Origin: Leptolyngbyaceae cyanobacterium T60_A2020_046
GTDB lineage: Bacteria > Cyanobacteriota > Cyanobacteriia > Phormidesmidales > Phormidesmidaceae
DNA length: 64,000 bases
Assembly: GCA_015272155.1 (NCBI GenBank)
Contig: JACYME010000090.1
Location: 1 to 64,000, forward strand
Direction of reading: 5' to 3'
Shown here: one piece after another, positions 1 through 64,000 of the stretch
How positions within the stretch are numbered: position 1 is the first letter of the stretch
Layout: every line of letters starts with the position of its first letter
Position numbers and translations under genes: made by a program
Notes under the pieces: model-generated
The model's database searches: none
The model's input: the letters and a program-made list of their open reading frames with translations, nothing else
Told to the model about the DNA's origin: nothing

Positions 1-1073
1 AGGGTGACGGTGTCGCCCTGGAGCTGAAACAGTTCGCGACAGGTGAGGGGGCCAGTTTCGGTGTAGGCGGTTTCGCCCGCGCGCAGGGGTTCGTCACAGT
101 CTGATAGGCTGGCGTAGTCGCTCTCAAACTGGCTGAAGCGAAGCTGCCAATAGGGGCCCCAAATGTCGTGGATGAGAACCATTTCGGCATCGGCGCGGGG
201 CAAAACGCCCACACTTTTGGACAGCATTTCGCGCACCTCTGAGGCGGATAGGCCCGTGCGATCGCACACCTGCCGCACCCAGCGCCCATCAATGGTGGCA
301 GGGTCACAGGGGCCAAAGGTGGGAAATCGTCGAAATTTGCTGAAGTTGAAGGTTTGGATCTGGTGATGGAGGTCGCGCAGGCGGCTCTGGTGCTCTGGCA
401 CGCTCAGAGCTTGCCAGTCTTCTGCGCGATCGCCCGTGGGAAAATCCACACAAAAGTAAATCTGCGTTGGCGTAAACAAGCCATCCAGCTTGTCGGGGTT
501 GAGCAAAATACCGCCAAACAAGACCTGGAATAGGGCCGCAAAGGCTTCACGGGGAGGAACTGCATCGCCTTCCACCGTGAGGTGAACGGTGTCGAGCACG
601 GCGGCAATGAGGCGGCGCTGGACAGCGATGTCGGCATCCACATCGCTGAGGTGGTGGCGCAGGGTGTCGTGGCAGTCGTCGCCAAGCTGAAAGCGATCGC
701 AGAGCTTGAGCAGTCGGTCGGGGGTGTGCCAGTCGGGCGGGACTGGATCGGGACAATACTGGCTCAGGGTGGGCGATCGCAGGGTGCCGCGCCAGCCTAG
801 ACCGCCCACGGTGAAGTAGCGGCTGACTAACATCAGCGCCTGCACAAAGGCTCGCCGCACCGCTAGGGGAATTGCTGACACGGGGCGGGCATCGCGATGC
901 ACCGGATGGGTCTGAGTCTGGAGGGCGTGCTGAATTTCTCGGATGCGATCGCGTCGCCGCTGCACCAAACTCGGATCCGCGTGCTCGGCCCCCTGACCAA
1001 TCAGAAACCGCGCTAGATACAGCGCCTCAGCCATGAGCGATCGCTGAGCCTCGTTCAAATGAAACTCGGTCAC
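1..1073 (-). CDS. Unrecognised protein, C-terminus beyond the left edge
   Basis: The minus strand is open from a GTG at 1073 to the window edge, giving at least 357 residues. The N-terminus reads MTEFHLNEAQRSLMAEALY. The protein looks soluble: no signal peptide or membrane segment, many charged residues and several scattered Cys (for example LCDRFQLGDDC). I do not recognise a domain. The GTG overlaps the TGA of the upstream solute-binding-like gene in the classic GTGA arrangement, so the two are probably translationally coupled and act together. Codon use and HIP1 content match the neighbours. An alternative in-frame GTG lies seven codons upstream, but the overlap favours 1073. The reading frame is secure; the function is unknown. 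Confidence 0.75.
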   Translation of the reverse strand, partial: MTEFHLNEAQRSLMAEALYLARFLIGQGAEHADPSLVQRRRDRIREIQHALQTQTHPVHRDARPVSAIPLAVRRAFVQALMLVSRYFTVGGLGWRGTLRSPTLSQYCPDPVPPDWHTPDRLLKLCDRFQLGDDCHDTLRHHLSDVDADIAVQRRLIAAVLDTVHLTVEGDAVPPREAFAALFQVLFGGILLNPDKLDGLFTPTQIYFCVDFPTGDRAEDWQALSVPEHQSRLRDLHHQIQTFNFSKFRRFPTFGPCDPATIDGRWVRQVCDRTGLSASEVREMLSKSVGVLPRADAEMVLIHDIWGPYWQLRFSQFESDYASLSDCDEPLRAGETAYTETGPLTCRELFQLQGDTVT

Positions 1074-2056
1074 CGCGTTGTCCTCATACCCCACACTCCC
1101 CTGCCTTTCCCGTCCATGGGTGGGCATGTCAAAAAGTCGATGCCCTGCAAAATCGTCCAGGCATCCCCAAGGGACAGATCCCCGTCTTCGGCCACTTGGG
1201 TTTGGAGTTGGGAGGCATCGCGCACATTGGCATCAATGCGGCGATAGTAATGGGTCAGCAGGGTTGAAATGACCTCAGGGTTGCTTTGAATCAGGCGATC
1301 AGAGGCGACCATCACATCCACGATCGCCCCCGGGGCATCCTGACTCGACAACACCACCGTATAGCCCTGCTGTTGGGCCTGGGTCACAAAGGGCTCCCAC
1401 AAAACGGCCACGGCCACGGCTTGGCTCGGGTCTTGCATCAGGGCCCAGGCTTCTGAGGCATCGGCCACCCGCACCACCTCAAAATCCGCTAGGTTAAAGG
1501 CTTCAAATTTCGTGTCCAGCACCAGCGCCAGATATTCACTCGGAGTGTCGCCCGCAAAGGCAATTTTGAGGGTTTGCCCCGGCGATCGCGTCTGCTGCAC
1601 CAAGGCATTCAAATCGAGCAAGGATCGGATGGGATATTGCGGCGTATTCAGCACCACAGCGTCGGCCCCAACGGTGCGATCAATCAGGCCCACAATCCGC
1701 CCCTGGGGCTGCTGCTGCAAATACTGATCAAGGGTGGTCACAATCACGTCCGCTTGGCCGCGTTGCAGGGCGTCGGCCCGCAGCCCTTGGTCAAACTCGT
1801 CGCGGTATTGGATAGTGATGCCCGCCCCAGCTACGGCCTCTTGAAAGGCAGCATGGCGAAAGGTGCTGTAGCCGCTAAAGGTGTCGCCCAACACCGTCAC
1901 CTGAGTTCTGCCACGGGGCACTGGGGAGGTGACGCCGACTGGCCCAAAGCCCAGCAGACCCGGAGCAGTCTTGTTGAGGTACCATACCCCACTGCCGACC
2001 AGCCCCACCGTAATCACCAAGGTGCTCACGAGGGCGGGATAGTTGGTTTTCGTCAT
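1070..2056 (-). CDS. Membrane-anchored solute-binding-like protein (NMT1/taurine-type fold)
   Basis: 328 aa. Residues about 7-27 form a hydrophobic N-terminal anchor (YPALVSTLVITVGLVGSGVW), followed by a periplasmic domain like the type II solute-binding proteins of nitrate/sulfonate/taurine ABC importers (motifs such as VTVLGDTFSGYSTFRHAAF and AGDTPSEYLALVLDTKF). No permease or ATPase gene lies beside it, so it may serve as a ligand sensor rather than an importer subunit; that is inference. The C-terminus ends soon after the GIDFL segment, shorter than I would expect for such proteins, and the TGA overlaps the start of the next gene (GTGA). The ligand cannot be predicted. Confidence 0.7.
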   Translation of the reverse strand: MTKTNYPALVSTLVITVGLVGSGVWYLNKTAPGLLGFGPVGVTSPVPRGRTQVTVLGDTFSGYSTFRHAAFQEAVAGAGITIQYRDEFDQGLRADALQRGQADVIVTTLDQYLQQQPQGRIVGLIDRTVGADAVVLNTPQYPIRSLLDLNALVQQTRSPGQTLKIAFAGDTPSEYLALVLDTKFEAFNLADFEVVRVADASEAWALMQDPSQAVAVAVLWEPFVTQAQQQGYTVVLSSQDAPGAIVDVMVASDRLIQSNPEVISTLLTHYYRRIDANVRDASQLQTQVAEDGDLSLGDAWTILQGIDFLTCPPMDGKGRGVWGMRTTR

Positions 2057-2304
2057 CGCGGTGCCAAAATCCGTGGAAAGGACTACATCTGTTGTACCCA
2101 GAACTCGCGATCGCGGCGGTACCTTGATGTAACAGTCTGATAATCTTTGGCAACCTTAGGGCATTGGCAAAGCCCCCAAAAACCTGACCCTAGAATTCCC
2201 CAGCGATCGCCCCAGGAAGACGACGACATCTCAAGCCGAGCAGCCACATCGGCAACGTCTGCACGAATGTGCCCCTGACCTCACAGCACAAACCGCAGGA
2301 AGGG
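2057..2304. other. Intergenic stretch, nothing assigned
   Basis: About 250 bases between the start of the solute-binding-like gene and the end of the cytochrome cM gene. It should hold the promoter of the former. I see HIP1 sites but no clear gene, hairpin or operator. Confidence 0.5.
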
Positions 2305-2694
2305 CTACAGGGTCTCTAAATACTTCAGGAGGTCGGCCATGTCTTGGGGAGCGGGCTGGAACTGGGGCATCGGCGGGGTGGAGCCGCTGACGACCTGATG
2401 CACCAGGTCAGCCTTGGATTTGCGCGCCGAAACGCCAAGCAAGCTGGGGCCAATTTCGCCATTGGCAGTAATGCCGTGACACACGGCACAATTCATCTGA
2501 AAAATGGCTTGCCCACGGCTGCGATCGCCCTCCAGGGAAAGCACATCCTGGGTGTAGGGATCTAACGCCCAAATCTGCCTCACCGCCACAACTGCAACAG
2601 CGATCGCGACAATCAGCCCCAGCACAACAAGCACTGCACGCGGAAATGCAGAAGTCGAAGATTCCACTGAATTGTTTAAGGTGTTCTCAGCCAA
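2305..2694 (-). CDS. cytM: Cytochrome cM
   Basis: 129 aa c-type cytochrome. One N-terminal transmembrane segment at about residues 20-38 anchors it; the haem site is CAVCH at 69-73 and the likely axial methionine is M109 in TPPMPQF. The short spacing between haem site and Met, the single anchor and the RGQAIFQ and PSLLGVS stretches match cyanobacterial cytochrome cM, a low-abundance cytochrome linked to respiration and stress. It stands alone, divergent from petG. The start is uncertain: no ATG fits, an in-frame stop lies just upstream, and TTG at 2694 or a GTG nine codons further in are the options. Confidence 0.85.
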   Translation of the reverse strand: MAENTLNNSVESSTSAFPRAVLVVLGLIVAIAVAVVAVRQIWALDPYTQDVLSLEGDRSRGQAIFQMNCAVCHGITANGEIGPSLLGVSARKSKADLVHQVVSGSTPPMPQFQPAPQDMADLLKYLETL

Positions 2695-2951
2695 GGCGGT
2701 GGAGTGAGATACGTTTCGTCATTAACATAGCTTAAAGATGTCTCATCAAACATCGCCGCTTGGTTTCATTTAAGGTTTATCTTTGCTGTGATCGCCGATA
2801 CATCTCGTTAGATCGCGCCACCGTCGCGACAAAACATTACAGTCTGGGGGCGATCGCGGCAGAAAATGTCCCCGCACGCCCGAGAAAAGTGGGATAATGA
2901 CAAACTAAGCGAAAAGTTGTGTTGTGCTGTCTTTAAACAAGGAGTTTGCGC

Positions 2952-3065
2952 GTGGTTGAGCCTCTCTTGAGCGGAATTGTGCTGGGATTGATTCCGGTGA
3001 CGCTGGCCGGCCTATTTGTGGCTGCGTACTTGCAGTATCGTCGCGGCAACCAGTTTGATCTCTGA
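2952..3065 (+). CDS. petG: Cytochrome b6f complex subunit 5 (PetG)
   Basis: 37 aa, beginning with GTG and reading (M)[19 protein letters not shown] and ending YRRGNQFDL. This is the length and pattern of PetG, a single-span subunit needed for assembly and stability of the cytochrome b6f complex in the thylakoid membrane. A good ribosome-binding site (AAGGAG) lies eight bases before the GTG, which decides the start. A GGATAAT element about 60 bases upstream could be the -10 box. The gene is monocistronic and followed by a strong hairpin terminator. It is short enough to be missed by length-filtered gene callers. Confidence 0.95.
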
Positions 3066-3098
3066 GCGATCGCCGCGCCAATCCAAAATCATGATTCT

Positions 3099-3128
3099 GC
3101 GGTCAGCCCTTGGGTTGGCCGCATTTTT
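3099..3128 (+). terminator. Intrinsic terminator after petG
   Basis: GCGGTCAGCCC pairs with GGGTTGGCCGC (11 pairs including G-U wobbles, tight loop), followed by a run of five T at 3124-3128. It lies 33 bases past the petG stop. Confidence 0.8.
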
Positions 3129-3261
3129 GTGGCAATGATGCCCCTTGCGGACACTCAGACACACAGGACAGAACTGTTCTGTGCAGAGCCCTGTCGGTGT
3201 TGTGGACGGTGAGTTGAGGCGGTGAACCCGCGAGCCCGCCGCTTTAGCCTGCTTGGCTGTC

Positions 3262-4089
3262 TTAGGCGGGGGTGCCGCGATGGCGCACAAAGAGCGCGAT
3301 CGCGCTGAAGACGATCGCGATCGCCGATAGCCCATGCACCGGATTAAAAGGCGTACCGGGGAAAAACCACGAGTCGGTGCGCAAAAATTCAATAAAAAAG
3401 CGACCCAGGGGATACCAAATCAGATACATCAACGTGATGTCACCGGGTTTGAGCGACGCCCCAAACCGCCGCGACAGCCAAAAAATCACCACAAAGCCCA
3501 GAAAGTTCCACAGCGACTCATAGAGAAACAGCGGGTGAAAGCGCGTACTGAGGGGGTAGGTGGCAAAGTCGTTGTAGGGCGCGATGCGATGTTGGGGATC
3601 AATGCGCAACCCCCAGGGCAGCAGGGTGGGCGGGCCGTAGAGTTCTTGGTTGATAAAGTTTCCCCAGCGCCCGATCGCTTGGGCGAGGGGCAGGGCCAGG
3701 GCGATCGCGTCGAAATATTTCAGGGCGTCGAGCTTGCGAATGCGGGTAAACACCCACAGGGCAATGCCGCCAAAAATAAAGCCCCCAAAGATGTGGATAC
3801 CGCCGCCCCACACCTGCAAAATCGTGCCCGGATTTTCCAGATAGTAGCCTAGCCCCTCTGGGCCGCGCGGCGACTGAATAAACACGTAGTACAACCGCGC
3901 CCCCAGAAACCCTGGAATCAAAATCCAGAACAGCATGTCCCACAGGTTGTCGGGGTCGTCGCCTTGGCGCGCCACCTCGCGGCTGGCGATCTGGGTGGCG
4001 ACCAAAATGGCGGCCAGCATCAGCAGCCCATACCACCGCAGGGCAAAGGGGCCAATTTGAAAAATGATCGGGTCAACGGGAGAATACAT
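3262..4089 (-). CDS. lgt: Prolipoprotein diacylglyceryl transferase
   Basis: 275 aa multi-pass membrane enzyme. It transfers diacylglycerol from phosphatidylglycerol to the lipobox cysteine of prolipoproteins, the first step of lipoprotein maturation at the plasma membrane. The family signature GRWGNFINQE is at residues 140-149, with the HIFGG loop near 99-103 and LRWYGLLM near the N-terminus. Length is normal. The ATG at 4089 gives the expected short periplasmic N-terminus (MYSPVDPIIF). It lies 114 bases downstream of the sulfatase-like gene on the same strand and converges with petG. Confidence 0.96.
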   Translation of the reverse strand: MYSPVDPIIFQIGPFALRWYGLLMLAAILVATQIASREVARQGDDPDNLWDMLFWILIPGFLGARLYYVFIQSPRGPEGLGYYLENPGTILQVWGGGIHIFGGFIFGGIALWVFTRIRKLDALKYFDAIALALPLAQAIGRWGNFINQELYGPPTLLPWGLRIDPQHRIAPYNDFATYPLSTRFHPLFLYESLWNFLGFVVIFWLSRRFGASLKPGDITLMYLIWYPLGRFFIEFLRTDSWFFPGTPFNPVHGLSAIAIVFSAIALFVRHRGTPA

Positions 4090-4203
4090 GGCGGCAGTTC
4101 AGCGGACGTCGTGAGCGGTTGAGGATGAAAGTGTTGGAAAGTCTGGTGCCAAGCCGATGCACTGGACTCAGCACGTTGGACGCTTGGGGTATCGCCCTGG
4201 CGA

Positions 4204-5769
4204 CTAGTCTTCGAGGTAGCCCAGTTCCTGAAGGCGGCGCTGCACCTCTGGATCATCGTAGCCTGGGGCACGGCGCAGGGCTGTGGCGGCTGCGCCATAT
4301 CCAGCAATCTCGCCCGCAAAGGCTGCCAAGCATTCCTGGAGGGCTTCTACATTTTCGGGCAGAATGGCGCTGAGGTTCAGGTTCTCCTGGGGATCTTCCT
4401 GAACGTCGTAGAGTTCCACATGGTCGGAACCCGTTTCAATCAGCTTGTGGCATCCCATCCACACGGCGCGGCGGGGTTGGTCGCAGGCGCGATCGCGCAC
4501 TAATTCGGGCTGCCGACGCTGCATCAGGTTGACGACATTCTGCGGCGGAATCGCCTCTGAAAACACATAATCCGTCTCGCGGGGGTTGGTTGGGGTTGCC
4601 AACAGGCTCAGGGCCTGTTCCTCAGGGGTCGCGATCGCCGCCGCATCCAAGACCGTGTGGAACAAGCGCCGCGTTGAAACCACTGCCTCAGGCACCGCCC
4701 CGTGGCCTAACCGCTGGCGAGGATCACGCACAATCAGCGGCACCCGCACTAACTCGTTGTAGATCGACAGACTATGTCCCATAAACTGCTTTTCGCCCAG
4801 GTGTTCACCGTGATCTGCACAGAGAATCACCAAGGTATTGTCGAGGCAACCAGCCCGCTCTAAGCGGTCAAAAAAGCTGCCAAGCAGCGCATCTTGGTAA
4901 GCGACCTCGGCATCGTACATGCCATCGAGGGTTCTCTTCTGTTCCTCATCCAGTGCGCCCGTCAGCGGTGCCAGCCACCCGTAGACATCGCTATTAAAAC
5001 GCTGCAAAAAGTTGCGCGCGTCGCGGTCTTGCAACACATGGGGCGCAAACTTCTCAATATAGGCACGGGGCGGGTGGTAGGGCATGTGAGTGCCCATCAG
5101 GTTGACAAAGGCAAAGATAGGCTGGTCGGCTTTGGTGTGGCCTCGATTGATTAGCAGGTTGGCAGCGTCGTCAAGGGATTTGGCGGTATTGCCCTTAAAG
5201 CTCAGAGCCGTTTGCCACAGGGGCACCATCAGCGGCGTAAAGGACAGGGCTAGCAGCCAGTCCGATCGCGCAAAGGCATCTTGCAGCTTGGTCATCACCC
5301 CAGACAACTGCCGCTTAAACCATTGCCGATAGCGGCCAATCACCCCGGAGGACTGCCCCGCTTGGTTGGGCCGCGAGGTGAGCAGGCCGCTGTAGTTCAA
5401 AAAGCTGCTAAACCCGCGTCGCAGCCCATTGTTAATGACGCCAACGAGGGGATTGTTGCAAAACCCGGCGGTGTAATAGCCCGCCTCCCGCAGCCGCTCG
5501 GCCAGGGGGGTCGTTTCGTCGGCCATGACAGAATAGGACTGCACCATGCCATGTTCTGACGGGTAGAGTCCGGTAAACATGGAGGCATGGGAGGGCACCG
5601 TCCACTGGGCCGGGGCGATCGCGCTAGCAAAGCGAGTCGCCTGGGCAGCAAAGGCATCAAGGTTGGGGGTGGTGGGGAGGGGATACCCATAGCACGAGAG
5701 CCGATCGACGCGCTGGGTATCCAGCACGATGAAGAGGATGTGCGGTCGCGGGCTAGGCATGGCACTCAT
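4204..5769 (-). CDS. Sulfatase-like hydrolase of the alkaline phosphatase superfamily
   Basis: 521 aa, cytoplasmic by appearance (no signal peptide). The N-terminus has the metal-binding strand ILFIVLDTQR (D17) and TPNLDAFA; the C-terminal metal site is ADHGEHLGE with a following MGHS. The active-site segment is TVPSHASMFTGLYP at residues 57-70. Classical sulfatases carry Cys or Ser in C/S-x-P-S-R, which is converted to formylglycine; here Thr57 stands at that position and His61 replaces Arg. The enzyme therefore probably uses Thr as a plain nucleophile, like phosphodiesterases of the superfamily, and the substrate may be a phosphate ester. Same strand as lgt downstream. Confidence 0.85.
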   Translation of the reverse strand: MSAMPSPRPHILFIVLDTQRVDRLSCYGYPLPTTPNLDAFAAQATRFASAIAPAQWTVPSHASMFTGLYPSEHGMVQSYSVMADETTPLAERLREAGYYTAGFCNNPLVGVINNGLRRGFSSFLNYSGLLTSRPNQAGQSSGVIGRYRQWFKRQLSGVMTKLQDAFARSDWLLALSFTPLMVPLWQTALSFKGNTAKSLDDAANLLINRGHTKADQPIFAFVNLMGTHMPYHPPRAYIEKFAPHVLQDRDARNFLQRFNSDVYGWLAPLTGALDEEQKRTLDGMYDAEVAYQDALLGSFFDRLERAGCLDNTLVILCADHGEHLGEKQFMGHSLSIYNELVRVPLIVRDPRQRLGHGAVPEAVVSTRRLFHTVLDAAAIATPEEQALSLLATPTNPRETDYVFSEAIPPQNVVNLMQRRQPELVRDRACDQPRRAVWMGCHKLIETGSDHVELYDVQEDPQENLNLSAILPENVEALQECLAAFAGEIAGYGAAATALRRAPGYDDPEVQRRLQELGYLED

Positions 5770-5886
5770 ATCCCAATCTCAGAAAACTTATTCCAGTTCC
5801 AGGATAGCGGTCGAGATGCTGCTCCCGATGGGCGATGCTCAAGGTTCTCTCGGGGGATAGAGGCCCAATGGGGAAAGCGGTCGGCC

Positions 5887-6558
5887 TTACTCAGCCCACA
5901 GCCGGAGCAGATTTGAGGCAGTTTTGGCGAGCAGATCCACCTCGTCGGTTTTGCCCGCTTGACTAAAGAGCGATCGCCGCACCACCTCTAGATCAAACAA
6001 AATTTCCCGCTGTTCTGCGCTGCGAACTAGACTTTGCACCCAACCCACCACCACCAGCCGCGTGCCACGGGTCACAGGCTCCACCCGATGCAGCGTCGTT
6101 GAGGGATACACGATCGCAGCCCCCGCTGGCAGCTTAAAACTTTGCTCATCGTCGGCTCCTTCGATCACCAGTTCACCACCGTCGTAGGTGTCGGGCTCGC
6201 TCAAAAACACCGTAAAAGACAAGTCGGTGCGAAACATCTCGCCATCAACCGCCATCAGCGCGTTATCAACATGACGCCCGTAGGCCATACCTGCGTCGTA
6301 ACGGCTAAACAAAATAGAGTGAACGGCACGGGGACGCGCTGCCGCATGAAAGAGTTCCGATCGCTGCAAAGCGGCGATCACCAGGCGACGCAGGTGCTGT
6401 GCAGCGGTGCTGTTGGGCTTGAGTTGGCGGTTGTCTTTGACGAGCTTGGCAAGGTTGCCAGCGGTGACTTTGCCATCCACAAAGTCGGCCTGGGCGAGGG
6501 TTTTGGTGAGGGTGTCGAGTTCTTCGGGGGTGAGCAGTTGGGGGATTTGGAAGCGCAT
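5887..6558 (-). CDS. PKHD-type Fe(II)/2-oxoglutarate dioxygenase (PiuC/YbiX family)
   Basis: 223 aa. The iron-binding triad is visible: H96 and D98 in YGRHVDN and H157 in TLHRV, with R167 positioned to bind 2-oxoglutarate (VTRGTRLVVVGW). The whole-length match and N-terminus (MRFQIPQLLTPEEL) fit the Fe2+-dependent PKHD-type hydroxylases often found with iron-uptake genes. The substrate is unknown in most members. No TonB-dependent receptor gene lies next to it. The ATG at 6558 has a ten-base C tract 14-23 bases upstream on the coding strand, where a ribosome-binding site would be expected. Confidence 0.93.
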   Translation of the reverse strand: MRFQIPQLLTPEELDTLTKTLAQADFVDGKVTAGNLAKLVKDNRQLKPNSTAAQHLRRLVIAALQRSELFHAAARPRAVHSILFSRYDAGMAYGRHVDNALMAVDGEMFRTDLSFTVFLSEPDTYDGGELVIEGADDEQSFKLPAGAAIVYPSTTLHRVEPVTRGTRLVVVGWVQSLVRSAEQREILFDLEVVRRSLFSQAGKTDEVDLLAKTASNLLRLWAE

Positions 6559-6571
6559 AGAAGGGGTCAGA

Positions 6572-6581
6572 GGGGGGGGGG
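6572..6581. repeat. Ten-base G homopolymer
   Basis: A run of ten G on the plus strand, in the leader of the PKHD dioxygenase gene and inside a purine-rich stretch that extends to about 6640. Confidence 0.9.
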
Positions 6582-6770
6582 AGGATGAGGGGACGAGAGT
6601 GGAAGAAACGGGGGACAGGGGAAGATCTGGGGAAAATCGGGTCGCGATAGGATAATAGGCGGAAGGATGGGGATGCGGGTTGGTTTATCCTTGGGGGGGC
6701 TCGGATGCCCCTCAGAAACAGAGGTTGACCCAGGAAGCGTTATCCGGCGTTATGGAGGGAAGGAGCGGCA

Positions 6771-7625
6771 ATGGCGATCGCGTTTCAGAAGTATCACGGC
6801 TTGGGGAATGACTTTGTGCTGATCGACAATCGGCACCAGACGGAGCCCATGCTGACGCCAGAACAAGCCGTGCAGTGGTGCGATCGCAACTTTGGCATCG
6901 GAGCCGATGGCGTGATTTTCGCGCTGCCCGGTCAAGATGGCACCGACTATACCATGCGGATCTTCAATTCCGATGGGTCTGAGCCCGAAATGTGTGGCAA
7001 TGGCATTCGCTGCCTGGCTCAGTTTATCGCTGCGTTAGAAACTGCGGATGGTTTGCCCGCGACGCCCCCCAAGGCTTACACCATTCACACCTTGGCGGGG
7101 GTGATTACGCCTACCCTCCAGCTTGACGGCCAGATCACGGTGGATATGGGAGAGCCGATTTTGCGGGCGGGGCAGATTCCGACGACCCTGGCCGAAGCTG
7201 AATCCAAGGTGGTGAATGCATCGCTGGCGGTGGCCGGGCAAACCTGGGTCGTGACCTGTGTCAGCATGGGAAATCCGCACTGCATCACGTTTGTGGAAGA
7301 TGCGGATGCCATTGATCTAGCGACCCTGGGGCCACAGTTTGAGCACCATGCGGCCTTTCCCCAGCGCATCAATACGGAATTTATTGAAGTGAAGGCGCGC
7401 GATCGCCTCAAAATGAGAGTTTGGGAACGGGGAGCCGGAGCCACCCTCGCCTGCGGCACCGGAGCCTGTGCGTCTTTGGTGGCGGGTGTATTGACCGATC
7501 ATTGCGATCGCGCAGCCACGGTAGAACTGCCCGGCGGGCCGCTGCATATCGAGTGGTCGCTGGCGGATAACCGAGTCTATATGACTGGCCCCGCAACGCT
7601 GGTGTTTTCTGGCGAAATGCTTTAG
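6771..7625 (+). CDS. dapF: Diaminopimelate epimerase
   Basis: 284 aa. Converts LL- to meso-diaminopimelate for lysine and peptidoglycan synthesis. The two catalytic cysteines are C75 in MCGNGIRC and C228 in LACGTGAC, and the N-terminal [12 protein letters not shown] is diagnostic. Length is typical. GGAGGGAAGGAG shortly before the ATG is a strong ribosome-binding site. surE follows 13 bases later on the same strand, so the two are probably co-transcribed. Confidence 0.97.
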
Positions 7626-7638
7626 CAGACGATTGCCC

Positions 7639-8322
7639 ATGACCATTGTCTTAACCAACGATGACGGCATTGATGCCCCAGGGATTCAAGCCCTGAAGGC
7701 GGCACTGCCCCACCTCGACACGGCGATCGTTGCGCCGGATCAGCCCCTGTCGGGCTGTAGCCACCAGATCAATCGCGGTGGCCCGATCTCGATTCAACGT
7801 CGCAGCGATCGCGCCCACGCGATCGGCGGCACCCCAGCAGACTGCACGCGGGTTGCGGTGAGCTATCTCTACCCTGAGGTGCAGTGGGTGCTGTCGGGCA
7901 TTAATGCCGGGGGCAACCTTGGCTCAGATGTCCATGTGTCGGGGACGGTGGCGGCGGTGCGGGAGGCGGCGCTACTACGGGTGCCGGGAATCGCCATTTC
8001 TCACTACATCCAGCGCGGGCGGGCCATTGATTGGGCGGTGGCGGGCCGATTGGCGCGCAAGGTGATGGATCGCCTCATGGCCCAGCGGCCCGACCCAGGC
8101 CGATTTTGGAATGTGAATTTGCCCCATCTGACGGCGGATGACCCAGAGCCAGAAATCGTGCTGTGTCGGTGTTGTACGCAGCCGCTGCCGACGGCGTTTG
8201 TGGTGGAGCAGGATCAGTTTCGCTATGTGGGAGACTATGGCAGCCGCGATCGCGACCCCGGCGCTGATGTGGATGTCTGCTTCTCTGGCAACATTAGCGT
8301 CACGGAGATTCAGCTTTGGTAG
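7639..8322 (+). CDS. surE: 5'-nucleotidase SurE
   Basis: 227 aa survival protein, a metal-dependent nucleoside 5'-monophosphate phosphatase. It opens with TIVLTNDDGIDAPG (metal ligands D8 and D9), followed by PLSGCSHQ and SGINAGGNLG, the remaining ligands. The ATG at 7639 puts the first strand directly at the N-terminus; a TTG two codons earlier is less likely. It is slightly short at the C-terminus but ends in a normal strand (NISVTEIQLW). It sits behind dapF in an apparent two-gene unit. Confidence 0.95.
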   Translation: MTIVLTNDDGIDAPGIQALKAALPHLDTAIVAPDQPLSGCSHQINRGGPISIQRRSDRAHAIGGTPADCTRVAVSYLYPEVQWVLSGINAGGNLGSDVHVSGTVAAVREAALLRVPGIAISHYIQRGRAIDWAVAGRLARKVMDRLMAQRPDPGRFWNVNLPHLTADDPEPEIVLCRCCTQPLPTAFVVEQDQFRYVGDYGSRDRDPGADVDVCFSGNISVTEIQLW

Positions 8323-8535
8323 CGGTGGGCGATCGCGCCAATGGGCCTTGAGTACCCCAGCGCTGATCCCCAATTTAAGCCCCCCGGCTGAGGTCATCGA
8401 GCCCGCGCATTAGTATAGGGAAATGCTTAATTTTGGTATCGGCCCTATCGAGCGGCTGCCGATGTCGATGTCAATGGCGGACGGAGGGCGAATTCGCCCG
8501 TGCGTTCGATGTCGTTCAGTGAACCGCGATCGCCC

Positions 8536-9549
8536 ATGTCTCAGTTAAACCAAGGGGTGACCCTCTTTCTCAGCTTGCTGGTTGAGGCCGCACCGTTTTT
8601 GCTGCTGGGGGTTATCTTTTCTAGCGTGCTGGCCGTCTTTGTAGACGAACGCAAGCTGATTCAATGGATGCCCAAACATCCCGCCCTAGCCGCGTTATCC
8701 GGCAGCTTGTTTGGCTGCCTGTTTCCGGTATGTGAGTGTGGCAACGTGCCCGTGGCGCGGCGGCTGCTGATGCAGGGTGCGCCGCCTGCGCTGGCGATTG
8801 GTTTTTTGCTGGCTGCGCCCACGGTCAACCCCATCGTGTTTTGGGCAACGTGGGTGGCCTTTCGCGAACAGCCTGCGATGGTGTTCTGGCGGGTTGGGCT
8901 GACGGTGTTAATCGCGGTGGTGATTGGCTGGGTCTTTAGCGTCCAAAGGGACGTGCGCCCGATTTTGCAGCCCATGGTGGCGCGGTATCTGCCGAGTCCG
9001 CCGCCACGCCCAGCAGCACGGGATGACTTTGATCTGCTGTCTGGGGGCACGTATCTGCTGCAATCTGGGGGATCTGCCCTCAAGCTGGATATGCCGATCG
9101 CGGCGGCAGCGGCGGTGGCGGCTCCGCCCCAATCGTGGTCGCTGCGCCTGCGCACACTGTTGGAAATGATGTTCCAGGAGTTTCGCGAACTGGGGGCGGT
9201 GTTGGTGATTGGCAGCGCGATCGCGGCCACGGTACAGGTTGCCATCCCCCGCGAGTGGATTCTGGAACTGGGGCAAGGGCCAGTGACCTCTATCGTCGCC
9301 ATGATGACCTTGGCGTGGGTGGTGTCGATTTGTTCAACGGTAGACTCATTTTTTGCCCTGTCCTTTGCATCGGTCTTTACCAGTGGATCCTTGCTGGCAT
9401 TTCTGGTGTTTGGCCCAATGATTGATCTCAAAAATATTTCGCTGTTGATGACAACCTTTCGATCGCGGGCCGTGGTCTATCTCTTTTTGTTGGCGGCCCA
9501 GCTCACCTTTGTGAGCACCCTAGTCGTGAACCTATACACCAACTGGTAG
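8536..9549 (+). CDS. Permease of the DUF318/ArsP family
   Basis: 337 aa from the ATG at 8536; in-frame GTG (8500) and ATG (8509) upstream are possible. Multi-pass membrane protein with two permease halves separated by a cytoplasmic loop (about residues 150-215). The cysteine signature FPVCECGNVPVARR near residues 64-77 and the AAPTVNPIVFW motif are diagnostic of DUF318 permeases (YcgR/YraQ, ArsP-like). The TIGR03943 gene starts 10 bases later, and this pair recurs in many bacteria as a two-component membrane system connected with metal homeostasis in some lineages. The substrate here is unknown. I saw no convincing Zur or ArsR operator upstream. Confidence 0.88.
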   Translation: MSQLNQGVTLFLSLLVEAAPFLLLGVIFSSVLAVFVDERKLIQWMPKHPALAALSGSLFGCLFPVCECGNVPVARRLLMQGAPPALAIGFLLAAPTVNPIVFWATWVAFREQPAMVFWRVGLTVLIAVVIGWVFSVQRDVRPILQPMVARYLPSPPPRPAARDDFDLLSGGTYLLQSGGSALKLDMPIAAAAAVAAPPQSWSLRLRTLLEMMFQEFRELGAVLVIGSAIAATVQVAIPREWILELGQGPVTSIVAMMTLAWVVSICSTVDSFFALSFASVFTSGSLLAFLVFGPMIDLKNISLLMTTFRSRAVVYLFLLAAQLTFVSTLVVNLYTNW

Positions 9550-9559
9550 GGTAATCGCG

Positions 9560-10321
9560 ATGGCACCCAAACGATTCTTCCTTCCCAAGTCGTTGCCCTG
9601 GCCCGTGGTGCTAGACATTCTCGCGCTGCTGTTGTGGGGGCTGATGATTTTGCGCTATTGGGTCACGGGGCTCATGGCGGTGTTGCTCCACCCGGATTAT
9701 CACTGGCTGGCGATCACGGCGGGCTGGCTCTTGCTGGGCATGGCGATTTGGCGCGCGATCGCCCTCGTGCGCCTGCGGCAGACCGTCCCCACAGAGCACA
9801 TTGCCCTGCTGCCGCGCCAGTGGAGTTTGGCGATCTTGCTGGCAGTGGCGGTGTTTGGGCTGATTTACGTGCCGCGTCCCTTCACCAGTGATACGGCCCT
9901 AGCGCGGGGGATTGCCGAACCAGCGGGCCTGACGCGATCGCAGCCCCAACGCTTTGTGCGCAACACCCCACCGGAGGAGCGCTCGATCATTGACTGGATC
10001 CGCACCCTCAACGTGTACCCCGAGCCCGATGCCTACGCCGATCAGCCCGTAAACGTAGTGGGGTTTGTGATTCATCCGCCCAATTGGCCGAACGATTACC
10101 TGATGGTGGCGCGGTTTGTACTCACCTGTTGCGCGGCGGATGCCTACCCGGTAGGGTTGCCGGTCAAGCTATCCGGCGATCGCAGCACCTATCCGTCAGA
10201 CTCGTGGATTCAGGTCATCGGCACCATGACAACCGAAACCCTTGACCAACAGCGGCGCTTGACGATCGCAGCAACCACCCTAGAAACCGTTGAGGAGCCC
10301 AGCAATCCCTATGAGTTTTAG
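9560..10321 (+). CDS. TIGR03943 (DUF1980) family permease-associated protein
   Basis: 253 aa. Two or three N-terminal transmembrane segments (about 17-37, 47-63 and 86-100) are followed by a soluble C-terminal domain with VNVVGFVIHPP and the conserved FVLTCCAADAYPVG cysteine motif that marks TIGR03943 (YcgQ). Its partner permease ends 10 bases upstream, so the two act together. The stop lies inside the next coding sequence: the last 11 bases overlap the start of the Ig-like gene, which ties all three into one transcription unit. Confidence 0.88.
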   Translation: MAPKRFFLPKSLPWPVVLDILALLLWGLMILRYWVTGLMAVLLHPDYHWLAITAGWLLLGMAIWRAIALVRLRQTVPTEHIALLPRQWSLAILLAVAVFGLIYVPRPFTSDTALARGIAEPAGLTRSQPQRFVRNTPPEERSIIDWIRTLNVYPEPDAYADQPVNVVGFVIHPPNWPNDYLMVARFVLTCCAADAYPVGLPVKLSGDRSTYPSDSWIQVIGTMTTETLDQQRRLTIAATTLETVEEPSNPYEF

Positions 10322-11855
10322 GCAAAGTTTTAGGCAAATTCAAGCGGCGATCGCGACACTGGGCCACAACGCCCTCGACCGGGTGGCGCTCGCCCTCTCC
10401 AGTGTCTTAGCGGTGGCGGCGGCGGCGTTGATTCTTTCGGGAGATCACGCGATCACCCGCGTCCAAGAGTTTTCCTGGGAAGCGCGGGCCGTCGGGGCTG
10501 AAAACACGGCCTTTTTGATGACCTTTAACCGCCCCATGAATCCTGAAAGCGTCACCACTAACCTGCGCATTACCCCACCACTGCCAGGGAAGGTGAGCTG
10601 GTCGGGGCGGCGCATGGTCTATACGCTGACAGCTCCGATACCCTATGGCGAAACCTTCGCCGTGTCCATCGACCAAGCCCGCGATCGCCTGTCCGATGCC
10701 GCCGAGCCCGCCCGGTTTGAACCCTTTGTGGGCCAGTTCCACAGCCGCGATCGCGCCTTTGCCTACATCGGCGTCGAGGGCGAAGAAGCGGGGCGACTGG
10801 TGTTGGTCAACTTTTCCCAAGACGGCAAAAAAACGCTGCTCACGCCGTCTGACCAGCGGGTGCTGGATTTTCAGCCCTATCCCCTGGGCGATCGCATTCT
10901 CTTTTCAGCCATCCCCACCGCCGACCTCACCACGGGCAACTTCAACCCCGTGCTCTACAGCGTCGCCACGGGCCTCGCGCCCACCCCACCCGACGACTTT
11001 TCCCGCGCGGTACTCCCCACCTCTCGCCAACCGGATGTCGCCGGGGTGCTGACCCCCATTTTGCCAAGCGACGACTATCAAAACCTGGCCTTTGACCTCT
11101 CCGCCAATGGCCGCACCATCGTGGTGCAGCGCGTCAGCCGCACTGACCCAGCGGACTTTGGCCCCTGGGTATTGACCGAGGGAGAAGACCCCATACCGCT
11201 TGAAACCGAGCCCGGCGGTGAGTTTCTCATCGCGCCCGACAGCCAAACGCTGCTGATGCTCCAGGGGCAGGGGACGGCGGTCATCCCCCTGGAGGCAGTG
11301 GCGGGGGAAGACCAGCGCGAACCCCTCGACTTTTTGCCAGAATATGGCCGCGTATTTGATGTCACCAGCAACGGCACCACCGCCGCCATGGTGGACTTTA
11401 ACCAAAACAATCCCGAGCGCCGCTTTACGGAGTCGCTCATGCTAGTGACGAATCAGGGCGAAGAAACGGAGTTGCTGAATGTCTCAGGTTCGATCAACGG
11501 AGCCCAGTTTGACACGAGCAATCAACTGCTCTTTGTGCTGGCTAGCCAAGTGTTGCCTGGTGAGAATTATGTGGAACAGGCGTCTCTTTTGGCGGTACGC
11601 CTTGCAGATCGGGAGATCGAGCCGCTGGTGACCTTCTCGCCCCAGGCCCAGGTGAGTTTTAGCGTTGCCCCCGATGGGCTGGCGATCTTGATTTCAACGA
11701 CGAATGAAGGGGCGATCGCCGATGCCACAACCGCCGACCCCATCTGGCTGCTGCCCCTCTACACCACCGCCGAAGAACGCCTCAACGCGCGGCCTGTTGC
11801 GCTGTCGCCGGAACCTTTGCCCTATCGCGGGCTTCAACCCACTTGGCTACCCTGA
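10311..11855 (+). CDS. Ig-like-domain secreted protein with beta-propeller-like repeats
   Basis: 514 aa from the ATG at 10311, which overlaps the end of the upstream gene by 11 bases. A signal anchor (about 27-47, VALALSSVLAVAAAALILSG) is followed by an SbsA-like Ig domain (about 60-145, with AFLMTFNRPMNPESV and ITPPLPGKVSWSGRR). The remainder has repeating strands resembling a TolB or WD40 propeller (LVLVNFSQDGKKTLL, DLSANGRTIVVQRV, APDGLAILIST). It is probably periplasmic or cell-surface. No enzyme motif is visible, and a link to the metal-type permease upstream is only positional. Confidence 0.75.
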   Translation: MSFRQSFRQIQAAIATLGHNALDRVALALSSVLAVAAAALILSGDHAITRVQEFSWEARAVGAENTAFLMTFNRPMNPESVTTNLRITPPLPGKVSWSGRRMVYTLTAPIPYGETFAVSIDQARDRLSDAAEPARFEPFVGQFHSRDRAFAYIGVEGEEAGRLVLVNFSQDGKKTLLTPSDQRVLDFQPYPLGDRILFSAIPTADLTTGNFNPVLYSVATGLAPTPPDDFSRAVLPTSRQPDVAGVLTPILPSDDYQNLAFDLSANGRTIVVQRVSRTDPADFGPWVLTEGEDPIPLETEPGGEFLIAPDSQTLLMLQGQGTAVIPLEAVAGEDQREPLDFLPEYGRVFDVTSNGTTAAMVDFNQNNPERRFTESLMLVTNQGEETELLNVSGSINGAQFDTSNQLLFVLASQVLPGENYVEQASLLAVRLADREIEPLVTFSPQAQVSFSVAPDGLAILISTTNEGAIADATTADPIWLLPLYTTAEERLNARPVALSPEPLPYRGLQPTWLP

Positions 11856-12044
11856 AGGACAGGGCGTTTGGGGCAGGCGGGGAGCGGCTGATCCAAAATC
11901 CAAGGAGTATCATAGGGAACGTGGATTGGCCCGCTGCGATGCCCCCCATGCGTACTGGGCGCTGAAGTTCAGATCAGGTCGGTGACAGGGTTGCTATCTT
12001 GGGTCTAGCGCCGTTCCTGACGCGATCGTAATCTGCGGTAGCTT

Positions 12045-14099
12045 ATGTACTCTTTTCGTCCGCGCTCGTTTCGCCGCATTCTGATTACCAGCCTGTTGGT
12101 CTTGGGGATTCCCGTTTTGCTGGCAGGGCAATATGTCACGATGCGCAAAGGGCGCACTAGCTTATTGGATACGGCGCGCCACAACCTGTCGAGCAGTGCT
12201 GTGCGCAAGGCGGAGGGGTTTGGGCAAAATGTTCACCTCCTATCCAAGCAGTTGCAGGCACTTGCGCTGAATCAAGCCCTACAAAATGGCGATCGCGATG
12301 CTATTGAGACAGTACTCACAGCCTTTACGGCCCAGTTCTCGCCTACCAAAACCTGTTTACAACTGAATGACCAGGCTACGGATGCGCTGGTGTTTAGCAC
12401 CTGCCCCACGCCGCTGGTGATCGCCCAAGGTGATTTGCCGTGGTCACAGGGCAGCGTGCCCAATTCGACATCGCCCCATCCGTTTCAGCTTGTATCCGTG
12501 CGATCGAGCACCGACCCAACCTCGACCGAAGATGAGAAGCGCTACGCCCACATCGAAGTCGTATTGGCCGCACCAGTGTTTGGCGAAGATGGTGCGGCCA
12601 AATACACTCTATCGATGCAGGCGGATCTCATTCAGCTTGAGAATGTGGAGCCGCGATCGCTGGTAGGATACACCGTCATCATCGACGATACAGGGCGCGT
12701 GCTGACCCACCCCGACCCTGCCCAAGAAGGCAAACTGGTTTCACAACTCCCTGGCGAAGATCGCCTCGACAACATCATTCGCAACGCCACCGAAGGGCGC
12801 AGTGCCACTCTTCACCTGTTCCAGTTCTTGCAGGGCGAGCCTGAATGGCTGGCCGGATATGCTGGGTTAGACGTACCCATCAGCCCAGGTCGTACAAAAC
12901 GCTGGGTCGTCCTAGCCGTTGCCCCCCTCGATCACGCCCTTCAGGGATTGCAAGACATTCGCGCCGTGCTTATTGGGTTTACCCTGGGGCTACTCGCGAC
13001 CCAGGTGCTGCTGGTATTGCTGATTGCGCAATGGCTCTCCCGACCTGTTGAGCGCCTCTGCCAGTACGCCCAAGACATTCAAGATCTCTCACAGCTCAAA
13101 GAAGTCCCCCAAGATTTTCGGGTGTGGGAGCTAAACCACCTTGCCCAGGTGTTGAATCGAATGCTCAAACGCCTCGAGCAGCGGGCGGCGGATCTCCAGC
13201 AGGCCTGGCAAGATGCCCAAATGGCAAACCAGCTCAAAAGCGAGTTTTTGGCGAACACTTCCCACGAGCTGCGCACGCCCCTAAACGCCATCATCGGCTG
13301 CGTGCGCCTCGTGAAGGATGGCTGCTGCGACTCCGACGAGGAGGTGGAAGAATTCCTCGATCGCGCTGATCAGGCCGCCATTCACCTGTTGGGGATTATC
13401 AACGACATTCTAGACATCGCCAAAATTGAGTCGGGCACCTTGGAAGTTGATCTGACGGTAATGGATGCTCGCTCCGTTATTGATGAAGTGCTTGACCTAC
13501 AGACCCTCCAAATTGAGCAAAAGGGACTCACGCTGCATCGTCCCCGGATGGATCATCCCCTCTGGATTAAGGCAGATCCAGCAAAGCTCAAGCAGGTCTT
13601 GCTCAACATCATTTACAACGCCATCAAGTTCACCGACACGGGCCACATCATGGTGCAGGCGTGGGTCGAGGGCAATGTCGAGCCCAGCACCCAGTCTTCG
13701 CCAAGTGGGTCTTCTGCGATCGCCCTGCCAACGGCTCTGCCCCGCGTGATGATCAGCGTGTCAGACACTGGCATTGGCGTTCGCCCTGATCAGCAGGCCA
13801 AGCTCTTTCAGCCCTTTGTGATGGCGGATGGTTCGACCACGCGCCAGTTTGAGGGCACCGGGCTGGGGCTGGCAATTTCCCGGAATTTGATTCAGCTCAT
13901 GGCGGGTAGCATCACCTTATACAGCGAAGGGCTAGGTCACGGAACTGAAGTGGTGATTGCTTTGCCCCTTGTTGCCGCGCCAGCGACCGAGGCAGACGAG
14001 GCCGCGATCGCGCTACACACAGCAGAATCTGCCATTACAGACGATGCAGCGGAGCCCCGTTCTGTAGAGTCGCTGTCGTCATCAATGCGGTCAAACTGA
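12045..14099 (+). CDS. Membrane sensor histidine kinase (Cache-HAMP-HisKA-HATPase)
   Basis: 684 aa. Transmembrane segment about 11-29, then a large periplasmic Cache-type sensor (about 35-300) with YTVIIDDTGRVLTHPDP, a second membrane span (about 305-325) and HAMP with SRPVERLCQYAQDI. The H-box SHELRTPLNAIIG lies near residue 405, and the ATPase domain has the N-box IIYNAIKF and G-boxes SDTGIGV and GTGLGLA. It ends with an acidic, Ala/Ser-rich tail. No response regulator gene is adjacent, so it is an orphan kinase. The ligand is unknown. It converges with gcvP. Confidence 0.93.
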   Translation: MYSFRPRSFRRILITSLLVLGIPVLLAGQYVTMRKGRTSLLDTARHNLSSSAVRKAEGFGQNVHLLSKQLQALALNQALQNGDRDAIETVLTAFTAQFSPTKTCLQLNDQATDALVFSTCPTPLVIAQGDLPWSQGSVPNSTSPHPFQLVSVRSSTDPTSTEDEKRYAHIEVVLAAPVFGEDGAAKYTLSMQADLIQLENVEPRSLVGYTVIIDDTGRVLTHPDPAQEGKLVSQLPGEDRLDNIIRNATEGRSATLHLFQFLQGEPEWLAGYAGLDVPISPGRTKRWVVLAVAPLDHALQGLQDIRAVLIGFTLGLLATQVLLVLLIAQWLSRPVERLCQYAQDIQDLSQLKEVPQDFRVWELNHLAQVLNRMLKRLEQRAADLQQAWQDAQMANQLKSEFLANTSHELRTPLNAIIGCVRLVKDGCCDSDEEVEEFLDRADQAAIHLLGIINDILDIAKIESGTLEVDLTVMDARSVIDEVLDLQTLQIEQKGLTLHRPRMDHPLWIKADPAKLKQVLLNIIYNAIKFTDTGHIMVQAWVEGNVEPSTQSSPSGSSAIALPTALPRVMISVSDTGIGVRPDQQAKLFQPFVMADGSTTRQFEGTGLGLAISRNLIQLMAGSITLYSEGLGHGTEVVIALPLVAAPATEADEAAIALHTAESAITDDAAEPRSVESLSSSMRSN

Positions 14100-14162
14100 G
14101 GCTGTCGAACGGATGCGTTTCAATTCAGAGTTGAGTGCAGGTTCAGCCTAAAACGTTTAGAC

Positions 14163-14230
14163 AGAAACCCGGTGTCTTCAAGGGCGAATTCACAAGATTA
14201 GGCAAATCGCCGAGGAGAAACCAGGTTTCT
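14163..14230. repeat. Dispersed 68-bp repeat with inverted ends, copy A
   Basis: Begins AGAAACCCGG and ends CCAGGTTTCT, so the ends are inverted. A second copy of equal length lies at 56299-56366; by eye about 51 of 68 positions agree. It sits between two convergent genes (histidine kinase and gcvP), where it could fold into a hairpin. Confidence 0.75.
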
Positions 14231-14251
14231 CGCCAGGCTGTACCGATCTCC

Positions 14252-17224
14252 CTAGGCTGTGTAAGCCTCCATGGGTAAACAGGCGCACATCAGGTTGCGA
14301 TCGCCGTAGGCTTGGTCAATGCGATTCACCGCAGGCCAAAATTTATGATCCCGCGTCCACGACGTCGGAAACACTCCCTGCTGCCGCGAATAGGGCCGAT
14401 CCCATTCCATCACCAGATCTTCGGCGGTGTGGGGAGCCCGCTTGAGCACGTTGTCATCGCGATCGGCCTTGCCCACTTCCACCGCACGAATTTCCTCGCG
14501 AATGGCAATCATGGCATCACAAAAGCGATCAAGTTCCGCCTTCGATTCACTTTCCGTCGGCTCGACCATCAGCGTCCCCGCCACCGGCCACGACATTGTC
14601 GGCGGATGGAAGCCATAGTCGATTAACCGCTTCGCCACATCCTCTACCCCAATTTCCGCAGACTTTTTGAACGGTCGCAGGTCAAGAATGCATTCGTGGG
14701 CCACCAGCCCCGCATTCCCCGTATAGAGAATGTCGTAGTGCCCCGAGAGCCGCTGGGCGATGTAGTTGGCATTGAGAATGGCCACCTCCGTGGCGCGTTG
14801 GAGCCCCGCCGCGCCCATCATTGCGATGTACATCCAGGAAATCGGCAGAATGCTGGCGCTTCCCCAGGGTGCGGCACTCACCGCCCCAATCGCCTGCTCG
14901 CCGCCCACCCCCGACACCAGCCCATGCCCCGGCAAAAAGGGCTTGAGGTGTGCCTGCACGCCAATGGGGCCGACACCGGGGCCGCCGCCACCGTGGGGAA
15001 TGCAGAAGGTCTTGTGGAGGTTGAGATGGCACACATCCGCCCCAAAATCCGCAGGCCGACACAGCCCGACTTGGGCATTCATGTTGGCTCCGTCCATGTA
15101 GACTTGGCCGCCGTGGGCGTGAACGATCGCGCAAATGTCGCGAATCCCTGCCTCAAAAACGCCGTGGGTGGAGGGATAGGTGACCATCAGCGCCGCTAAG
15201 GTGTCGCGGTACTGCTCGGCCTTGGTGCGCAGGTCGGCAATGTCGATGTTGCCCTCGCGATCGCACTGCACCGGAACAACCGCCATCCCCGCCATGACCG
15301 CACTGGCCGGATTCGTGCCGTGGGCCGACTCGGGGATCAAACACACCTGGCGATGGGCTTCGCCGCGCTGGTGATGATAGGCTCGAATCACCAAGAGCCC
15401 CGCATATTCGCCCTGGGCTCCTGCATTGGGCTGTAGCGAAATCCCTGCAAATCCCGTAATTTCTGCCAGCCATGCCTCTAAATCCGAAAACAGCCGCTGG
15501 TAGCCTCGGGTTTGTTCCAGCGGTGCAAAGGGGTGAATTTGCCCAAACTCAGGCCAGGTGATAGGCACCATTTCTGCCGTGGCGTTGAGCTTCATGGTGC
15601 AAGACCCGAGGGGAATCATCGCCGCCGTGAGGGACAAATCCTTCCCCTGGAGGCGATGGAGGTAGCGCAGCATCTCCGTCTCGGAATGATAGGTGTTGAA
15701 GACGGGATGGGTGAGGTAGGGGCTGGTGCGGCAGAATGTGTCGGGAATGGGGACAGCTCCCAGATTGGGCGATGGGTCTTTGCCAAGGGGGGCAGGCGCG
15801 CCGGTGAAAACCGCGCAGAGGTCTTGCAGGTCTGCCGGGGTAACGGTTTCATCCAGGGAAACGCCGAGGGTGTCGCTATCTATAACGCGCAGGTTGATGC
15901 GGTGCTGGGCCGCACGGTGCAGAATCTCGGCTTGGCGATCGCCGACGGTGACACGTAGGGTATCAAAATAGGGCGCAGCGCCAAGGGTAAAGCCCGCCTG
16001 AGCGAGCACCTGTGCCAAGGTGGCGGTGTGGGCATGGATGCGGGTCGCGATCGCCCGCAACCCCTCTGGCCCGTGATACACCGCATACATGCTGGCGATC
16101 ACCGCCAAGAGCACCTGCGCCGTGCAGATGTTGCTGGTAGCAGCGTCTCGACGAATATGTTGCTCACGGGTCTGGAGCGCTAGCCGCAGAGCCGGCTTGC
16201 CGTAGGTATCCTTGGAAACACCGACGAGTCGCCCTGGCAGCTTGCGGGCAAAGGCTTGGCGCGTGGCGAAATAGGCCGCATGGGGGCCGCCGTAGCCCAG
16301 GGGCACGCCAAACCGCTGGGTGCTACCCACGGCGATATCGGCTCCAAATTCTCCCGGCGGGGTGATCAGGGTCAGGCTCAGCAGGTCGGCGGCGACGGTC
16401 ACAAGGGCCTTGGCTTGGTGGGCCTGTTCCACAAAGGCGCGGTAATCGTAGAGGGCTCCATCGGTGGCGGGATATTGCAGCAGCGCTCCAAAAATAGGCG
16501 TGCTGAAGTCAGCGCTGCGGTGGTCGCCCACGACGACCTCAATCCCCAGGGGCAGGGCACGGGTGCGGATCACCTCCAGAGTCTGGGGATGGCAGGCCGC
16601 TGACACCCAAAAGGTTTTGGCAGCTTTTTGCTTGCGCAGATTGAAGCTCATGGTCATGGCTTCGGCGGCGGCGGTGCCCTCATCCAGCAGGGAGGCGTTG
16701 GCGATTTCGAGCCCGGTGAGGTCGATCACCATCGTCTGAAAGTTGAGCAGCGCTTCGAGACGACCCTGGGCAATTTCGGGTTGGTAGGGGGTGTATTGGG
16801 TATACCAGCCAGGGTTTTCGAGCACGTTGCGCTGGATCACGGCGGGGGTCAGGGTGTTGGCATAACCGAGGCCAATGTAGGAACGCCAAACGTCGTTCTG
16901 TTGGGCAATCGCGCGGAGGGTGTCGAGGGCGGTGCGTTCATCTAGGCCCGTTGGGAGATTCAGAGGCTGCGATCGCCGAATATCGTCAGGCACGGCGGCG
17001 GCAATCACGTCCGCTAGCGTGTCATAGCCCAGGGTCGCGACCATCGCCTGAAGGTCAGCTTCGCGGGGGCCAATGTGGCGGGACACAAAGTTGCTGGCAG
17101 CGATCGCATTGGGTGGAGTCGGGTTCATCCCCAAGGCAGCGGCCTGATCGATCCCCGCCTGTCCGTTTTGCCCAGGGTTGACTCGGGGTTGGGCAGAACT
17201 CAGGACATTCCGCAACTCTGACAT
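14252..17224 (-). CDS. gcvP: Glycine dehydrogenase (decarboxylating), P protein
   Basis: 990 aa. The PLP-dependent P protein of the glycine cleavage system decarboxylates glycine and loads the aminomethyl group on H protein; in cyanobacteria it serves photorespiration and one-carbon supply. The PLP-lysine region [16 protein letters not shown] is near residue 720, and the glycine-rich and N-terminal motifs ([28 protein letters not shown]) are present. Length is that of the single-chain form. ATG at 17224 is preferred over a TTG 33 bases upstream. gcvT and gcvH are not adjacent. No glycine riboswitch is recognisable upstream. Confidence 0.97.
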
Positions 17225-17532
17225 AGCCTTTTCCAACGTGCCTCCACAAGGATTCAAGAAAACGCCATCCTTAACCTGAATGGACGTTACGGTCTTGTTC
17301 CATTGTGTAACAAAGCTTTAATACTTTCATCACAAGCCATAGACGACTCGTATGAACTGCGATCGCCGTCGATGGTATGAATAGACTGAGTCAATGGTTT
17401 CCCCAAAAACGACTGGCTAACATGGGGCCAACTCCGCCGCGTTGATCGGGTTTTCTGCCCGCATCTTGTCGCCTAGCGGGATGCTGAGGAATCGCGAACA
17501 TACAGCCCGTGAAGCTCCGACAAGGTGAGTTG

Positions 17533-18309
17533 ATGTCCCCCGAGATGCAGCAAATCTGGAAACCTGACCTGTATCAGGACAAGCACAATTTTGTCTGGCG
17601 CAACGCCCAGGGCTTGGTAGAACTGCTGGCCCCGCAGCCAGGGGAGACTGTGGTGGATTGGGGCTGCGGGACGGGGCATCTCACCCACGCGATCGCCGCG
17701 AGTGGAGCCAACGTATTGGGTATTGACGCCGACCCGACAATGATCAACACAGCCCAGCAGCAGTTCCCGCACCTGCGCTTTCGTGTGGATGATGCTTGCA
17801 CCTTTCGGCTAGAGGCTCCCGTCGATGCGGTGTTTTCCAACGCGACGCTGCACTGGGTACCCGAGGCCGATCGCGCGATCGCGTGCATCCGAGCTGCACT
17901 CAAACCCGGTGGGCGCTTTGTGGCTGAGTTTGGCGGTCATGGCAATGTGGCGACCATTCTGCGCGCCATCCATACCGCGCGGCAGCAGTTGGGGTTTCGC
18001 ACGTCTGACGCAACTCCGTGGTTTTTTCCGACCATTGGTGAGTATGCCACTCGTTTGGAGCGGTACGGGTTTGAGGTACAGTTTGCCACCCTGCGCGATC
18101 GCCCGACGCCGCTGGAAGGCGACAACGGCTTAGAAAACTGGTTGCGCATGTTTGCTGGACGCTTTTTTGCGGATTTGACGAAGGCTCAACAGGCGGAGTG
18201 TGTGGCCGCTGCGATCGCGATCGCCCGCCCCGTGTTGCACCACAACGACCAATGGTTTGCCGACTATCGCCGCATTCGCCTTGTGGCGATCAACTCCCCT
18301 CGCCCTTGA
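17533..18309 (+). CDS. Class I SAM-dependent methyltransferase (trans-aconitate methyltransferase-like)
   Basis: 258 aa from ATG 17533; an in-frame GTG eight codons earlier is an alternative. Motif I is VVDWGCGTGHLT, motif II ends GIDAD, and the ATLHWVPEADRAI stretch is typical of trans-aconitate and malonyl-ACP methyltransferase-like proteins. The SAM-binding fold is secure; the methyl acceptor is not predictable. Divergent from gcvP and convergent with sigF, with a shared terminator after it. Confidence 0.87.
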   Translation: MSPEMQQIWKPDLYQDKHNFVWRNAQGLVELLAPQPGETVVDWGCGTGHLTHAIAASGANVLGIDADPTMINTAQQQFPHLRFRVDDACTFRLEAPVDAVFSNATLHWVPEADRAIACIRAALKPGGRFVAEFGGHGNVATILRAIHTARQQLGFRTSDATPWFFPTIGEYATRLERYGFEVQFATLRDRPTPLEGDNGLENWLRMFAGRFFADLTKAQQAECVAAAIAIARPVLHHNDQWFADYRRIRLVAINSPRP

Positions 18310-18399
18310 CGACACCCAGCCCCCCGAGATCAAACACCGGAAGCCAGAACCACATCCGTTCTATCTCCCTACGTCCCAGACATAAATGATCCCAAAGCA

Positions 18400-18427
18400 A
18401 AAGGCACAGGGCTAAGCCTGTGCCTTT
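18400..18427. terminator. Bidirectional terminator between methyltransferase and sigF
   Basis: AAAGGCACAGG (18400-18410) and CCTGTGCCTTT (18417-18427) form a perfect 11-bp stem with a 6-base loop, with A on one side and T on the other, placed between convergent genes. Confidence 0.85.
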
Positions 18428-18498
18428 CTCAATTCTCAGATACACCCAAATACGCAAGTTAAAGGCTGAACTGGAATGACCACGCCATCCGCCGTCAG

Positions 18499-19284
18499 CT
18501 ACGGCTCAGTTTGAAGGGCTTGGGGTTGTAGAAAGGTAATCATTTGGTCAATGCCGCGCTGAATGCGCCGTGTGACCGTCATGGGGCTAACACCGATGCG
18601 CTCCGCCACTTCCTTCCGAGACAGCCCTTTGAAAAACACAAACTCAATGGCAGAGCGGGTCTTGTCTTCGAGTTGACTCATCGCCCGCTGGAGCTGTTGG
18701 CGATCTTCCTCCAGGCTTTGCATCCACTGGTAGCAGGTATCGGGCAAGGTGTCGCCCAGGGTGATGCTGGAGTCAACTTGGTGGCAAACGGTCGCGTCAA
18801 GACTTAAGGGCATCCGGTTCTTGTTCGCTAACTTAACCTCGCGCCACTCTTCGATAGAAACAGCCAGCGCTTCTGCCATTTCTCCATCACTGGGCTGGCG
18901 ACCCAGGTCACGAATCAATTCGGACTGGCGTTTTTGGGCTTCTTTTTGAAGATCTTGCCAACGGCGGGGAATTTTAATCGTAGTACCGCGATCGCGCAGG
19001 AAGTGCAGCATTTCACCCCGGATGTAGGGCACTGCAAAGGAGCTGAATGCACAACCTTGGCTGGGATTAAAGCGCTCAATGGCACGAATCAGGCCGAGAT
19101 AACCAATTTGCTCTAGATCCTCGTAAGGCTCCGAACACTGATGACTGACACGGTGGGCGATCTTGCGGACGAGGCCAGCATTGAGGCGGACAAGGCGATT
19201 CCGAAGTTCGATGGAAGGCTCCTGCTTATAGGCCATGAGCAGTTCCATGCCGCGAGAACGAAGGGTGGAGGTTTGGGTAGCCAT
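18499..19284 (-). CDS. sigF: RNA polymerase sigma factor SigF (group 3)
   Basis: 261 aa. Region 2 has EDLEQIGYLGLIRAIERF and FSSFAVPYIRGEMLHFLRDR; region 4 has GLSRKEVAERIGVSPMTVTRRI as the helix-turn-helix. Absence of region 1 and the SigB/SigF-like pattern place it in cyanobacterial group 3, SigF, which in Synechocystis controls pili and phototactic motility and salt responses. No anti-sigma gene is adjacent. Its own start (ATG 19284) is preceded by a long non-coding leader. Confidence 0.93.
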   Translation of the reverse strand: MATQTSTLRSRGMELLMAYKQEPSIELRNRLVRLNAGLVRKIAHRVSHQCSEPYEDLEQIGYLGLIRAIERFNPSQGCAFSSFAVPYIRGEMLHFLRDRGTTIKIPRRWQDLQKEAQKRQSELIRDLGRQPSDGEMAEALAVSIEEWREVKLANKNRMPLSLDATVCHQVDSSITLGDTLPDTCYQWMQSLEEDRQQLQRAMSQLEDKTRSAIEFVFFKGLSRKEVAERIGVSPMTVTRRIQRGIDQMITFLQPQALQTEP

Positions 19285-19823
19285 ATTTCTCTGGATTAAC
19301 CTTGCACTTAGAGCGATGTGTTCCGAGAACTAGTTTTATTGTCTGGATCTGCCCCCGCTGCAACCATCGTTGTTTTACGAGACTCCAAAACCCACCCTGG
19401 GAGATCCTCCGTGTTTTTGCGGAATACACTTTGGTCGATCTACGCTCAAGACTGATACATAAGGGGTTCAGCGGTTTGTGGTTTCGTATCACAGCGTACG
19501 TAATCTTGCTGAGAGCACGGCTCATCCCCCCAAATTCCGTCGAGTTTTGCAACAATTTTGCAACGAAACTTTGTTTTTGCGCAGCACAAAATGCTGATGA
19601 TGGCTAGGCTCCGTAACGGACGCGATCGCGCTTTTGGCGATCGGCTCTGGAGCAAGCAAGCGAGTCAGTGCTCCTCCCGAGTGTCTCCAATGCACGTAGT
19701 TAGCCTCACCTCCGGCTAAGATCTGCACCCGGTTGCCTGGGGATGGCAGGGGCAGAGTTGATGGGAAGGTCGCGATCGCTCTAGATTAGAAACCAACAAC
19801 TGCGGTTCGTTTTTCCCGACACA
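19285..19823. other. Intergenic region between sigF and prfB
   Basis: About 540 bases between divergent genes. It should hold both promoters. There is an A/T-rich patch near 19530-19590 and a HIP1 site near 19621. I find no ORF with coding character, tRNA or strong terminator hairpin. Confidence 0.5.
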
Positions 19824-20949
19824 ATGCTCGAAACTACTGATTTGAAGCGCAATTTCACCACGCTAACTGAGCGCCTGGGCAAAGCCCAGGACTATCTTTG
19901 ACGTCCCCGCCCTAGAAGCCAAGATTCAAGATCTGGAGCAGCAAGCCGCGCAGCCTGAATTCTGGGACGACCAAGCGCGTGCGCAGCAAATCTTGCAAGA
20001 CCTGAACGAGCACAAGGCACAGCTTGAACAGTTGCACCACTGGCGCGCCAGCCTCGAAGAAACTGAAGCCATTTTGGAGTTGCTTGAGGAAACTGCGGAT
20101 GCAGCGCTGTCCGATGAAGCGAGCACCCACCTCAGCACTTTGACCCACGACCTCGATCAGTGGGAGCTGCAACAACTGCTGTCTGGCCCCTATGACAAGA
20201 ATGGTGCGGTGCTCACCATCAATGCTGGGGCAGGCGGCACCGATGCCCAAGACTGGGCCGAAATGCTCCTGCGCATGTATACCCGCTGGGGAGAGCGGCA
20301 GGGCTATCAGGTCAGCTTGGTAGAAATTTCGGAGGGTGAGGAAGCTGGGGTAAAGTCTGCCACGCTAGAAATTGCGGGGCGCTATGCCTTTGGCTACCTC
20401 AAGGCGGAAAAGGGCACCCACCGACTGGTGCGGATTTCTCCGTTCAACGCTAACGGCAAGCGACAGACTAGTTTTGCCGGGGTTGAGGTAATGCCCATTC
20501 TGGATCAGACGGTGGAAGTTGAAATCCCCGAAAAGGATCTGGAAATTAAGACCTCGCGATCGGGCGGTGCGGGCGGGCAAAACGTCAACAAAGTGGAAAC
20601 CGCTGTGCGGATAACGCACCTTCCTACGGGCATTTCCGTGCGCTGCACCCAGGAGCGATCGCAGTTGCAAAACCGAGAAAAGGCGATGGCCTTACTCAAA
20701 GCCAAGCTGCTGGTGATTGCCCAAGAACAGCAGGCCCAAGCGATCGCAGAAATTCGGGGCGATATGGTCGAAGCAGCCTGGGGCAACCAAATCCGCAACT
20801 ACGTGTTTCACCCATACCAAATGGTGAAAGACCTCCGCACCAACGAGGAAACGACAGCCATCGACGATGTCATGGATGGCGACCTAGAGCCGTTTATTCA
20901 AGCTTATCTGCGCCAGGGCACCCGCATGGAAGCCGTGGACGCAGTGTAG
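19824..20949 (+). CDS. prfB: Peptide chain release factor 2, expressed by programmed +1 frameshift
   Basis: Starts ATG 19824 ([20 protein letters not shown]), reaches an in-frame TGA at codon 26 (19899-19901), then continues in the +1 frame to 20949, giving 374 aa. The stop is bypassed by reading CTT then GAC. The main frame carries the stop-codon recognition tripeptide SPF (in [11 protein letters not shown]) and the peptidyl-hydrolysis motif GGQ (in [12 protein letters not shown]). RF2 terminates at UGA and UAA, and the shift at its own UGA is the known autoregulation: low RF2 favours frameshifting. First gene of the prfB-DUF3285-ybeY-dgkA-trpG group. Confidence 0.97.
19893..19902 (+). promoter_or_regulatory. 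RF2 recoding site (TATCTTTGAC)
   Basis: The TAT CTT TGA C string is identical to the known slippery site in bacterial prfB. A purine-rich CCCAGGAC just upstream could serve as the internal Shine-Dalgarno-like stimulator, although it is weaker than the AGGGGG of E. coli. Confidence 0.93.
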
Positions 20950-21026
20950 CCTAGGAAATATCCGCGCAGACCTTCTCCCCTTGATTATCCTGAACTCGTG
21001 TCCTGTCTAGAGCCTTGCCTGATCCC

Positions 21027-21236
21027 ATGACTGATGACGTAACCTCAAAGATTTCACCGGACGCTGATCACGATGCCGAAGCCGCGATCGCAACCCCGTC
21101 TGAGCCCCCACCCAGCTACGTCAAGCTGGCGATGCGCAATATGGTGCGCAAGGGGGGTAAGTCGCTCTTCCACTTTGGGCTAACGGTCACGGCGTTGATT
21201 GGGCTGCTGGTGGGCCTGTCCTACCTGACACGATGA
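21027..21236 (+). CDS. DUF3285 family small membrane protein
   Basis: 69 aa from ATG 21027. A charged N-terminus is followed by PPPSYVKLAMRNMVRKGG and one transmembrane segment (about 48-66, FGLTVTALIGLLVGLSYL). This is the pattern of the cyanobacterial DUF3285 family, usually located between prfB and ybeY as here. The function is unknown. The stop codon overlaps the ybeY ATG (ATGA), so ybeY translation is probably coupled to it. A TTG four codons earlier is a less likely start. Confidence 0.88.
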   Translation: MTDDVTSKISPDADHDAEAAIATPSEPPPSYVKLAMRNMVRKGGKSLFHFGLTVTALIGLLVGLSYLTR

Positions 21237-21787
21237 TCACCTCCCCCGTCATGGCTCCCACACTGGAACTCACCCTCGCCGGGGAAATGGCCGATCGCGT
21301 TGCCGAGATGACCGACCCAGCGCAGTGGCAGCAGTGGTTGACCCAGTGGCTCGGGTACATGCAGGTGGACTGGTCGCCGATTGGAGCCTATGAACTCAGC
21401 CTACAGTTCACCTCCGACGCAACGATTCAAACCCTCAATCGAGACTATCGTCAGCGTGACCAAGCCACGGATGTCTTGTCCTTTGCGGCGATCGACGATA
21501 TTCCACTGCCAGATGATGTGCTGGCGACGATTCCCTTCAACCTGGGCGATTTGATCATTTCTGTGGAAACCGCTCGTCGTCAGAGCCAGGCCCACGGGCA
21601 TACTGTGTTGGAAGAACTGGTCTGGCTAACCGCCCACGGCTTTCTCCACCTCCTGGGGTGGGATCATCCTGACGAAGCTCAGTTGCAAGCCATGCTGTCT
21701 CAACAGTGGGCATTGCTGGCCCACATTGGCATCTCCTTGAGCCAGTCTGAGTATCGCGCTGAAGCGGAGTCGATGAATGTGCAGTGA
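21233..21787 (+). CDS. ybeY: Endoribonuclease YbeY (rRNA maturation factor)
   Basis: 184 aa. Zinc-dependent RNase for 16S rRNA 3'-end processing and ribosome quality control. The zinc site HGFLHLLGWDHPDE fits the HGxLHLxGxDH signature, and LNRDYRQRDQATDVLSF is the second conserved block. It starts in an ATGA overlap with the DUF3285 gene; a second ATG six codons in is possible. Its place between prfB and dgkA is the common cyanobacterial order. Confidence 0.96.
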   Translation: MITSPVMAPTLELTLAGEMADRVAEMTDPAQWQQWLTQWLGYMQVDWSPIGAYELSLQFTSDATIQTLNRDYRQRDQATDVLSFAAIDDIPLPDDVLATIPFNLGDLIISVETARRQSQAHGHTVLEELVWLTAHGFLHLLGWDHPDEAQLQAMLSQQWALLAHIGISLSQSEYRAEAESMNVQ

Positions 21788-21920
21788 TAGCGTGCAGAGG
21801 CAGCCTGGCGTCGGGATATTCCCGCGATCGCCCATCAGCGCTAGACTGCCTGACAAGCGATTTTCACCCCTCTGACGTTATCCACTGCGGGAAGTTTATA
21901 TCCCCGTGCTTGCAGATCCC

Positions 21921-22391
21921 ATGCCCAACTCCCCGAAAATTCATCCTTCCTCCCAGTCCTCCGTTGAGCCACCCGTATCCGGCGATCGCCGCTATGCCTG
22001 GCGGGTCGCGACCAATCTCTTCAAAAGCTTTTACTACGCTGGACAGGGGATCACCTACAGCTTTCGGACACAGCGCAACTTCCGCATCCATGTAGGCGTA
22101 GGGGGCATCGTCCTGAGCTTGGGCATACTGCTAAAACTATCGTTTCTAGAACTAGCGGTGCTGGGGTTAACCTGTGGCGCAGTGGTCACTCTAGAGTTGT
22201 TGAATACCGCACTTGAGGCCGTGGTTGACCTCACCGTGCAGCAGGCTTACCACGAACTCGCTAAGATTGCGAAAGACTGTGCTGCTGCTGCCGTTTTGGT
22301 ATCGGCGTTAGTGTCTGTCTTTGTGGGCGGATGTCTTCTCTTTCCGCCATTGTTGTCTCGCCTACAGGGGCTTTGGGTGGCCGGGTCATGA
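21921..22391 (+). CDS. dgkA: Diacylglycerol/undecaprenol kinase family protein
   Basis: 156 aa from ATG 21921 (GTG 21906 also possible). An N-terminal cytoplasmic stretch precedes the kinase domain: SFRTQRNFRIHV at the first membrane entry and the active-site ELLNTALEAVVDL near residues 94-106, with three hydrophobic segments. Members phosphorylate diacylglycerol or undecaprenol at the membrane; the Gram-positive-like sequence leaves the substrate open. Its TGA overlaps the trpG ATG (ATGA). Confidence 0.92.
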   Translation: MPNSPKIHPSSQSSVEPPVSGDRRYAWRVATNLFKSFYYAGQGITYSFRTQRNFRIHVGVGGIVLSLGILLKLSFLELAVLGLTCGAVVTLELLNTALEAVVDLTVQQAYHELAKIAKDCAAAAVLVSALVSVFVGGCLLFPPLLSRLQGLWVAGS

Positions 22392-23002
22392 TCGTCATAA
22401 TCGACAACTACGACAGCTTCACGTATAACTTGGTGCAATATTTGGGCGAGTTAGCGGCGGATTACCCGATTGCGCAGCCGATTCAAGTCTTTCGCAACGA
22501 CCAGATTACGGTCGATGAAATTGCCGCCCTCAACCCCGACGGTATCTTGATTTCTCCTGGCCCCGGACGGCCCGAAGATGCAGGGATTTCGCCCCAAGTC
22601 ATCCGTGAGCTTGGCCCCAAAATTCCGCTGTTGGGTGTGTGTCTCGGCCACCAGGGCATCGGCCAGGTTTTTGGTGGCACGGTGACCGCCGCACCGGAGC
22701 TCATGCACGGCAAAACCTCCCCCATCCATCACGCAAACGTGGGAGTCTTTGAGGGCCTGGAGATGCCCTTTCAGGCCACGCGCTATCACAGCCTGGTGAT
22801 TGACCGGGCAAGCTGCCCCGAAGTCCTGGAAATCACGGCATGGGTTGAGGATGGCACCATCATGGGCGTGCGTCACCGTCAGTATCCGCATCTCCAAGGC
22901 GTTCAGTTTCACCCAGAAAGTGTTTTGACCCACGCGGGTAAGCCGTTGTTGAGCAATTTTTTGAAAACGCTGACCCCTCAGCCTTCCCTAGCGCCGGTTT
23001 AA
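22388..23002 (+). CDS. trpG: Anthranilate synthase component II (glutamine amidotransferase)
   Basis: 204 aa. Class I glutamine amidotransferase supplying ammonia to TrpE, or to PabB if it is shared with folate synthesis. The start IVIIDNYDSFTYNLVQYLGE, nucleophile Cys in GVCLGHQGIGQVFGG and the His-Glu pair in FHPESVLT are all present. The ATG lies in an ATGA overlap with dgkA; a reading frame extending upstream inside dgkA is not needed. trpE is not in the window. Confidence 0.94.
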   Translation: MIVIIDNYDSFTYNLVQYLGELAADYPIAQPIQVFRNDQITVDEIAALNPDGILISPGPGRPEDAGISPQVIRELGPKIPLLGVCLGHQGIGQVFGGTVTAAPELMHGKTSPIHHANVGVFEGLEMPFQATRYHSLVIDRASCPEVLEITAWVEDGTIMGVRHRQYPHLQGVQFHPESVLTHAGKPLLSNFLKTLTPQPSLAPV

Positions 23003-23150
23003 GCCGATCGCGCGATCGCCGTCTGTGACGCTCCGTTTCTCCGTGGAGCTACGGAACTTCAGCAGACCGCGATCGCGTCAACAGGGTAGGATAATGCTGA
23101 TTTGACCATTGAAACCTGGCAGCATCATAGGCAGGGAGTTGAAAACAACA

Positions 23151-23933
23151 ATGCAGCGACGACGGTTTGTAACACAACTCGGTGCAGGCTTTATTTCGGC
23201 GCTGGGGATGGGCGTCGCCTCGACATGGCAACGCGCCCAGGCCCAAACCAACACCCTGCGCGTGCAGTGGCTTGGGCATACCTGTTTTTTGTTTGAGGGC
23301 AGTGGTCGCCGCGTTTTAGTGAACCCGTTTCGGGCGTTGGGCTGCACGGCTGGGTATCGGGTACCCACCGTTGCCTCTGAGGCGGTGCTGATCAGCAGTC
23401 GGCTTTTTGATGAGGGGGGCACCCTCGAAGGACTTCCGGGCTCTCCCCGCATTTTGGCGCAACCCGGCACCTACGAACTGAACCCCCTCCAGTTTCAGGG
23501 CATTGCGACCCCCCACGATCGCGAAGGGGGACGACGATTTGGCACCAACGTGATCTGGCGCTGGCGGCAGGGCGGGCTGAATATCGTACATATGGGCGGC
23601 GCAGCGGCTCCCATTGAAATCGAACAACAGATTTTGCTGGGTCGCCCAGATGTGCTGCTGATCCCCGTCGGGGGTGGGCCAAAGGCTTACAACGCCGAGG
23701 AAGCGATCGCGGCCATTCGCACCCTGCGCCCCCGCATCATCATCCCCACCCACTTCCGCACCCAGGCCGCAAACCCTGAGGCGTGCGACATTGACCCCAT
23801 CCAGCCCTTTCTGGAACTGATGCGCACCACCCCCACCCAGCAGGCCAACGGCGATTCCGTTACGCTGAGTACAGCCAATCTGCCCGGGGGAGATGGCATG
23901 ATGATCCAACTGCTGACCTATTCCTTCTCATAA
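23151..23933 (+). CDS. Exported MBL-fold hydrolase-like protein
   Basis: 260 aa. The N-terminus MQRRRFVTQLGAGFISALG resembles a twin-arginine signal, with cleavage likely after AQA near residue 31. The mature part is a metallo-beta-lactamase fold of the UPF0173/lactonase-like type (VQWLGHTCFLFEGSGRRVLVNPF, IPTHFRTQ). The usual HxHxDH metal motif is not evident; where it should be the sequence reads ISSRLFDEGG. Catalysis is therefore uncertain. pepP starts 6 bases downstream. Confidence 0.78.
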   Translation: MQRRRFVTQLGAGFISALGMGVASTWQRAQAQTNTLRVQWLGHTCFLFEGSGRRVLVNPFRALGCTAGYRVPTVASEAVLISSRLFDEGGTLEGLPGSPRILAQPGTYELNPLQFQGIATPHDREGGRRFGTNVIWRWRQGGLNIVHMGGAAAPIEIEQQILLGRPDVLLIPVGGGPKAYNAEEAIAAIRTLRPRIIIPTHFRTQAANPEACDIDPIQPFLELMRTTPTQQANGDSVTLSTANLPGGDGMMIQLLTYSFS

Positions 23934-23939
23934 CGCCTC

Positions 23940-25247
23940 ATGGATACGGTTTATCAACGGCGGCGACAGGCGCTGATGGCTCAGATTCCGCACGGGACGG
24001 CGATTTTTACCAGCGCTCCCCACGCGGTTATGCACAATGATGTCGAGCATGTCTTTCGCCAAGACAGCGACTTCTACTACCTCACGGGGTTTAACGAGCC
24101 TGACGCTGTGGCCGTCCTTGCACCCCACCATGGGGAACATCGGTTTGTGCTGTTTCTGCGGCCCAAGGATCGCGATCGCGAAATTTGGTCAGGGCGTCGC
24201 GTCGGCGTTGAGGCTGCCAAGGAGCAATTTGGAGCCGATGTTGTATTTCCCATCCACGAGCTGGACGAAAAACTGCCGGAGTATCTGAAGACCGCCGATC
24301 GCCTTTATTATCACCTCGGCCGCCACGACGGATTTAACCAAAAGGTTTTGCGCCACTGGCAGCGGCTGATCGCCACCTATGCGAAACGCGGCACCGGCCC
24401 TGTCGCGATCGAAGATGCACACCTGCTGTTGCAGGGGATGCGGCGGGTCAAAACCCCCGAAGAAATTGAACTGATGCGCAAGGCTGTGGCGGTTTCTGTC
24501 AAAGCCCACAACCACGCCCGAGAAGTCGCGCAGCCTGGTCGCTATGAATACGAGGTGCAGGCCGAGATGGAGCACCTCTTTCGCCTAGCGGGGGGCACGC
24601 CTGCCTATCCCTCCATCGTGGCCTCGGGCGACAATGCCTGCATCCTGCACTACATCGAAAACAATCGGCAAATGCAGGCCAAGGATCTACTGCTGATTGA
24701 TGCCGGGTGCTGCTGCGACTATTACAACGCCGACATTACCCGCACCTTTCCAGTAGATGGACGGTTCACCCCTGAGCAACGGGTGCTGTACGAGCTGGTG
24801 CTCGAAGCCCAGTTGAAGGCGATCGCAGCGGTGCAACCCGGTCAGCCCTTCAACGCCTTTCACGATGCGGCAGTACGCACCATCACCGAGGGCTTGGTGG
24901 AACTGGGCCTGCTGGCAGGAGATGTGGATACCCTCATCGAGGAAAAGAAACACCGCGCCTTCTTTATGCACGGCACCGGACACTTCCTCGGGCTCGACGT
25001 TCACGACACGGGCATTTTGCGCAACGCCGATAAAACCTGGAAGCCCTTTGAACCGGGGAATGTGGTCACGGTGGAACCGGGCATTTACATCACGCCAGAC
25101 TATGAGCCTGCCGAGGGCCAACCCGCGATCGACGATTGCTGGCGCGGCATCGGCATTCGCATCGAGGATGATGTGCTCGTCACGCCCGAGGGCAACGAAG
25201 TGCTCACGGCAGGCGTGCCGAAGGAAATCGCTGCTCTCGAACATTAG
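23940..25247 (+). CDS. pepP: Xaa-Pro aminopeptidase (M24B)
   Basis: 435 aa, the full length of aminopeptidase P, which removes N-terminal residues preceding proline. The N-terminal AMP_N domain (about 1-135, YYLTGFNEPDAVAV) precedes the pita-bread domain. Metal ligands appear as D in LLIDAGCCCDYYNADITRTF (two Asp), His in HGTGHFLGLDVHD, Glu in VTVEPGIY and Glu in GIRIEDD. The start ATG lies 6 bases after the MBL-fold gene, so they are probably co-transcribed. Confidence 0.95.
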   Translation: MDTVYQRRRQALMAQIPHGTAIFTSAPHAVMHNDVEHVFRQDSDFYYLTGFNEPDAVAVLAPHHGEHRFVLFLRPKDRDREIWSGRRVGVEAAKEQFGADVVFPIHELDEKLPEYLKTADRLYYHLGRHDGFNQKVLRHWQRLIATYAKRGTGPVAIEDAHLLLQGMRRVKTPEEIELMRKAVAVSVKAHNHAREVAQPGRYEYEVQAEMEHLFRLAGGTPAYPSIVASGDNACILHYIENNRQMQAKDLLLIDAGCCCDYYNADITRTFPVDGRFTPEQRVLYELVLEAQLKAIAAVQPGQPFNAFHDAAVRTITEGLVELGLLAGDVDTLIEEKKHRAFFMHGTGHFLGLDVHDTGILRNADKTWKPFEPGNVVTVEPGIYITPDYEPAEGQPAIDDCWRGIGIRIEDDVLVTPEGNEVLTAGVPKEIAALEH

Positions 25248-25271
25248 CCGCGCACCCAGAGCCCACCGGAC

Positions 25272-25476
25272 TCAGGCCGAAAGCGACTTGGGCGGGTTCA
25301 GGCTACCAAAACGGCGATCGCGCTGTTGAAAGGCCAGGATTGCATCATGGAAGGCTGCGCGATCGAAGTCTGGCCAAAGGATAGGCGTGAAATTACAGTT
25401 CCGTATAGGCCAGTTGACACAGCAAGAAGTCGCTCAGCCGCTGCTCGCCGCTGGTGCGAATCAGCAGGTCAGGGTT
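25272..25476 (-). pseudogene. uppS: Remnant of undecaprenyl diphosphate synthase (C-terminal third)
   Basis: Reading the minus strand from about 25476, the sequence is [18 protein letters not shown] then QLAYTEL, the hallmark C-terminal block of UppS (cis-prenyltransferase), ending at TAA (25393-25395). One extra A in this codon breaks the frame; after it the +1 frame continues [18 protein letters not shown] and FQQRDRRFG, again typical UppS, ending TGA at 25272-25274. About 68 of roughly 250 codons remain, and the N-terminal two thirds with the catalytic Asp are absent. UppS is essential for peptidoglycan, so an intact copy must exist elsewhere. Confidence 0.85.
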
Positions 25477-25574
25477 AGGCGATTGAGGGGTGACCATTGT
25501 GCCCAGGCCAGTTCGCAGGTCATGCGCCGGAGAGTGTGCAGCAGGCTGCCCTGGGTGTCGGGACGGCGAGACTT

Positions 25575-26322
25575 TTAGCGCATGGCTTGGTACAGCGTGC
25601 GGCTGATTTTCCCGAGGGATGAGTCAGGATAGGCCCAGACTCCAAAGCCCCAGAACTTCGTCATGTGGTTGACTTCATCGATCAACAGCTCCCCCAGGGC
25701 AGCTTGGAGGGGGCCGGTGGTGTGGGCCATTATCCACAGGTAGAGGCAGGTTGCGCCATATTCGGTCGCGATGCGATGAAGGCCATGGCGATAGAGGCGA
25801 TCGCGGGGATGGCCTTCAGCTTGATAGGGGCGGGCTGGGTGGGAAATCACAGCGGGAGGCTCGCCCTGAAGCTGGGTGTATAGCTTGATCAGTGCAGGGG
25901 TGTGGCGTTTTTTCTCCCGCTCCCAGAGTCCCAGGGAAACAAGGCTGCCGCTGGCATCAACGCAACCGCCCACAAAGTTAGCCATGTCGGGATATAAGGC
26001 GGAGAGGTATTGACGGCTGCTCTGGGTATCGCCGCGAATTGGAGCCTCGGTGTTGATTGCGCCCGCCAGCAGGGCACAAAAGGCGTCGCGCTGAAAGCCC
26101 AACAGGTGTTCTGGGCTAATGGCATTCCAGGCAATCAGGCTCCAGGGCCGGACGTGGGGCTGTTGAAATTGCTGGGGCAAGTCTTCAAGACGATCGCTAC
26201 ATCGCCAGGGCGATGTAGCGATCAACTGGGGTGCGAATGCGCCGGGTGAGGTGCAGTGGGCTGGGGCTCGTGGTGACAGCTCCAGCAAGGTCTGGGCGGT
26301 GGAAGGCGGTGGCGAGGGTCAT
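25575..26322 (-). pseudogene. Broken ferritin-like (di-iron) protein gene
   Basis: The main frame (about 25575-26205) encodes a helical protein with likely iron-binding motifs: WEREKKRH, TEYGATCLYLW and ELLIDEVNHMTKF, a ferritin-like carboxylate di-iron pattern. The frame ends at TAA after LYQAMR, yet the same frame continues for another 33 sense codons beyond it. At the 5' side, the segment RRIRTPVDRYIALAM lies in another frame and joins naturally to SDRLEDLPQQFQ if one base is removed at the 32-bp palindrome (26192-26223). I infer a frameshifted, probably inactive gene. The alternative is an intact shorter gene starting near 26288 with a TTG. Confidence 0.6.
26192..26223. repeat. Perfect 15-bp inverted repeat
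   Basis: GATCGCTACATCGCC, spacer AG, then GGCGATGTAGCGATC. It lies inside the broken ferritin-like gene, exactly where the reading frame changes. Confidence 0.9.
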
Positions 26323-26555
26323 CGCGGGGTTGGGGTGAAGGTCCTCCCCAGGGTAGCCGCGATGGACGCGATCGCCCGTCGGCAAAGGTCGGCAATTTGC
26401 CCCTGCCCTTCGTCGGAAAAGGCCGGAAAAGGTCTGCGATCGCGTGCTTCAAGCCTCCCAAAAAACTACGCCACGGGCTCTAAATCAAGCCTGTGGCGAC
26501 AAGATCAGCGATCGCCCCATAACGAATTCGCGGGCGATCTCAATGCTGGAACGGG

Positions 26556-28646
26556 TTACGCTGCGACCAGCCCCCGATGGCGAAGCAGGGCCGCCGTGCT
26601 CGGTTCCCGACCCCGGAAGGATTTGAACACCTCCATCGGGTGACGACTGCCGCCCAAGGACAACACCGTGTCACGGAAGCGACGCCCCGTTGCCGCGATC
26701 GCCGATTCATTCTCCAAGCCCGCATCCTCAAAGGCCGCAAAAGCGTCAGCACTCAGCACCTCTGCCCAAAAATAGCTGTAGTAGCCTGCCGCGTAGCCGC
26801 CCGAGAAAATATGCCCAAAGGCGCAGAGGAAGGCATCTTCCGGCAGGGGTTTGAGGACGGTGGTCTTTTCGGCGAGGCGATCGCGCACATCCGCGATCGT
26901 CTCTGGGCCACCGGGCACATACCGATGGTGCAGCTCAATATCGAGCCAGCCAAAATTGACCTGCCGCAGAATGGCCGAGCCCGTCATAAAGTTGCGCGCT
27001 TTGACGATTTTTTGAAACAGTTCGTTCGGCAAAGGCTCACCTGTTTCATAGTGGCGCGCCAACTGTAGCAGGGTGTCTTGGTGATAGCACCAGTTTTCCA
27101 TGAACTGACTGGGCAACTCCACCGCATCCCACTCAATATTGTTGATGCCAGAGGCACCGGGATAATCCACCGTGGTGAGCATGTGCTGGAGCCCGTGCCC
27201 AAACTCGTGGAACAGGGTTTCCACATCGCGGAAGGTCATCAAGCTGGGCTTGCCATCCACCGGGGGCGCTTGATTACAGGTCAAATAGGCCACTGGCAGG
27301 TGCAGCTCACCGCCGATGCGCCCTCGGTTCACACACTCATCCATCCACGCGCCGCCGCGCTTCTCAGCAGGACGGCTGTAGGGATCGAGGTAAAAGTGGG
27401 CGATCGCGGTTCCCGTCTCGTCCGCCACCTGGAAATATCGCACATCCGAATGCCAAACCGGGGCCGCTCCATCAGCAGCGGTGATCGTAATGCCAAACAA
27501 CCGATGGGCCAACGTAAACAGCCCCTCCAAAACTTGGGGCAGCGGGAAGTAGGGCCGCAACTCTTCCTCATTCAAGCCGTAGCGCTCCTCACGCATCCGC
27601 TCCGACCAGTAGGGAATATCCCAATGCATGAGGCGATCGCCCATTTTGGGATCCTTTTCCTGCGCAAAGGCTTGGAGGTCAGCCAGCTCCTGCACGGCAG
27701 CGTTGTAACTGGTGCTGCGCAATTCCTCCATCAGCGCCTCAACCGCATCCACCGAAGGAGCCATCTTGCGCGCGATACTGAGTTCCGCATAGGTGCCGTA
27801 ACCCAAAATCTCAGCCATTTGCTGGCGCAGGGCAAGGGTGCGCTCAATGATGGGGGTGTTGTCCAACTCGCCCGAGGACGCCCGCGTAATAAAGGCGCGG
27901 TAGACCTGTTCCCGCAGATCCCGGCGGCGGCTGTGCTGCAAAAACGGCACATAGCTCGAGTAATCCAGGGTGATTACCCAGGGGCCAGCCTCCGCTGTGG
28001 CCGCGTCATACCCCGCATCCCGAGCCGCTTGGGCCGCTTGGGCCAGGAGACTGTTGGGCAAACCCGCGCGATCTTCCGGCGTTTTGAGCACCAGTTGAAA
28101 CGCCTTCGTTGCGTCCAGGACATGGTTGGAGAATTTTGTCGAAAGCTCAGCCAATTCTTGCTGAATCTGGTTGAAGCGGGCTTTCACCTCGCCCGTCAAC
28201 CCGACGCCAGACAGCTCTGCATCTCGAATGGCGGCTTTGACGATGCGCTGCTGGGCCGCATCCAGGCTATCCCACAGGGGGCCAGTTTCTATCTGCTTAA
28301 AGGCATCATAGAGCGGCTTGCTTTGTCCTAAACGAGTGGAGAATTCTACTAAAGCGGGCTGCACCGATTCGTAGGCTTGGCGCAGTTCTGGACTATTTTT
28401 GACGCCCATTAGATGGCCCACAATGCCCCAAGTCCAGCGGAGGCGTTCCGCGATCGCGGTCAAGGGCTCCACCAACCCGGCCCACGTCGGCTCCACCGTG
28501 GCTTCCAACTGTTCTAGATCTTGGGTGAGCTGCTCCAGCAGGGTTTGAATACCCGGCACAATCTGCTCTGGACGGATTTGGTCAAAGGGCGGCAACCCTG
28601 CACCAATGAGCAGCGGATTCTGAACCGTCGGGGAACTCGTAACCAT
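26556..28646 (-). CDS. prlC: M3 family oligopeptidase (oligopeptidase A type)
   Basis: 696 aa from ATG 28646 (MVTSSPTVQNPLLIG); a TTG eight codons upstream is less likely. Zinc metallopeptidase with the HEFGH motif (LFHEFGHGLQHML) near residue 477 and the third ligand Glu in the NIEWDAVELPSQFMENW block. The conserved GYYSYFWAEVLSADAF segment near the C-terminus matches oligopeptidase A, which degrades cytoplasmic peptides and cleaved signal peptides. Full length, no lesion. Gene symbol by homology to E. coli. Confidence 0.94.
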   Translation of the reverse strand: MVTSSPTVQNPLLIGAGLPPFDQIRPEQIVPGIQTLLEQLTQDLEQLEATVEPTWAGLVEPLTAIAERLRWTWGIVGHLMGVKNSPELRQAYESVQPALVEFSTRLGQSKPLYDAFKQIETGPLWDSLDAAQQRIVKAAIRDAELSGVGLTGEVKARFNQIQQELAELSTKFSNHVLDATKAFQLVLKTPEDRAGLPNSLLAQAAQAARDAGYDAATAEAGPWVITLDYSSYVPFLQHSRRRDLREQVYRAFITRASSGELDNTPIIERTLALRQQMAEILGYGTYAELSIARKMAPSVDAVEALMEELRSTSYNAAVQELADLQAFAQEKDPKMGDRLMHWDIPYWSERMREERYGLNEEELRPYFPLPQVLEGLFTLAHRLFGITITAADGAAPVWHSDVRYFQVADETGTAIAHFYLDPYSRPAEKRGGAWMDECVNRGRIGGELHLPVAYLTCNQAPPVDGKPSLMTFRDVETLFHEFGHGLQHMLTTVDYPGASGINNIEWDAVELPSQFMENWCYHQDTLLQLARHYETGEPLPNELFQKIVKARNFMTGSAILRQVNFGWLDIELHHRYVPGGPETIADVRDRLAEKTTVLKPLPEDAFLCAFGHIFSGGYAAGYYSYFWAEVLSADAFAAFEDAGLENESAIAATGRRFRDTVLSLGGSRHPMEVFKSFRGREPSTAALLRHRGLVAA

Positions 28647-29168
28647 TGCAATTACTCCAGCGCAAATCAAACTTCAAGGCGGCGAAGCGCGTCGGCCTGA
28701 AACCGTCAGTTGTCCAACGTTAATGACAATTGTCGCGAAAATACGGAAATCGGCGAGGGCACAATCGCAATCGCCCTCCTTTATGCGAACTCATTTCGAG
28801 TACGATATTAGCGCATTTTGAGGCGTCGTGTCCGGTTTGTGGTTGGTTGGGGGCTAGGGCAGGCCTGCTGCGCGATCGCTAGCGTGCCGGTCGGGCACGA
28901 CGGCAGCAACGGGATCAGTCTCTGGTAAAACCGTGACATTGGTGTGAGAATGTCCTGAATTTTTTTCAATCCCAAGGATTGGTGACCGCCATGGGGCACG
29001 GCGCAACGTCGGTCGCGCCTCACGGCTGCACCAGCGCCCACCCCACGAGATCTCCTCCTGTCTCGCCCTGCGATCGCTTCGCACCCCAGCCCATGTTGAC
29101 CACACCCCACCACAGTTCCGGGGAAAGCGAGGTTTAAAATAGCGACACGCTCAAGGAGGTTGGAATCC
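28647..29168. other. Intergenic region between M3 peptidase and prxQ
   Basis: About 520 bases between divergent genes. A GAGGGC/GCCCTC hairpin lies near 28757-28780. A strong ribosome-binding site for the peroxiredoxin (AAGGAGG) is at the right end. No coding sequence with convincing composition was found, although a minus-strand frame is open here. Confidence 0.5.
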
Positions 29169-29642
29169 ATGTCACTAACCGTTGGGGACGTTGCCCCCGA
29201 TTTTGAACTGCCCGATGCCGAAGGCAACATCGTCAAACTCAGTGCCCTGCGCGGCCAATGGGTTGTGCTGTACTTCTACCCCCGAGACAACACCCCCGGT
29301 TGCACCAAAGAAGCCTGTGGCTTTCGCGATGCCTACAGCGACTATCAAGGGCAAAACATTGTTGTCCTCGGCGTCAGCACCGACGATGCCAAGTCCCACA
29401 CCAAATTCATCACCAAGTACGACTTACCCTTTCCCCTATTGGTCGATGCCGAGGCCGAAGTCGCCACCCAGTACGACAGCTACGGCCTCAAAAAATTCAT
29501 GGGCAAGGAATACATGGGGATCAGCCGCAGCACATTCCTAATCAACCCCGAAGGCAAGCTGGCGAAAATTTATCGCAAGGTCAAGCCAGAACCCCATGCC
29601 AGCGAGGTGCTCGCCGACATTGCTGAACTTACCGCCGCCTAG
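29169..29642 (+). CDS. bcp: Thioredoxin-dependent peroxiredoxin Q (Bcp)
   Basis: 157 aa. Atypical 2-Cys peroxiredoxin reducing hydrogen and alkyl peroxides with electrons from thioredoxin. The peroxidatic Cys is C45 in DNTPGCTKEAC and the resolving Cys is C50 in the same helix, the PrxQ arrangement. The start DVAPDFELPDAEGN and the ISRSTFLINPEGKL motif are typical. AAGGAGG nine bases before ATG 29169 fixes the start. The Nudix gene follows 15 bases later. Confidence 0.96.
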   Translation: MSLTVGDVAPDFELPDAEGNIVKLSALRGQWVVLYFYPRDNTPGCTKEACGFRDAYSDYQGQNIVVLGVSTDDAKSHTKFITKYDLPFPLLVDAEAEVATQYDSYGLKKFMGKEYMGISRSTFLINPEGKLAKIYRKVKPEPHASEVLADIAELTAA

Positions 29643-29657
29643 GGCACCCCAACCCCC

Positions 29658-30113
29658 ATGAGAAAGCGATGGCGTCCGGTGCGCGTTCTCCTTGGTCTGC
29701 TGCTGCGTCGCCCCCTGTTGGGGGTGAGCGCAATCCCCATCTTGCCTAGCGGACAGGTGGTGCTGGTGCGCCGGGCAGACAATGGCCTCTGGGGCTTACC
29801 CGGCGGTCTGGTGGATTGGGAAGAAGATATCGCCACTACGGCCCGCCGTGAATTAGCCGAGGAAACGGGACTCTCGGTTGAGCGACTGGGGCGTCTTGTG
29901 GGAATCTATTCCACACCAGAGCGTGATCCCCGATTTCACTCGGTGTGTGTGGCGCTGGAGGTTTTCGTTCAGGGCAGCCCTCGGGTGAGCGATCCGTTAG
30001 AGGTGCTGGAGGTTCGGGCATTTTCAACTCAAGATATTTTGATGTTGTCGCTGTCCCATGACCACAATCGCCAACTCCAAGACTATTTGGCGGGCGCGCT
30101 GGTGGTGGAGTAG
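29658..30113 (+). CDS. Nudix hydrolase
   Basis: 151 aa. The Nudix box fits Gx5Ex7REUxEExGU exactly at residues 50-72 (G50, E56, R64, E65, E68, E69, G71). A basic, hydrophobic N-terminus (MRKRWRPVRVLLGLLLRRP) may attach it to the membrane. Residues around the box (NGLWGLPGGLVDWEED) suggest a nucleotide-sugar or ADP-ribose type substrate, but this cannot be decided. It is closely spaced between prxQ and the hydrolase-fold gene. Confidence 0.93.
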   Translation: MRKRWRPVRVLLGLLLRRPLLGVSAIPILPSGQVVLVRRADNGLWGLPGGLVDWEEDIATTARRELAEETGLSVERLGRLVGIYSTPERDPRFHSVCVALEVFVQGSPRVSDPLEVLEVRAFSTQDILMLSLSHDHNRQLQDYLAGALVVE

Positions 30114-30152
30114 GGCAACTGGTACTCACAATCAGGTTCGCACGTCACATTC

Positions 30153-30968
30153 ATGGCTCTACCACTGCGCAACGCGCGTCTTCGCATTTCCCACGGCACT
30201 TTGTTTTGGCGTGAGGTTGGGCATGGCCCCACACTGGTCTTTCTCCACGGCAGTTGGTCAGACAGCAGTCAGTGGGTGACGCTGATGAAAGCGTTGGGGG
30301 GAAGCTATCACTGCCTTGCTCCTGACTTATTGGGCTTTGGAGAATCGAGCCGATCGCTTAAAAGCTCATACTCCATTGCGCTACAGGTGGAGAGTTTGGC
30401 GGAATTTTTCACGGGGGTGCGATCGCAGTCCTGTGTTGTGATTGCCGACGAAATTGGCGCATGGGTCGCCACCCGCTACGCGCTGCAACATCCGGACCAA
30501 GTGCGGGGGCTGATTGTGTCGGCTCCTGAGGGGGTATCCGTCCCCGGCCTCAAGCGAGATTGGGAAGCATGGCGCTGGCTGGCTGGCCGTTGGTCGCTGC
30601 GGGTTGGGGGGCTGTGGCTATTGACGCCCGTGATTCGACTCATGGGTGGCAAGGGGTGGCTCCAGCGGCTGTGGCAGCGGCGGCGGCTGTTGCGGCGGTT
30701 TGTGCCCACCTGCCAGCTTTTGTTTCAGCGATCGCGCCAGGCCATCCAAGGAGAATTGCTCAATCGTGACCTCGACCGTCTTACCTGCCCAGTCTGGATT
30801 TTGCAGCCAGAAGCAACTTCCGAAACCATCGCTGCGGTCAACGAAACCTATCAACAACTCATTCACAACAGCCGACTGATTCCTACGCCCGGCAGCGACC
30901 TCACCCTGTGGGATCAGGCGGCCCCCATTGTGCAGGAATTTGTCCAGGCCCAAGTGCAGCGTGCTTAA
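30153..30968 (+). CDS. Alpha/beta-hydrolase-fold protein lacking the catalytic serine
   Basis: 271 aa with a clear alpha/beta hydrolase core: oxyanion strand VFLHGSWSDSSQW and LAPDLLGFGESSR. The nucleophile elbow reads IADEIGAWVA at 98-107, with Glu100 (codon GAA) where GxSxG needs Ser. The later acid and His positions also look replaced: QPEATSET where the acid usually sits and PGSDLTLWD where GH is expected. It may be a non-enzymatic member or use different chemistry. Its end overlaps the convergent phosphatase by four bases (TTAA). Confidence 0.85.
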   Translation: MALPLRNARLRISHGTLFWREVGHGPTLVFLHGSWSDSSQWVTLMKALGGSYHCLAPDLLGFGESSRSLKSSYSIALQVESLAEFFTGVRSQSCVVIADEIGAWVATRYALQHPDQVRGLIVSAPEGVSVPGLKRDWEAWRWLAGRWSLRVGGLWLLTPVIRLMGGKGWLQRLWQRRRLLRRFVPTCQLLFQRSRQAIQGELLNRDLDRLTCPVWILQPEATSETIAAVNETYQQLIHNSRLIPTPGSDLTLWDQAAPIVQEFVQAQVQRA

Positions 30969-31708
30969 GGTCTGGGGGTAGAAATACGCTGTCGCCCTTG
31001 AGTGAAGGGCATACTGGCTGCTTCGAGCGATCGCGTCCGGCGTTTACCTTCATAAACATTCACCTGATACACCTGCTCGCTGTCGATATCCACAGCCGTC
31101 AACCATCCGCTGCGGGGATGGTAGGCTCCGGTGTCGATATCGAGCCAACCTGGGCCAGAAACGATCTGCCCCGGCGCCACGTCTGGAAAGGTGAAGGTGA
31201 TGGTGTGCCCAGTAATGATGAGCTTGTTGTCAAAGTAGGGCTTGGGGCTGCTGTGAAAGGAATCGCGGATCCAGCAAAATTCTTCGGCGCTTTGTTCTGC
31301 GATCGCGAGATCCGGCGCAACTCCCGCATGAACCAGCCACACATCCTGCAAATCTATGTAGAGAGGCAACTGACGCATCCATTGAACGTGGTCGGTCAAG
31401 CGTTCAACATTGCCGTCATAGCTGGCAAGGGTAGCCTGCCCCCCGCTATAGAGCCACGCATGGAGCGCAACGCCATTGTTGCCATCGTTGGAAAAGGCAT
31501 CCAGCAAAAGCTGTTCGTGGTTGCCCAGGACGCAGCCGCTGGCGTGATCGCGCACATAGTCCACGACTTGGGCGCTTTTGGCCCCGCGATCAATCAGGTC
31601 ACCCACAAAGTAGAGGGCATCATCACCAGCGGGGGCGATCGCCTCCAAAAGATGCATTAACCCATCATACTGACCGTGGACATCTCCAAAAAAAATCCGG
31701 CGAGCCAT
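30965..31708 (-). CDS. PPP-family serine/threonine phosphatase
   Basis: 247 aa. The three metal-binding motifs of the PPP family are present: GDVHGQYDG (D9, H11), VGDLIDRGAKS and LGNHEQLL, with a later His in ITGHT. It resembles bacterial PrpA/PrpB-type and cyanobacterial PppA-like protein phosphatases. ATG 31708 places the first motif directly at the N-terminus; upstream in-frame sequence looks non-coding. It is the only protein phosphatase in the window, and a link with the Ser/Thr kinase at 46-47 kb would be speculation. Confidence 0.93.
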   Translation of the reverse strand: MARRIFFGDVHGQYDGLMHLLEAIAPAGDDALYFVGDLIDRGAKSAQVVDYVRDHASGCVLGNHEQLLLDAFSNDGNNGVALHAWLYSGGQATLASYDGNVERLTDHVQWMRQLPLYIDLQDVWLVHAGVAPDLAIAEQSAEEFCWIRDSFHSSPKPYFDNKLIITGHTITFTFPDVAPGQIVSGPGWLDIDTGAYHPRSGWLTAVDIDSEQVYQVNVYEGKRRTRSLEAASMPFTQGRQRISTPRP

Positions 31709-31863
31709 TAATTTTCGCACCCAAGAACGAAATGTTGTAAGCCCATCAATTTCGGCACGATGCTGTGTACTCCTGTGTGGCAAGCGATAATGGGTATTTT
31801 TTACCCTAACAAAACCCACATGCCTCAGTTGCGTGGTGAAACGCAGGGAAAGGGGATTTGGGG

Positions 31864-32154
31864 TCAACTGCGGCGATCGCGGCGGAGGTCGTAAATGGCC
31901 TTTTCGACACACCAGCGCCGAGAGCGATGGGGGTAATTAAAGGCAATGCGCTCAATCAGCCGCTCAGAAACCCGGCGATCGTGGGTGAGCCGATGCAGCT
32001 CTCCCATTAGACGAGGCGGCACCGACTCACCACCACCTACCATCGGGCGGCTCAGGGTTGCCCCAACAGAACGGCGCAACCCCGGACGGCGGCGCTTGCG
32101 GCTCCACCACCACACTGCGCCGAGCAACAGCCCCGCCAAGATAAGTGCTTCCAT
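31864..32154 (-). CDS. Small membrane-anchored protein of unknown function
   Basis: 96 aa. One N-terminal transmembrane segment (about 3-18, ALILAGLLLGAVWWW) followed by a strongly basic stretch and a soluble C-terminal domain containing LHRLTHDRRVSERLIERI and YPHRSRRWCVEKAIYDLRRDR. I have the impression that this C-terminal pattern recurs in other cyanobacteria, but I cannot name a family. No enzyme motif. It lies between the phosphatase and yidD genes on the same strand. Confidence 0.75.
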   Translation of the reverse strand: MEALILAGLLLGAVWWWSRKRRRPGLRRSVGATLSRPMVGGGESVPPRLMGELHRLTHDRRVSERLIERIAFNYPHRSRRWCVEKAIYDLRRDRRS

Positions 32155-32358
32155 AGATTCAGATTGCCCAACTTGCTGGTCGATAGCACGTCACAATTTG
32201 GACAGCGATCGCCCTGGCAGGGTGTGAAAGGGCGACCGAGTCAATCCCGAGGACAAGCACCATACCGCGAATGCGACTCAGTCAATCTTGCGGGGGATCA
32301 TCCGTCAAAATTCACCCACAATTTAACCCTTGCAAGATTGCCGGGGTTGACCTTTCCG

Positions 32359-32700
32359 CTAGTCTGGCCAATGCTCCGACTTTGGAGACAAGGCTGAGTC
32401 TGGTGTCGGCTGATCGGTGTGGTGAGCCTGGGCCGCGGCCCGAGCCGCGATCGCGTCCTCCAAGCTCGCCCGACCCACAATCCCCAACACGTCCGGAACT
32501 GGGTCATAGCCCCCCGGATGCCAGGGATGACAGCGCAGCACCCGCCGCACAGCCAAGCCCGTACCCCGCACCGCGCCAAAGCGCTCAATCGCTTGCACCG
32601 CGTAGTGCGAACAGGTTGGCTGAAAGCGGCACACCGGCGGAAAGAGCGGCGACAGAAACCGCTGATAGCCTTTCACCAGCATCAAGAGCAGCCTCGCCAT
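32359..32700 (-). CDS. yidD: Membrane protein insertion efficiency factor YidD
   Basis: 113 aa. The signature [33 protein letters not shown], cited here in two overlapping pieces as YQRFLSPLF and [11 protein letters not shown], with [17 protein letters not shown], identifies YidD. It is a small peripheral membrane protein that assists YidC-dependent insertion. The C-terminal tail beyond residue 85 is Ala-rich and not part of the core. ATG 32700. In many bacteria it neighbours rpmH-rnpA-yidC; here it is alone. Confidence 0.95.
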
Positions 32701-32824
32701 GCCATACCATCTGCAACGTTGGCACGATCCTAACCTGCGACACAGTTCAGACGACCTGCCGTGAGGTTCGGTTGCCCCACCCAGTCAGACCCGCGATCGC
32801 CACGCCCACAGATAGCACAATAGA

Positions 32825-32856
32825 TAAGACGCATGGGGGTTAAGACGCATGGGGGT
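32825..32856. repeat. Tandem duplication of a 16-bp unit
   Basis: TAAGACGCATGGGGGT occurs twice back to back, without mismatch, in the divergent promoter region between yidD and the ABC-F gene. Confidence 0.95.
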
Positions 32857-32964
32857 GATAGGTGCCCGTAACATTTGTTAAAGTGGCATCGAGACCTAAT
32901 TTGCATAGCCACTTTCTCCCAAAAGGATGCTGGAGGGTCGAAGACAAGATTTAAGGAGAAGTCG

Positions 32965-34701
32965 ATGCTGCGCCTAGAGAATGTTGGCAAAATTTATCCC
33001 ACTGGCGAAGTCTTGAAAGATGTGACGTGGGAAGTCAAGCCTGGCGATCGCATCGGCCTTGTTGGGGTGAATGGCGCAGGCAAATCCACCCAGCTCAAGA
33101 TCATTCTGGGCGAAGTTGAACCCACCACCGGCCAAGTGGTGCGCCCGGCCAGCCTCCGCATCGGCTACCTCAACCAAGAATTTGAAATTGACGAACAGCG
33201 CTCCGTTCGCGACGAATTTTGGACGGTCTTTGAAGAAGCCAACGCCCTTCATCATCGGCTCGTTGAAATTCCCCACGAGATGGAGGCTGCCGACCCTGAC
33301 GCCCTCGATCGCCTCATTCAAGAGCTAGATCGCACCCAGCGCAAATTTGAAGCCCTAGATGGGTACGGCCTCGACGCCCGCATTGAAAAGATTTTGCCCG
33401 AGATGGGATTTGAGCCCAGTGATGGCGATCGCGCCGTGAGCGAATTTAGCGGCGGCTGGCAAATGCGGATAGGCCTCGGCAAAGTCCTGCTCAAAGAACC
33501 CGACATTCTGCTACTCGACGAGCCCACCAACCACCTAGATCTCGAAACCATCGAGTGGCTTGAAACTTACCTCAAAGGCGTCAACACGCCAATGGTGATC
33601 GTTTCCCACGATCGCGAATTCTTAGATCGCCTCTGTACCCAAATTGTGGAAACCGAACGCGGCGTTTCCACCACCTACCTCGGCAACTACAGCGCCTACC
33701 TCACCCAAAAAGCCGAAGCCCGCGCCGCCCAGCTCAGCGCCTACGAGCGCCAGCAAAAGGACATTGCCCAGCAGCAAGCCTTTGTCGATCGCTTCCGCGC
33801 CAGCGCCACCCGCAGCACCCAGGCCAAAAGCCGTGAAAAGCAGCTCGAAAAAATCGAACGCATCGAAGCTCCAGACACCGACGTTCGCACCCTCAAGTTT
33901 CAGTTTCCCCCGGCCCCCCGCAGTGGCCGCGAGGTCGTCCGTATTCAAGACTTGACTCACTGCTATGAAGACAAAATTCTGTTCTTGGGGGCGAATTTAG
34001 AGATCGAACGAGGCGATCGTATCGCCTTTCTCGGCCCCAACGGCTGCGGCAAATCGACCCTGCTGCGCCTCATCCTCGGTCGCGAACAGCCCACCGAAGG
34101 CACAGTCAAACTCGGTGACCACAACGTCTTGCCCCAATACTTCGAGCAAAACCAAGCCGAAGCCCTCGATCTTGACAAAACCGTGCTCGACACCCTGCAA
34201 AACATTGTCCCCGATTGGAAAACCGAGCAGGTGCGCACCCTTTTAGGGCAATTTCTCTTCAGCGGCGACATGGTATTCAAGACCGTCGGAGCCCTCAGCG
34301 GCGGCGAAAAAGCGCGCCTTGCCCTCGCCTGCATGTTGGTGCAGCCCGCCAATCTCCTCATCCTAGATGAGCCCACCAACCACCTCGATATTCCCGCCAA
34401 AGAAACCTTGGAAGCCGCCCTGCGCCAGTATGACGGCACTGTTCTGCTCGTCTCCCACGATCGCTACTTCATTTCCCAGGTCGCTAATAAAATCGTCGAA
34501 GTCCGTGATGGAGAACTGCGCCTCTATCGGGGTGATTACCACTACTACCTCGACAAGCTAGAGATCGAACGTGATCAGACTCGCCTTGCGGCCCTAGAGG
34601 CCGAGCGCACAGCAAAGGCCGCCGCCCGCCGCCAAAAGGAGCGCGAAAAGCAAAAGGCCAAGGCTGAGGCCCGCAAAGCCGACAAAGCTGCCCACGCCTA
34701 A
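32965..34701 (+). CDS. ABC-F family ATPase
   Basis: 578 aa with two nucleotide-binding domains and no membrane segment. First domain: Walker A GVNGAGKST, signature FSGGWQMRIGL, Walker B LLLDEPTNHLD. Second: GPNGCGKST, LSGGEKARLALA, LILDEPTNHLD. Between them is the charged linker typical of ABC-F proteins, which bind the ribosomal E site and relieve stalled translation. The C-terminus is a Lys/Ala-rich coil (about 545-578). ATG 32965 has AAGGAGAAG upstream. Likely Uup/EttA-like; the exact subgroup is not assigned. Confidence 0.94.
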   Translation: MLRLENVGKIYPTGEVLKDVTWEVKPGDRIGLVGVNGAGKSTQLKIILGEVEPTTGQVVRPASLRIGYLNQEFEIDEQRSVRDEFWTVFEEANALHHRLVEIPHEMEAADPDALDRLIQELDRTQRKFEALDGYGLDARIEKILPEMGFEPSDGDRAVSEFSGGWQMRIGLGKVLLKEPDILLLDEPTNHLDLETIEWLETYLKGVNTPMVIVSHDREFLDRLCTQIVETERGVSTTYLGNYSAYLTQKAEARAAQLSAYERQQKDIAQQQAFVDRFRASATRSTQAKSREKQLEKIERIEAPDTDVRTLKFQFPPAPRSGREVVRIQDLTHCYEDKILFLGANLEIERGDRIAFLGPNGCGKSTLLRLILGREQPTEGTVKLGDHNVLPQYFEQNQAEALDLDKTVLDTLQNIVPDWKTEQVRTLLGQFLFSGDMVFKTVGALSGGEKARLALACMLVQPANLLILDEPTNHLDIPAKETLEAALRQYDGTVLLVSHDRYFISQVANKIVEVRDGELRLYRGDYHYYLDKLEIERDQTRLAALEAERTAKAAARRQKEREKQKAKAEARKADKAAHA

Positions 34702-35610
34702 CGGGCCGCCTCCGTGCATTCACGGCACAGCGCTGCTATTGCTTGCGCCCCCTTGGCCTATCACCACCACCCTAAGCCACCACCACCCTAAATCGTCCCC
34801 CTCCTGAAAAGGCGCTGCTTCCTCCTCGACCCTATGCACTGCGGAGGAGCACGGGCATTATTGTCCGTGCTATAGCGATCCTATCTGGATTGTGAAAAGG
34901 GTTTCTTTTGGAAACTCTTTTCACAAAGCCTCTCAGTTTTACCAATGGCTCAGGACTGCGATGGGACGGGATGAGTTGCCAAACTCGAGCGCAGAATCCT
35001 CGACGAATCGTCAAGCTTTTGCCCTAGACAGAGGGCGTGACAACGGGGAATGAATAAGTAAAAATACTTGCTTGGCAGTCAACTTGATGAAGTGCTACGG
35101 GAAGGCAGCCGCGATCGCCCGTTTAGGATAATTAGAATAGACCTATCAGGATTCATAAACTTAGGAAAACCAAACCAAGATTTGTCTCAGGGAACTTTAA
35201 CTTCGAGATGGGCTTCTCATTTTTCTCTTGCCAACGCCTGGATTAGAGCGTGATGTTTTGTTCGTATTAAGCTCCGCTGAACGCCTCAGATAAAGCGTAG
35301 TTTGAGGAAAAATCTGAAGATAATGCGGGGGTGATGCCCCCCAAGTTTCTGAGAAAATTCAGGCAGAAAAGTTATCAAATCTTAGGACAACTCTCATAAA
35401 AAACACCCCTGTCTTGGTCAGCAAGACTTACCCCCAAGATGCAACCTTGGGCGAATCCTGCTAATCTCTGAACCAGCTACTTTGATGTGTCCCGACAGCG
35501 CCATTTGCCGCGATCGCGCATCCTGTGTTGAGCGAACGATCTGCCCCGGAAAGTCGAATGGTATGATCGCTTCGACGTTTGTCTAGTGACTTTAAGGATT
35601 CTTAGAACCC
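34702..35610. other. Long intergenic region with hairpins, 909 bases
   Basis: Composition is visibly more A/T-rich from about 35040 on. Two strong hairpins lie in the left half: AGCACGG/CCGTGCT with a 10-base loop (34848-34871) and a 15-bp stem with 5-base loop (34891-34925). A GGGGG/CCCCC-type hairpin follows near 35325-35345. A TATGAT box at 35562-35567 may be the gpmI -10 element. No convincing gene: a 61-codon frame at 35068-35253 lacks coding character. An untranslated RNA or decayed gene is possible. Confidence 0.5.
34891..34925. terminator. Strong 15-bp stem-loop downstream of the ABC-F gene
   Basis: TGTGAAAAGGGTTTC, loop TTTTG, GAAACTCTTTTCACA. All 15 positions pair (one as G-U). There is no T run afterwards, so a role as terminator is tentative. 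Confidence 0.5.
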
Positions 35611-37209
35611 ATGACACAAGCGCCTGTCCCACCAATGGTGCTCGTCATCCTCGATGGCTGGGGATATCGAGCCGACACGGACGGTAACGCAGTCGCAAAC
35701 GCCAAAACGCCCATCATGGACAGCCTTTGGGCAGTCTACCCACACACACTAATTCGCGCCTCAGGTAAGGATGTTGGGCTACCCGATGGCCAGATGGGTA
35801 ACTCTGAAGTGGGGCACCTGAACATTGGCGCGGGGCGTGTCGTTCCCCAAGAACTGGTTCGTATCTCTGACGCCATTGAAGATGGCAGCATTCAAGAAAA
35901 TGCTGCTCTGTTAGAGGTGTGTCAGGCGGTTCGATATCGCAAAACAAAACTCCACCTCATCGGGCTGTGTTCATGGGGCGGCGTTCATTCCCATTTAGAT
36001 CACCTCCTTGGCTTGCTGGATATGGCAAAGGCCCAGGACATCGATGAGGTCTGCATTCACGCCATTACCGATGGCCGCGACACCAAGCCCAGCGAGGGTC
36101 ACGAGTCTCTCCAGGCGATTCAGGACTATATTGAGCATCACCAGTTTGGCCGCATTGTGACGGTGAGTGGTCGCTACTATGCAATGGATCGCGATCGCCG
36201 CTGGGATCGGGTGGAGAAGGTCTATCGCGTCATGACCTCAGGCGATGAAGGCAATGGTCTTGCCGCCGTCGATATTGCCCACGCCTCCTATGCCGAAGGC
36301 ATTACCGATGAGTTTATCCAGCCCGTGCGCATTGCTCCAGGAGCCGTTGAGCCTGGGGATGGGGTAATTTTCTTTAACTTCCGACCCGATCGCGCGCGGC
36401 AGCTCACCCAAGCCTTCGTCGATCCAAACTTCGACGGATTTGCTCGGCCCCGTGTGGAGCCGCTGCACTTTGTCACCATGACGCAGTACGACAGTTCCCT
36501 CCCAGTCAAGGTGGCCTTTGAGCCCCAGAACCTGAGCAATATCTTGGGCGAGGTCATCGCCAATCACGGCCTTAAGCAGTTCCGCACAGCGGAAACGGAG
36601 AAATACGCCCACGTCACCTATTTCTTTAATGGTGGGTTAGAGGAGCCCTTTGAGGGCGAAGATCGCGAACTAGTCCCCAGTCCGATGGTTGCGACCTATG
36701 ACAAAGCCCCAGCCATGTCTGCGGGGCAGGTGACAGATACCGCCCTAAGCGCTATCCAGAAAGGGGTGTATTCCTTCGTGGTGATCAACTATGCCAATCC
36801 AGATATGGTGGGCCACACGGGTAACATGGAAGCGACTGTGCAGGCGCTAGAAACGGTAGATCATGAGATTGGTCGGCTGTTAGAAGGAATCAGCAGAGCT
36901 GGGGGAACGGCAATTATCATTGCAGATCACGGCAATTCAGAATACATGTGGGATGAAAACCACAAACCCTGGACGGCTCATACCACGAACCCGGTTCCCT
37001 TTATTTTGATCGAGGGCGAGCGGCTTAAGGTGCCCGGTTATGGTGCTGAGGTATCCTTGCGAGAGGATGGTCGTCTTGCGGATATCGCCCCAACAATTCT
37101 CGACATCCTAGGCTTACCGAAGCCAGTGGAAATGACGGGAAGCTCGATGTTGCAGGCCAAATCCATTGATGTGCGCGCAAATCGAACGCCGGTACGCCTG
37201 AGCCTGTAG
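35611..37209 (+). CDS. gpmI: Phosphoglycerate mutase, cofactor-independent
   Basis: 532 aa. Interconverts 3- and 2-phosphoglycerate in glycolysis. It belongs to the alkaline phosphatase superfamily: first metal site LVILDGWGYR, phosphoserine nucleophile S65 in MGNSEVGHLNIGAGR, and C-terminal metal ligands ADHGNSE and AHTTNPVPF. Full length. The final residues continue a little past the usual end (VRANRTPVRLSL). secG follows 146 bases downstream in the same direction, a neighbourhood common in cyanobacteria. Confidence 0.97.
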   Translation: MTQAPVPPMVLVILDGWGYRADTDGNAVANAKTPIMDSLWAVYPHTLIRASGKDVGLPDGQMGNSEVGHLNIGAGRVVPQELVRISDAIEDGSIQENAALLEVCQAVRYRKTKLHLIGLCSWGGVHSHLDHLLGLLDMAKAQDIDEVCIHAITDGRDTKPSEGHESLQAIQDYIEHHQFGRIVTVSGRYYAMDRDRRWDRVEKVYRVMTSGDEGNGLAAVDIAHASYAEGITDEFIQPVRIAPGAVEPGDGVIFFNFRPDRARQLTQAFVDPNFDGFARPRVEPLHFVTMTQYDSSLPVKVAFEPQNLSNILGEVIANHGLKQFRTAETEKYAHVTYFFNGGLEEPFEGEDRELVPSPMVATYDKAPAMSAGQVTDTALSAIQKGVYSFVVINYANPDMVGHTGNMEATVQALETVDHEIGRLLEGISRAGGTAIIIADHGNSEYMWDENHKPWTAHTTNPVPFILIEGERLKVPGYGAEVSLREDGRLADIAPTILDILGLPKPVEMTGSSMLQAKSIDVRANRTPVRLSL

Positions 37210-37355
37210 GCCGGGGCAAGCATGGGGGCGATCGCACACTGAAGCGTGACGACATGCCGCGATCGCTCCATTAAGCGATAGAGTAAAGATCACGTCCACA
37301 GCATCCTGACTGCGGTTGGCAGGTGTGGTCTGTGCATTTTCATCCTAAAACACCC

Positions 37356-37613
37356 ATGACTCTTGTAAGCATTCTCAAAATTGTTTGGGCCGTCTCCGCG
37401 ATCGGGCTGACGATTCTTGTTTTGTTACACAGCCCCAAGGGCGATGGATTAGGGGCGTTGGGCGGTCAGGCACAGCTCTTTACCAGCACCAAAAGCGCCG
37501 AAGTCGCCTTAAACCGGGCAACTTGGACGTTGACCGTGCTGTTCATTGGCCTGACGGTCATTCTCAGTGCGGGGTGGCTGGCGGTTCCTGTCGCGGCACC
37601 ACCAGCAGGCTAA
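37356..37613 (+). CDS. secG: Preprotein translocase subunit SecG
   Basis: 85 aa with two transmembrane segments (about 4-24 and 53-75). The loop LLHSPKGDGLGALGGQAQLF and the second block SAEVALNRATWTLTVLF are the SecG signature. It stimulates the SecYEG channel in plasma and thylakoid membranes. ATG 37356 is preferred to in-frame codons upstream. A strong terminator follows. Confidence 0.95.
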   Translation: MTLVSILKIVWAVSAIGLTILVLLHSPKGDGLGALGGQAQLFTSTKSAEVALNRATWTLTVLFIGLTVILSAGWLAVPVAAPPAG

Positions 37614-37729
37614 GGCTTTTCAGGCCAACATGACTTCCCCCTCAACGCATAGGGGCATGAACCGACGGCTACGGGGTTCGCCACCAATCCGCCACCAATC
37701 TAAGCTAGACGAATAATTCCTCAAACTCG

Positions 37730-37769
37730 AACGGCGCTCCTAGACAATCAATCCAGGAGCGCCGTTTTA
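37730..37769. terminator. Terminator between secG and the GNAT gene
   Basis: AACGGCGCTCCT (37730-37741) and AGGAGCGCCGTT (37755-37766) form a perfect 12-bp stem, followed by TTT on the plus strand. It lies between convergent genes and can act both ways. Confidence 0.85.
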
Positions 37770-37833
37770 GCTTGGATATCAGGCATCAGGGCAATCTTGG
37801 GCCTAGTACCTGCCAACCCAAGGGGCTGACGCG

Positions 37834-38415
37834 CTACCGGACAGGGCTTTTGGGTGAGGGGGCAGCTTGGGGAATTACCTTCCGCAGAAGGAGCCGCCGA
37901 GGACGGGGGATCAGCAACGACCACAGGGTGATCTCAACCCGGTGGACGTGATAGCCCATCGCTTGGTAGAGGTGGCGGGCGCGGGCATTGTCTTCCATGA
38001 CGTGGAGGTAGATCTCATGGAACCCCCACTGCTCGGCCCGTTGTTCGCAGCCTTGCAGGAGTTGGCGCGCAATGCCTTGGCGGCGGCAGTTGGCCCGCAC
38101 CGCTAGATTGGACAGATAGAGATGCTTGCGCGACGTCATCAGCCAGGGGTTGCGATGGCGGCAAGAGATTTCCACCGTCCCCACGACCCACTCTTCAGCG
38201 CTGTCGGTTTTGTCCGCGATCGCCGCCAAGCAGGTGTAGTGTGCTGCGCCCCCCTGCAACCGTTGCTTGAGGTCTTCATAAATGCCAAAGCGCAATGCGG
38301 GATACAGCCAACGCCACCAGCCCAACGGAGGGTAGAAACTACTCGTCAGAACCTCAGCTAACTGGTGCAGATCCTGGGCTGCGGCAGGCCGAACATAGCA
38401 GGGAGAGTGACTCAT
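37834..38415 (-). CDS. GNAT family N-acetyltransferase
   Basis: 193 aa from ATG 38415 (MSHSPCYVRPAAAQD); another ATG 23 codons upstream gives a less natural N-terminus. The acetyl-CoA site is CRRQGIARQLLQGCEQRA, followed by IYLHVMEDNARARHLYQAMGY (motif B, cited in part). The substrate, small molecule or protein, cannot be told. A basic C-terminal tail (RPRRLLLRK) is present. It ends opposite the secG terminator. Confidence 0.9.
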   Translation of the reverse strand: MSHSPCYVRPAAAQDLHQLAEVLTSSFYPPLGWWRWLYPALRFGIYEDLKQRLQGGAAHYTCLAAIADKTDSAEEWVVGTVEISCRHRNPWLMTSRKHLYLSNLAVRANCRRQGIARQLLQGCEQRAEQWGFHEIYLHVMEDNARARHLYQAMGYHVHRVEITLWSLLIPRPRRLLLRKVIPQAAPSPKSPVR

Positions 38416-39131
38416 GAAACGTAATTGAGAGATGACTTTCGCTGCGTGTGTCGCCTGAGCAAAGGGACAGAAGACGCGGCGCATCTAATTGTTTTGGGGG
38501 CACCCGCCAAGTGGCGCACTGTCTCTCCCCCACCCCAGACCGACAACTGTGATTCAAGGTAGGCAAGGGAAAGGGTTGACACCCATTGAGGGCTCGGGAA
38601 AGCGTATCTCCTCGGAGCTTGCTGGGTGGGAAGACACGTGTCAAGGGGTTCGTCTATCCTCGCCCCAAGTCTTTGTTGCCTCAGGTTAGGGCCAGCCAAA
38701 TTATGATGCATTACGAAACAAGGGTGGGCATTCTTGGGTGAAACTGCCTGCCGGAATACACCCTGAAGTGTAGCGCTCTGCAGCTCCTTTTCGGCAACCG
38801 TGTTTGCTAGGGAAGATGCCAAGTTTGTCTTGAGAGGCTACCCTTCATTTGGAGATGTGTTGTAGCGAGTTCGGACTTCTTGTCCCTTCATGCTGAGATG
38901 AGAAGGACAGTGCGTCAGCGGGGTACCGCAGATCGCAGGCCGATGGAGAGAATTCCCCGGACAGTTTGCGATCGCACGGGAAATGTTAAGAGAGGTCAGC
39001 TCTCCCCATTTTCTGAACAAAACCCGTTGATGAGGGGTCATATCCAGGGTTGCTGCCTGTTGGCAAGGACGGCCTTTCGCGTGGCGATCGTCCGTTGGGT
39101 TGTAGTGGTTTAAGGGAATCGTATCTGGTGC
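38416..39131. other. Intergenic region upstream of cyaC, 716 bases
   Basis: Divergent region between the GNAT gene and cyaC. It should carry both promoters. I see no tRNA, repeat or conserved ORF; several short open frames have no coding character. Confidence 0.5.
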
Positions 39132-42100
39132 ATGGGGTTGTCCAAACTTCGAAGTACATCAGCCGCAGAAAAGCCCAAGCTCCTGGTTGTCGATGATGAA
39201 CCAGATAACCTTGACCTGCTTTATCGCACCTTCTACCGCGAGTTTCGGGTCTTGCGCGCAGAGAGTGGTCACGCGGCCCTTGAGATTTTAGAAGCCCAGC
39301 CCGATGTCGCGGTCATCATTTCTGACCAGCGGATGCCAGGGATGAGCGGCACTGAGTTTTTGCGCCAAACCGCTTCAAAATATCCCAACATTATTCGGAT
39401 TATTCTGACGGGCTACACCGATGTTGAGGATCTCGTTGATGCCATCAACGAGGGCAAAGTCTTCAAGTATGTGACGAAGCCCTGGGAAGACCAGCACCTG
39501 CGGGCGGTGGTCAAGCAAGCCCTAGAAACGCACCAGGTACTCAAGGCACGGACTGAGGAGTTGCAGCGCATTCTGAAACAAGAAAGTTTGCTGAATGCGG
39601 TGACGAACACCATTCGTAGTGCTGAGGGATCGCGCCAGATGATGCAAACCATCGTTGAAACGGTGGGGGCATTGATGGAAAGCAGCCTGTGTGTCTTACA
39701 ACCCTATTACGACGGGGGGAGTCCGAGCGATCGCTTCATCTACCATGCAGACAGTCTCTCGGTTGCGGCGGATGCGATCGCGGCGGCGGGCGATCATCTC
39801 GTTTGGGAAACGCAAGAGGTCGAGATCATTACCCCCGAGACGTGGGACACCCGTCCTGACCGTAGGGCCCATCGCCAGACCTTTGAAACCCTCAATATTC
39901 AAACTAGTTTGATGATTCCGCTGGTGTGCCAGCAAACGGTGATGGCGGTGCTGGCCCTACACCAGTGCGAGACACCGCGCCACTGGCAAGGCAGCGAAAT
40001 ACAGCTTTTGGTGACGGTGGCGGATCAGGCCGCGTTGGCCCTTTCCCAAGCCAGCACCTACGAACAGGTGCAAGCCCTGGCCCGCCGAGAGCAGCTCATT
40101 AACACGATTACCCAGGGCATTCGCTCTAGCCTCGAACCGCAGGCAATCTTTGCGGCGATTACGCAGGAGTTGGGACGCGCGTTGGAGGTGGATGGCTGCG
40201 TACTCTCGTTGTGGACGGCGGCAGATGAGTATGTGCAGTGTGTGGGACTCTATGTCAGTGCAGAGTCTGACGATGCGGATACGATCGCAATGTCTGCCTT
40301 AACCGACGTGAGCGAGTTGCCGCCATCTCGAGTGCCGATTAGCAGCAATCCGGTCTTGCAGCAAATTTTGACGACCCAGCAACCCGTTGCCATTGACGAT
40401 CTCAGCCACCATCCTGAAATGACAGTGCAGGATTGGTCACTGCGATCGCCCGCGCGATCGCTGCTGGTGGTTCCGTTGATGATTGATGGGTCAATCATCG
40501 GCAGCATTTCCCTGCGGCAGGTGCGCCATCCCCATGCGTGGCAAATGGGCGAAATTGAGCTGGCCCAGGCGGTTGCCAGTCAGGCCGCGATCGCGGTGCA
40601 ACAGTCCCGCCTGTACCAAAAAACTCGAGAACAGGCGGAGCAGCTGATGCTGCTTGATCGCCAAAAGACCGAGTTTTTCCAAAACATTTCCCACGAATTT
40701 CGCACCCCCCTGACCCTCATCCTCGGCCCCTTGGAAGCCGCAGTCAACAATGGCGTGGGGCTCAATTATGAGCAGTCACAGATTGCCCTACGCAATGCCC
40801 GCCGGCTGCTGCGGCTCGTCAACCAACTCCTTGACCTGCAACGGCTGGATGCAGGCCGCATGAAGCCAACCTTTAGGCCCTGCAAGCCAGAATTATTTGT
40901 GGATGAGATTGTGACGGCCTTTCGGCCCTATTGCGATCGCAAGCAAATTCAACTGGTGTCCGATCTGGCGGTTTGCCCAACGCTTTACCTCGACCAAGAG
41001 AAGTTCGACAAGGTGCTGTATAACCTGTTGTCCAACGCGGTCAAGTTCACCCCGGCAGGTGGCACTATTCGCGTCACCCTCACGCCCCAAGACGGGCATT
41101 GTCTGCTGACGGTCAGCGACACGGGCATCGGCATTCGGGCCGATCAGTTACCCCATCTGTTTGAGCGGTTTCAGCAGGCGGATGGCTCCACCAACCGTCG
41201 CTATGAAGGCAGCGGCCTCGGCCTTGCCCTCGTGAAAGAACTGGTTTCTCTACATCAGGGACAGGTGACGGTGGAATCAACCTATGGCCAAGGCACCACC
41301 TTTAAAGTCAGCATTCCAACGGGGCGGGCCCATTTGCCCGCTGATCAAGTGGTCGAAATGGTGCTGATGCCCGAAATGAGTCGGGCGGCGGTGGAACTGG
41401 CCGATGTGGCGCTGCTTGTCGATGAGGCGGAACCCCAGGGTGTGGGCGCGATCGCGGATTCCTCCACCCCACACAGCGTCGATGTTCTCGTCGTAGACGA
41501 TAATGCTGACCTCCGGGCCTACATTTCCCACGTCTTGCAGCATCAGGGCTACCAAGTGCGCACTGCCCACGATGGCCTCACCGCCCTAGAGATGGCGAAA
41601 ACCTACCGTCCACGGCTAATTCTGACCGACCTGATGATGCCGGGAATGTCGGGCCTAGAGCTGATTCAAACCATTCGCCAAGATGTTGACCTGCAAAGTA
41701 TCCCCGTTGTGCTGCTCACGGCCAAGGTCGATGACGAAACCCGCATCGAAGGCGTTGAACAAGGGGCTGACGCTTATTTAGGGAAACCTTTCAACGATCG
41801 CGAGCTATTGGCAGAGGTGCGCAACCTCCTGGCGCTGAAGTCAAACGAGCGACGGGTGGCCGAACTGAACCGTTACCTTACCGAGTCGGTGCTGCGGCGA
41901 TTCTTACCCGCTTCCCTCGTTGAAAAAGCGGCGGGAGGCTCACTTCAGCTTGATCTCAAGCCCGAGCCGCGTTTGGTGACGGTGCTATTTACCGATATCG
42001 TCAGCTTTACCCCCCTGTCGAATGCGTTGGGGGCCAAGCGCATCGCGCAACTGCTGAATGAGTACCTGGAAGCCATGACCGACGCCATTTTTGAAAGTGG

Positions 42101-42545
42101 TGGAACGGTCGATAAATTCATGGGCGATGGCGTGTTGGCCTTGTTTGGCGCACCAGAGGACTTGCCGCCGCCCGAGCAGGCCCGGCGGGCTGTATCGGCA
42201 GTGCAGCGAATGCACCAAAACCTCCAGCGCCTGAACCAAAAATGGCAGGAGCAGGGTATTTCTCCGGTGCGCTTCCGGTGCGGCATTCACCAAGGTGATG
42301 CCGTGGTGGGGATGTTTGGCAGTGCCGTGCGGGCAGATTTCACGGCGATCGGCCCCTGTGTCAACATCGCCTCCCGCCTCCAAGAGGCCGCAGACCCCAA
42401 CGGTGTTTTGGTGTCGATGGAACTGGCTCGCCACCTTCCCGATGAAGACATTTTGGAAATGCGTCCCGTCACGCTGCGGGGGGTTAGCACTCCGATGATG
42501 GCCTGTAGCATTCGCGTGATGACCGAGGTGCTGCCCCAGCGCTAA
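39132..42545 (+). CDS. cyaC: CyaC-type multidomain adenylate cyclase
   Basis: 1137 aa: receiver (about 15-130, phospho-Asp in IISDQRMPGM), two GAF domains (about 165-310 and 330-500), HisKA with ISHEFRTPLTLIL near 520, HATPase (630-740, DTGIGI, GSGLGLAL), second receiver (783-900, ILTDLMMPGM) and a class III cyclase domain (945-1120). This order matches CyaC of Anabaena and Spirulina. Metal aspartates are in LFTDIVSF and MGDGV, the adenine-specifying Lys is in TVDKFMGD, Thr in FTAIGP takes the place of Asp (class IIIb, the bicarbonate-stimulated type), and Asn/Arg are in VNIASRL. The TonB-like gene follows 29 bases later. Confidence 0.93.
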   Translation: MGLSKLRSTSAAEKPKLLVVDDEPDNLDLLYRTFYREFRVLRAESGHAALEILEAQPDVAVIISDQRMPGMSGTEFLRQTASKYPNIIRIILTGYTDVEDLVDAINEGKVFKYVTKPWEDQHLRAVVKQALETHQVLKARTEELQRILKQESLLNAVTNTIRSAEGSRQMMQTIVETVGALMESSLCVLQPYYDGGSPSDRFIYHADSLSVAADAIAAAGDHLVWETQEVEIITPETWDTRPDRRAHRQTFETLNIQTSLMIPLVCQQTVMAVLALHQCETPRHWQGSEIQLLVTVADQAALALSQASTYEQVQALARREQLINTITQGIRSSLEPQAIFAAITQELGRALEVDGCVLSLWTAADEYVQCVGLYVSAESDDADTIAMSALTDVSELPPSRVPISSNPVLQQILTTQQPVAIDDLSHHPEMTVQDWSLRSPARSLLVVPLMIDGSIIGSISLRQVRHPHAWQMGEIELAQAVASQAAIAVQQSRLYQKTREQAEQLMLLDRQKTEFFQNISHEFRTPLTLILGPLEAAVNNGVGLNYEQSQIALRNARRLLRLVNQLLDLQRLDAGRMKPTFRPCKPELFVDEIVTAFRPYCDRKQIQLVSDLAVCPTLYLDQEKFDKVLYNLLSNAVKFTPAGGTIRVTLTPQDGHCLLTVSDTGIGIRADQLPHLFERFQQADGSTNRRYEGSGLGLALVKELVSLHQGQVTVESTYGQGTTFKVSIPTGRAHLPADQVVEMVLMPEMSRAAVELADVALLVDEAEPQGVGAIADSSTPHSVDVLVVDDNADLRAYISHVLQHQGYQVRTAHDGLTALEMAKTYRPRLILTDLMMPGMSGLELIQTIRQDVDLQSIPVVLLTAKVDDETRIEGVEQGADAYLGKPFNDRELLAEVRNLLALKSNERRVAELNRYLTESVLRRFLPASLVEKAAGGSLQLDLKPEPRLVTVLFTDIVSFTPLSNALGAKRIAQLLNEYLEAMTDAIFESGGTVDKFMGDGVLALFGAPEDLPPPEQARRAVSAVQRMHQNLQRLNQKWQEQGISPVRFRCGIHQGDAVVGMFGSAVRADFTAIGPCVNIASRLQEAADPNGVLVSMELARHLPDEDILEMRPVTLRGVSTPMMACSIRVMTEVLPQR

Positions 42546-42574
42546 CCTGAAGGAGTTGTTGGGATATTGAGCCC

Positions 42575-43399
42575 ATGACCACGCCCTGGGGAATGGATGC
42601 ACCGACGTTGCCGCGCTGGTTTTGGCCTACCAGTGCAACGGCGGCGATCGCCCTTCATGCGGGCGGCTGGCTGTGGGTTCGCGATCGCGGGCTGGCCCCA
42701 GTTGCCACCCAACCCCCTGTGATCGACCTGGTGATCGTGGGTGACGCGCCCCCGCCCGCGCCCACCCCTGAAGGAAGCCGCGCCTCCACCAGCCCCACAA
42801 CCCCCACAACGGAGACTGCGCCCAGCAGCGACACCCCCCCCACCCTCGACGAACTTGAGCCAAACTCCCCAGAGGATTTCAGCTCCGTTGCCAATCCAGT
42901 CCCAGAGTCCCCCACTGGGAGCACGTCTCAGGGAGCACCAGAGCCAGATCATCCGCAGCCGAGCCCCGGTGCGACATCACCAACGCCGCCGTCCCCCACC
43001 GCGCCTTCAGAGCCCAATCCGTCGCTATCACCAGCGGCCCAAACCCAATGGAGCCTGGGGCTGGTACCCAACGGTCGGGACTTGCCCGATGTACCGCCCC
43101 AGCTTCCCTCAGCGTGGCAGGCGCGATCGCTAACCCCCACCACGGCAGCAGGCTGCCTATCGGCTGACGCGATCGCGGCGCTGAGGTCGCTCACCGTTGG
43201 CCTCCGGTTGACGGTGGAAACGGATGGACAAATTTCCGACATCCAGGTGTGGGAGCCCAGTGCAGACCCGGCCTTTGATCAGGCGGTGGTGTGTTGGCTG
43301 CAAAAAGCTACGGATTTGCGCCTGATTCCGGCAATGGTGGCGGGGGAAGCGATCGCGACGGATATGGCGCTGCTGACCATTCGCCTCAGTGGAGAATAG
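42575..43399 (+). CDS. TonB-like protein with Pro-rich linker
   Basis: 274 aa. N-terminal membrane anchor (about 16-34, FWPTSATAAIALHAGGWLW), a long Pro/Ser/Thr-rich spacer (about 55-160) and a compact C-terminal domain (about 190-272) resembling TonB_C: LTVGLRLTVETDGQISDIQVW and DPAFDQAVVCWLQKA. Such proteins couple the inner-membrane proton motive force to outer-membrane transporters. ExbB/ExbD and a receptor are not in the window. The spacer's rich GC and proline codons are a consequence of composition, not transfer. AAGGAG lies about 20 bases before the ATG, too far for ideal spacing. Confidence 0.75.
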   Translation: MTTPWGMDAPTLPRWFWPTSATAAIALHAGGWLWVRDRGLAPVATQPPVIDLVIVGDAPPPAPTPEGSRASTSPTTPTTETAPSSDTPPTLDELEPNSPEDFSSVANPVPESPTGSTSQGAPEPDHPQPSPGATSPTPPSPTAPSEPNPSLSPAAQTQWSLGLVPNGRDLPDVPPQLPSAWQARSLTPTTAAGCLSADAIAALRSLTVGLRLTVETDGQISDIQVWEPSADPAFDQAVVCWLQKATDLRLIPAMVAGEAIATDMALLTIRLSGE

Positions 43400-43490
43400 G
43401 CGATCGCCCTAGGCTTGAGGCGTAGCGCACCGCAACTTCCTCATCCTCAACAGCGTTTCCTCGGTTTTGTGCTAATGTATTGGTTGCCTT

Positions 43491-43561
43491 GCGGGTGTAG
43501 TTTAGTGGTAAAACCTCAGCCTTCCAAGCTGATGATGGGGGTTCGATTCCCCCCACCCGCT
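43491..43561 (+). tRNA. tRNA-Gly (anticodon TCC)
   Basis: Acceptor GCGGGTG pairs with CACCCGC, discriminator T. The anticodon stem TCAGC/GCTGA encloses loop CTTCCAA, anticodon TCC. The T arm carries GTTCGATTC. CCA is not encoded. Confidence 0.96.
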
Positions 43562-43827
43562 TCTTCTCCTCTGGCGTGACACTTGATTGGGCGATCGCGG
43601 CTAGGGTTGCAGCCATCACTTTCGCGTCCGATTGATAGCTACAGCCACTCTCTTGCTCCCAATCCACCCGCCCAACCGGGTTAATGTGCCGCAAGATTGG
43701 GTTCCTGGGGCGAGTCGGTTTCTACTGCTGGGGATGGCAAGTCGGGCCTCGCGTTGTGGGGAAATTGTGGCTACAGTGCTGCGATAGACGATGGCCGCAT
43801 GGCAAGCAAAGGTTCGCAGGCCCCCCT

Positions 43828-45306
43828 TCACCCCCGCCGAGTAGGCGACTCGCGCGGGCAGTGATTAGCCTGCTGCGTCACAGGAAGATCGAGGCGAAAG
43901 GCAACGCCTTCCCCCGGTTGCGACAGGCATTTGAGCGAACCGCCGTGCTGGTCTACCACGATTTGATAGGCGATCGCCATGCCCATGCCCTTGTTTTTAC
44001 CCACCGGATGGGTGGTAAAAAACGGGTCAAAGATGCGCCGCTGAACCGCCTCGGGAATAGCCGGGCCATTGTTGGCGATCTCAATGCGCACCCAGTCGGG
44101 CTTGGGGATTTCAGTACGAATAGTGATGGTGGGGTGGGGCTGTTGCAGTTCTTCCGCAGATTGGGGGGCGTGAGATCGCCGCTGCACTGCCAACGCCTCA
44201 ATCGCATTCGTCAAAATATTCATGTACACCTGGTTGAGCGCGCCAGGATAACACTCCACCGTGGGCAAATCGCTAAACGCCTTCGCCACGCGAATGGTTG
44301 CCTCGTTCGCCTTACCTCGCAAACGACTGCCCAAAATCGTCAGCGTGCTCTCAATGCCCTCATGGAGATCAACCACCTTGAGGTCTGACTCGTCGAGGCG
44401 CGAAAAATTTCGTAACGACAGCACAATCTCGCGAATCCGCTCGGTGCCCATTCGCATGGAGGCTACCAAACGTGGCAAATCTTCGCGCACAAAGGGCAAA
44501 TCGATCGCTTCCAAGTAGTCCTCCAAGGCGGGGGGAATGGTCGGGAGGTGCTGTTGGTAGGCATCCATCAGACCCAGCAGATCGTGAATATAGGCATCAA
44601 TGTGAACTAAGTTGCCGTGAATAAAGCTGACGGGATTATTGATTTCGTGAGCGACCCCAGCGACGACCTGCCCCAGGCTCGACATCTTCTCCGTTTGGAT
44701 CAGCTGGCTTTGAGTTTTTTGCAGCGCGGTCAACGCATCGGATAATCGGCGCGCCTGGGATTGCAGCTCTTGGTTGGAGGTGCGGAGTTCGGTTTCGTAG
44801 CGCTTTTGGGCGGTGATGTCGCGCAGCACCACCATTGCCCCCAGAATGTCGTCTTCCTCGCCCTTGAGGGGGCTGGCACTCGCCCGCAACCAGGTAACGT
44901 GGGGCAGCCGGGGCGACAACAGCCGCAGTTCCACAGGGTCGCCTGATTCGCCCCGCAGCACCCGCGAGAGGGGAAAGTCGGCCCAGGGGAAGGGGCGATC
45001 GCGGGTGGCGAGTCGGGCTCCACAGTCCGCCGCCCACACTTCCAGCGTTTCAAAGGCGGGGTTGATGCCCAGCAGACGAAAGACGGCCTGGTTGACATAC
45101 AGCGGTTGCTCCAGGGCATCGACGAGCAGCACCGCATCCTCTAAGCGATCCAAAATAGCGGCGAGGCGATCGCTGCTCAAATCCTTGGGTAAAAACGTCG
45201 GCGACAGGCTCCCAAAGGCGGTTTGGAGGGGCTCGCTCACCGCTGTCGTCGGCAGCCCCAAGGCCACCAGCGTATGTTGATCCCGAGAAAAAGATCCGTT
45301 GAGCAT
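43828..45306 (-). CDS. Soluble PAS-domain histidine kinase
   Basis: 492 aa from ATG 45306; a GTG 30 bases upstream is possible. Residues about 45-165 form a PAS domain (LEDAVLLVDALEQPLYVNQAVFRLLG, cited in part), then a coiled coil (172-212) and HisKA with GVAHEINNPVSFIHG (His220). The long four-helix spacer and HATPase with NILTNAIEAL and GKNKGMGMAIAYQI are typical of cyanobacterial kinases of the Hik/ATP-binding AtoS-like type. No transmembrane segments, no adjacent regulator: an orphan cytoplasmic sensor. Confidence 0.92.
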   Translation of the reverse strand: MLNGSFSRDQHTLVALGLPTTAVSEPLQTAFGSLSPTFLPKDLSSDRLAAILDRLEDAVLLVDALEQPLYVNQAVFRLLGINPAFETLEVWAADCGARLATRDRPFPWADFPLSRVLRGESGDPVELRLLSPRLPHVTWLRASASPLKGEEDDILGAMVVLRDITAQKRYETELRTSNQELQSQARRLSDALTALQKTQSQLIQTEKMSSLGQVVAGVAHEINNPVSFIHGNLVHIDAYIHDLLGLMDAYQQHLPTIPPALEDYLEAIDLPFVREDLPRLVASMRMGTERIREIVLSLRNFSRLDESDLKVVDLHEGIESTLTILGSRLRGKANEATIRVAKAFSDLPTVECYPGALNQVYMNILTNAIEALAVQRRSHAPQSAEELQQPHPTITIRTEIPKPDWVRIEIANNGPAIPEAVQRRIFDPFFTTHPVGKNKGMGMAIAYQIVVDQHGGSLKCLSQPGEGVAFRLDLPVTQQANHCPRESPTRRG

Positions 45307-45533
45307 GAAACTCCGCCGTGGGTCGCGCAAAGACACTCCCTTCTACAGCGCCGCCACAATCGCATCAGGCAGCCCCGCCAGAAAAATGCTCGCTTCAGCT
45401 CAATGCAGAGTCCCCATTACGGCTGGGTTACAGTTCCTAGCACGGTTGTGAGGGCGGGCGCGATACTCCGCTTTGGGCAAGCGTTTCAACATCGCTGGAT
45501 GATGCGCCCTAGCAGTCCGGTCAAGATGCTTGC

Positions 45534-45740
45534 CTAATCTTCAGGGAGTACCCACTTTGGGGGCTGGGAGGCACGCTCCATAATCTTTTTGCGCACGGCT
45601 TCTTCTGCCATTTCCAGCATTTTGTCGAGGGAAGTGTTCTCGATGAACTGGGATGCTTGTTGCTTATATTCCAGGTTGGGGCATTGGTCACCCAAAACAC
45701 AGCCGTTTATACAGGTTTCGGCACAGTTAATCGGTTCCAC
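45534..45740 (-). CDS. Small cysteine-containing conserved protein
   Basis: 68 aa from GTG 45740 (a TTG nine codons upstream is the alternative; GAGG before the GTG supports it). The N-terminal half carries four cysteines (EPINCAETCINGCVLGDQC), spaced C-x3-C-x3-C-x5-C, which could bind a metal or form disulphides. The second half is a charged amphipathic helix (LDKMLEMAEEAVRKKIMERA) and ends PPKWVLPED. I think I have seen this pattern in other cyanobacteria but cannot name it. Function unknown. Confidence 0.75.
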   Translation of the reverse strand: MEPINCAETCINGCVLGDQCPNLEYKQQASQFIENTSLDKMLEMAEEAVRKKIMERASQPPKWVLPED

Positions 45741-45896
45741 TGCGATCGCCTCATCAATACGTCTCAACGAACAAAGCCGTGGGTCACAGTCCGCTGCGAC
45801 CTAGCTCGATACTTTACAAGATTTTAAGGGATTCAGTTCCCTTTGCCGAGGCGGGGGCAGGGCTGCCAGGGGCGGCATGCTTGACTCTGCAAGGCT

Positions 45897-46292
45897 TTAT
45901 GGCATTGGAAGCTGTCGGATGAAGGCCAGAAGTTCATCGGCTAACCATTCTTTTTCTGCGCGCGACAGCATGGTGCCGAATGTCAGCGTTTGAGCACCGG
46001 CGTAGAGGGTGATGACCTCAACAGGACGGCTGTTTTGAGTATAAGCGGTGTGTAGTTCCACGCCCGAGAGATCGCGGCTCAACCCGGACGTGACCCGTCG
46101 CCAAAACAAAATCTGATGAGTCAGGGTGAAGCGATCGCCCACCACCTGGAAATCAACGCGGCCAAATAACCCATTGACCACAACCCCCGCCATCCCCAGC
46201 CCTACGACCCAAAAGGGAATGGAAAAGAGCGGAAAGAAAATCGGAGCCCCGCTCAGCACTGCGCCCCCTGTCCACAGGGCAATGAAGCTCAG
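45897..46292 (-). pseudogene. Membrane-domain 3' part of the Ser/Thr kinase gene, after an amber codon
   Basis: This stretch is in the same frame as the kinase gene upstream and is separated from it only by TAG at 46293-46295. It encodes LSFIALWTGGAVLSGAPIFF and SIPFWVVGLGMAGVVVNGLFG as two membrane segments and a soluble tail with FTLTHQILFWRR and SRAEKEWLADELLAF. That is the usual C-terminal membrane-anchor domain of cyanobacterial kinases of this type, where a Trp (TGG) normally stands at the stop position. It may be unexpressed, or reinitiated from the GTG near 46259. Confidence 0.75.
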
Positions 46293-47267
46293 CTAAAAGA
46301 CTGCAAAGCACCCAATGCCAAGGGTTTCGCCCCGAAGGCCCGAGGACGGAATGACAAGCTTGAGGCGATCGCCCTCTCGGCGTAGAGTGATGGGGCTGCC
46401 GGGTGGTTTTTTGTGAGGATAAAACGCGCCAGTCCTGGGGAGACGCGCGATCGCAGGGCGCGGATTGTTCAATGCCGCGATCGCAGCCTGAGCGGAGGGA
46501 TAGCGATCCTCCACCAAGGGCTCCACCATGCCATTGAGCCAGGTGGCAAACGCCTCAGAGACGGTGACATAGGGCCGAAAGTTGATTTTCAAGCGGCTCT
46601 GGGGCAGGTCGCTGGGGGCTTGGTGGGTGAGGAGGTGAATCAGCGTTGCCCCTAGGCCATAGAGGTCGGTGGTGGGCACGGCCTGCCCCCGAAACTGCTC
46701 GGGAGCCATGTAGCCATAGGTGCCGACGACGGTGCTGCCAAAGGTCATGGTGTCGCGGTAGACCGTCTGCACAGCCCCAAAATCGACGAGGAAGATGCGA
46801 CCATCGTCGCGGCGGATGATGTTTTGGGGTTTGATGTCGCGGTGGATGATGGGTGGGTTGAGGCCGTGGAGGTAGACCAACACGGCCAGCACGTCGAGGG
46901 CGATGCGGCGCACTTCGGGTTCACTGAACCGCTCGCCTGCGGCGACGAGTTCCGCCAGCGATCGCCCCTCTGCCACTTCCTGCGCGATGTAAAAGTAGCG
47001 GTTGTCGGCAGTGTCGATTTGAAAATAGTCCACATACCGAGGAATGGCGGGATGATCAAGCCCCGCGAGCACCCTGGCCTCGCGCTCAAAGAGGTCAAGC
47101 TTTTTCCAGTCTGTCAGGCCGCGCAGGGACAACTCCTTCAGCGCAACGTGGTGTCCCGTGAAGCCATCTTCGGCTTCGTAGGTAATGCCGCTGCCGCCCT
47201 GGCCTAGGACGCGCAGCAGATGATACCGGGTCTGGATGACGGTGCCGGGGGGCTGTGGGTCGTGCAT
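46293..47267 (-). CDS. Serine/threonine protein kinase, truncated before its membrane domain
   Basis: 324 aa from ATG 47267. The complete Hanks-type kinase domain is present: glycine loop LGQGGSGITYEA, ATP lysine VALKELS, catalytic loop HRDIKPQNIIR, DFGAVQTV and the APE motif MAPEQFRG. After the kinase domain comes KLVIPSSGLRGETLGIGCFAVF, then TAG. The frame continues past this stop with the family's usual membrane segments, so the protein is cut at the start of its anchor. A soluble kinase would be made. ATG 47267 is preferred to a TTG four codons upstream. Confidence 0.88.
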   Translation of the reverse strand: MHDPQPPGTVIQTRYHLLRVLGQGGSGITYEAEDGFTGHHVALKELSLRGLTDWKKLDLFEREARVLAGLDHPAIPRYVDYFQIDTADNRYFYIAQEVAEGRSLAELVAAGERFSEPEVRRIALDVLAVLVYLHGLNPPIIHRDIKPQNIIRRDDGRIFLVDFGAVQTVYRDTMTFGSTVVGTYGYMAPEQFRGQAVPTTDLYGLGATLIHLLTHQAPSDLPQSRLKINFRPYVTVSEAFATWLNGMVEPLVEDRYPSAQAAIAALNNPRPAIARLPRTGAFYPHKKPPGSPITLRREGDRLKLVIPSSGLRGETLGIGCFAVF

Positions 47268-47420
47268 GGTGGGTGCCAAACTCCCGCTGCGCTGACGGCT
47301 GACGGCTGACGGCTGACGAATGAAGTGCCGAGTTCAGAATGCCCGAGTGGACGAATTAGGACTGCGATCGCGCCTGAATTTTCACCCCATTTCCCATCCT
47401 GTGCGGAGTTTGCTCAGACC

Positions 47421-48689
47421 TTACCAACGGCTGGCTTCGCAGGCGAGGAGTTTATCCAGGGCAGCGATCGCCTCCGAATCAGCCCCCTGGCGAATTTGCT
47501 GCTCCATCCCCACATTCATCAGCTCCATTTGGAGGCGCATGCGGTAGGCGTCTTGCACTTCAGCGGGGGCCGCCTGACCATGCGATCGCCCGCTGGCGGT
47601 GGCTGGGCGATTGTTTTGGAAGGCTTGATCGAGCCGGAAGCCGAGCTTTTCGCTAAGGGCGGTGATCACCGCCTGTTGATCGGGGCGGGCCTGCTGGAGC
47701 CAGGTATTGATTGGCGTGGCCAGAATGCGCTGGCGATCGCTGGGGGTTGCCTGGTCTTGCAGCCACGCTTCGGCTGTGGAAATGGGCCAGTCGGGCGTCA
47801 CCTTGTCGATTTTGGCAAAGGCGTGGGCCTCCGCGAATGACACGGTGCCGTTTTCGTCGTAGTCGGCGGAGGGGACGGGATTGCCGAGGCGATCGCGCCC
47901 GCTCAGGCCCGCAAAAAAGCTAGAGCTATAGTCGGCATAGTCGGCTTCGTTGACCAACGGCGTGCAGCCGACCGAGGGGCGGGTTTTGACGGTGGCAAAA
48001 AATCCGCAGCGGGGCTGCATGGCAATGGGATTGTTAGGATCGCCGCCTTCGTAAATCAGGTTGGCAAAGGAGCCGGAATAGCACTGGGCCATCATCGTCA
48101 CAAAGGGAACATCCGTGGGCCAGGCGTCGAGCCAGGTGGCGAGCGATCGCACCGAGAGATGGTCTTCACCCCACAAAATCAGGGCGTTGTTATTGGCATC
48201 GCGGCGGTTTAGCGCGCCATGCCCCGTGAAGTAGAAAAACGCCGAACAGGGCGTGTTGCCCACCACACCGGGCAAACTTTGCACCCACTGGCGCACATTT
48301 TGCAGCGTGGCCGGCCCGTCCAAATTGGGGATTTCTGGCGCTTTGAACTGTTCGCGCCCCTGGGGATCGAGGTAGCGCACCGTCGCTTGGTTGTTGTTGC
48401 CATTGGCAAAGAAAATCCGGCTTGGGGCGTTCCCTAGCCCTAGGGCGTTGAGGGTGCGCTGAAAATAGAGGACGTTTTTCTCAAGGGCAATTTCGTTGTA
48501 GCTGGGTGCGCCGCCCCCACCGACAACGAGAAAGCGGGTTGTGCTGGGGGGTGCTGGGGTGGAGGCGCGGAGGGTGGGCGACCCCATCTCCTGGAAATAG
48601 GCCAGCAAAATCCCGCCTGCGCCGCTGACAATCGCGATCGCGGCCATCCAGCCGCCGTGCCGCAGCCATCGCACAATCCGTTGCCTCAA
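47421..48689 (-). CDS. Caspase/legumain-like cysteine protease with EF-hand loop
   Basis: 422 aa. N-terminal signal anchor (about 12-31, GGWMAAIAIVSGAGGILLAY), then a caspase-fold domain of clan CD: catalytic His157 in FYFTGHGALN and Cys203 in MMAQCYSGSF, the pattern of C13/C14-type peptidases. A canonical calcium-binding loop DYDENGTVSFAE sits at 276-287 (ligand positions 1, 3, 5, 8, 12 occupied), so activity may depend on calcium as in metacaspases. It should be periplasmic or luminal. No ATG fits the start; TTG 48689 or GTG 48674 is used. The gene is downstream of a DUF1348 gene on the same strand. Confidence 0.85.
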   Translation of the reverse strand: MRQRIVRWLRHGGWMAAIAIVSGAGGILLAYFQEMGSPTLRASTPAPPSTTRFLVVGGGGAPSYNEIALEKNVLYFQRTLNALGLGNAPSRIFFANGNNNQATVRYLDPQGREQFKAPEIPNLDGPATLQNVRQWVQSLPGVVGNTPCSAFFYFTGHGALNRRDANNNALILWGEDHLSVRSLATWLDAWPTDVPFVTMMAQCYSGSFANLIYEGGDPNNPIAMQPRCGFFATVKTRPSVGCTPLVNEADYADYSSSFFAGLSGRDRLGNPVPSADYDENGTVSFAEAHAFAKIDKVTPDWPISTAEAWLQDQATPSDRQRILATPINTWLQQARPDQQAVITALSEKLGFRLDQAFQNNRPATASGRSHGQAAPAEVQDAYRMRLQMELMNVGMEQQIRQGADSEAIAALDKLLACEASRW

Positions 48690-48747
48690 TGTGTTGTTTC
48701 TACGATAGCCGACATCTCCGCCGACCGCACCCCCAGCCCGTGGCGCG

Positions 48748-49224
48748 CTATTCCGGGGAGTTGATCAGGCCGGGATGATCCTGGGGGCGTGGGCCAGAGG
48801 CCGCCCAATGGAAGCGGCGATCGGCCTCGGCAATGGGGCGATCGTTGATACTGGCTTCGCGGCGGCGCATCAGTCCGCTGTCGTCAAATTCCCAGTTTTC
48901 GTTGCCATAGGCGCGATACCACTGGCCTGCGTCGTCGTGCCATTCGTATTGAAAGCGCACGGCGATGCGGTTTTCGCCAAAGGCCCACATTTCTTTGACA
49001 AGGCGGTAGTCGAGTTCTTCGTCCCATTTGCGACGCAGAAAGGCGCGGATGGCGTCTCGTCCGCGAAAGACTTCGGCGCGGTTGCGCCAAAAGCTGTCTT
49101 CGGTGTAGGCCAGGGCCACGCGATCGGGGTCGCGGCTGTTCCAGGCGTCTTCGGCCATGCGAACTTTTGCGATCGCGATGTCGCGATCAAAGGGCGGGAC
49201 GAGGGGCTTCGGCGGGGTGCCCAT
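48748..49224 (-). CDS. DUF1348 family protein (NTF2-like fold)
   Basis: 158 aa from ATG 49224 ([15 protein letters not shown]). The sequence [23 protein letters not shown], then [19 protein letters not shown] and [12 protein letters not shown] (cited in pieces), fits the SnoaL/NTF2-like DUF1348 family. These are small single-domain proteins, often of unknown function, sometimes enzymes on small polar molecules. It lies 129 bases downstream of cynS, same strand, and might be part of that unit. Confidence 0.9.
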
Positions 49225-49353
49225 GGCAAATTCTCCAAATCTCAGGAAATACCGGGTTCCAAAAGAAGCGGCTGCTAGCAAAGTGCCAACAGCCACGGTT
49301 CCGCAAACAGTGAGGGGTCAAAGGGAAACGAATCGGCGTCTAGAAACGGTGGC

Positions 49354-49794
49354 TTACCACTTCTTGTAGGGCAGGAACTTGCCACACATGATCACTTTGA
49401 CGCGATCGCCCTTGGGGTCTTCTTCCTTCTCGACATCAATGGTGAAGTCGATCGCGCTCATAATGCCGTCGCCAAACTTCTCATGAATCACGGTTTTCAG
49501 CGGCATACCATAGACCTGCATGATTTCGTAGAAGCGGTAGATCAGCGGATCCGTCGGAACCACAGGATCCAGAGAGCCCTTCACCGGATACTCTGTCAGC
49601 GCCTCAATCAAGGCTGGGTCGGCCCCAATGGCCTCGACGATTTTGGTGGCTTCTTCGACGGAGGCACTGGCCTGACGATAAAACACTGACGCAATCCACA
49701 CTTCGTCGCAGCCGACCTTGGCTTCGAGATCAGCGAAGCTGAGGCCAGCGGCCTTTTTTGCAGCCAAGAGCTGTTCAGTGATGGCGGAAGTCAT
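49354..49794 (-). CDS. cynS: Cyanate hydratase (cyanase)
   Basis: 146 aa. Decomposes cyanate with bicarbonate to carbamate, which yields ammonia and two CO2. The N-terminal helix-turn-helix-like domain precedes the catalytic domain, with R87, E90 and S113 ([11 protein letters not shown] and IMSAIDF) matching Arg96, Glu99 and Ser122 of the E. coli enzyme. The C-terminal FLPYKKW is conserved. AAGAGGA precedes the ATG at good distance. It is last in the cynA-cynB-cynD-cynS transporter-enzyme group. Confidence 0.97.
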
Positions 49795-49863
49795 GGTCAG
49801 ATCCTCTTAACAACATCGGTAAAACTGGGGGCACATGGCCCCACCTTGAGAAAACTGGGTCGC

Positions 49864-50715
49864 CTAGCGACCGATGCGCGCCGCCTCCACGGCGCGGGTT
49901 TCGCGGTAGAGATGACTCTCCATCTCGGCTTTGAGGGCGTGATATTCGGGGTGCTGCTCGATGGTTTCGCGATTGCGCGGGCGTGGGAAGGGCACCTCCA
50001 GAATTTCGTCGATGCGGGCGGCGGGGCCACGGGTCATCATCACAATGCGATCGCTCAGCAACAGCGCTTCTTCGATGCTGTGGGTGATCATGATGACGGT
50101 CTTGCGCTGCTGCTCCCAAATCCGCTCCACTTCCTCTTGCAGGAAACCCCGGGTCAACGCATCCAGCGCCCCAAAGGGCTCATCCATCAGCAAAATTTGC
50201 GGGCTGATGGCGAGGGCACGGGCAATGCCGACCCGCTGCCGCATCCCGCCGGAGATCTCGTGGGGGTGCCGGGTTTCGGCCCCGGTCAAGCCCACGAGCT
50301 GAATGTGTTCCTTCACGGTGTGCTGTACCTGCTTCGGCGACAGTTTGGGATACACGGTTTCGACGGCGAAGCGGATGTTTTCCTCAACGGTCATCCACGG
50401 CATCAGCGCATAGTTTTGAAACACCATGCCGCGATCGGGGCCGGGGCCAGTGATGGGCACGCCATTCAGCAAAATTTCGCCAGAGGTGGTGGGCGACAGG
50501 CCCGCAATCATGTTCAGCAGTGTGGATTTCCCGCAGCCCGATGGCCCAATAATGGACACAAAGGTATTGGGTTCAATGTCAATGCTGATGTCTTCAATGG
50601 CGATAAAGTCGTTAGACGCTTTACCCGAGAGACGGCTAAAGAGATCCTTTTTGCCATAGAACACTTTGGTGACATTGCGGGTGGATAGCTGCGCTGAAGA
50701 AGAAAAAGTATCCAT
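49864..50715 (-). CDS. cynD: Cyanate ABC transporter ATP-binding protein
   Basis: 283 aa from ATG 50715; a GTG at 50748 overlaps the cynB stop (GTGA) and would add 11 residues, and translational coupling makes that start credible. Walker [10 protein letters not shown], signature [10 protein letters not shown] and Walker [13 protein letters not shown] are complete. It belongs to the nitrate/sulfonate/cyanate importer ATPases (NrtD/SsuB type) and is identified as CynD by its place between the permease and cyanase genes. Confidence 0.93.
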
Positions 50716-50744
50716 CGGAATCACTGGATTGATAGGAGCGACAC

Positions 50745-51584
50745 TCACGACTTTCGACCAAATGCAACAAATCTCTCAAGGGCGGAAAAAATGCTATCGA
50801 GCACTAGGCCCACCAGCCCGATAATGAAAATTGCAACCAGAATGTTAGGCAAATACAGGTTATTCCACTCATTCCAAATGAAGTAGCCGAGGCCCGTGCC
50901 GAGCAACATTTCGGCGGCCACAATCACAAGCCATGCAATGCCCATGCTGATTCGGAGACCAGACACAATGTTGGGTAGTGCAGAAGGAATGATGACTTTG
51001 AAGATCGTTCGCAGCCTTGAAGCGCCAAGGGTTTTTGACACATCTAGATAGTCCTGGCTGACGTTGGAAACCCCAAAGGCCGTATTAATCAACGTGGGCC
51101 AAATGCTAGAAATCAGGATGATGAAAACCCCGGTTTTTTCGGAATCGCGAAAGATGTAGAGCCCGAGGGGAAGCCACGCCAAGGGCGAAATCGGCTTCAG
51201 CAACTGAATGTAAGGATTGAAGCCTCGCTGGGCGATTGGAGAAATGCCGATCAAAATACCGACGGGGACGGCCACGAGGGAGGCCAAAATGTAGCCGATC
51301 GCGACGCGACGCAGACTGATCAACAAGTTCCAGCCAATGCCCAAATCGTTGGGGCCGTTGTTGAAAAAGGGATTGGTGACCCACCACCACAACTCTTCAA
51401 TGGTTTTTGAGGCGGTGGGAAACCCCCGGGCAAAGAGGCCCGATCGCGCCCCAATTTCCCACAGCAGCAGGAAGGTCACCAAAGAGCCCACAAACAACAA
51501 AAAGGCGCGGACGTTGTCGTTAAAGAAAATAGATTCGCGATCGCCCCCATAAAAGGGAAAACCGCCAGATTTACTCACTGCCAT
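50745..51584 (-). CDS. cynB: Cyanate ABC transporter permease
   Basis: 279 aa with six membrane segments. The permease-ATPase contact loop is [24 protein letters not shown] (EAA-like, cited in part), and [17 protein letters not shown]-like sequence follows, typical of NrtB/CynB/SsuC. ATG 51584 has GGAGG seven bases upstream, itself inside a hairpin with CCTCC. 212 bases separate it from cynA. Confidence 0.93.
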
Positions 51585-51591
51585 CTCAAAT

Positions 51592-51604
51592 CCTCCTCAG
51601 GAGG
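51592..51604 (-). promoter_or_regulatory. Hairpin that sequesters the cynB ribosome-binding site
   Basis: On the coding strand CCTCC, loop TGA, GGAGG; the GGAGG is the ribosome-binding site, seven bases before the ATG. Confidence 0.6.
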
Positions 51605-51796
51605 TGACTTGCAAACTGCGGATACCGCGTTTCTGATCTGAGGTGAGGGATCGCGGGCCTCTACCGATGAGCAAGACTGTTAGCCATTCCTCGCTACGGA
51701 GAACACACAGGAACTGGCGGAGGACGCCCTGTCAGGCCAATTGAGCGTCCACCGAAGGCACCAATGGATCCGGGCTCTCCGCCAGCGCAGACGCGC

Positions 51797-53137
51797 CTAC
51801 ACGCCGTATTCGTCGATTTGTTGCTGAACGTAGCCCTCGGGATCGCTGGGATCAAAGGGGCCAAACATCAGTTCCTCAGTGCGATAGGCATCGGTGGGTG
51901 GGGTTTGTCCCAATTCCTCGGCGAGTTCGCGCGCTAGGTCAGTGAGGAATACGTCTTTGCCGACCGTGTCATAGCCCTGCTCGGGGGTCGCCTTGGGAGC
52001 CAGCCCATCGCCCTGCAAATCCCAGCGGACAAGCTGCGACGAAATCCAGTTAGCAAAGCTCTGCCAAGGATAGGGGTCAAAGTCGATGCGGTCAGGAATG
52101 CTCAGGGTGTTGCCGTTGCCATCGTCAAAGTTGCCGGTAAGCACCGCTTCCACAACTTCCACGGGCTGGTTCAAGAAGGCGCGATCGGAGATGGCGGCGG
52201 CGATTTCCACCCGGTTGCCCGGATCGCTGGCATAGGCTGCCGCTTCGATGATGGGCTTGTTCAACGCGCGGAAAGTATTGGGGTTGGCGCTGATCCATTC
52301 GTCGCTAGCGGCAAAGGCACAGCAGGGATGCCCCGGCCAGATATCCTTCGTGAGGCGATAGATGAAACCAGCCCCTTCGTATACTGCCCGCTGGTTGAAG
52401 GGGTCGGGCATGAGCATGGCGTCGATGTCGCCCGCGATGAGCTGGGCGATGCTGTCTGGCGGGGGAACGGGACGAATCTGCACATCCACGTCGGGGTCAA
52501 TGCCGCCCGTCGCCAAGTAGTAGCGCAGCAGCAGGTTGTGCATGGAGTAGGGGAAGGGCACCCCGATGGTGAAGCCTCGGAAGTCGGCGGGGCCGTTGAC
52601 ATTGCCCTTGTGGCGCTCGGCGATGGTGATGGCCTGCCCGTTAATGTTTTCGATGCTGGCAAGCTTGACGCCAAAGGCCGCCGAGCCTAAGCCCAAAGTC
52701 ATGGCGATGGGCATGGGGGCGAGCATGTGATAGGCGTCGAGTTCACCCGCGATCGCGGAGTCACGCACTGCACCCCAGCTTGGCATCTTCACGACCGTGG
52801 CGTTGAACCCATACTTTTCGTAGAAGCCCAGGGGCTCAGACATGATGATGGGTGTTGCGCAGGTGATGGGGATGAAGCCGATTTGCAGATCGGTTTTCTC
52901 TAGCCCTTCGGTCGAAACAGGCTCCCCAGCAGGATCCGTTGCGGCGGGTTCGTTGCCGCCTGCACAGCTTGCCAAGGTGACGAGGGCCGCCCCGACCGCT
53001 ATATTGCGGAGAAACTCGCGTCGGGTTGAGTCACTGTTGCGAATCGCATCGGCGAAGAACAGCCCCGCTTGGGGGCCAAAGGCAGCGGCAAAGGCATTTT
53101 CGAGACCGCCCGCCTGCTCACAGAGGGCCAGAATCAA
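51797..53137 (-). CDS. cynA: Cyanate ABC transporter substrate-binding protein
   Basis: 446 aa. A type II solute-binding protein of the NrtA/CmpA/CynA family (LQIGFIPITCATPIIMSEPLGFY in part; GVKLASIENINGQAITIA). It starts with TTG in a TTGA overlap with the small upstream ORF. An unusual 37-residue leader precedes a twin-arginine lipoprotein signal: TRREFLRN at 38-45 and lipobox LASC at 55-58. No start codon lies closer to the signal, so the leader is probably translated. The protein should be exported folded by Tat and lipid-anchored outside the membrane. Identified as CynA from the adjacent cyn genes. Confidence 0.9.
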   Translation of the reverse strand: MILALCEQAGGLENAFAAAFGPQAGLFFADAIRNSDSTRREFLRNIAVGAALVTLASCAGGNEPAATDPAGEPVSTEGLEKTDLQIGFIPITCATPIIMSEPLGFYEKYGFNATVVKMPSWGAVRDSAIAGELDAYHMLAPMPIAMTLGLGSAAFGVKLASIENINGQAITIAERHKGNVNGPADFRGFTIGVPFPYSMHNLLLRYYLATGGIDPDVDVQIRPVPPPDSIAQLIAGDIDAMLMPDPFNQRAVYEGAGFIYRLTKDIWPGHPCCAFAASDEWISANPNTFRALNKPIIEAAAYASDPGNRVEIAAAISDRAFLNQPVEVVEAVLTGNFDDGNGNTLSIPDRIDFDPYPWQSFANWISSQLVRWDLQGDGLAPKATPEQGYDTVGKDVFLTDLARELAEELGQTPPTDAYRTEELMFGPFDPSDPEGYVQQQIDEYGV

Positions 53138-53370
53138 TTAATGGAATCTGCTGCCCGCAGTTGGTTTTGCTTGTAGAGGCCCATCTTGACCAGGTCATCG
53201 ACGAGATCAACGGGATCTTGGGGCATCGTCTGCATAAATTCCCAGTGGTCAAAGGCGGAATGTTGCCCCCCGCAAACGTTGCACATGGATTGCAGATTCG
53301 ACAGTTTTCCGTAGCTGTGACTAGCGCTTTGCCAGCCCTGAAAAGCCTGCTGTGCGGAAGTTAAAATCAT
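53134..53370 (-). CDS. Small CxxC protein translationally coupled to cynA
   Basis: 78 aa from ATG 53370 (MILTSAQQAFQGWQSASHSY). The middle holds CNVCGGQHSAFDHW: a C-x2-C-x3-H-x4-H pattern that could bind zinc or iron. The end DLVDDLVKMGLYKQNQLRA is an amphipathic helix. The TGA overlaps the TTG of cynA (TTGA), so translation of cynA should depend on it. I do not recognise it as a described part of cyanate operons. A purine-rich GGGGAAAG before the ATG is a usable ribosome-binding site. Coding potential is inferred from the coupling and composition. Confidence 0.65.
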   Translation of the reverse strand: MILTSAQQAFQGWQSASHSYGKLSNLQSMCNVCGGQHSAFDHWEFMQTMPQDPVDLVDDLVKMGLYKQNQLRAADSIN

Positions 53371-53545
53371 CGCTTTCCCCTGCCCAAAACGAACAACTCA
53401 ACGGCAAAAACGGCCTAATTTTATGCATGACTGCATGAATTAATGAGCACTTTATCAAGCTGAATGACAGATTGCATTGGATCTTTTTTGGCAGATAATG
53501 GGACTTTCTTTGGGAAATGAATCGGCGATCGCGAAAAGCATGACA

Positions 53546-53567
53546 TTCTGTCAACTCTGTTACAGAA
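53546..53567. promoter_or_regulatory. Inverted half-sites TTCTGT-N10-ACAGAA, possible operator
   Basis: A perfect 6-bp dyad with 10-base spacer (one helical turn and a half between centres) in the cyn promoter region, about 60 bases nearer to the genes than the NtcA-like box. No regulator is identified. Confidence 0.45.
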
Positions 53568-53625
53568 CGATCTGGACTGGCTCAAGATGCCCCCCAAACT
53601 GACGGCATATGGAGAGTAAAGCCGT

Positions 53626-53639
53626 GTATTTATTGTTAC
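53626..53639. promoter_or_regulatory. NtcA-like box GTA-N8-TAC
   Basis: GTA TTTATTGT TAC is an exact match to the NtcA consensus GTA-N8-TAC, about 256 bases before the small CxxC ORF. NtcA is the global nitrogen regulator of cyanobacteria and is known to activate cyn operons. The -10 element expected about 22 bases downstream is only weakly visible. Confidence 0.7.
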
Positions 53640-53718
53640 GAATTTCGCTAAAATCAGCGATCGGACATCATTCAAATCACTGGATGACGTGCTGAAGTGA
53701 GGCCAAAATTTGCGCCTG

Positions 53719-54531
53719 CTAAGGGCGATCGCTCATCCCCTCAGACGCGGCAAACTGCTGTCGCCATGCCTGAGGTGAAACACCGTGACACTGGCGAAAT
53801 TGCCGTGTGAAATACCCTGCATCGGGATAGCCCGATCGCTCGGCAACGTGTCGAATTGGGTCAGGCGTGGTTTTGAGCAACTGACGAGCTTGGGCCATGC
53901 GACGCTCAATAATCCACCGTTTGATCGTGCGCCCGGTTTGCTCCTGCACCAAGTTCGTGAGGTAGGCCGGAGAATAGCCCGCCGCCCGGGCGACATCGCC
54001 GAGATTAATGGCTTCTCGGTAGTGGGCTTCGATGAACTGAAACACCGCCGCTAGCTTGGGACAGTCCGGGAAAATGGGATCGGCCTCGTCTGCGCTTGAG
54101 GGCGACTCGGCAGCACTGGAATCGGCAGCGCCAGAAAGGGACACCACCCCACGGGCGACTTCCTCGTGGCGCTTGAGGCGGGCCGCGATCGCGGACAAAA
54201 ATTGCTCCACAGTACAAGGCTTGGTGAGGTAGTCGTCAGCACCCAATTCCATCCCGCGCCGCAAATCAGCCATGGTCACCTTGGCGGTGAGAAAAATCAG
54301 GGGAATGGCAGCAGTCGCCTGAGATCGCCGCAACACCGACAGCACCGAATAGCCATCCATATCGGGCATCATGATGTCGCAAACCACCAAGTTTGGCTGG
54401 CAGGTATTTGCCAGGTGAATGCCCTCTGAGCCGTTCCCGGCTCCATAGGCCCGAAACCCCTCAAACTCTAAACATTTCAAAAAAACGTTGCGAGTTTGGG
54501 CTTCATCTTCAATGACAAGAATGGTTTTCAT
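53719..54531 (-). CDS. Response regulator with AraC-type DNA-binding domain
   Basis: 270 aa. Receiver domain with D52 in LVVCDIMMPDMDGY and Lys in DYLTKPCT, a Ser/Ala-rich linker (about 125-150), and a C-terminal AraC/XylS helix-turn-helix pair (about 160-262, LGDVARAAGYSPAYLTNLVQ and RHVAERSGYPDAGYFTRQFR, in part). It acts as a DNA-binding transcription regulator. Its partner is very probably the PAS kinase encoded divergently 444 bases away. It stands immediately upstream of the cyn operon, same strand; control of cyn is a reasonable guess only. Confidence 0.94.
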   Translation of the reverse strand: MKTILVIEDEAQTRNVFLKCLEFEGFRAYGAGNGSEGIHLANTCQPNLVVCDIMMPDMDGYSVLSVLRRSQATAAIPLIFLTAKVTMADLRRGMELGADDYLTKPCTVEQFLSAIAARLKRHEEVARGVVSLSGAADSSAAESPSSADEADPIFPDCPKLAAVFQFIEAHYREAINLGDVARAAGYSPAYLTNLVQEQTGRTIKRWIIERRMAQARQLLKTTPDPIRHVAERSGYPDAGYFTRQFRQCHGVSPQAWRQQFAASEGMSDRP

Positions 54532-54975
54532 CGCAACGATTTTGGACTCACAATCGGCAACAGGTCGTCATGGTTTCGACGCTAGAGAGCAATCTTCCCC
54601 CCGGTATTATCTGACTCGGGTTTTGTGTCAAAGTGCTGAGTCTCAACTGACGCGTTCGATGGATATATGAACCTTGACTTCTCCCAAAAGGATTGCCACG
54701 ACCGCGCGCACCGTGGTCAAATCAAAGGAGCCAAAATTTTGAGGATCTGGATTCCTAATCACTTGGAGAAAAGGCATCGATCCTAAAATTCTGTGCTCTA
54801 AAGGGAAGGAAATCCGATGTCTTAAATCGACGTATTCTTTCTTTAGTAATCCTTAAGGAAACTCGCCGTGGTGGCGTACATTACATTTTTCTCCCTGGGG
54901 CTGGGGGCGATCGCCCAGCTTGCCCGGCTGAACCCCATGACGATCGCTGCGTCACGACGGTAATGGCACGCTGCA
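54532..54975. other. Divergent region between regulator and kinase genes
   Basis: 444 bases holding both promoters and a possible 31-codon ORF at 54868-54963. It contains GCATCGAT and several A/T-rich patches. No tRNA, terminator or other structure is clear. A GGTTTCGACG string near 54571 recalls tmRNA but the rest does not fit. Confidence 0.5.
54868..54963 (+). CDS. Possible 31-residue membrane peptide
   Basis: GTG 54868 to TAA 54963. Reads VVAYITFFSLGLGAIAQLA and ends NPMTIAASRR: a hydrophobic segment of about 17 residues with a basic tail. AAGGAAA lies seven bases upstream. It ends 12 bases before the PAS kinase ATG, so it could act as a leader peptide. It resembles the small photosystem or cytochrome b6f subunits in size only. 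Low confidence. Confidence 0.3.
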   Translation: MVAYITFFSLGLGAIAQLARLNPMTIAASRR

Positions 54976-56262
54976 ATGACTGAGTATTACTGGACTGCTC
55001 CCGCGATCGCTCCCCCGCGATCGCCCGCTTCAGAGCCCGTCGTTCACGAATTGGAACTGCTGCGTCGCCAGCATCGGCTGATTTTGAACGCCGTTGGCGA
55101 AGGCATCTATGGGCTCGACCTCAACGGCAACGTTACCTTTGTAAACCCAGCGGCGGCAGCAATGATCCACTGGCCCGTGGAGGAGTTGATTGGCAAATCC
55201 ATGCACGCCGTCATGCACCATACCCACGGTGATGGCAGCACCTACCCCCGCGAAGACTGCCCCATCTACCAAGCGTTTCAGGATGGCAGCACGCGCCGCG
55301 TCACCCATGAGGTGTTTTGGCGCAAGGATGGCACCAGCTTTCCGGTGGAATATATCAGTACGCCCATGCGTGACGAAGATGGGGAACTCATTGGCGCGGT
55401 GGTCACCTTTCGCGACATTACCCAACGGCGCTGGGCCGAGCAGATTTTGCAGCGCACCAACGAAGAACTGGAACTCAAAGTGCAGGAGCGTACCGCGAAG
55501 CTGCGACAGGCGAACCAGCAGTTGCGGGAACTCAGCGAAATGCGATCGCGCTTCGTGTCGATGGTGTGCCACGAATTTCGCAACCCGCTGAACAACATTG
55601 CGCTGTCGGTCTCGTCCCTCAATCGCTACGATGCGCAGCTCAGCCTCGACGAAAAAGCCGATTACCTGCGGGCCATCAGCGCCAATGTCGAACGCATGAC
55701 CCAGATGATCGACGACATTTTGGTGATTGGCAAAATTGAGGCCAAAGTTTTGGAAGTTGATCGCCAGCCCCTAGATGTGGTGACCTTTTGCCGCAAAATC
55801 CTCAGCGAACGAGAATTTCAGCGACCGGACTCACCCATCCAGTTTGAGTGTCGCAGCCGTCAGTTGGTGGCGAATTTTGATGACCGCCTGCTGCGATCGA
55901 TCCTGGGCAATTTGTTATCCAACGCGATTCGATATGCCCCTGCGGAGAAACGGATTCGGCTCAAGCTCGCCAAGTGGCAACAGCACCTCATTCTGCGGGT
56001 ACAAGACGAGGGCATGGGCATTCCTCCCGCCGATCGCCGCCACCTGTTTGAGCCTTTTCATCGGGGGCGCAATGTGAGCAACATTCCCGGCACGGGGCTG
56101 GGGCTCAGCATTGTGAAGCAGTTTGTGGATCTGCACCAGGGCGCGATCGCAGTGACGAGCCGGATCGATCACGGCACTACGTTCACGGTGCGGCTCCCGC
56201 TGGGCACCCCTGCCGCCCCCGTCCTTGGCTCAGCAAAACATCGGATGATGATAGGCGAGTAA
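54976..56262 (+). CDS. PAS-domain histidine kinase
   Basis: 428 aa, soluble. PAS domain (about 33-150: GIYGLDLNGNVTFVNPAAA, with PAC end GAVVTFRDITQRR), a coiled coil (152-190), HisKA with H199 in MVCHEFRNPLNNIAL, and HATPase with LLSNAIRYAP, DEGMGIP and GTGLGLSI. No membrane segment, so the stimulus is intracellular. Divergently transcribed from the receiver-AraC regulator, which suggests a cognate pair. Downstream lies copy B of the 68-bp repeat. Confidence 0.93.
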   Translation: MTEYYWTAPAIAPPRSPASEPVVHELELLRRQHRLILNAVGEGIYGLDLNGNVTFVNPAAAAMIHWPVEELIGKSMHAVMHHTHGDGSTYPREDCPIYQAFQDGSTRRVTHEVFWRKDGTSFPVEYISTPMRDEDGELIGAVVTFRDITQRRWAEQILQRTNEELELKVQERTAKLRQANQQLRELSEMRSRFVSMVCHEFRNPLNNIALSVSSLNRYDAQLSLDEKADYLRAISANVERMTQMIDDILVIGKIEAKVLEVDRQPLDVVTFCRKILSEREFQRPDSPIQFECRSRQLVANFDDRLLRSILGNLLSNAIRYAPAEKRIRLKLAKWQQHLILRVQDEGMGIPPADRRHLFEPFHRGRNVSNIPGTGLGLSIVKQFVDLHQGAIAVTSRIDHGTTFTVRLPLGTPAAPVLGSAKHRMMIGE

Positions 56263-56298
56263 AGGGCAGCGTCAATATTCCCCGGAGTGGCGATGGCG

Positions 56299-56366
56299 AG
56301 AAACCCGGGTTTTCCCAAGGCGAATCTACGAAATGGGGCGAATTACCGAGAAGAAACCGGGTTTCT
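56299..56366. repeat. Dispersed 68-bp repeat with inverted ends, copy B
   Basis: Begins AGAAACCCGGG and ends CCGGGTTTCT; the ends form an inverted repeat. It matches copy A at 14163-14230 without gaps (about three quarters identity by eye) and again lies between convergent genes. Confidence 0.75.
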
Positions 56367-56526
56367 ATACCAACCTTCTATGGCCCAGGGTGTGAGGTGA
56401 TGATCCAAGGTGGCGTTCTGGGAGGGGGGGGAACTTCCGCTACGGAATGCTGGGGACGGCCATCCTTGCACGGTTGTATGCCGACCGCGCAGGGGTTCAG
56501 GCTTTTCCACCCCCCAGACATTCCAC

Positions 56527-57207
56527 CTAAAACTCGATCCCCGCTTGGGCTTTGATGCCCTGCTCCCGAAAGGGATGCTTGACCAGCTTCATTTCGGTCA
56601 CCAAGTCCGCCGCCTCAATCAAGGCTGCGGGTGCGCCGCGTCCGGTCAAAATGACGTGGGTTGCTGGGGGTTTTGCCGATAGCCCGGTCAGCACTTGCTC
56701 TACGCTGAGGAAACCGTGCTTTAGCGCAATGTTGACTTCATCCAGCAAAATCGTGCGGTAGTCAGCGTTGTGCAGGTAGGTGAGGGAGGTTTCCCAGGCG
56801 GCTTGGGCTTTAGCCGTATCGCGATCGCGATCCTGGGTTTCCCAGGTGAAGCCCTCGCCCAGGGCATGAAATTCAAGTTGATCTGCCCAGCGCTCAAAAA
56901 CCGCTTTTTCTGCGGGCTCCCACGCCCCTTTGATGAACTGTACAATCGCGACGCGATAGCCATGCCCCAGCGATCGCAACACCATCCCCAAGGCTGCTGT
57001 GGTCTTACCCTTGCCATCCCCGGTGTGGACGATGACCAACCCCTTCTCCTTATTGCGCTCGGCTAGGCGCTGCTCCTGGACTGCTTTGCGGCGCTCCATT
57101 TTGCGGCGATATTGTTCAGCGCTCAGCCCAGACTGGGTTGCATCTTGGTTAAGGGTGGTTGCGATCGCGTCCAACTCTGTCGCCGGGGTCGAAGTCTCAG
57201 GGGCCAT
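56527..57207 (-). CDS. cobO: Cob(I)yrinic acid a,c-diamide adenosyltransferase
   Basis: 226 aa from ATG 57207. The P-loop IVHTGDGKGKTTAALG, the block VQFIKGAWEPAEKA and ILLDEVNIALKHG with VILTGRGAP identify the CobO/BtuR/CobA family, which adenosylates the cobalt of corrinoids. The N-terminal 60 residues are a charged extension. It acts in cobalamin (pseudocobalamin in many cyanobacteria) synthesis. No other cob gene and no cobalamin riboswitch is visible nearby. tRNA-Arg lies divergently upstream. Confidence 0.95.
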   Translation of the reverse strand: MAPETSTPATELDAIATTLNQDATQSGLSAEQYRRKMERRKAVQEQRLAERNKEKGLVIVHTGDGKGKTTAALGMVLRSLGHGYRVAIVQFIKGAWEPAEKAVFERWADQLEFHALGEGFTWETQDRDRDTAKAQAAWETSLTYLHNADYRTILLDEVNIALKHGFLSVEQVLTGLSAKPPATHVILTGRGAPAALIEAADLVTEMKLVKHPFREQGIKAQAGIEF

Positions 57208-57284
57208 CACCACTCCAGAATTGAGAAAACTCCCCCATCCTAGCGCGCCCACCAAAACTGAGTGCTACAATACCGGGGTATCGA

Positions 57285-57358
57285 GGGCACGTAGCTCAGT
57301 TGGATAGAGCATCAGATTCCGGTTCTGAGGGTCGGGGGTTCGAATCCCTCCGTGCTCG
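57285..57358 (+). tRNA. tRNA-Arg (anticodon CCG)
   Basis: Acceptor GGGCACG pairs with CGTGCTC (one G-U), discriminator G. The anticodon stem TCAGA/TCTGA encloses loop TTCCGGT, anticodon CCG. The T arm has GTTCGAATC. CCA is not encoded. Confidence 0.95.
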
Positions 57359-57459
57359 TCTCATACCGTCAGTCTCAGCTTGTCGCTAGAGATAGGGGTT
57401 TCATCGATTGCGATGAACATCCCTAAGCTGTTGAGGGTTTGTAATTCGCGGTATCGTCC

Positions 57460-57499
57460 GTCGGGCGATCGCGTAGACAATGCAGCGCGATCGCCCGAC
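57460..57499. repeat. Perfect 14-bp inverted repeat built on HIP1 sites
   Basis: GTCGGGCGATCGCG, 12-base spacer, CGCGATCGCCCGAC. It lies 9 bases past the stop of the 87-aa gene and could act as its terminator, though there is no T run. Confidence 0.85.
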
Positions 57500-57508
57500 T
57501 TCCCTCGA

Positions 57509-57772
57509 TTATTCGTCAGTGCGCTGGGCTTCCTCCGCCTCCAACTTTTCCCGAGACTCGCCCCAATAGGCGCTGACGGTAATCACTTCCTGGGTTCCCT
57601 TAATTTCAGAAGTCCAGCGATAGACGGTGTTTTTAGGGTTCACCCCGACCTCAATCAATTTGGCCCCCATGTAATATTCCATCGAATCGCGGGTGCGCTT
57701 TTTGAAAAACTCAGACTGATTTTTGGGCACCGTGCGCGACAGATGGGCTTGGGTGTGTTTGGGCTTTGCCAT
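57509..57772 (-). CDS. Small conserved-looking protein of unknown function
   Basis: 87 aa from ATG 57772. Soluble, charged at both ends, with a beta-rich middle: SEFFKKRTRDSMEYYMGAKLI (in part), VGVNPKNTVYRWTSEI and TQEVITVSAYWGES. It ends in an acidic tail (EAEEAQRTDE). No cysteine or enzyme motif. I do not recognise the family; composition is that of a real gene. Confidence 0.7.
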   Translation of the reverse strand: MAKPKHTQAHLSRTVPKNQSEFFKKRTRDSMEYYMGAKLIEVGVNPKNTVYRWTSEIKGTQEVITVSAYWGESREKLEAEEAQRTDE

Positions 57773-58223
57773 AGCAAGTCAATCAACATCTCGTGATGAA
57801 TCGTTCTTCATGATAAGCAGGGAACGCCATCCTTGCTGGATCCGGCGGTAGGACATCCTGTCCTGGAATGGCCCGGAACCTGGGCTGGCAGGGTGGATGG
57901 TGGTGCGGCGGCGGCAGCAGCAACGGCGGGGAGATGGGCCGAGCCCGGTGGGCGGCGATCACCCCACCTCTCCTTGCGGACTTGCTAAAGAAACGTCACG
58001 CTGGGGCAGTGCGACGCAATCCCGCTTCTAAGATGAAGGCAGAGAGTTTGAAACTCTGATCAGGCTGTGAGTTCGCGCGATCCAGCGATGATGCTCAAGG
58101 GCGACCGTTGGGGCACTGGAGGCGTCAGCCGTGCAGCTCGCGTCTTCGTTCTTAGGTTGAGAATGGATGTCCGTGGGGCGATCGCGCCGCAACTTCAGCC
58201 AACACACCTGGGGGGAGCGCGTG
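57773..58223. other. Intergenic region before the DUF2555 gene
   Basis: About 450 bases, GC-rich, between divergent genes. Several short frames are open but none looks coding. HIP1 near 58179. Nothing else assigned. Confidence 0.45.
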
Positions 58224-58436
58224 ATGAATACGCTGCATGTTTCGCAAGAGTCGGTGTCTGCCATGACCGAAGAGCAAGTGGCTGAGCTGGCGAAGCGGTT
58301 GGAACAAGACGCCTACGACAATGCGTTTGAAGGCTTGCAAGACTGGCACCTGCTGCGGGCGATCGCCTTTCAGCGGCCAGAGCTGGCTGAAGACTACATG
58401 CACCTGCTGGATATCGAGCCCTTTGATGAAGAGTAG
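58224..58436 (+). CDS. DUF2555 family protein
   Basis: 70 aa from ATG 58224; a longer frame exists upstream but looks non-coding. The sequence MTEEQVAELAKRLEQDAY then AFEGLQDWHLLRAIAFQRPE and an acidic end match the cyanobacterial DUF2555 family. All helical, no metal or enzyme motif. coaBC starts 45 bases later on the same strand, a conserved neighbourhood as far as I recall. Function unknown. Confidence 0.85.
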   Translation: MNTLHVSQESVSAMTEEQVAELAKRLEQDAYDNAFEGLQDWHLLRAIAFQRPELAEDYMHLLDIEPFDEE

Positions 58437-58481
58437 GGCAAAGGCAGGAAGCATGGAGCAACTGAGGGAAAGCGTCTGGGG

Positions 58482-59750
58482 ATGACAGCAGGAGAACTGT
58501 CGCGATCGCCGCACGTCTTGCTCGGTGTTGGGGGGGGCATTGCGGCCTATAAAGTGTGTGATGTGGTTTCCACCCTGGCAAAGGCTGGGGTGGAGGTTCG
58601 GGCTGTGCTGACCGATGGAGCCCAGCGATTTGTGACCCCGTTGACCTTTGCGACCCTGTGTCGCCATCCGGCCTACACCGATGAAGCATTTCGGCAGGGC
58701 GATCGCGGGCGACCGCTGCACATTGAACTGGGCGAATGGGCTGACCTGATGGTGCTGGCCCCGCTGACGGCTAATACCCTGGCCAAGCTGGCCTATGGGC
58801 TGGCGGATAATTTGTTGACCAATACGGTGCTGGCTTCCACATGCCCGCTGCTGGTGGCTCCGGCGATGAATACTGAAATGTGGGAGCAGCGCAGCGTGCA
58901 GCGCAACTGGGCACAGGTGCAGGCCGATCCTCGGGTGCATGCAGTGGGGCCGGGGGCGGGGCGGCTGGCCTGCGATCGCGTGGGGCTGGGGCGCATGGCG
59001 GAGCCCGTGGAACTGTTGGTGATGATTGAGTCGCTGCTGTGGACGCGGGGGCGGCGCGACTTGGTGGGCAAGTCGGTGCTGGTGAGCGGCGGCAGCACCC
59101 AAGAATACTTGGACCCCGTGCGGTTTATTGGCAATCCGTCAACGGGCAAGATGGGGGTGGCCCTAGCGTTGGCAGCGGCCCATCGTGGGGCACAGGTGAC
59201 CCTTGTGCATGGCCCGATGACGGCGGCGGTGCTGGCTCCGTTGGCCACCGCGCCGATCGCGACGGTGCCTGTCACCACGGCGGCGGAGATGCAGGCGGCG
59301 CTCGAAGCGGCACTGCCCCAGGTCGATTGGCTGGTGATGGCGGCGGCGGTGGCGGATGTGAAGCCCCGCGATCGCGCCGCCACCAAGCTCCCCAAGGCGG
59401 CGCTGCCGGAGCGTCTGCCCCTGGCCCCCGTGCCAGATATTGTGGCCCATCTGTCGCGCCTGAAGCAGCCCCACCAGCGGCTGATTGGGTTTGCGGCCCA
59501 GACGGGGGAGATTGTGCCCCCAGCGCTGCAAAAGTTGACGGCGAAGGGGCTGGATGCGATTGTGGCGAATCCGATCGATCAGGCGGAGGGCGGGTTTGGC
59601 AGCGATCGCAATCAGGCGGTGTTGCTTTGTCGCGATCGCCCGCCCTACCCCATTCCCCTCTGCTCAAAGCAAACCATGGCCCATCACATCTACGATGGGG
59701 TGCAGGCGCTGTGGGCGCTTGACTCGGCGGTCGGCCCATCGTTGGCCTAG
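58482..59750 (+). CDS. coaBC: Bifunctional phosphopantothenoylcysteine decarboxylase/synthetase
   Basis: 422 aa, two enzymes of coenzyme A synthesis. N-terminal flavoprotein CoaC: VLLGVGGGIAAYK, LGEWADLMVLAPLTANTLAK in part, and the PAMNTEMW substrate-recognition clamp. C-terminal CoaB: GGSTQEYLDPVRFIGNPSTG in part, AAAVADVKPRDRAATKLPK and NPIDQAEGGFGSDRN. CoaB couples cysteine to 4'-phosphopantothenate, CoaC decarboxylates the product. ATG 58482 as start. A cytochrome gene follows 19 bases later. Confidence 0.96.
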   Translation: MTAGELSRSPHVLLGVGGGIAAYKVCDVVSTLAKAGVEVRAVLTDGAQRFVTPLTFATLCRHPAYTDEAFRQGDRGRPLHIELGEWADLMVLAPLTANTLAKLAYGLADNLLTNTVLASTCPLLVAPAMNTEMWEQRSVQRNWAQVQADPRVHAVGPGAGRLACDRVGLGRMAEPVELLVMIESLLWTRGRRDLVGKSVLVSGGSTQEYLDPVRFIGNPSTGKMGVALALAAAHRGAQVTLVHGPMTAAVLAPLATAPIATVPVTTAAEMQAALEAALPQVDWLVMAAAVADVKPRDRAATKLPKAALPERLPLAPVPDIVAHLSRLKQPHQRLIGFAAQTGEIVPPALQKLTAKGLDAIVANPIDQAEGGFGSDRNQAVLLCRDRPPYPIPLCSKQTMAHHIYDGVQALWALDSAVGPSLA

Positions 59751-59769
59751 GTTTCAAGGGTCTGGAGCG

Positions 59770-60171
59770 ATGATGACGCGGTTGTTTGAGATGAAACGAC
59801 AGTTCCGATGGCGAGGATTTTGGATCTGGGTGGTGGGATGCGTCTTGCTGCTGGGGTGGCCGGCGGCGGCGATCGCGGCCCCAAGCGACCCGCTGCCCGA
59901 GACGATCGCGGCGGAGCCCAGGGATGGAGCGGCCTTATTTGAGCTGCACTGTGCAGGCTGTCATGTCAACGGGGGCAACATTGTGCGCCGGGGCAAAACC
60001 CTTAAGCTGCGTGCCCTGACGCGCAATGGTGTAGACTCCGTTGGCGCGATCGCGACCCTCGTCACCCAAGGCAAGGGCACCATGTCGGCCTATGGCGATC
60101 GCCTCAGCGCCGATGACATTGACGCGATCGCCCAATACGTTTGGCAGCAGGCCGAGCACGATTGGAAATAG
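59770..60171 (+). CDS. Cytochrome c6-like protein (c6B/C type)
   Basis: 133 aa, signal peptide about 1-37 (core FWIWVVGCVLLLGWPAAAIA), then a class I cytochrome. Haem site CAGCH at 61-65, axial Met105 in GKGTMSAYG, and the NGGNIVRRGKTLKL stretch. In photosynthetic cytochrome c6 the block before the Met reads xxQVxxGKxxMPA with a conserved Gln; here Leu97 occupies that place, the replacement reported for c6B and c6C and linked to a lower redox potential. Thylakoid-lumen or periplasmic electron carrier; partner unknown. Probably co-transcribed with coaBC. Confidence 0.9.
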   Translation: MMTRLFEMKRQFRWRGFWIWVVGCVLLLGWPAAAIAAPSDPLPETIAAEPRDGAALFELHCAGCHVNGGNIVRRGKTLKLRALTRNGVDSVGAIATLVTQGKGTMSAYGDRLSADDIDAIAQYVWQQAEHDWK

Positions 60172-60196
60172 GGCGTTGCTGATTTAAGGGATGAAA

Positions 60197-60280
60197 TGCC
60201 CTCATCCCAAATCCTTCTCCCCAGAGAAAAGGGTTTCAAAGCTTTGTTCCCTTGACCACGGGGCGAGGGTGAGGGGCTCT
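60197..60280. repeat. Imperfect palindromic intergenic repeat
   Basis: CCCTCATCCC at one end and GGGTGAGGGG at the other, with TTCTCCCC and GGGG blocks inside. It resembles the CCCTCA/TGAGGG intergenic repeats scattered through cyanobacterial chromosomes. Located between convergent cytochrome and sqdX genes. No second copy was found in the window. Confidence 0.45.
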
Positions 60281-60296
60281 AACCCTTGCATCGGGA

Positions 60297-61430
60297 TTAT
60301 GCCGCCATGGGCAAATCCGTTTCCGCCAAGATGGCGCGGTAGACCTGTTGAAGCTGGCGAGTCGCAGCATTCCAGCCCCAGCGCTCGGCTTCGGCACGGG
60401 CATTCTGGCGCAGCACATCGCGAGCGGTGTTGCCATTCAAAAGCTGCTGGGTGGCGGCGATCGAGCCGTTGTCATCCGTCGGCTCAAACAGATAGCCATT
60501 TTCGCCGTGGGTCACAATGTCGGGAATGCCGCCCGAGTTGGCCGCAACCACCGGGCAGCCCGCCGCCATTGCTTCGAGCAGCACTAGCCCCAGTGTTTCC
60601 GTCCGCGACGGGAAGATGAAGGCATCGGCTGAGGCATAGGCCGCGGCCAGTTCTTCTCCGCCGAGATAGCCCACAAAGTGGGTGTTGGTATCGGCAAAAT
60701 GCTTTTCCAGTTCTTCGCGGTGGGGGCCATCGCCCACGAGGGCCAGCCGCGCTCCGGGAATTGATTCCAGCACAGGTTTGATGCGATCCACTTCCTTTTC
60801 GGCGGAGAGGCGACCCACATAGAGCAGCAGCGGCGCGTCGGGATGACCTTGGGACAGGCGATCGCGCATGGCCACACTGGCCAACGCGGGCCGAAACAGA
60901 TCCGTATCCACCCCACGCTGCCACACCTGCACCCGCTCAATGCCGTGGTCGGTCAGCTCGGTTTGCATCGCCGTTGAGGTACACAGATTGATGCGAGCCT
61001 GGTTATGAACGGCTTTGAGCAACTCCCACATCAGCCCTTCCAACATCCCCAAGCCGTAGTGCTCTAGATATTTGGGCAAGTGGGTGTGATAGGACGCCAC
61101 GAGGGGAATATCCAGGGTTTTGGCGTAGAACACCCCCGCCAAGCCCAATACCGCTGGGTTGACGACGTGGATCAAGTCAGGCTGGAAGCGTTCCAGTGCT
61201 TCGCCAATGGACGGACGGGGCAGGGCCAGCTTGAGTTCGGGATAGAGCGGAAAGGCCATGCCAGAAACCCCAAAAATCTGCGCCCCTTTGTACTCCGTCA
61301 GTCCGCCATCGGGGGAGAACACGAGCACATCATCGCCGAGTTTCTGAAGCTGCTCGACGGTGTGCTTGAGGCGCGTCACGATGCCATCTACCTTAGGCAA
61401 AAAGGTTTCTGTAAACAGGGCAATCCGCAT
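60297..61430 (-). CDS. sqdX: Sulfoquinovosyldiacylglycerol synthase
   Basis: 377 aa GT4 glycosyltransferase from ATG 61430 (MRIALFTETFLPKVDGIVTR); a start nine codons upstream is possible. The N-terminal acceptor domain carries SYHTHLPKYLEHYGLG, and the C-terminal domain has LLLYVGRLSAEKEVD, FPSRTETLGLVLLEAMA and the EX7E glutamates. It transfers sulfoquinovose from UDP to diacylglycerol to make SQDG, a thylakoid lipid. sqdB, which makes the donor, lies 152 bases upstream, so assignment as SqdX rather than another GT4 is well supported. Confidence 0.93.
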   Translation of the reverse strand: MRIALFTETFLPKVDGIVTRLKHTVEQLQKLGDDVLVFSPDGGLTEYKGAQIFGVSGMAFPLYPELKLALPRPSIGEALERFQPDLIHVVNPAVLGLAGVFYAKTLDIPLVASYHTHLPKYLEHYGLGMLEGLMWELLKAVHNQARINLCTSTAMQTELTDHGIERVQVWQRGVDTDLFRPALASVAMRDRLSQGHPDAPLLLYVGRLSAEKEVDRIKPVLESIPGARLALVGDGPHREELEKHFADTNTHFVGYLGGEELAAAYASADAFIFPSRTETLGLVLLEAMAAGCPVVAANSGGIPDIVTHGENGYLFEPTDDNGSIAATQQLLNGNTARDVLRQNARAEAERWGWNAATRQLQQVYRAILAETDLPMAA

Positions 61431-61471
61431 TGTTCTTCTAGGGTTTAAGGGTTTCAAAGGTCAGGGGTTGC

Positions 61472-61542
61472 AAAAAAGAAGGGGAATCATCCCGCCGCGA
61501 TCGCGCCTTGTGTGGCCGTCAACTGTGGATCATTCCCCTCTT
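61472..61542 (-). terminator. Hairpin and T run between sqdB and sqdX
   Basis: On the coding strand GAGGGGAATGATCC pairs with GGATGATTCCCC through an imperfect stem with a long loop, then TTCTTTTTTG. It may end or reduce transcription leaving sqdB. Confidence 0.6.
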
Positions 61543-61582
61543 GGTTTAATTCAGTGCTGTGACTCGCATCGGTCGCGATCGC

Positions 61583-62746
<1,164 letters not shown>

Positions 62747-62989
62747 TCAAATACTTTGCTGATACTCGCCCAATGTATCAGGTTAGGGCACCCCATAGAC
62801 TACCCATTGAAAATCTCGATAAGTAAAAATACGCGGTCGGACTGGGATTTCGAGCAGCGTCTTGGCGTAAATTTACCCTTTTGCTCGATTTATTTCCAAA
62901 TTTGGGCGCGATCGCGGAATTTAGGCGATTTTCCCCGACCGCGATCGCGGCGGCATTGCCCGCCCATGCGCTGGGTGAAGGGCGGGTGC

Positions 62990-64000
62990 CTAAGCAGTCC
63001 GCAGCCGCAGCAGCCAGATCTGGGTGGTTTGAGTCTCGGCAAAGTTGTCGTCGCTGATCAGCCATAGGCTGGTGCCGCCCCCGCGCAGCGGTGGCCCCAG
63101 GGTCATGCCTTCCAGATTGTCCGGGCGGGGATCCAGCGGGGAAAGATCCAGCAAAAGCTGCTTTTGAATGGGGGTGATGCCATCCAGGGGGCGCGGCAGC
63201 TCAGCCAGGGTGCTGGTGTCGGTGGCGGGGCCAGAGGCAAGCTGAAAGAGCTTGACCGCAAAGCCGCCCAAGCCGTAGGCCCGCTCTAGCGCCAAAAAGT
63301 GCCCTCCTGCGTCGAGGGCAACGAGGGCTGTGAGGCCATCGACCACAGACCCCAAGGGCTCTAGCTCTAGGGGATAGGCGTGCTCTGAGATGAGGGTGGA
63401 TTGGTTGGGGCCAATCAGGTAGTGCAGGAGTCGCCCGGTGAGAGGGTTTGCCGGGTCGTCGTCATAGTCTTGGGCCAGGGCAGATTCCGTCGCAGTAAAC
63501 AGGCGAAAGGGCTCAAACTCGCCGCCGCCCGTTGGGCTCAGGGTGAGGGATTCAAGGCCGAGGTTGGTGCGAATGCCTCGGCTGGGGGGAGTGGCGTCAT
63601 CGGGCAGGTAGCGATCGGGCAGGCGCAGGACGGTTCTGAGTTGGCCGGTGGCGCGATCGTATTCGTTGAGCAGTGGGGGGCTGCCTGCGCTGGGGACGCC
63701 TTCGCTGCTGATGAAAAGGGAGTCGCGGGGCGACAGGGCCATGCCTTCGGGGTCAAGCTGGTTGGGGGGGTAGGGCTCGCCGCTGGTGTCGCGCAGCAGG
63801 GTGACATTGGTGACCGCGATCGCGCCAATCTTCGGGTCGTCTCCCGGCGTTATCTCCAGGTTGAGGGTATAGACACGGGGCGGAGCCTGGGTGCCGCGAT
63901 CGTCCGAGAGGGCATAGAACTGGTTGCGCTGGCGATCGTAGGCGAGGGCAGAAAGGCCGCCCACGGGGGTGCCGTCGAAGGTTTGGGGCGGCAGGGTGGC
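62990..64000 (-). CDS. Phytase-like esterase, N-terminus beyond the right edge
   Basis: At least 336 aa; the frame is open to the window end, so the start and any signal peptide are missing. The text GGLSALAYDRQRNQFYALSDD, followed by LDPEGMALSPRDSLFISSEG (both cited in part) and NLEGMTLGPPLRGGGTSLWLISDDN, matches the 'esterase-like activity of phytase' family, beta-propeller proteins usually exported. The family name is by homology; enzyme activity of most members is not shown. It ends 252 bases before sqdB's start region. Confidence 0.85.
   Translation of the reverse strand, partial: ATLPPQTFDGTPVGGLSALAYDRQRNQFYALSDDRGTQAPPRVYTLNLEITPGDDPKIGAIAVTNVTLLRDTSGEPYPPNQLDPEGMALSPRDSLFISSEGVPSAGSPPLLNEYDRATGQLRTVLRLPDRYLPDDATPPSRGIRTNLGLESLTLSPTGGGEFEPFRLFTATESALAQDYDDDPANPLTGRLLHYLIGPNQSTLISEHAYPLELEPLGSVVDGLTALVALDAGGHFLALERAYGLGGFAVKLFQLASGPATDTSTLAELPRPLDGITPIQKQLLLDLSPLDPRPDNLEGMTLGPPLRGGGTSLWLISDDNFAETQTTQIWLLRLRTA

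Follow-up and report, generated by a model that had tools for sequence, protein, structure and literature searches.

The cyn locus and its genes

The stretch of DNA analysed here, called the window throughout, comprises 64,000 nucleotides of the Leptolyngbyaceae cyanobacterium T60_A2020_046. Its reverse strand carries cynA, cynB, cynD and cynS in that order, with an open reading frame of 78 codons in front. The features of the locus are the following.

53134..53370 (-): most probably a 5' fragment of cynA, corresponding to residues 1-78 of the N-terminal domain (NTD) of CynA, with C30, C33, H37 and H42
53137..53139 (-): AAT at the presumed deletion junction; 67 bp are absent in comparison with all 41 aligned relatives
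53024..53137 (-): remainder of the NTD, LILALCEQAGGLENAFAAAFGPQAGLFFADAIRNSDST, the 37-residue CynA leader of a preliminary description
52964..53023 (-): Tat signal and lipobox RREFLRNIAVGAALVTLASC, by inspection of the sequence
51797..52963 (-): mature CynA, NMT1_2 (PF13379) substrate-binding domain
50745..51584 (-): cynB, permease (NtrB family)
49864..50748 (-): cynD, ATP-binding subunit (NtrCD family)
49354..49794 (-): cynS, cyanase
48748-49296 (-): gene for a DUF1348 protein (PF07080, SnoaL-like), after cynS
53626..53639 (-): NtcA-like half-site pair GTAACAATAAATAC, not significant by its count and without conservation in near relatives
53719..54531 (-): AraC-type response regulator; many relatives have it upstream of cynA
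54976..56262 (+): PAS histidine kinase, paired divergently with the AraC-type response regulator

The CynA reading frame of 446 residues (51797-53137) starts at a TTG codon that overlaps the stop of the 78-residue frame as TTGA. It has 37 to 38 residues ahead of the twin-arginine motif RRxFL, and no ATG, GTG or TTG lies nearer to the twin arginine. The preliminary description had seen all of this correctly, as well as the position of the 78-residue frame at the head of the cyn operon, and had read it as a separate small protein translationally coupled to cynA. It had also pointed to the pattern C-x2-C-x3-H-x4-H in the small frame, which is indeed present; the pattern arises in 16 of 200,000 shuffles of the 78 residues and is, therefore, no effect of composition.

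CynA of the window matches PF13379 with an E-value of 3.1e-73, placing it among the NMT1_2/NMT1 proteins, and its gene forms an operon with cynB, cynD and the cyanase gene cynS, whose orthologues in named relatives are mostly 83-92% identical. The Tat signal and lipobox are recognized by inspection and are kept in relatives, with a TIGR01409 score of 14.8 against a cut-off of 16.7. As judged from its domain, operon and Tat signal, the protein is a cyanate-type substrate-binding protein of the CmpA/NrtA family.

The NtcA-like box that had been proposed for the operon exists as a perfect half-site pair about 255 bp upstream of the 78-residue frame, but it is at chance level (two such boxes in the window versus 2.0 expected) and is not conserved in the nearest relatives. 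Upstream regions of relatives contain such boxes in 25 of 94 cases versus 9.8 expected, a moderate enrichment that stems largely from outside this family; the evidence linking the operon to NtcA is weak. The AraC-type response regulator and the divergent PAS histidine kinase accompany the cyn operon in 42 of the 76 cyanobacterial loci examined and are a candidate two-component system for cyanate or nitrogen. Genes for DUF1348 proteins occur near cyn genes in 28 of the 76 loci, and the protein of the window is 63% identical to those that Bosea and Loktanella encode within or adjacent to their cyn operons (L212:4579-5064; L214:6856-7320), which suggests a link of DUF1348 with cyanate metabolism across phyla.

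A 67-bp gap within CynA

A search of public genomes with the 78 residues returned 31 named loci with 47-76% identity. Within the same family, 50 of 59 genomes match the 78 residues, nearly all in open frames of about 540-590 codons. In each of the 41 alignable relatives, the homologous stretch is the in-frame N-terminus of CynA, and the open frames that hold it are 544-583 residues long by alignment. CynA of these relatives, of about 545 residues, consists of 138 residues followed by a Tat-lipoprotein signal and the cyanate-binding domain. The relatives read on in frame from the 78 residues through NAYELRKALFLKRVGRGDPKREK and LILALCxQAGGLENAFAAAFGPQAG...TRREFLRNMAVGAALVTLASC to the substrate-binding domain. 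Alignment of the DNA locates the difference exactly: all 41 homologues have 23 codons where the window has 2 nt, a gap of 67 bp, and the missing codons encode NAYELRKALFLKRVGRGDPKREK, residues 78-100. The breakpoints would fit a deletion between 3-nt AAT/AAT microhomologies, provided that the lost lysine codon was AAA, as it is in some relatives.

A loss of 67 bp shifts the frame, so that the 78-residue frame, which ends at a TGA produced by this frame change, the TTGA overlap and the 37-residue leader are all by-products. The residues of this leader are present as described, but they constitute the other end of the same NTD, parted from the first by the loss. The window holds the motif and lacks residues 78-100, with the frame broken, and the 78-residue frame does not represent a family of stand-alone small accessory proteins, as the stretch is fused in all intact relatives. 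It is most probably the 5' part of cynA, cut off by the 67-bp loss within the NTD. The assembly, which is 99.86% complete, contains neither an intact second NTD nor the missing segment elsewhere. Nine near-invariant positions are deleted inside the gap, while all 41 outside it are kept; there is thus no visible decay, and the break is either recent or an error of the assembly.

The same part of cynA is split by independent frameshifts in two other genomes, one Synechococcus elongatus-like (L150) and one Pseudanabaena-like (L151), the latter probably a true Pseudanabaena. In the first (L150:2075-3668), one extra base in a run of G, near 2336-2346, parts an NTD frame of 123 codons from a CynA frame of 451 codons with an internal ATG start. 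This locus sits on a chromosome of 2,696,255 bp, which we take to be that of S. elongatus PCC 6301, a near-identical relative of PCC 7942. In the second (L151:2010-3679), one missing base leaves an NTD frame of 90 codons with an ATGA overlap with the internal ATG of CynA. Both loci keep the metal ligands, the Tat signal and the cyn genes intact. Three lineages seem to keep CynA although their NTD is split, so that either CynA does not strictly require the NTD in cis or these genes are failing.

It is quite possible that the 67 bp were lost only in sequencing or assembly and that the organism itself has an intact cynA with the missing codons. The source assembly is a draft in 250 contigs; every conserved position outside the gap is kept, and the remaining genes of the cyn region are unbroken. 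On the other hand, a clean 67-bp loss with AAT microhomology looks like an ordinary deletion, and nearby splits occur in genomes that consist of a single contig.

Somewhat unlikely is a real fission, in which coupled translation (at TTGA here and at ATGA in L151) yields both the NTD fragment and the Tat-bearing CynA, with an NTD that either acts in trans or can be dispensed with. With the frame shifted, the Tat-signal-bearing CynA of the window could start only at the overlapping TTG, and it would be made, if at all, by termination and reinitiation at TTGA, with the pieces of the NTD separate. TTG is a weak start and has no clear Shine-Dalgarno site before it, and the gap takes out part of the conserved second half of the NTD. 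What speaks for a fission is that the two other independent splits keep the metal ligands, the Tat signal and the downstream cyn genes. Furthermore, on the secondary account given in PMC4390861 (citing Maeda and Omata 2009), S. elongatus PCC 7942 has a functional cyanate/nitrite transporter in CynABD; this bears on the split only if PCC 7942 shares the frameshift of L150, in which case a split NTD does not abolish uptake.

Rather unlikely is a third possibility, namely that the split marks the start of the loss of the cyanate transporter in this strain. Decayed remnants of the NTD, with no intact CynA match, lie near cynS in two genomes (G120 L152, G151 L153) and appear to be traces of transporter loss with the cyanase kept; a decayed copy occurs also in G103 L115. 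In the window, however, CynA, CynB, CynD and CynS are otherwise open and conserved. As reinitiation at TTG is still possible, the operon could be functional in spite of the severed NTD or could be failing, or it could be intact in the living organism. The separate, translationally coupled metal-binding protein of the preliminary description, with its own start and stop, TTGA overlap and metal motif, is extremely improbable, since this reading frame is separate only in frameshifted relatives and fused to CynA in all intact ones, and the 67 bp are missing exactly at the junction.

Conservation and distribution of the NTD

A profile of 22 NTDs was compared with 390 genomes of Cyanobacteriia and detected the domain in 144 of them, representing 70 of 159 genera. 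Homologues outside the strain, the existence of which had been left to be checked, are thus frequent. Cyanase (PF02560) is found in 256 of the 390 genomes, among them 138 of the 144 with the NTD (Fisher P 2e-25). A search for the CynA binding domain at E <= 1e-80 in 60 of the 118 genomes that have cyanase but no NTD gave no match, while genomes that do hold CynA score 1e-182 or better with a closely overlapping query. Hence, each CynA found in the examined cyanobacteria came with the NTD, whole or split, and a CynA that begins directly at the Tat signal was not encountered among these 60. When 386 genomes from across the phylum were scanned in addition, the NTD turned up in 30, all of the same class. 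The domain is also present in small-genome lineages of marine type (1.7 Mb; L108, L118). The gene neighbourhoods, recorded as the preliminary description had suggested, show cynB, cynD and cynS adjoining the gene for NTD-bearing CynA in most loci examined.

A few genomes hold additional NTD-bearing substrate-binding paralogues, which lie in tandem with the cyn operon or close to it (L112:4329-8102, L129:3190-4902, L019:10554-12170) or stand alone (L111:4652-6268). In a genome with cyanase and without CynA, a short NMT1-like protein (L170, G069:C1:595251-596354) starts with MIHPPFCQCCGLSRRQFLK, where a cluster of Cys immediately precedes the twin arginine.

The four ligand positions are well kept among 136 distinct sequences where the residue is aligned: C in 111 of 125, C in 123 of 129, H in 122 of 130 and H in 131 of 132. 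As a whole, the pattern C-x1-2-C-x3-H-x4-H is retained in about 90% of the copies of the NTD, with C/H variants in most others. Of 127 sequences that are long enough, 72 have C-x2-C-x3-H-x4-H, 42 have C-x-C-x3-H-x4-H and five, from small-genome, Prochlorococcus-like organisms, have C-x-C-x2-C with a later His; seven miss the motif, several of these being matches cut at the motif. An exchange of Cys for His is typical of structural metal sites. The pattern of ligands suggests that the site holds a metal, most likely zinc. Further near-invariant residues (MP..P, D, M-G-x-Y, A-G-G and A-A-F-G) are located in or near predicted helices.

No family of Pfam or NCBIfam matches the NTD, only sub-threshold hits under varied names, and a comparison with PDB sequences gave nothing significant. 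A first structure model was poor (pLDDT 62). A second, built for the NTD alone from 86 sequences, is all-helical with a pLDDT of 72 and a pTM of 0.38, and Foldseek found nothing for it in the PDB at E <= 0.001. Zinc knuckles of the CCHC/CCHH type, with C-x2-C-x4-H-x4-C, resemble the C-x2-C-G-x2-H-x4-H spacing of the NTD, but the latter has no match in Pfam, NCBIfam or the PDB; membership of a known zinc-finger or zinc-knuckle family was considered and rejected, as no curated family model matches. The NTD of CynA is thus a real conserved domain, and apparently an undescribed one. Of the conserved accessory module for cyanate uptake that had been envisaged, the conserved Cys/His domain and its tie to the cyn genes stand, while the separate protein does not.

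CynABD of S. elongatus has the same substrate-binding domain, the same cynA-B-D-S operon and a Tat signal with lipobox. The NTD of 138 residues that the CynA precursors have here, split in the window, is not described in the literature found on CynABD. For picocyanobacteria, predicted cyanate transporters are not yet functionally validated (PMC8786288). NrtA and CmpA, the nitrate- and bicarbonate-binding lipoproteins, belong to the same substrate-binding family as CynA and share the Tat signal; those of S. elongatus and of a Pseudanabaena-like genome have no more than about 20 residues ahead of the twin arginine and are without the motif, as are the nitrate-binding proteins of Klebsiella and Sphingobium.

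A similar arrangement is seen in proteobacterial CynA proteins (Methylobacterium, Bosea, Caballeronia, Loktanella and another rhodobacterial plasmid), which are encoded in cynABDS operons and have a substrate-binding part that is 50-55% identical. Their leaders (L211:3219-3392, L212:3216-3395, L213:3201-3389, L214:3192-3389, L215:3198-3389) extend 58-66 residues before the twin arginine and contain CxCG or CxC, usually followed by His, as in GGCSCGAHASQAAH, RGCTCGRHESQDAH, GGCACGQHASQSEH and ADCGCHSC. After the motif comes a short helix-like stretch, AVxRxLFP or VExAVMRALFP, before RR. In comparison with the cyanobacterial NTD, these leaders are half as long and lack the PQDP...MGxY region. 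Profile comparison of the two gave a probability of 26% (P 7e-4), and the cyanobacterial A2 profile detected none of the proteobacterial leaders. A common origin is suggested by the resemblance, but with such weak profile support a module shared across phyla is only a lead. CxCG is also found in substrate-binding proteins of Moraxella and related organisms without an adjacent cyanase, and a substrate-binding protein of Acetobacter that occurs with cyanase shows weak resemblance only.

Possible roles of the NTD

Proteins leave by the Tat pathway in the folded state, with the n-region of the signal remaining on the cytoplasmic side, and lipoproteins are cleaved before the lipobox Cys. An intact precursor would present a cytoplasmic NTD, with C-x(1-2)-C-x3-H-x4-H and then helices, ahead of the Tat-lipoprotein signal and the NMT1_2 domain. 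With a lipobox at the end of the Tat signal, the NTD should stay cytoplasmic and be removed together with the signal peptide at lipoprotein maturation. Any action of the NTD would therefore be cytoplasmic and would precede or accompany export. The fragment of NTD and signal may stay behind after cleavage.

The likeliest role for the NTD, proposed only tentatively, is that of a metal-binding pre-domain that controls the folding, export or hand-over of CynA. Stabilized by zinc or another metal, it would have a cytoplasmic binding partner, be it the newly made CynA precursor, a chaperone or a regulator, and it may thereby gate the folding of CynA, its export by Tat or its hand-over to CynBD. That the NTD is regulatory towards CynBD or PII is an unlikely alternative. 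It is more speculative still, and quite unlikely, that a dedicated Cys/His module ahead of the Tat signal senses, across phyla, cyanate (for example by carbamoylation of a thiolate), a metal or the nitrogen state and gates the export of CynA or the activity of CynBD. Such a module could be the missing target of the PII-dependent inhibition by ammonium to which CynABD of S. elongatus PCC 7942 is subject (PMC4390861; PMC6603209). If this is true, repeated gene fission would free the sensing module as a regulator. Bolder, and a long shot, is the idea of a thiol sensor that reacts with cyanate.

The NTD is expected to be absent from the mature protein and splits in it are tolerated, as would suit a mere long n-region of the Tat signal without any function of its own. 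This is improbable in view of the invariant Cys/His and helix residues across 70 genera, the lack of an NTD in the sister proteins NrtA and CmpA, and the similar motif in proteobacterial CynA leaders.

The NTD is widespread in cyanobacteria and unnamed in the libraries searched. It is easily overlooked, since an annotation, whether by program or by eye, may place the start of CynA at the Tat signal or, as in the window, take the N-terminal piece for a protein of its own. For a substrate-binding protein to carry a conserved putative metal-site domain that is expected to stay behind in the cytoplasm is unusual, and it points to a step of control over cyanate uptake prior to export. The NTD is a testable candidate for the control of CynABD, which has been left open in the literature (PMC4390861, PMC6603209).
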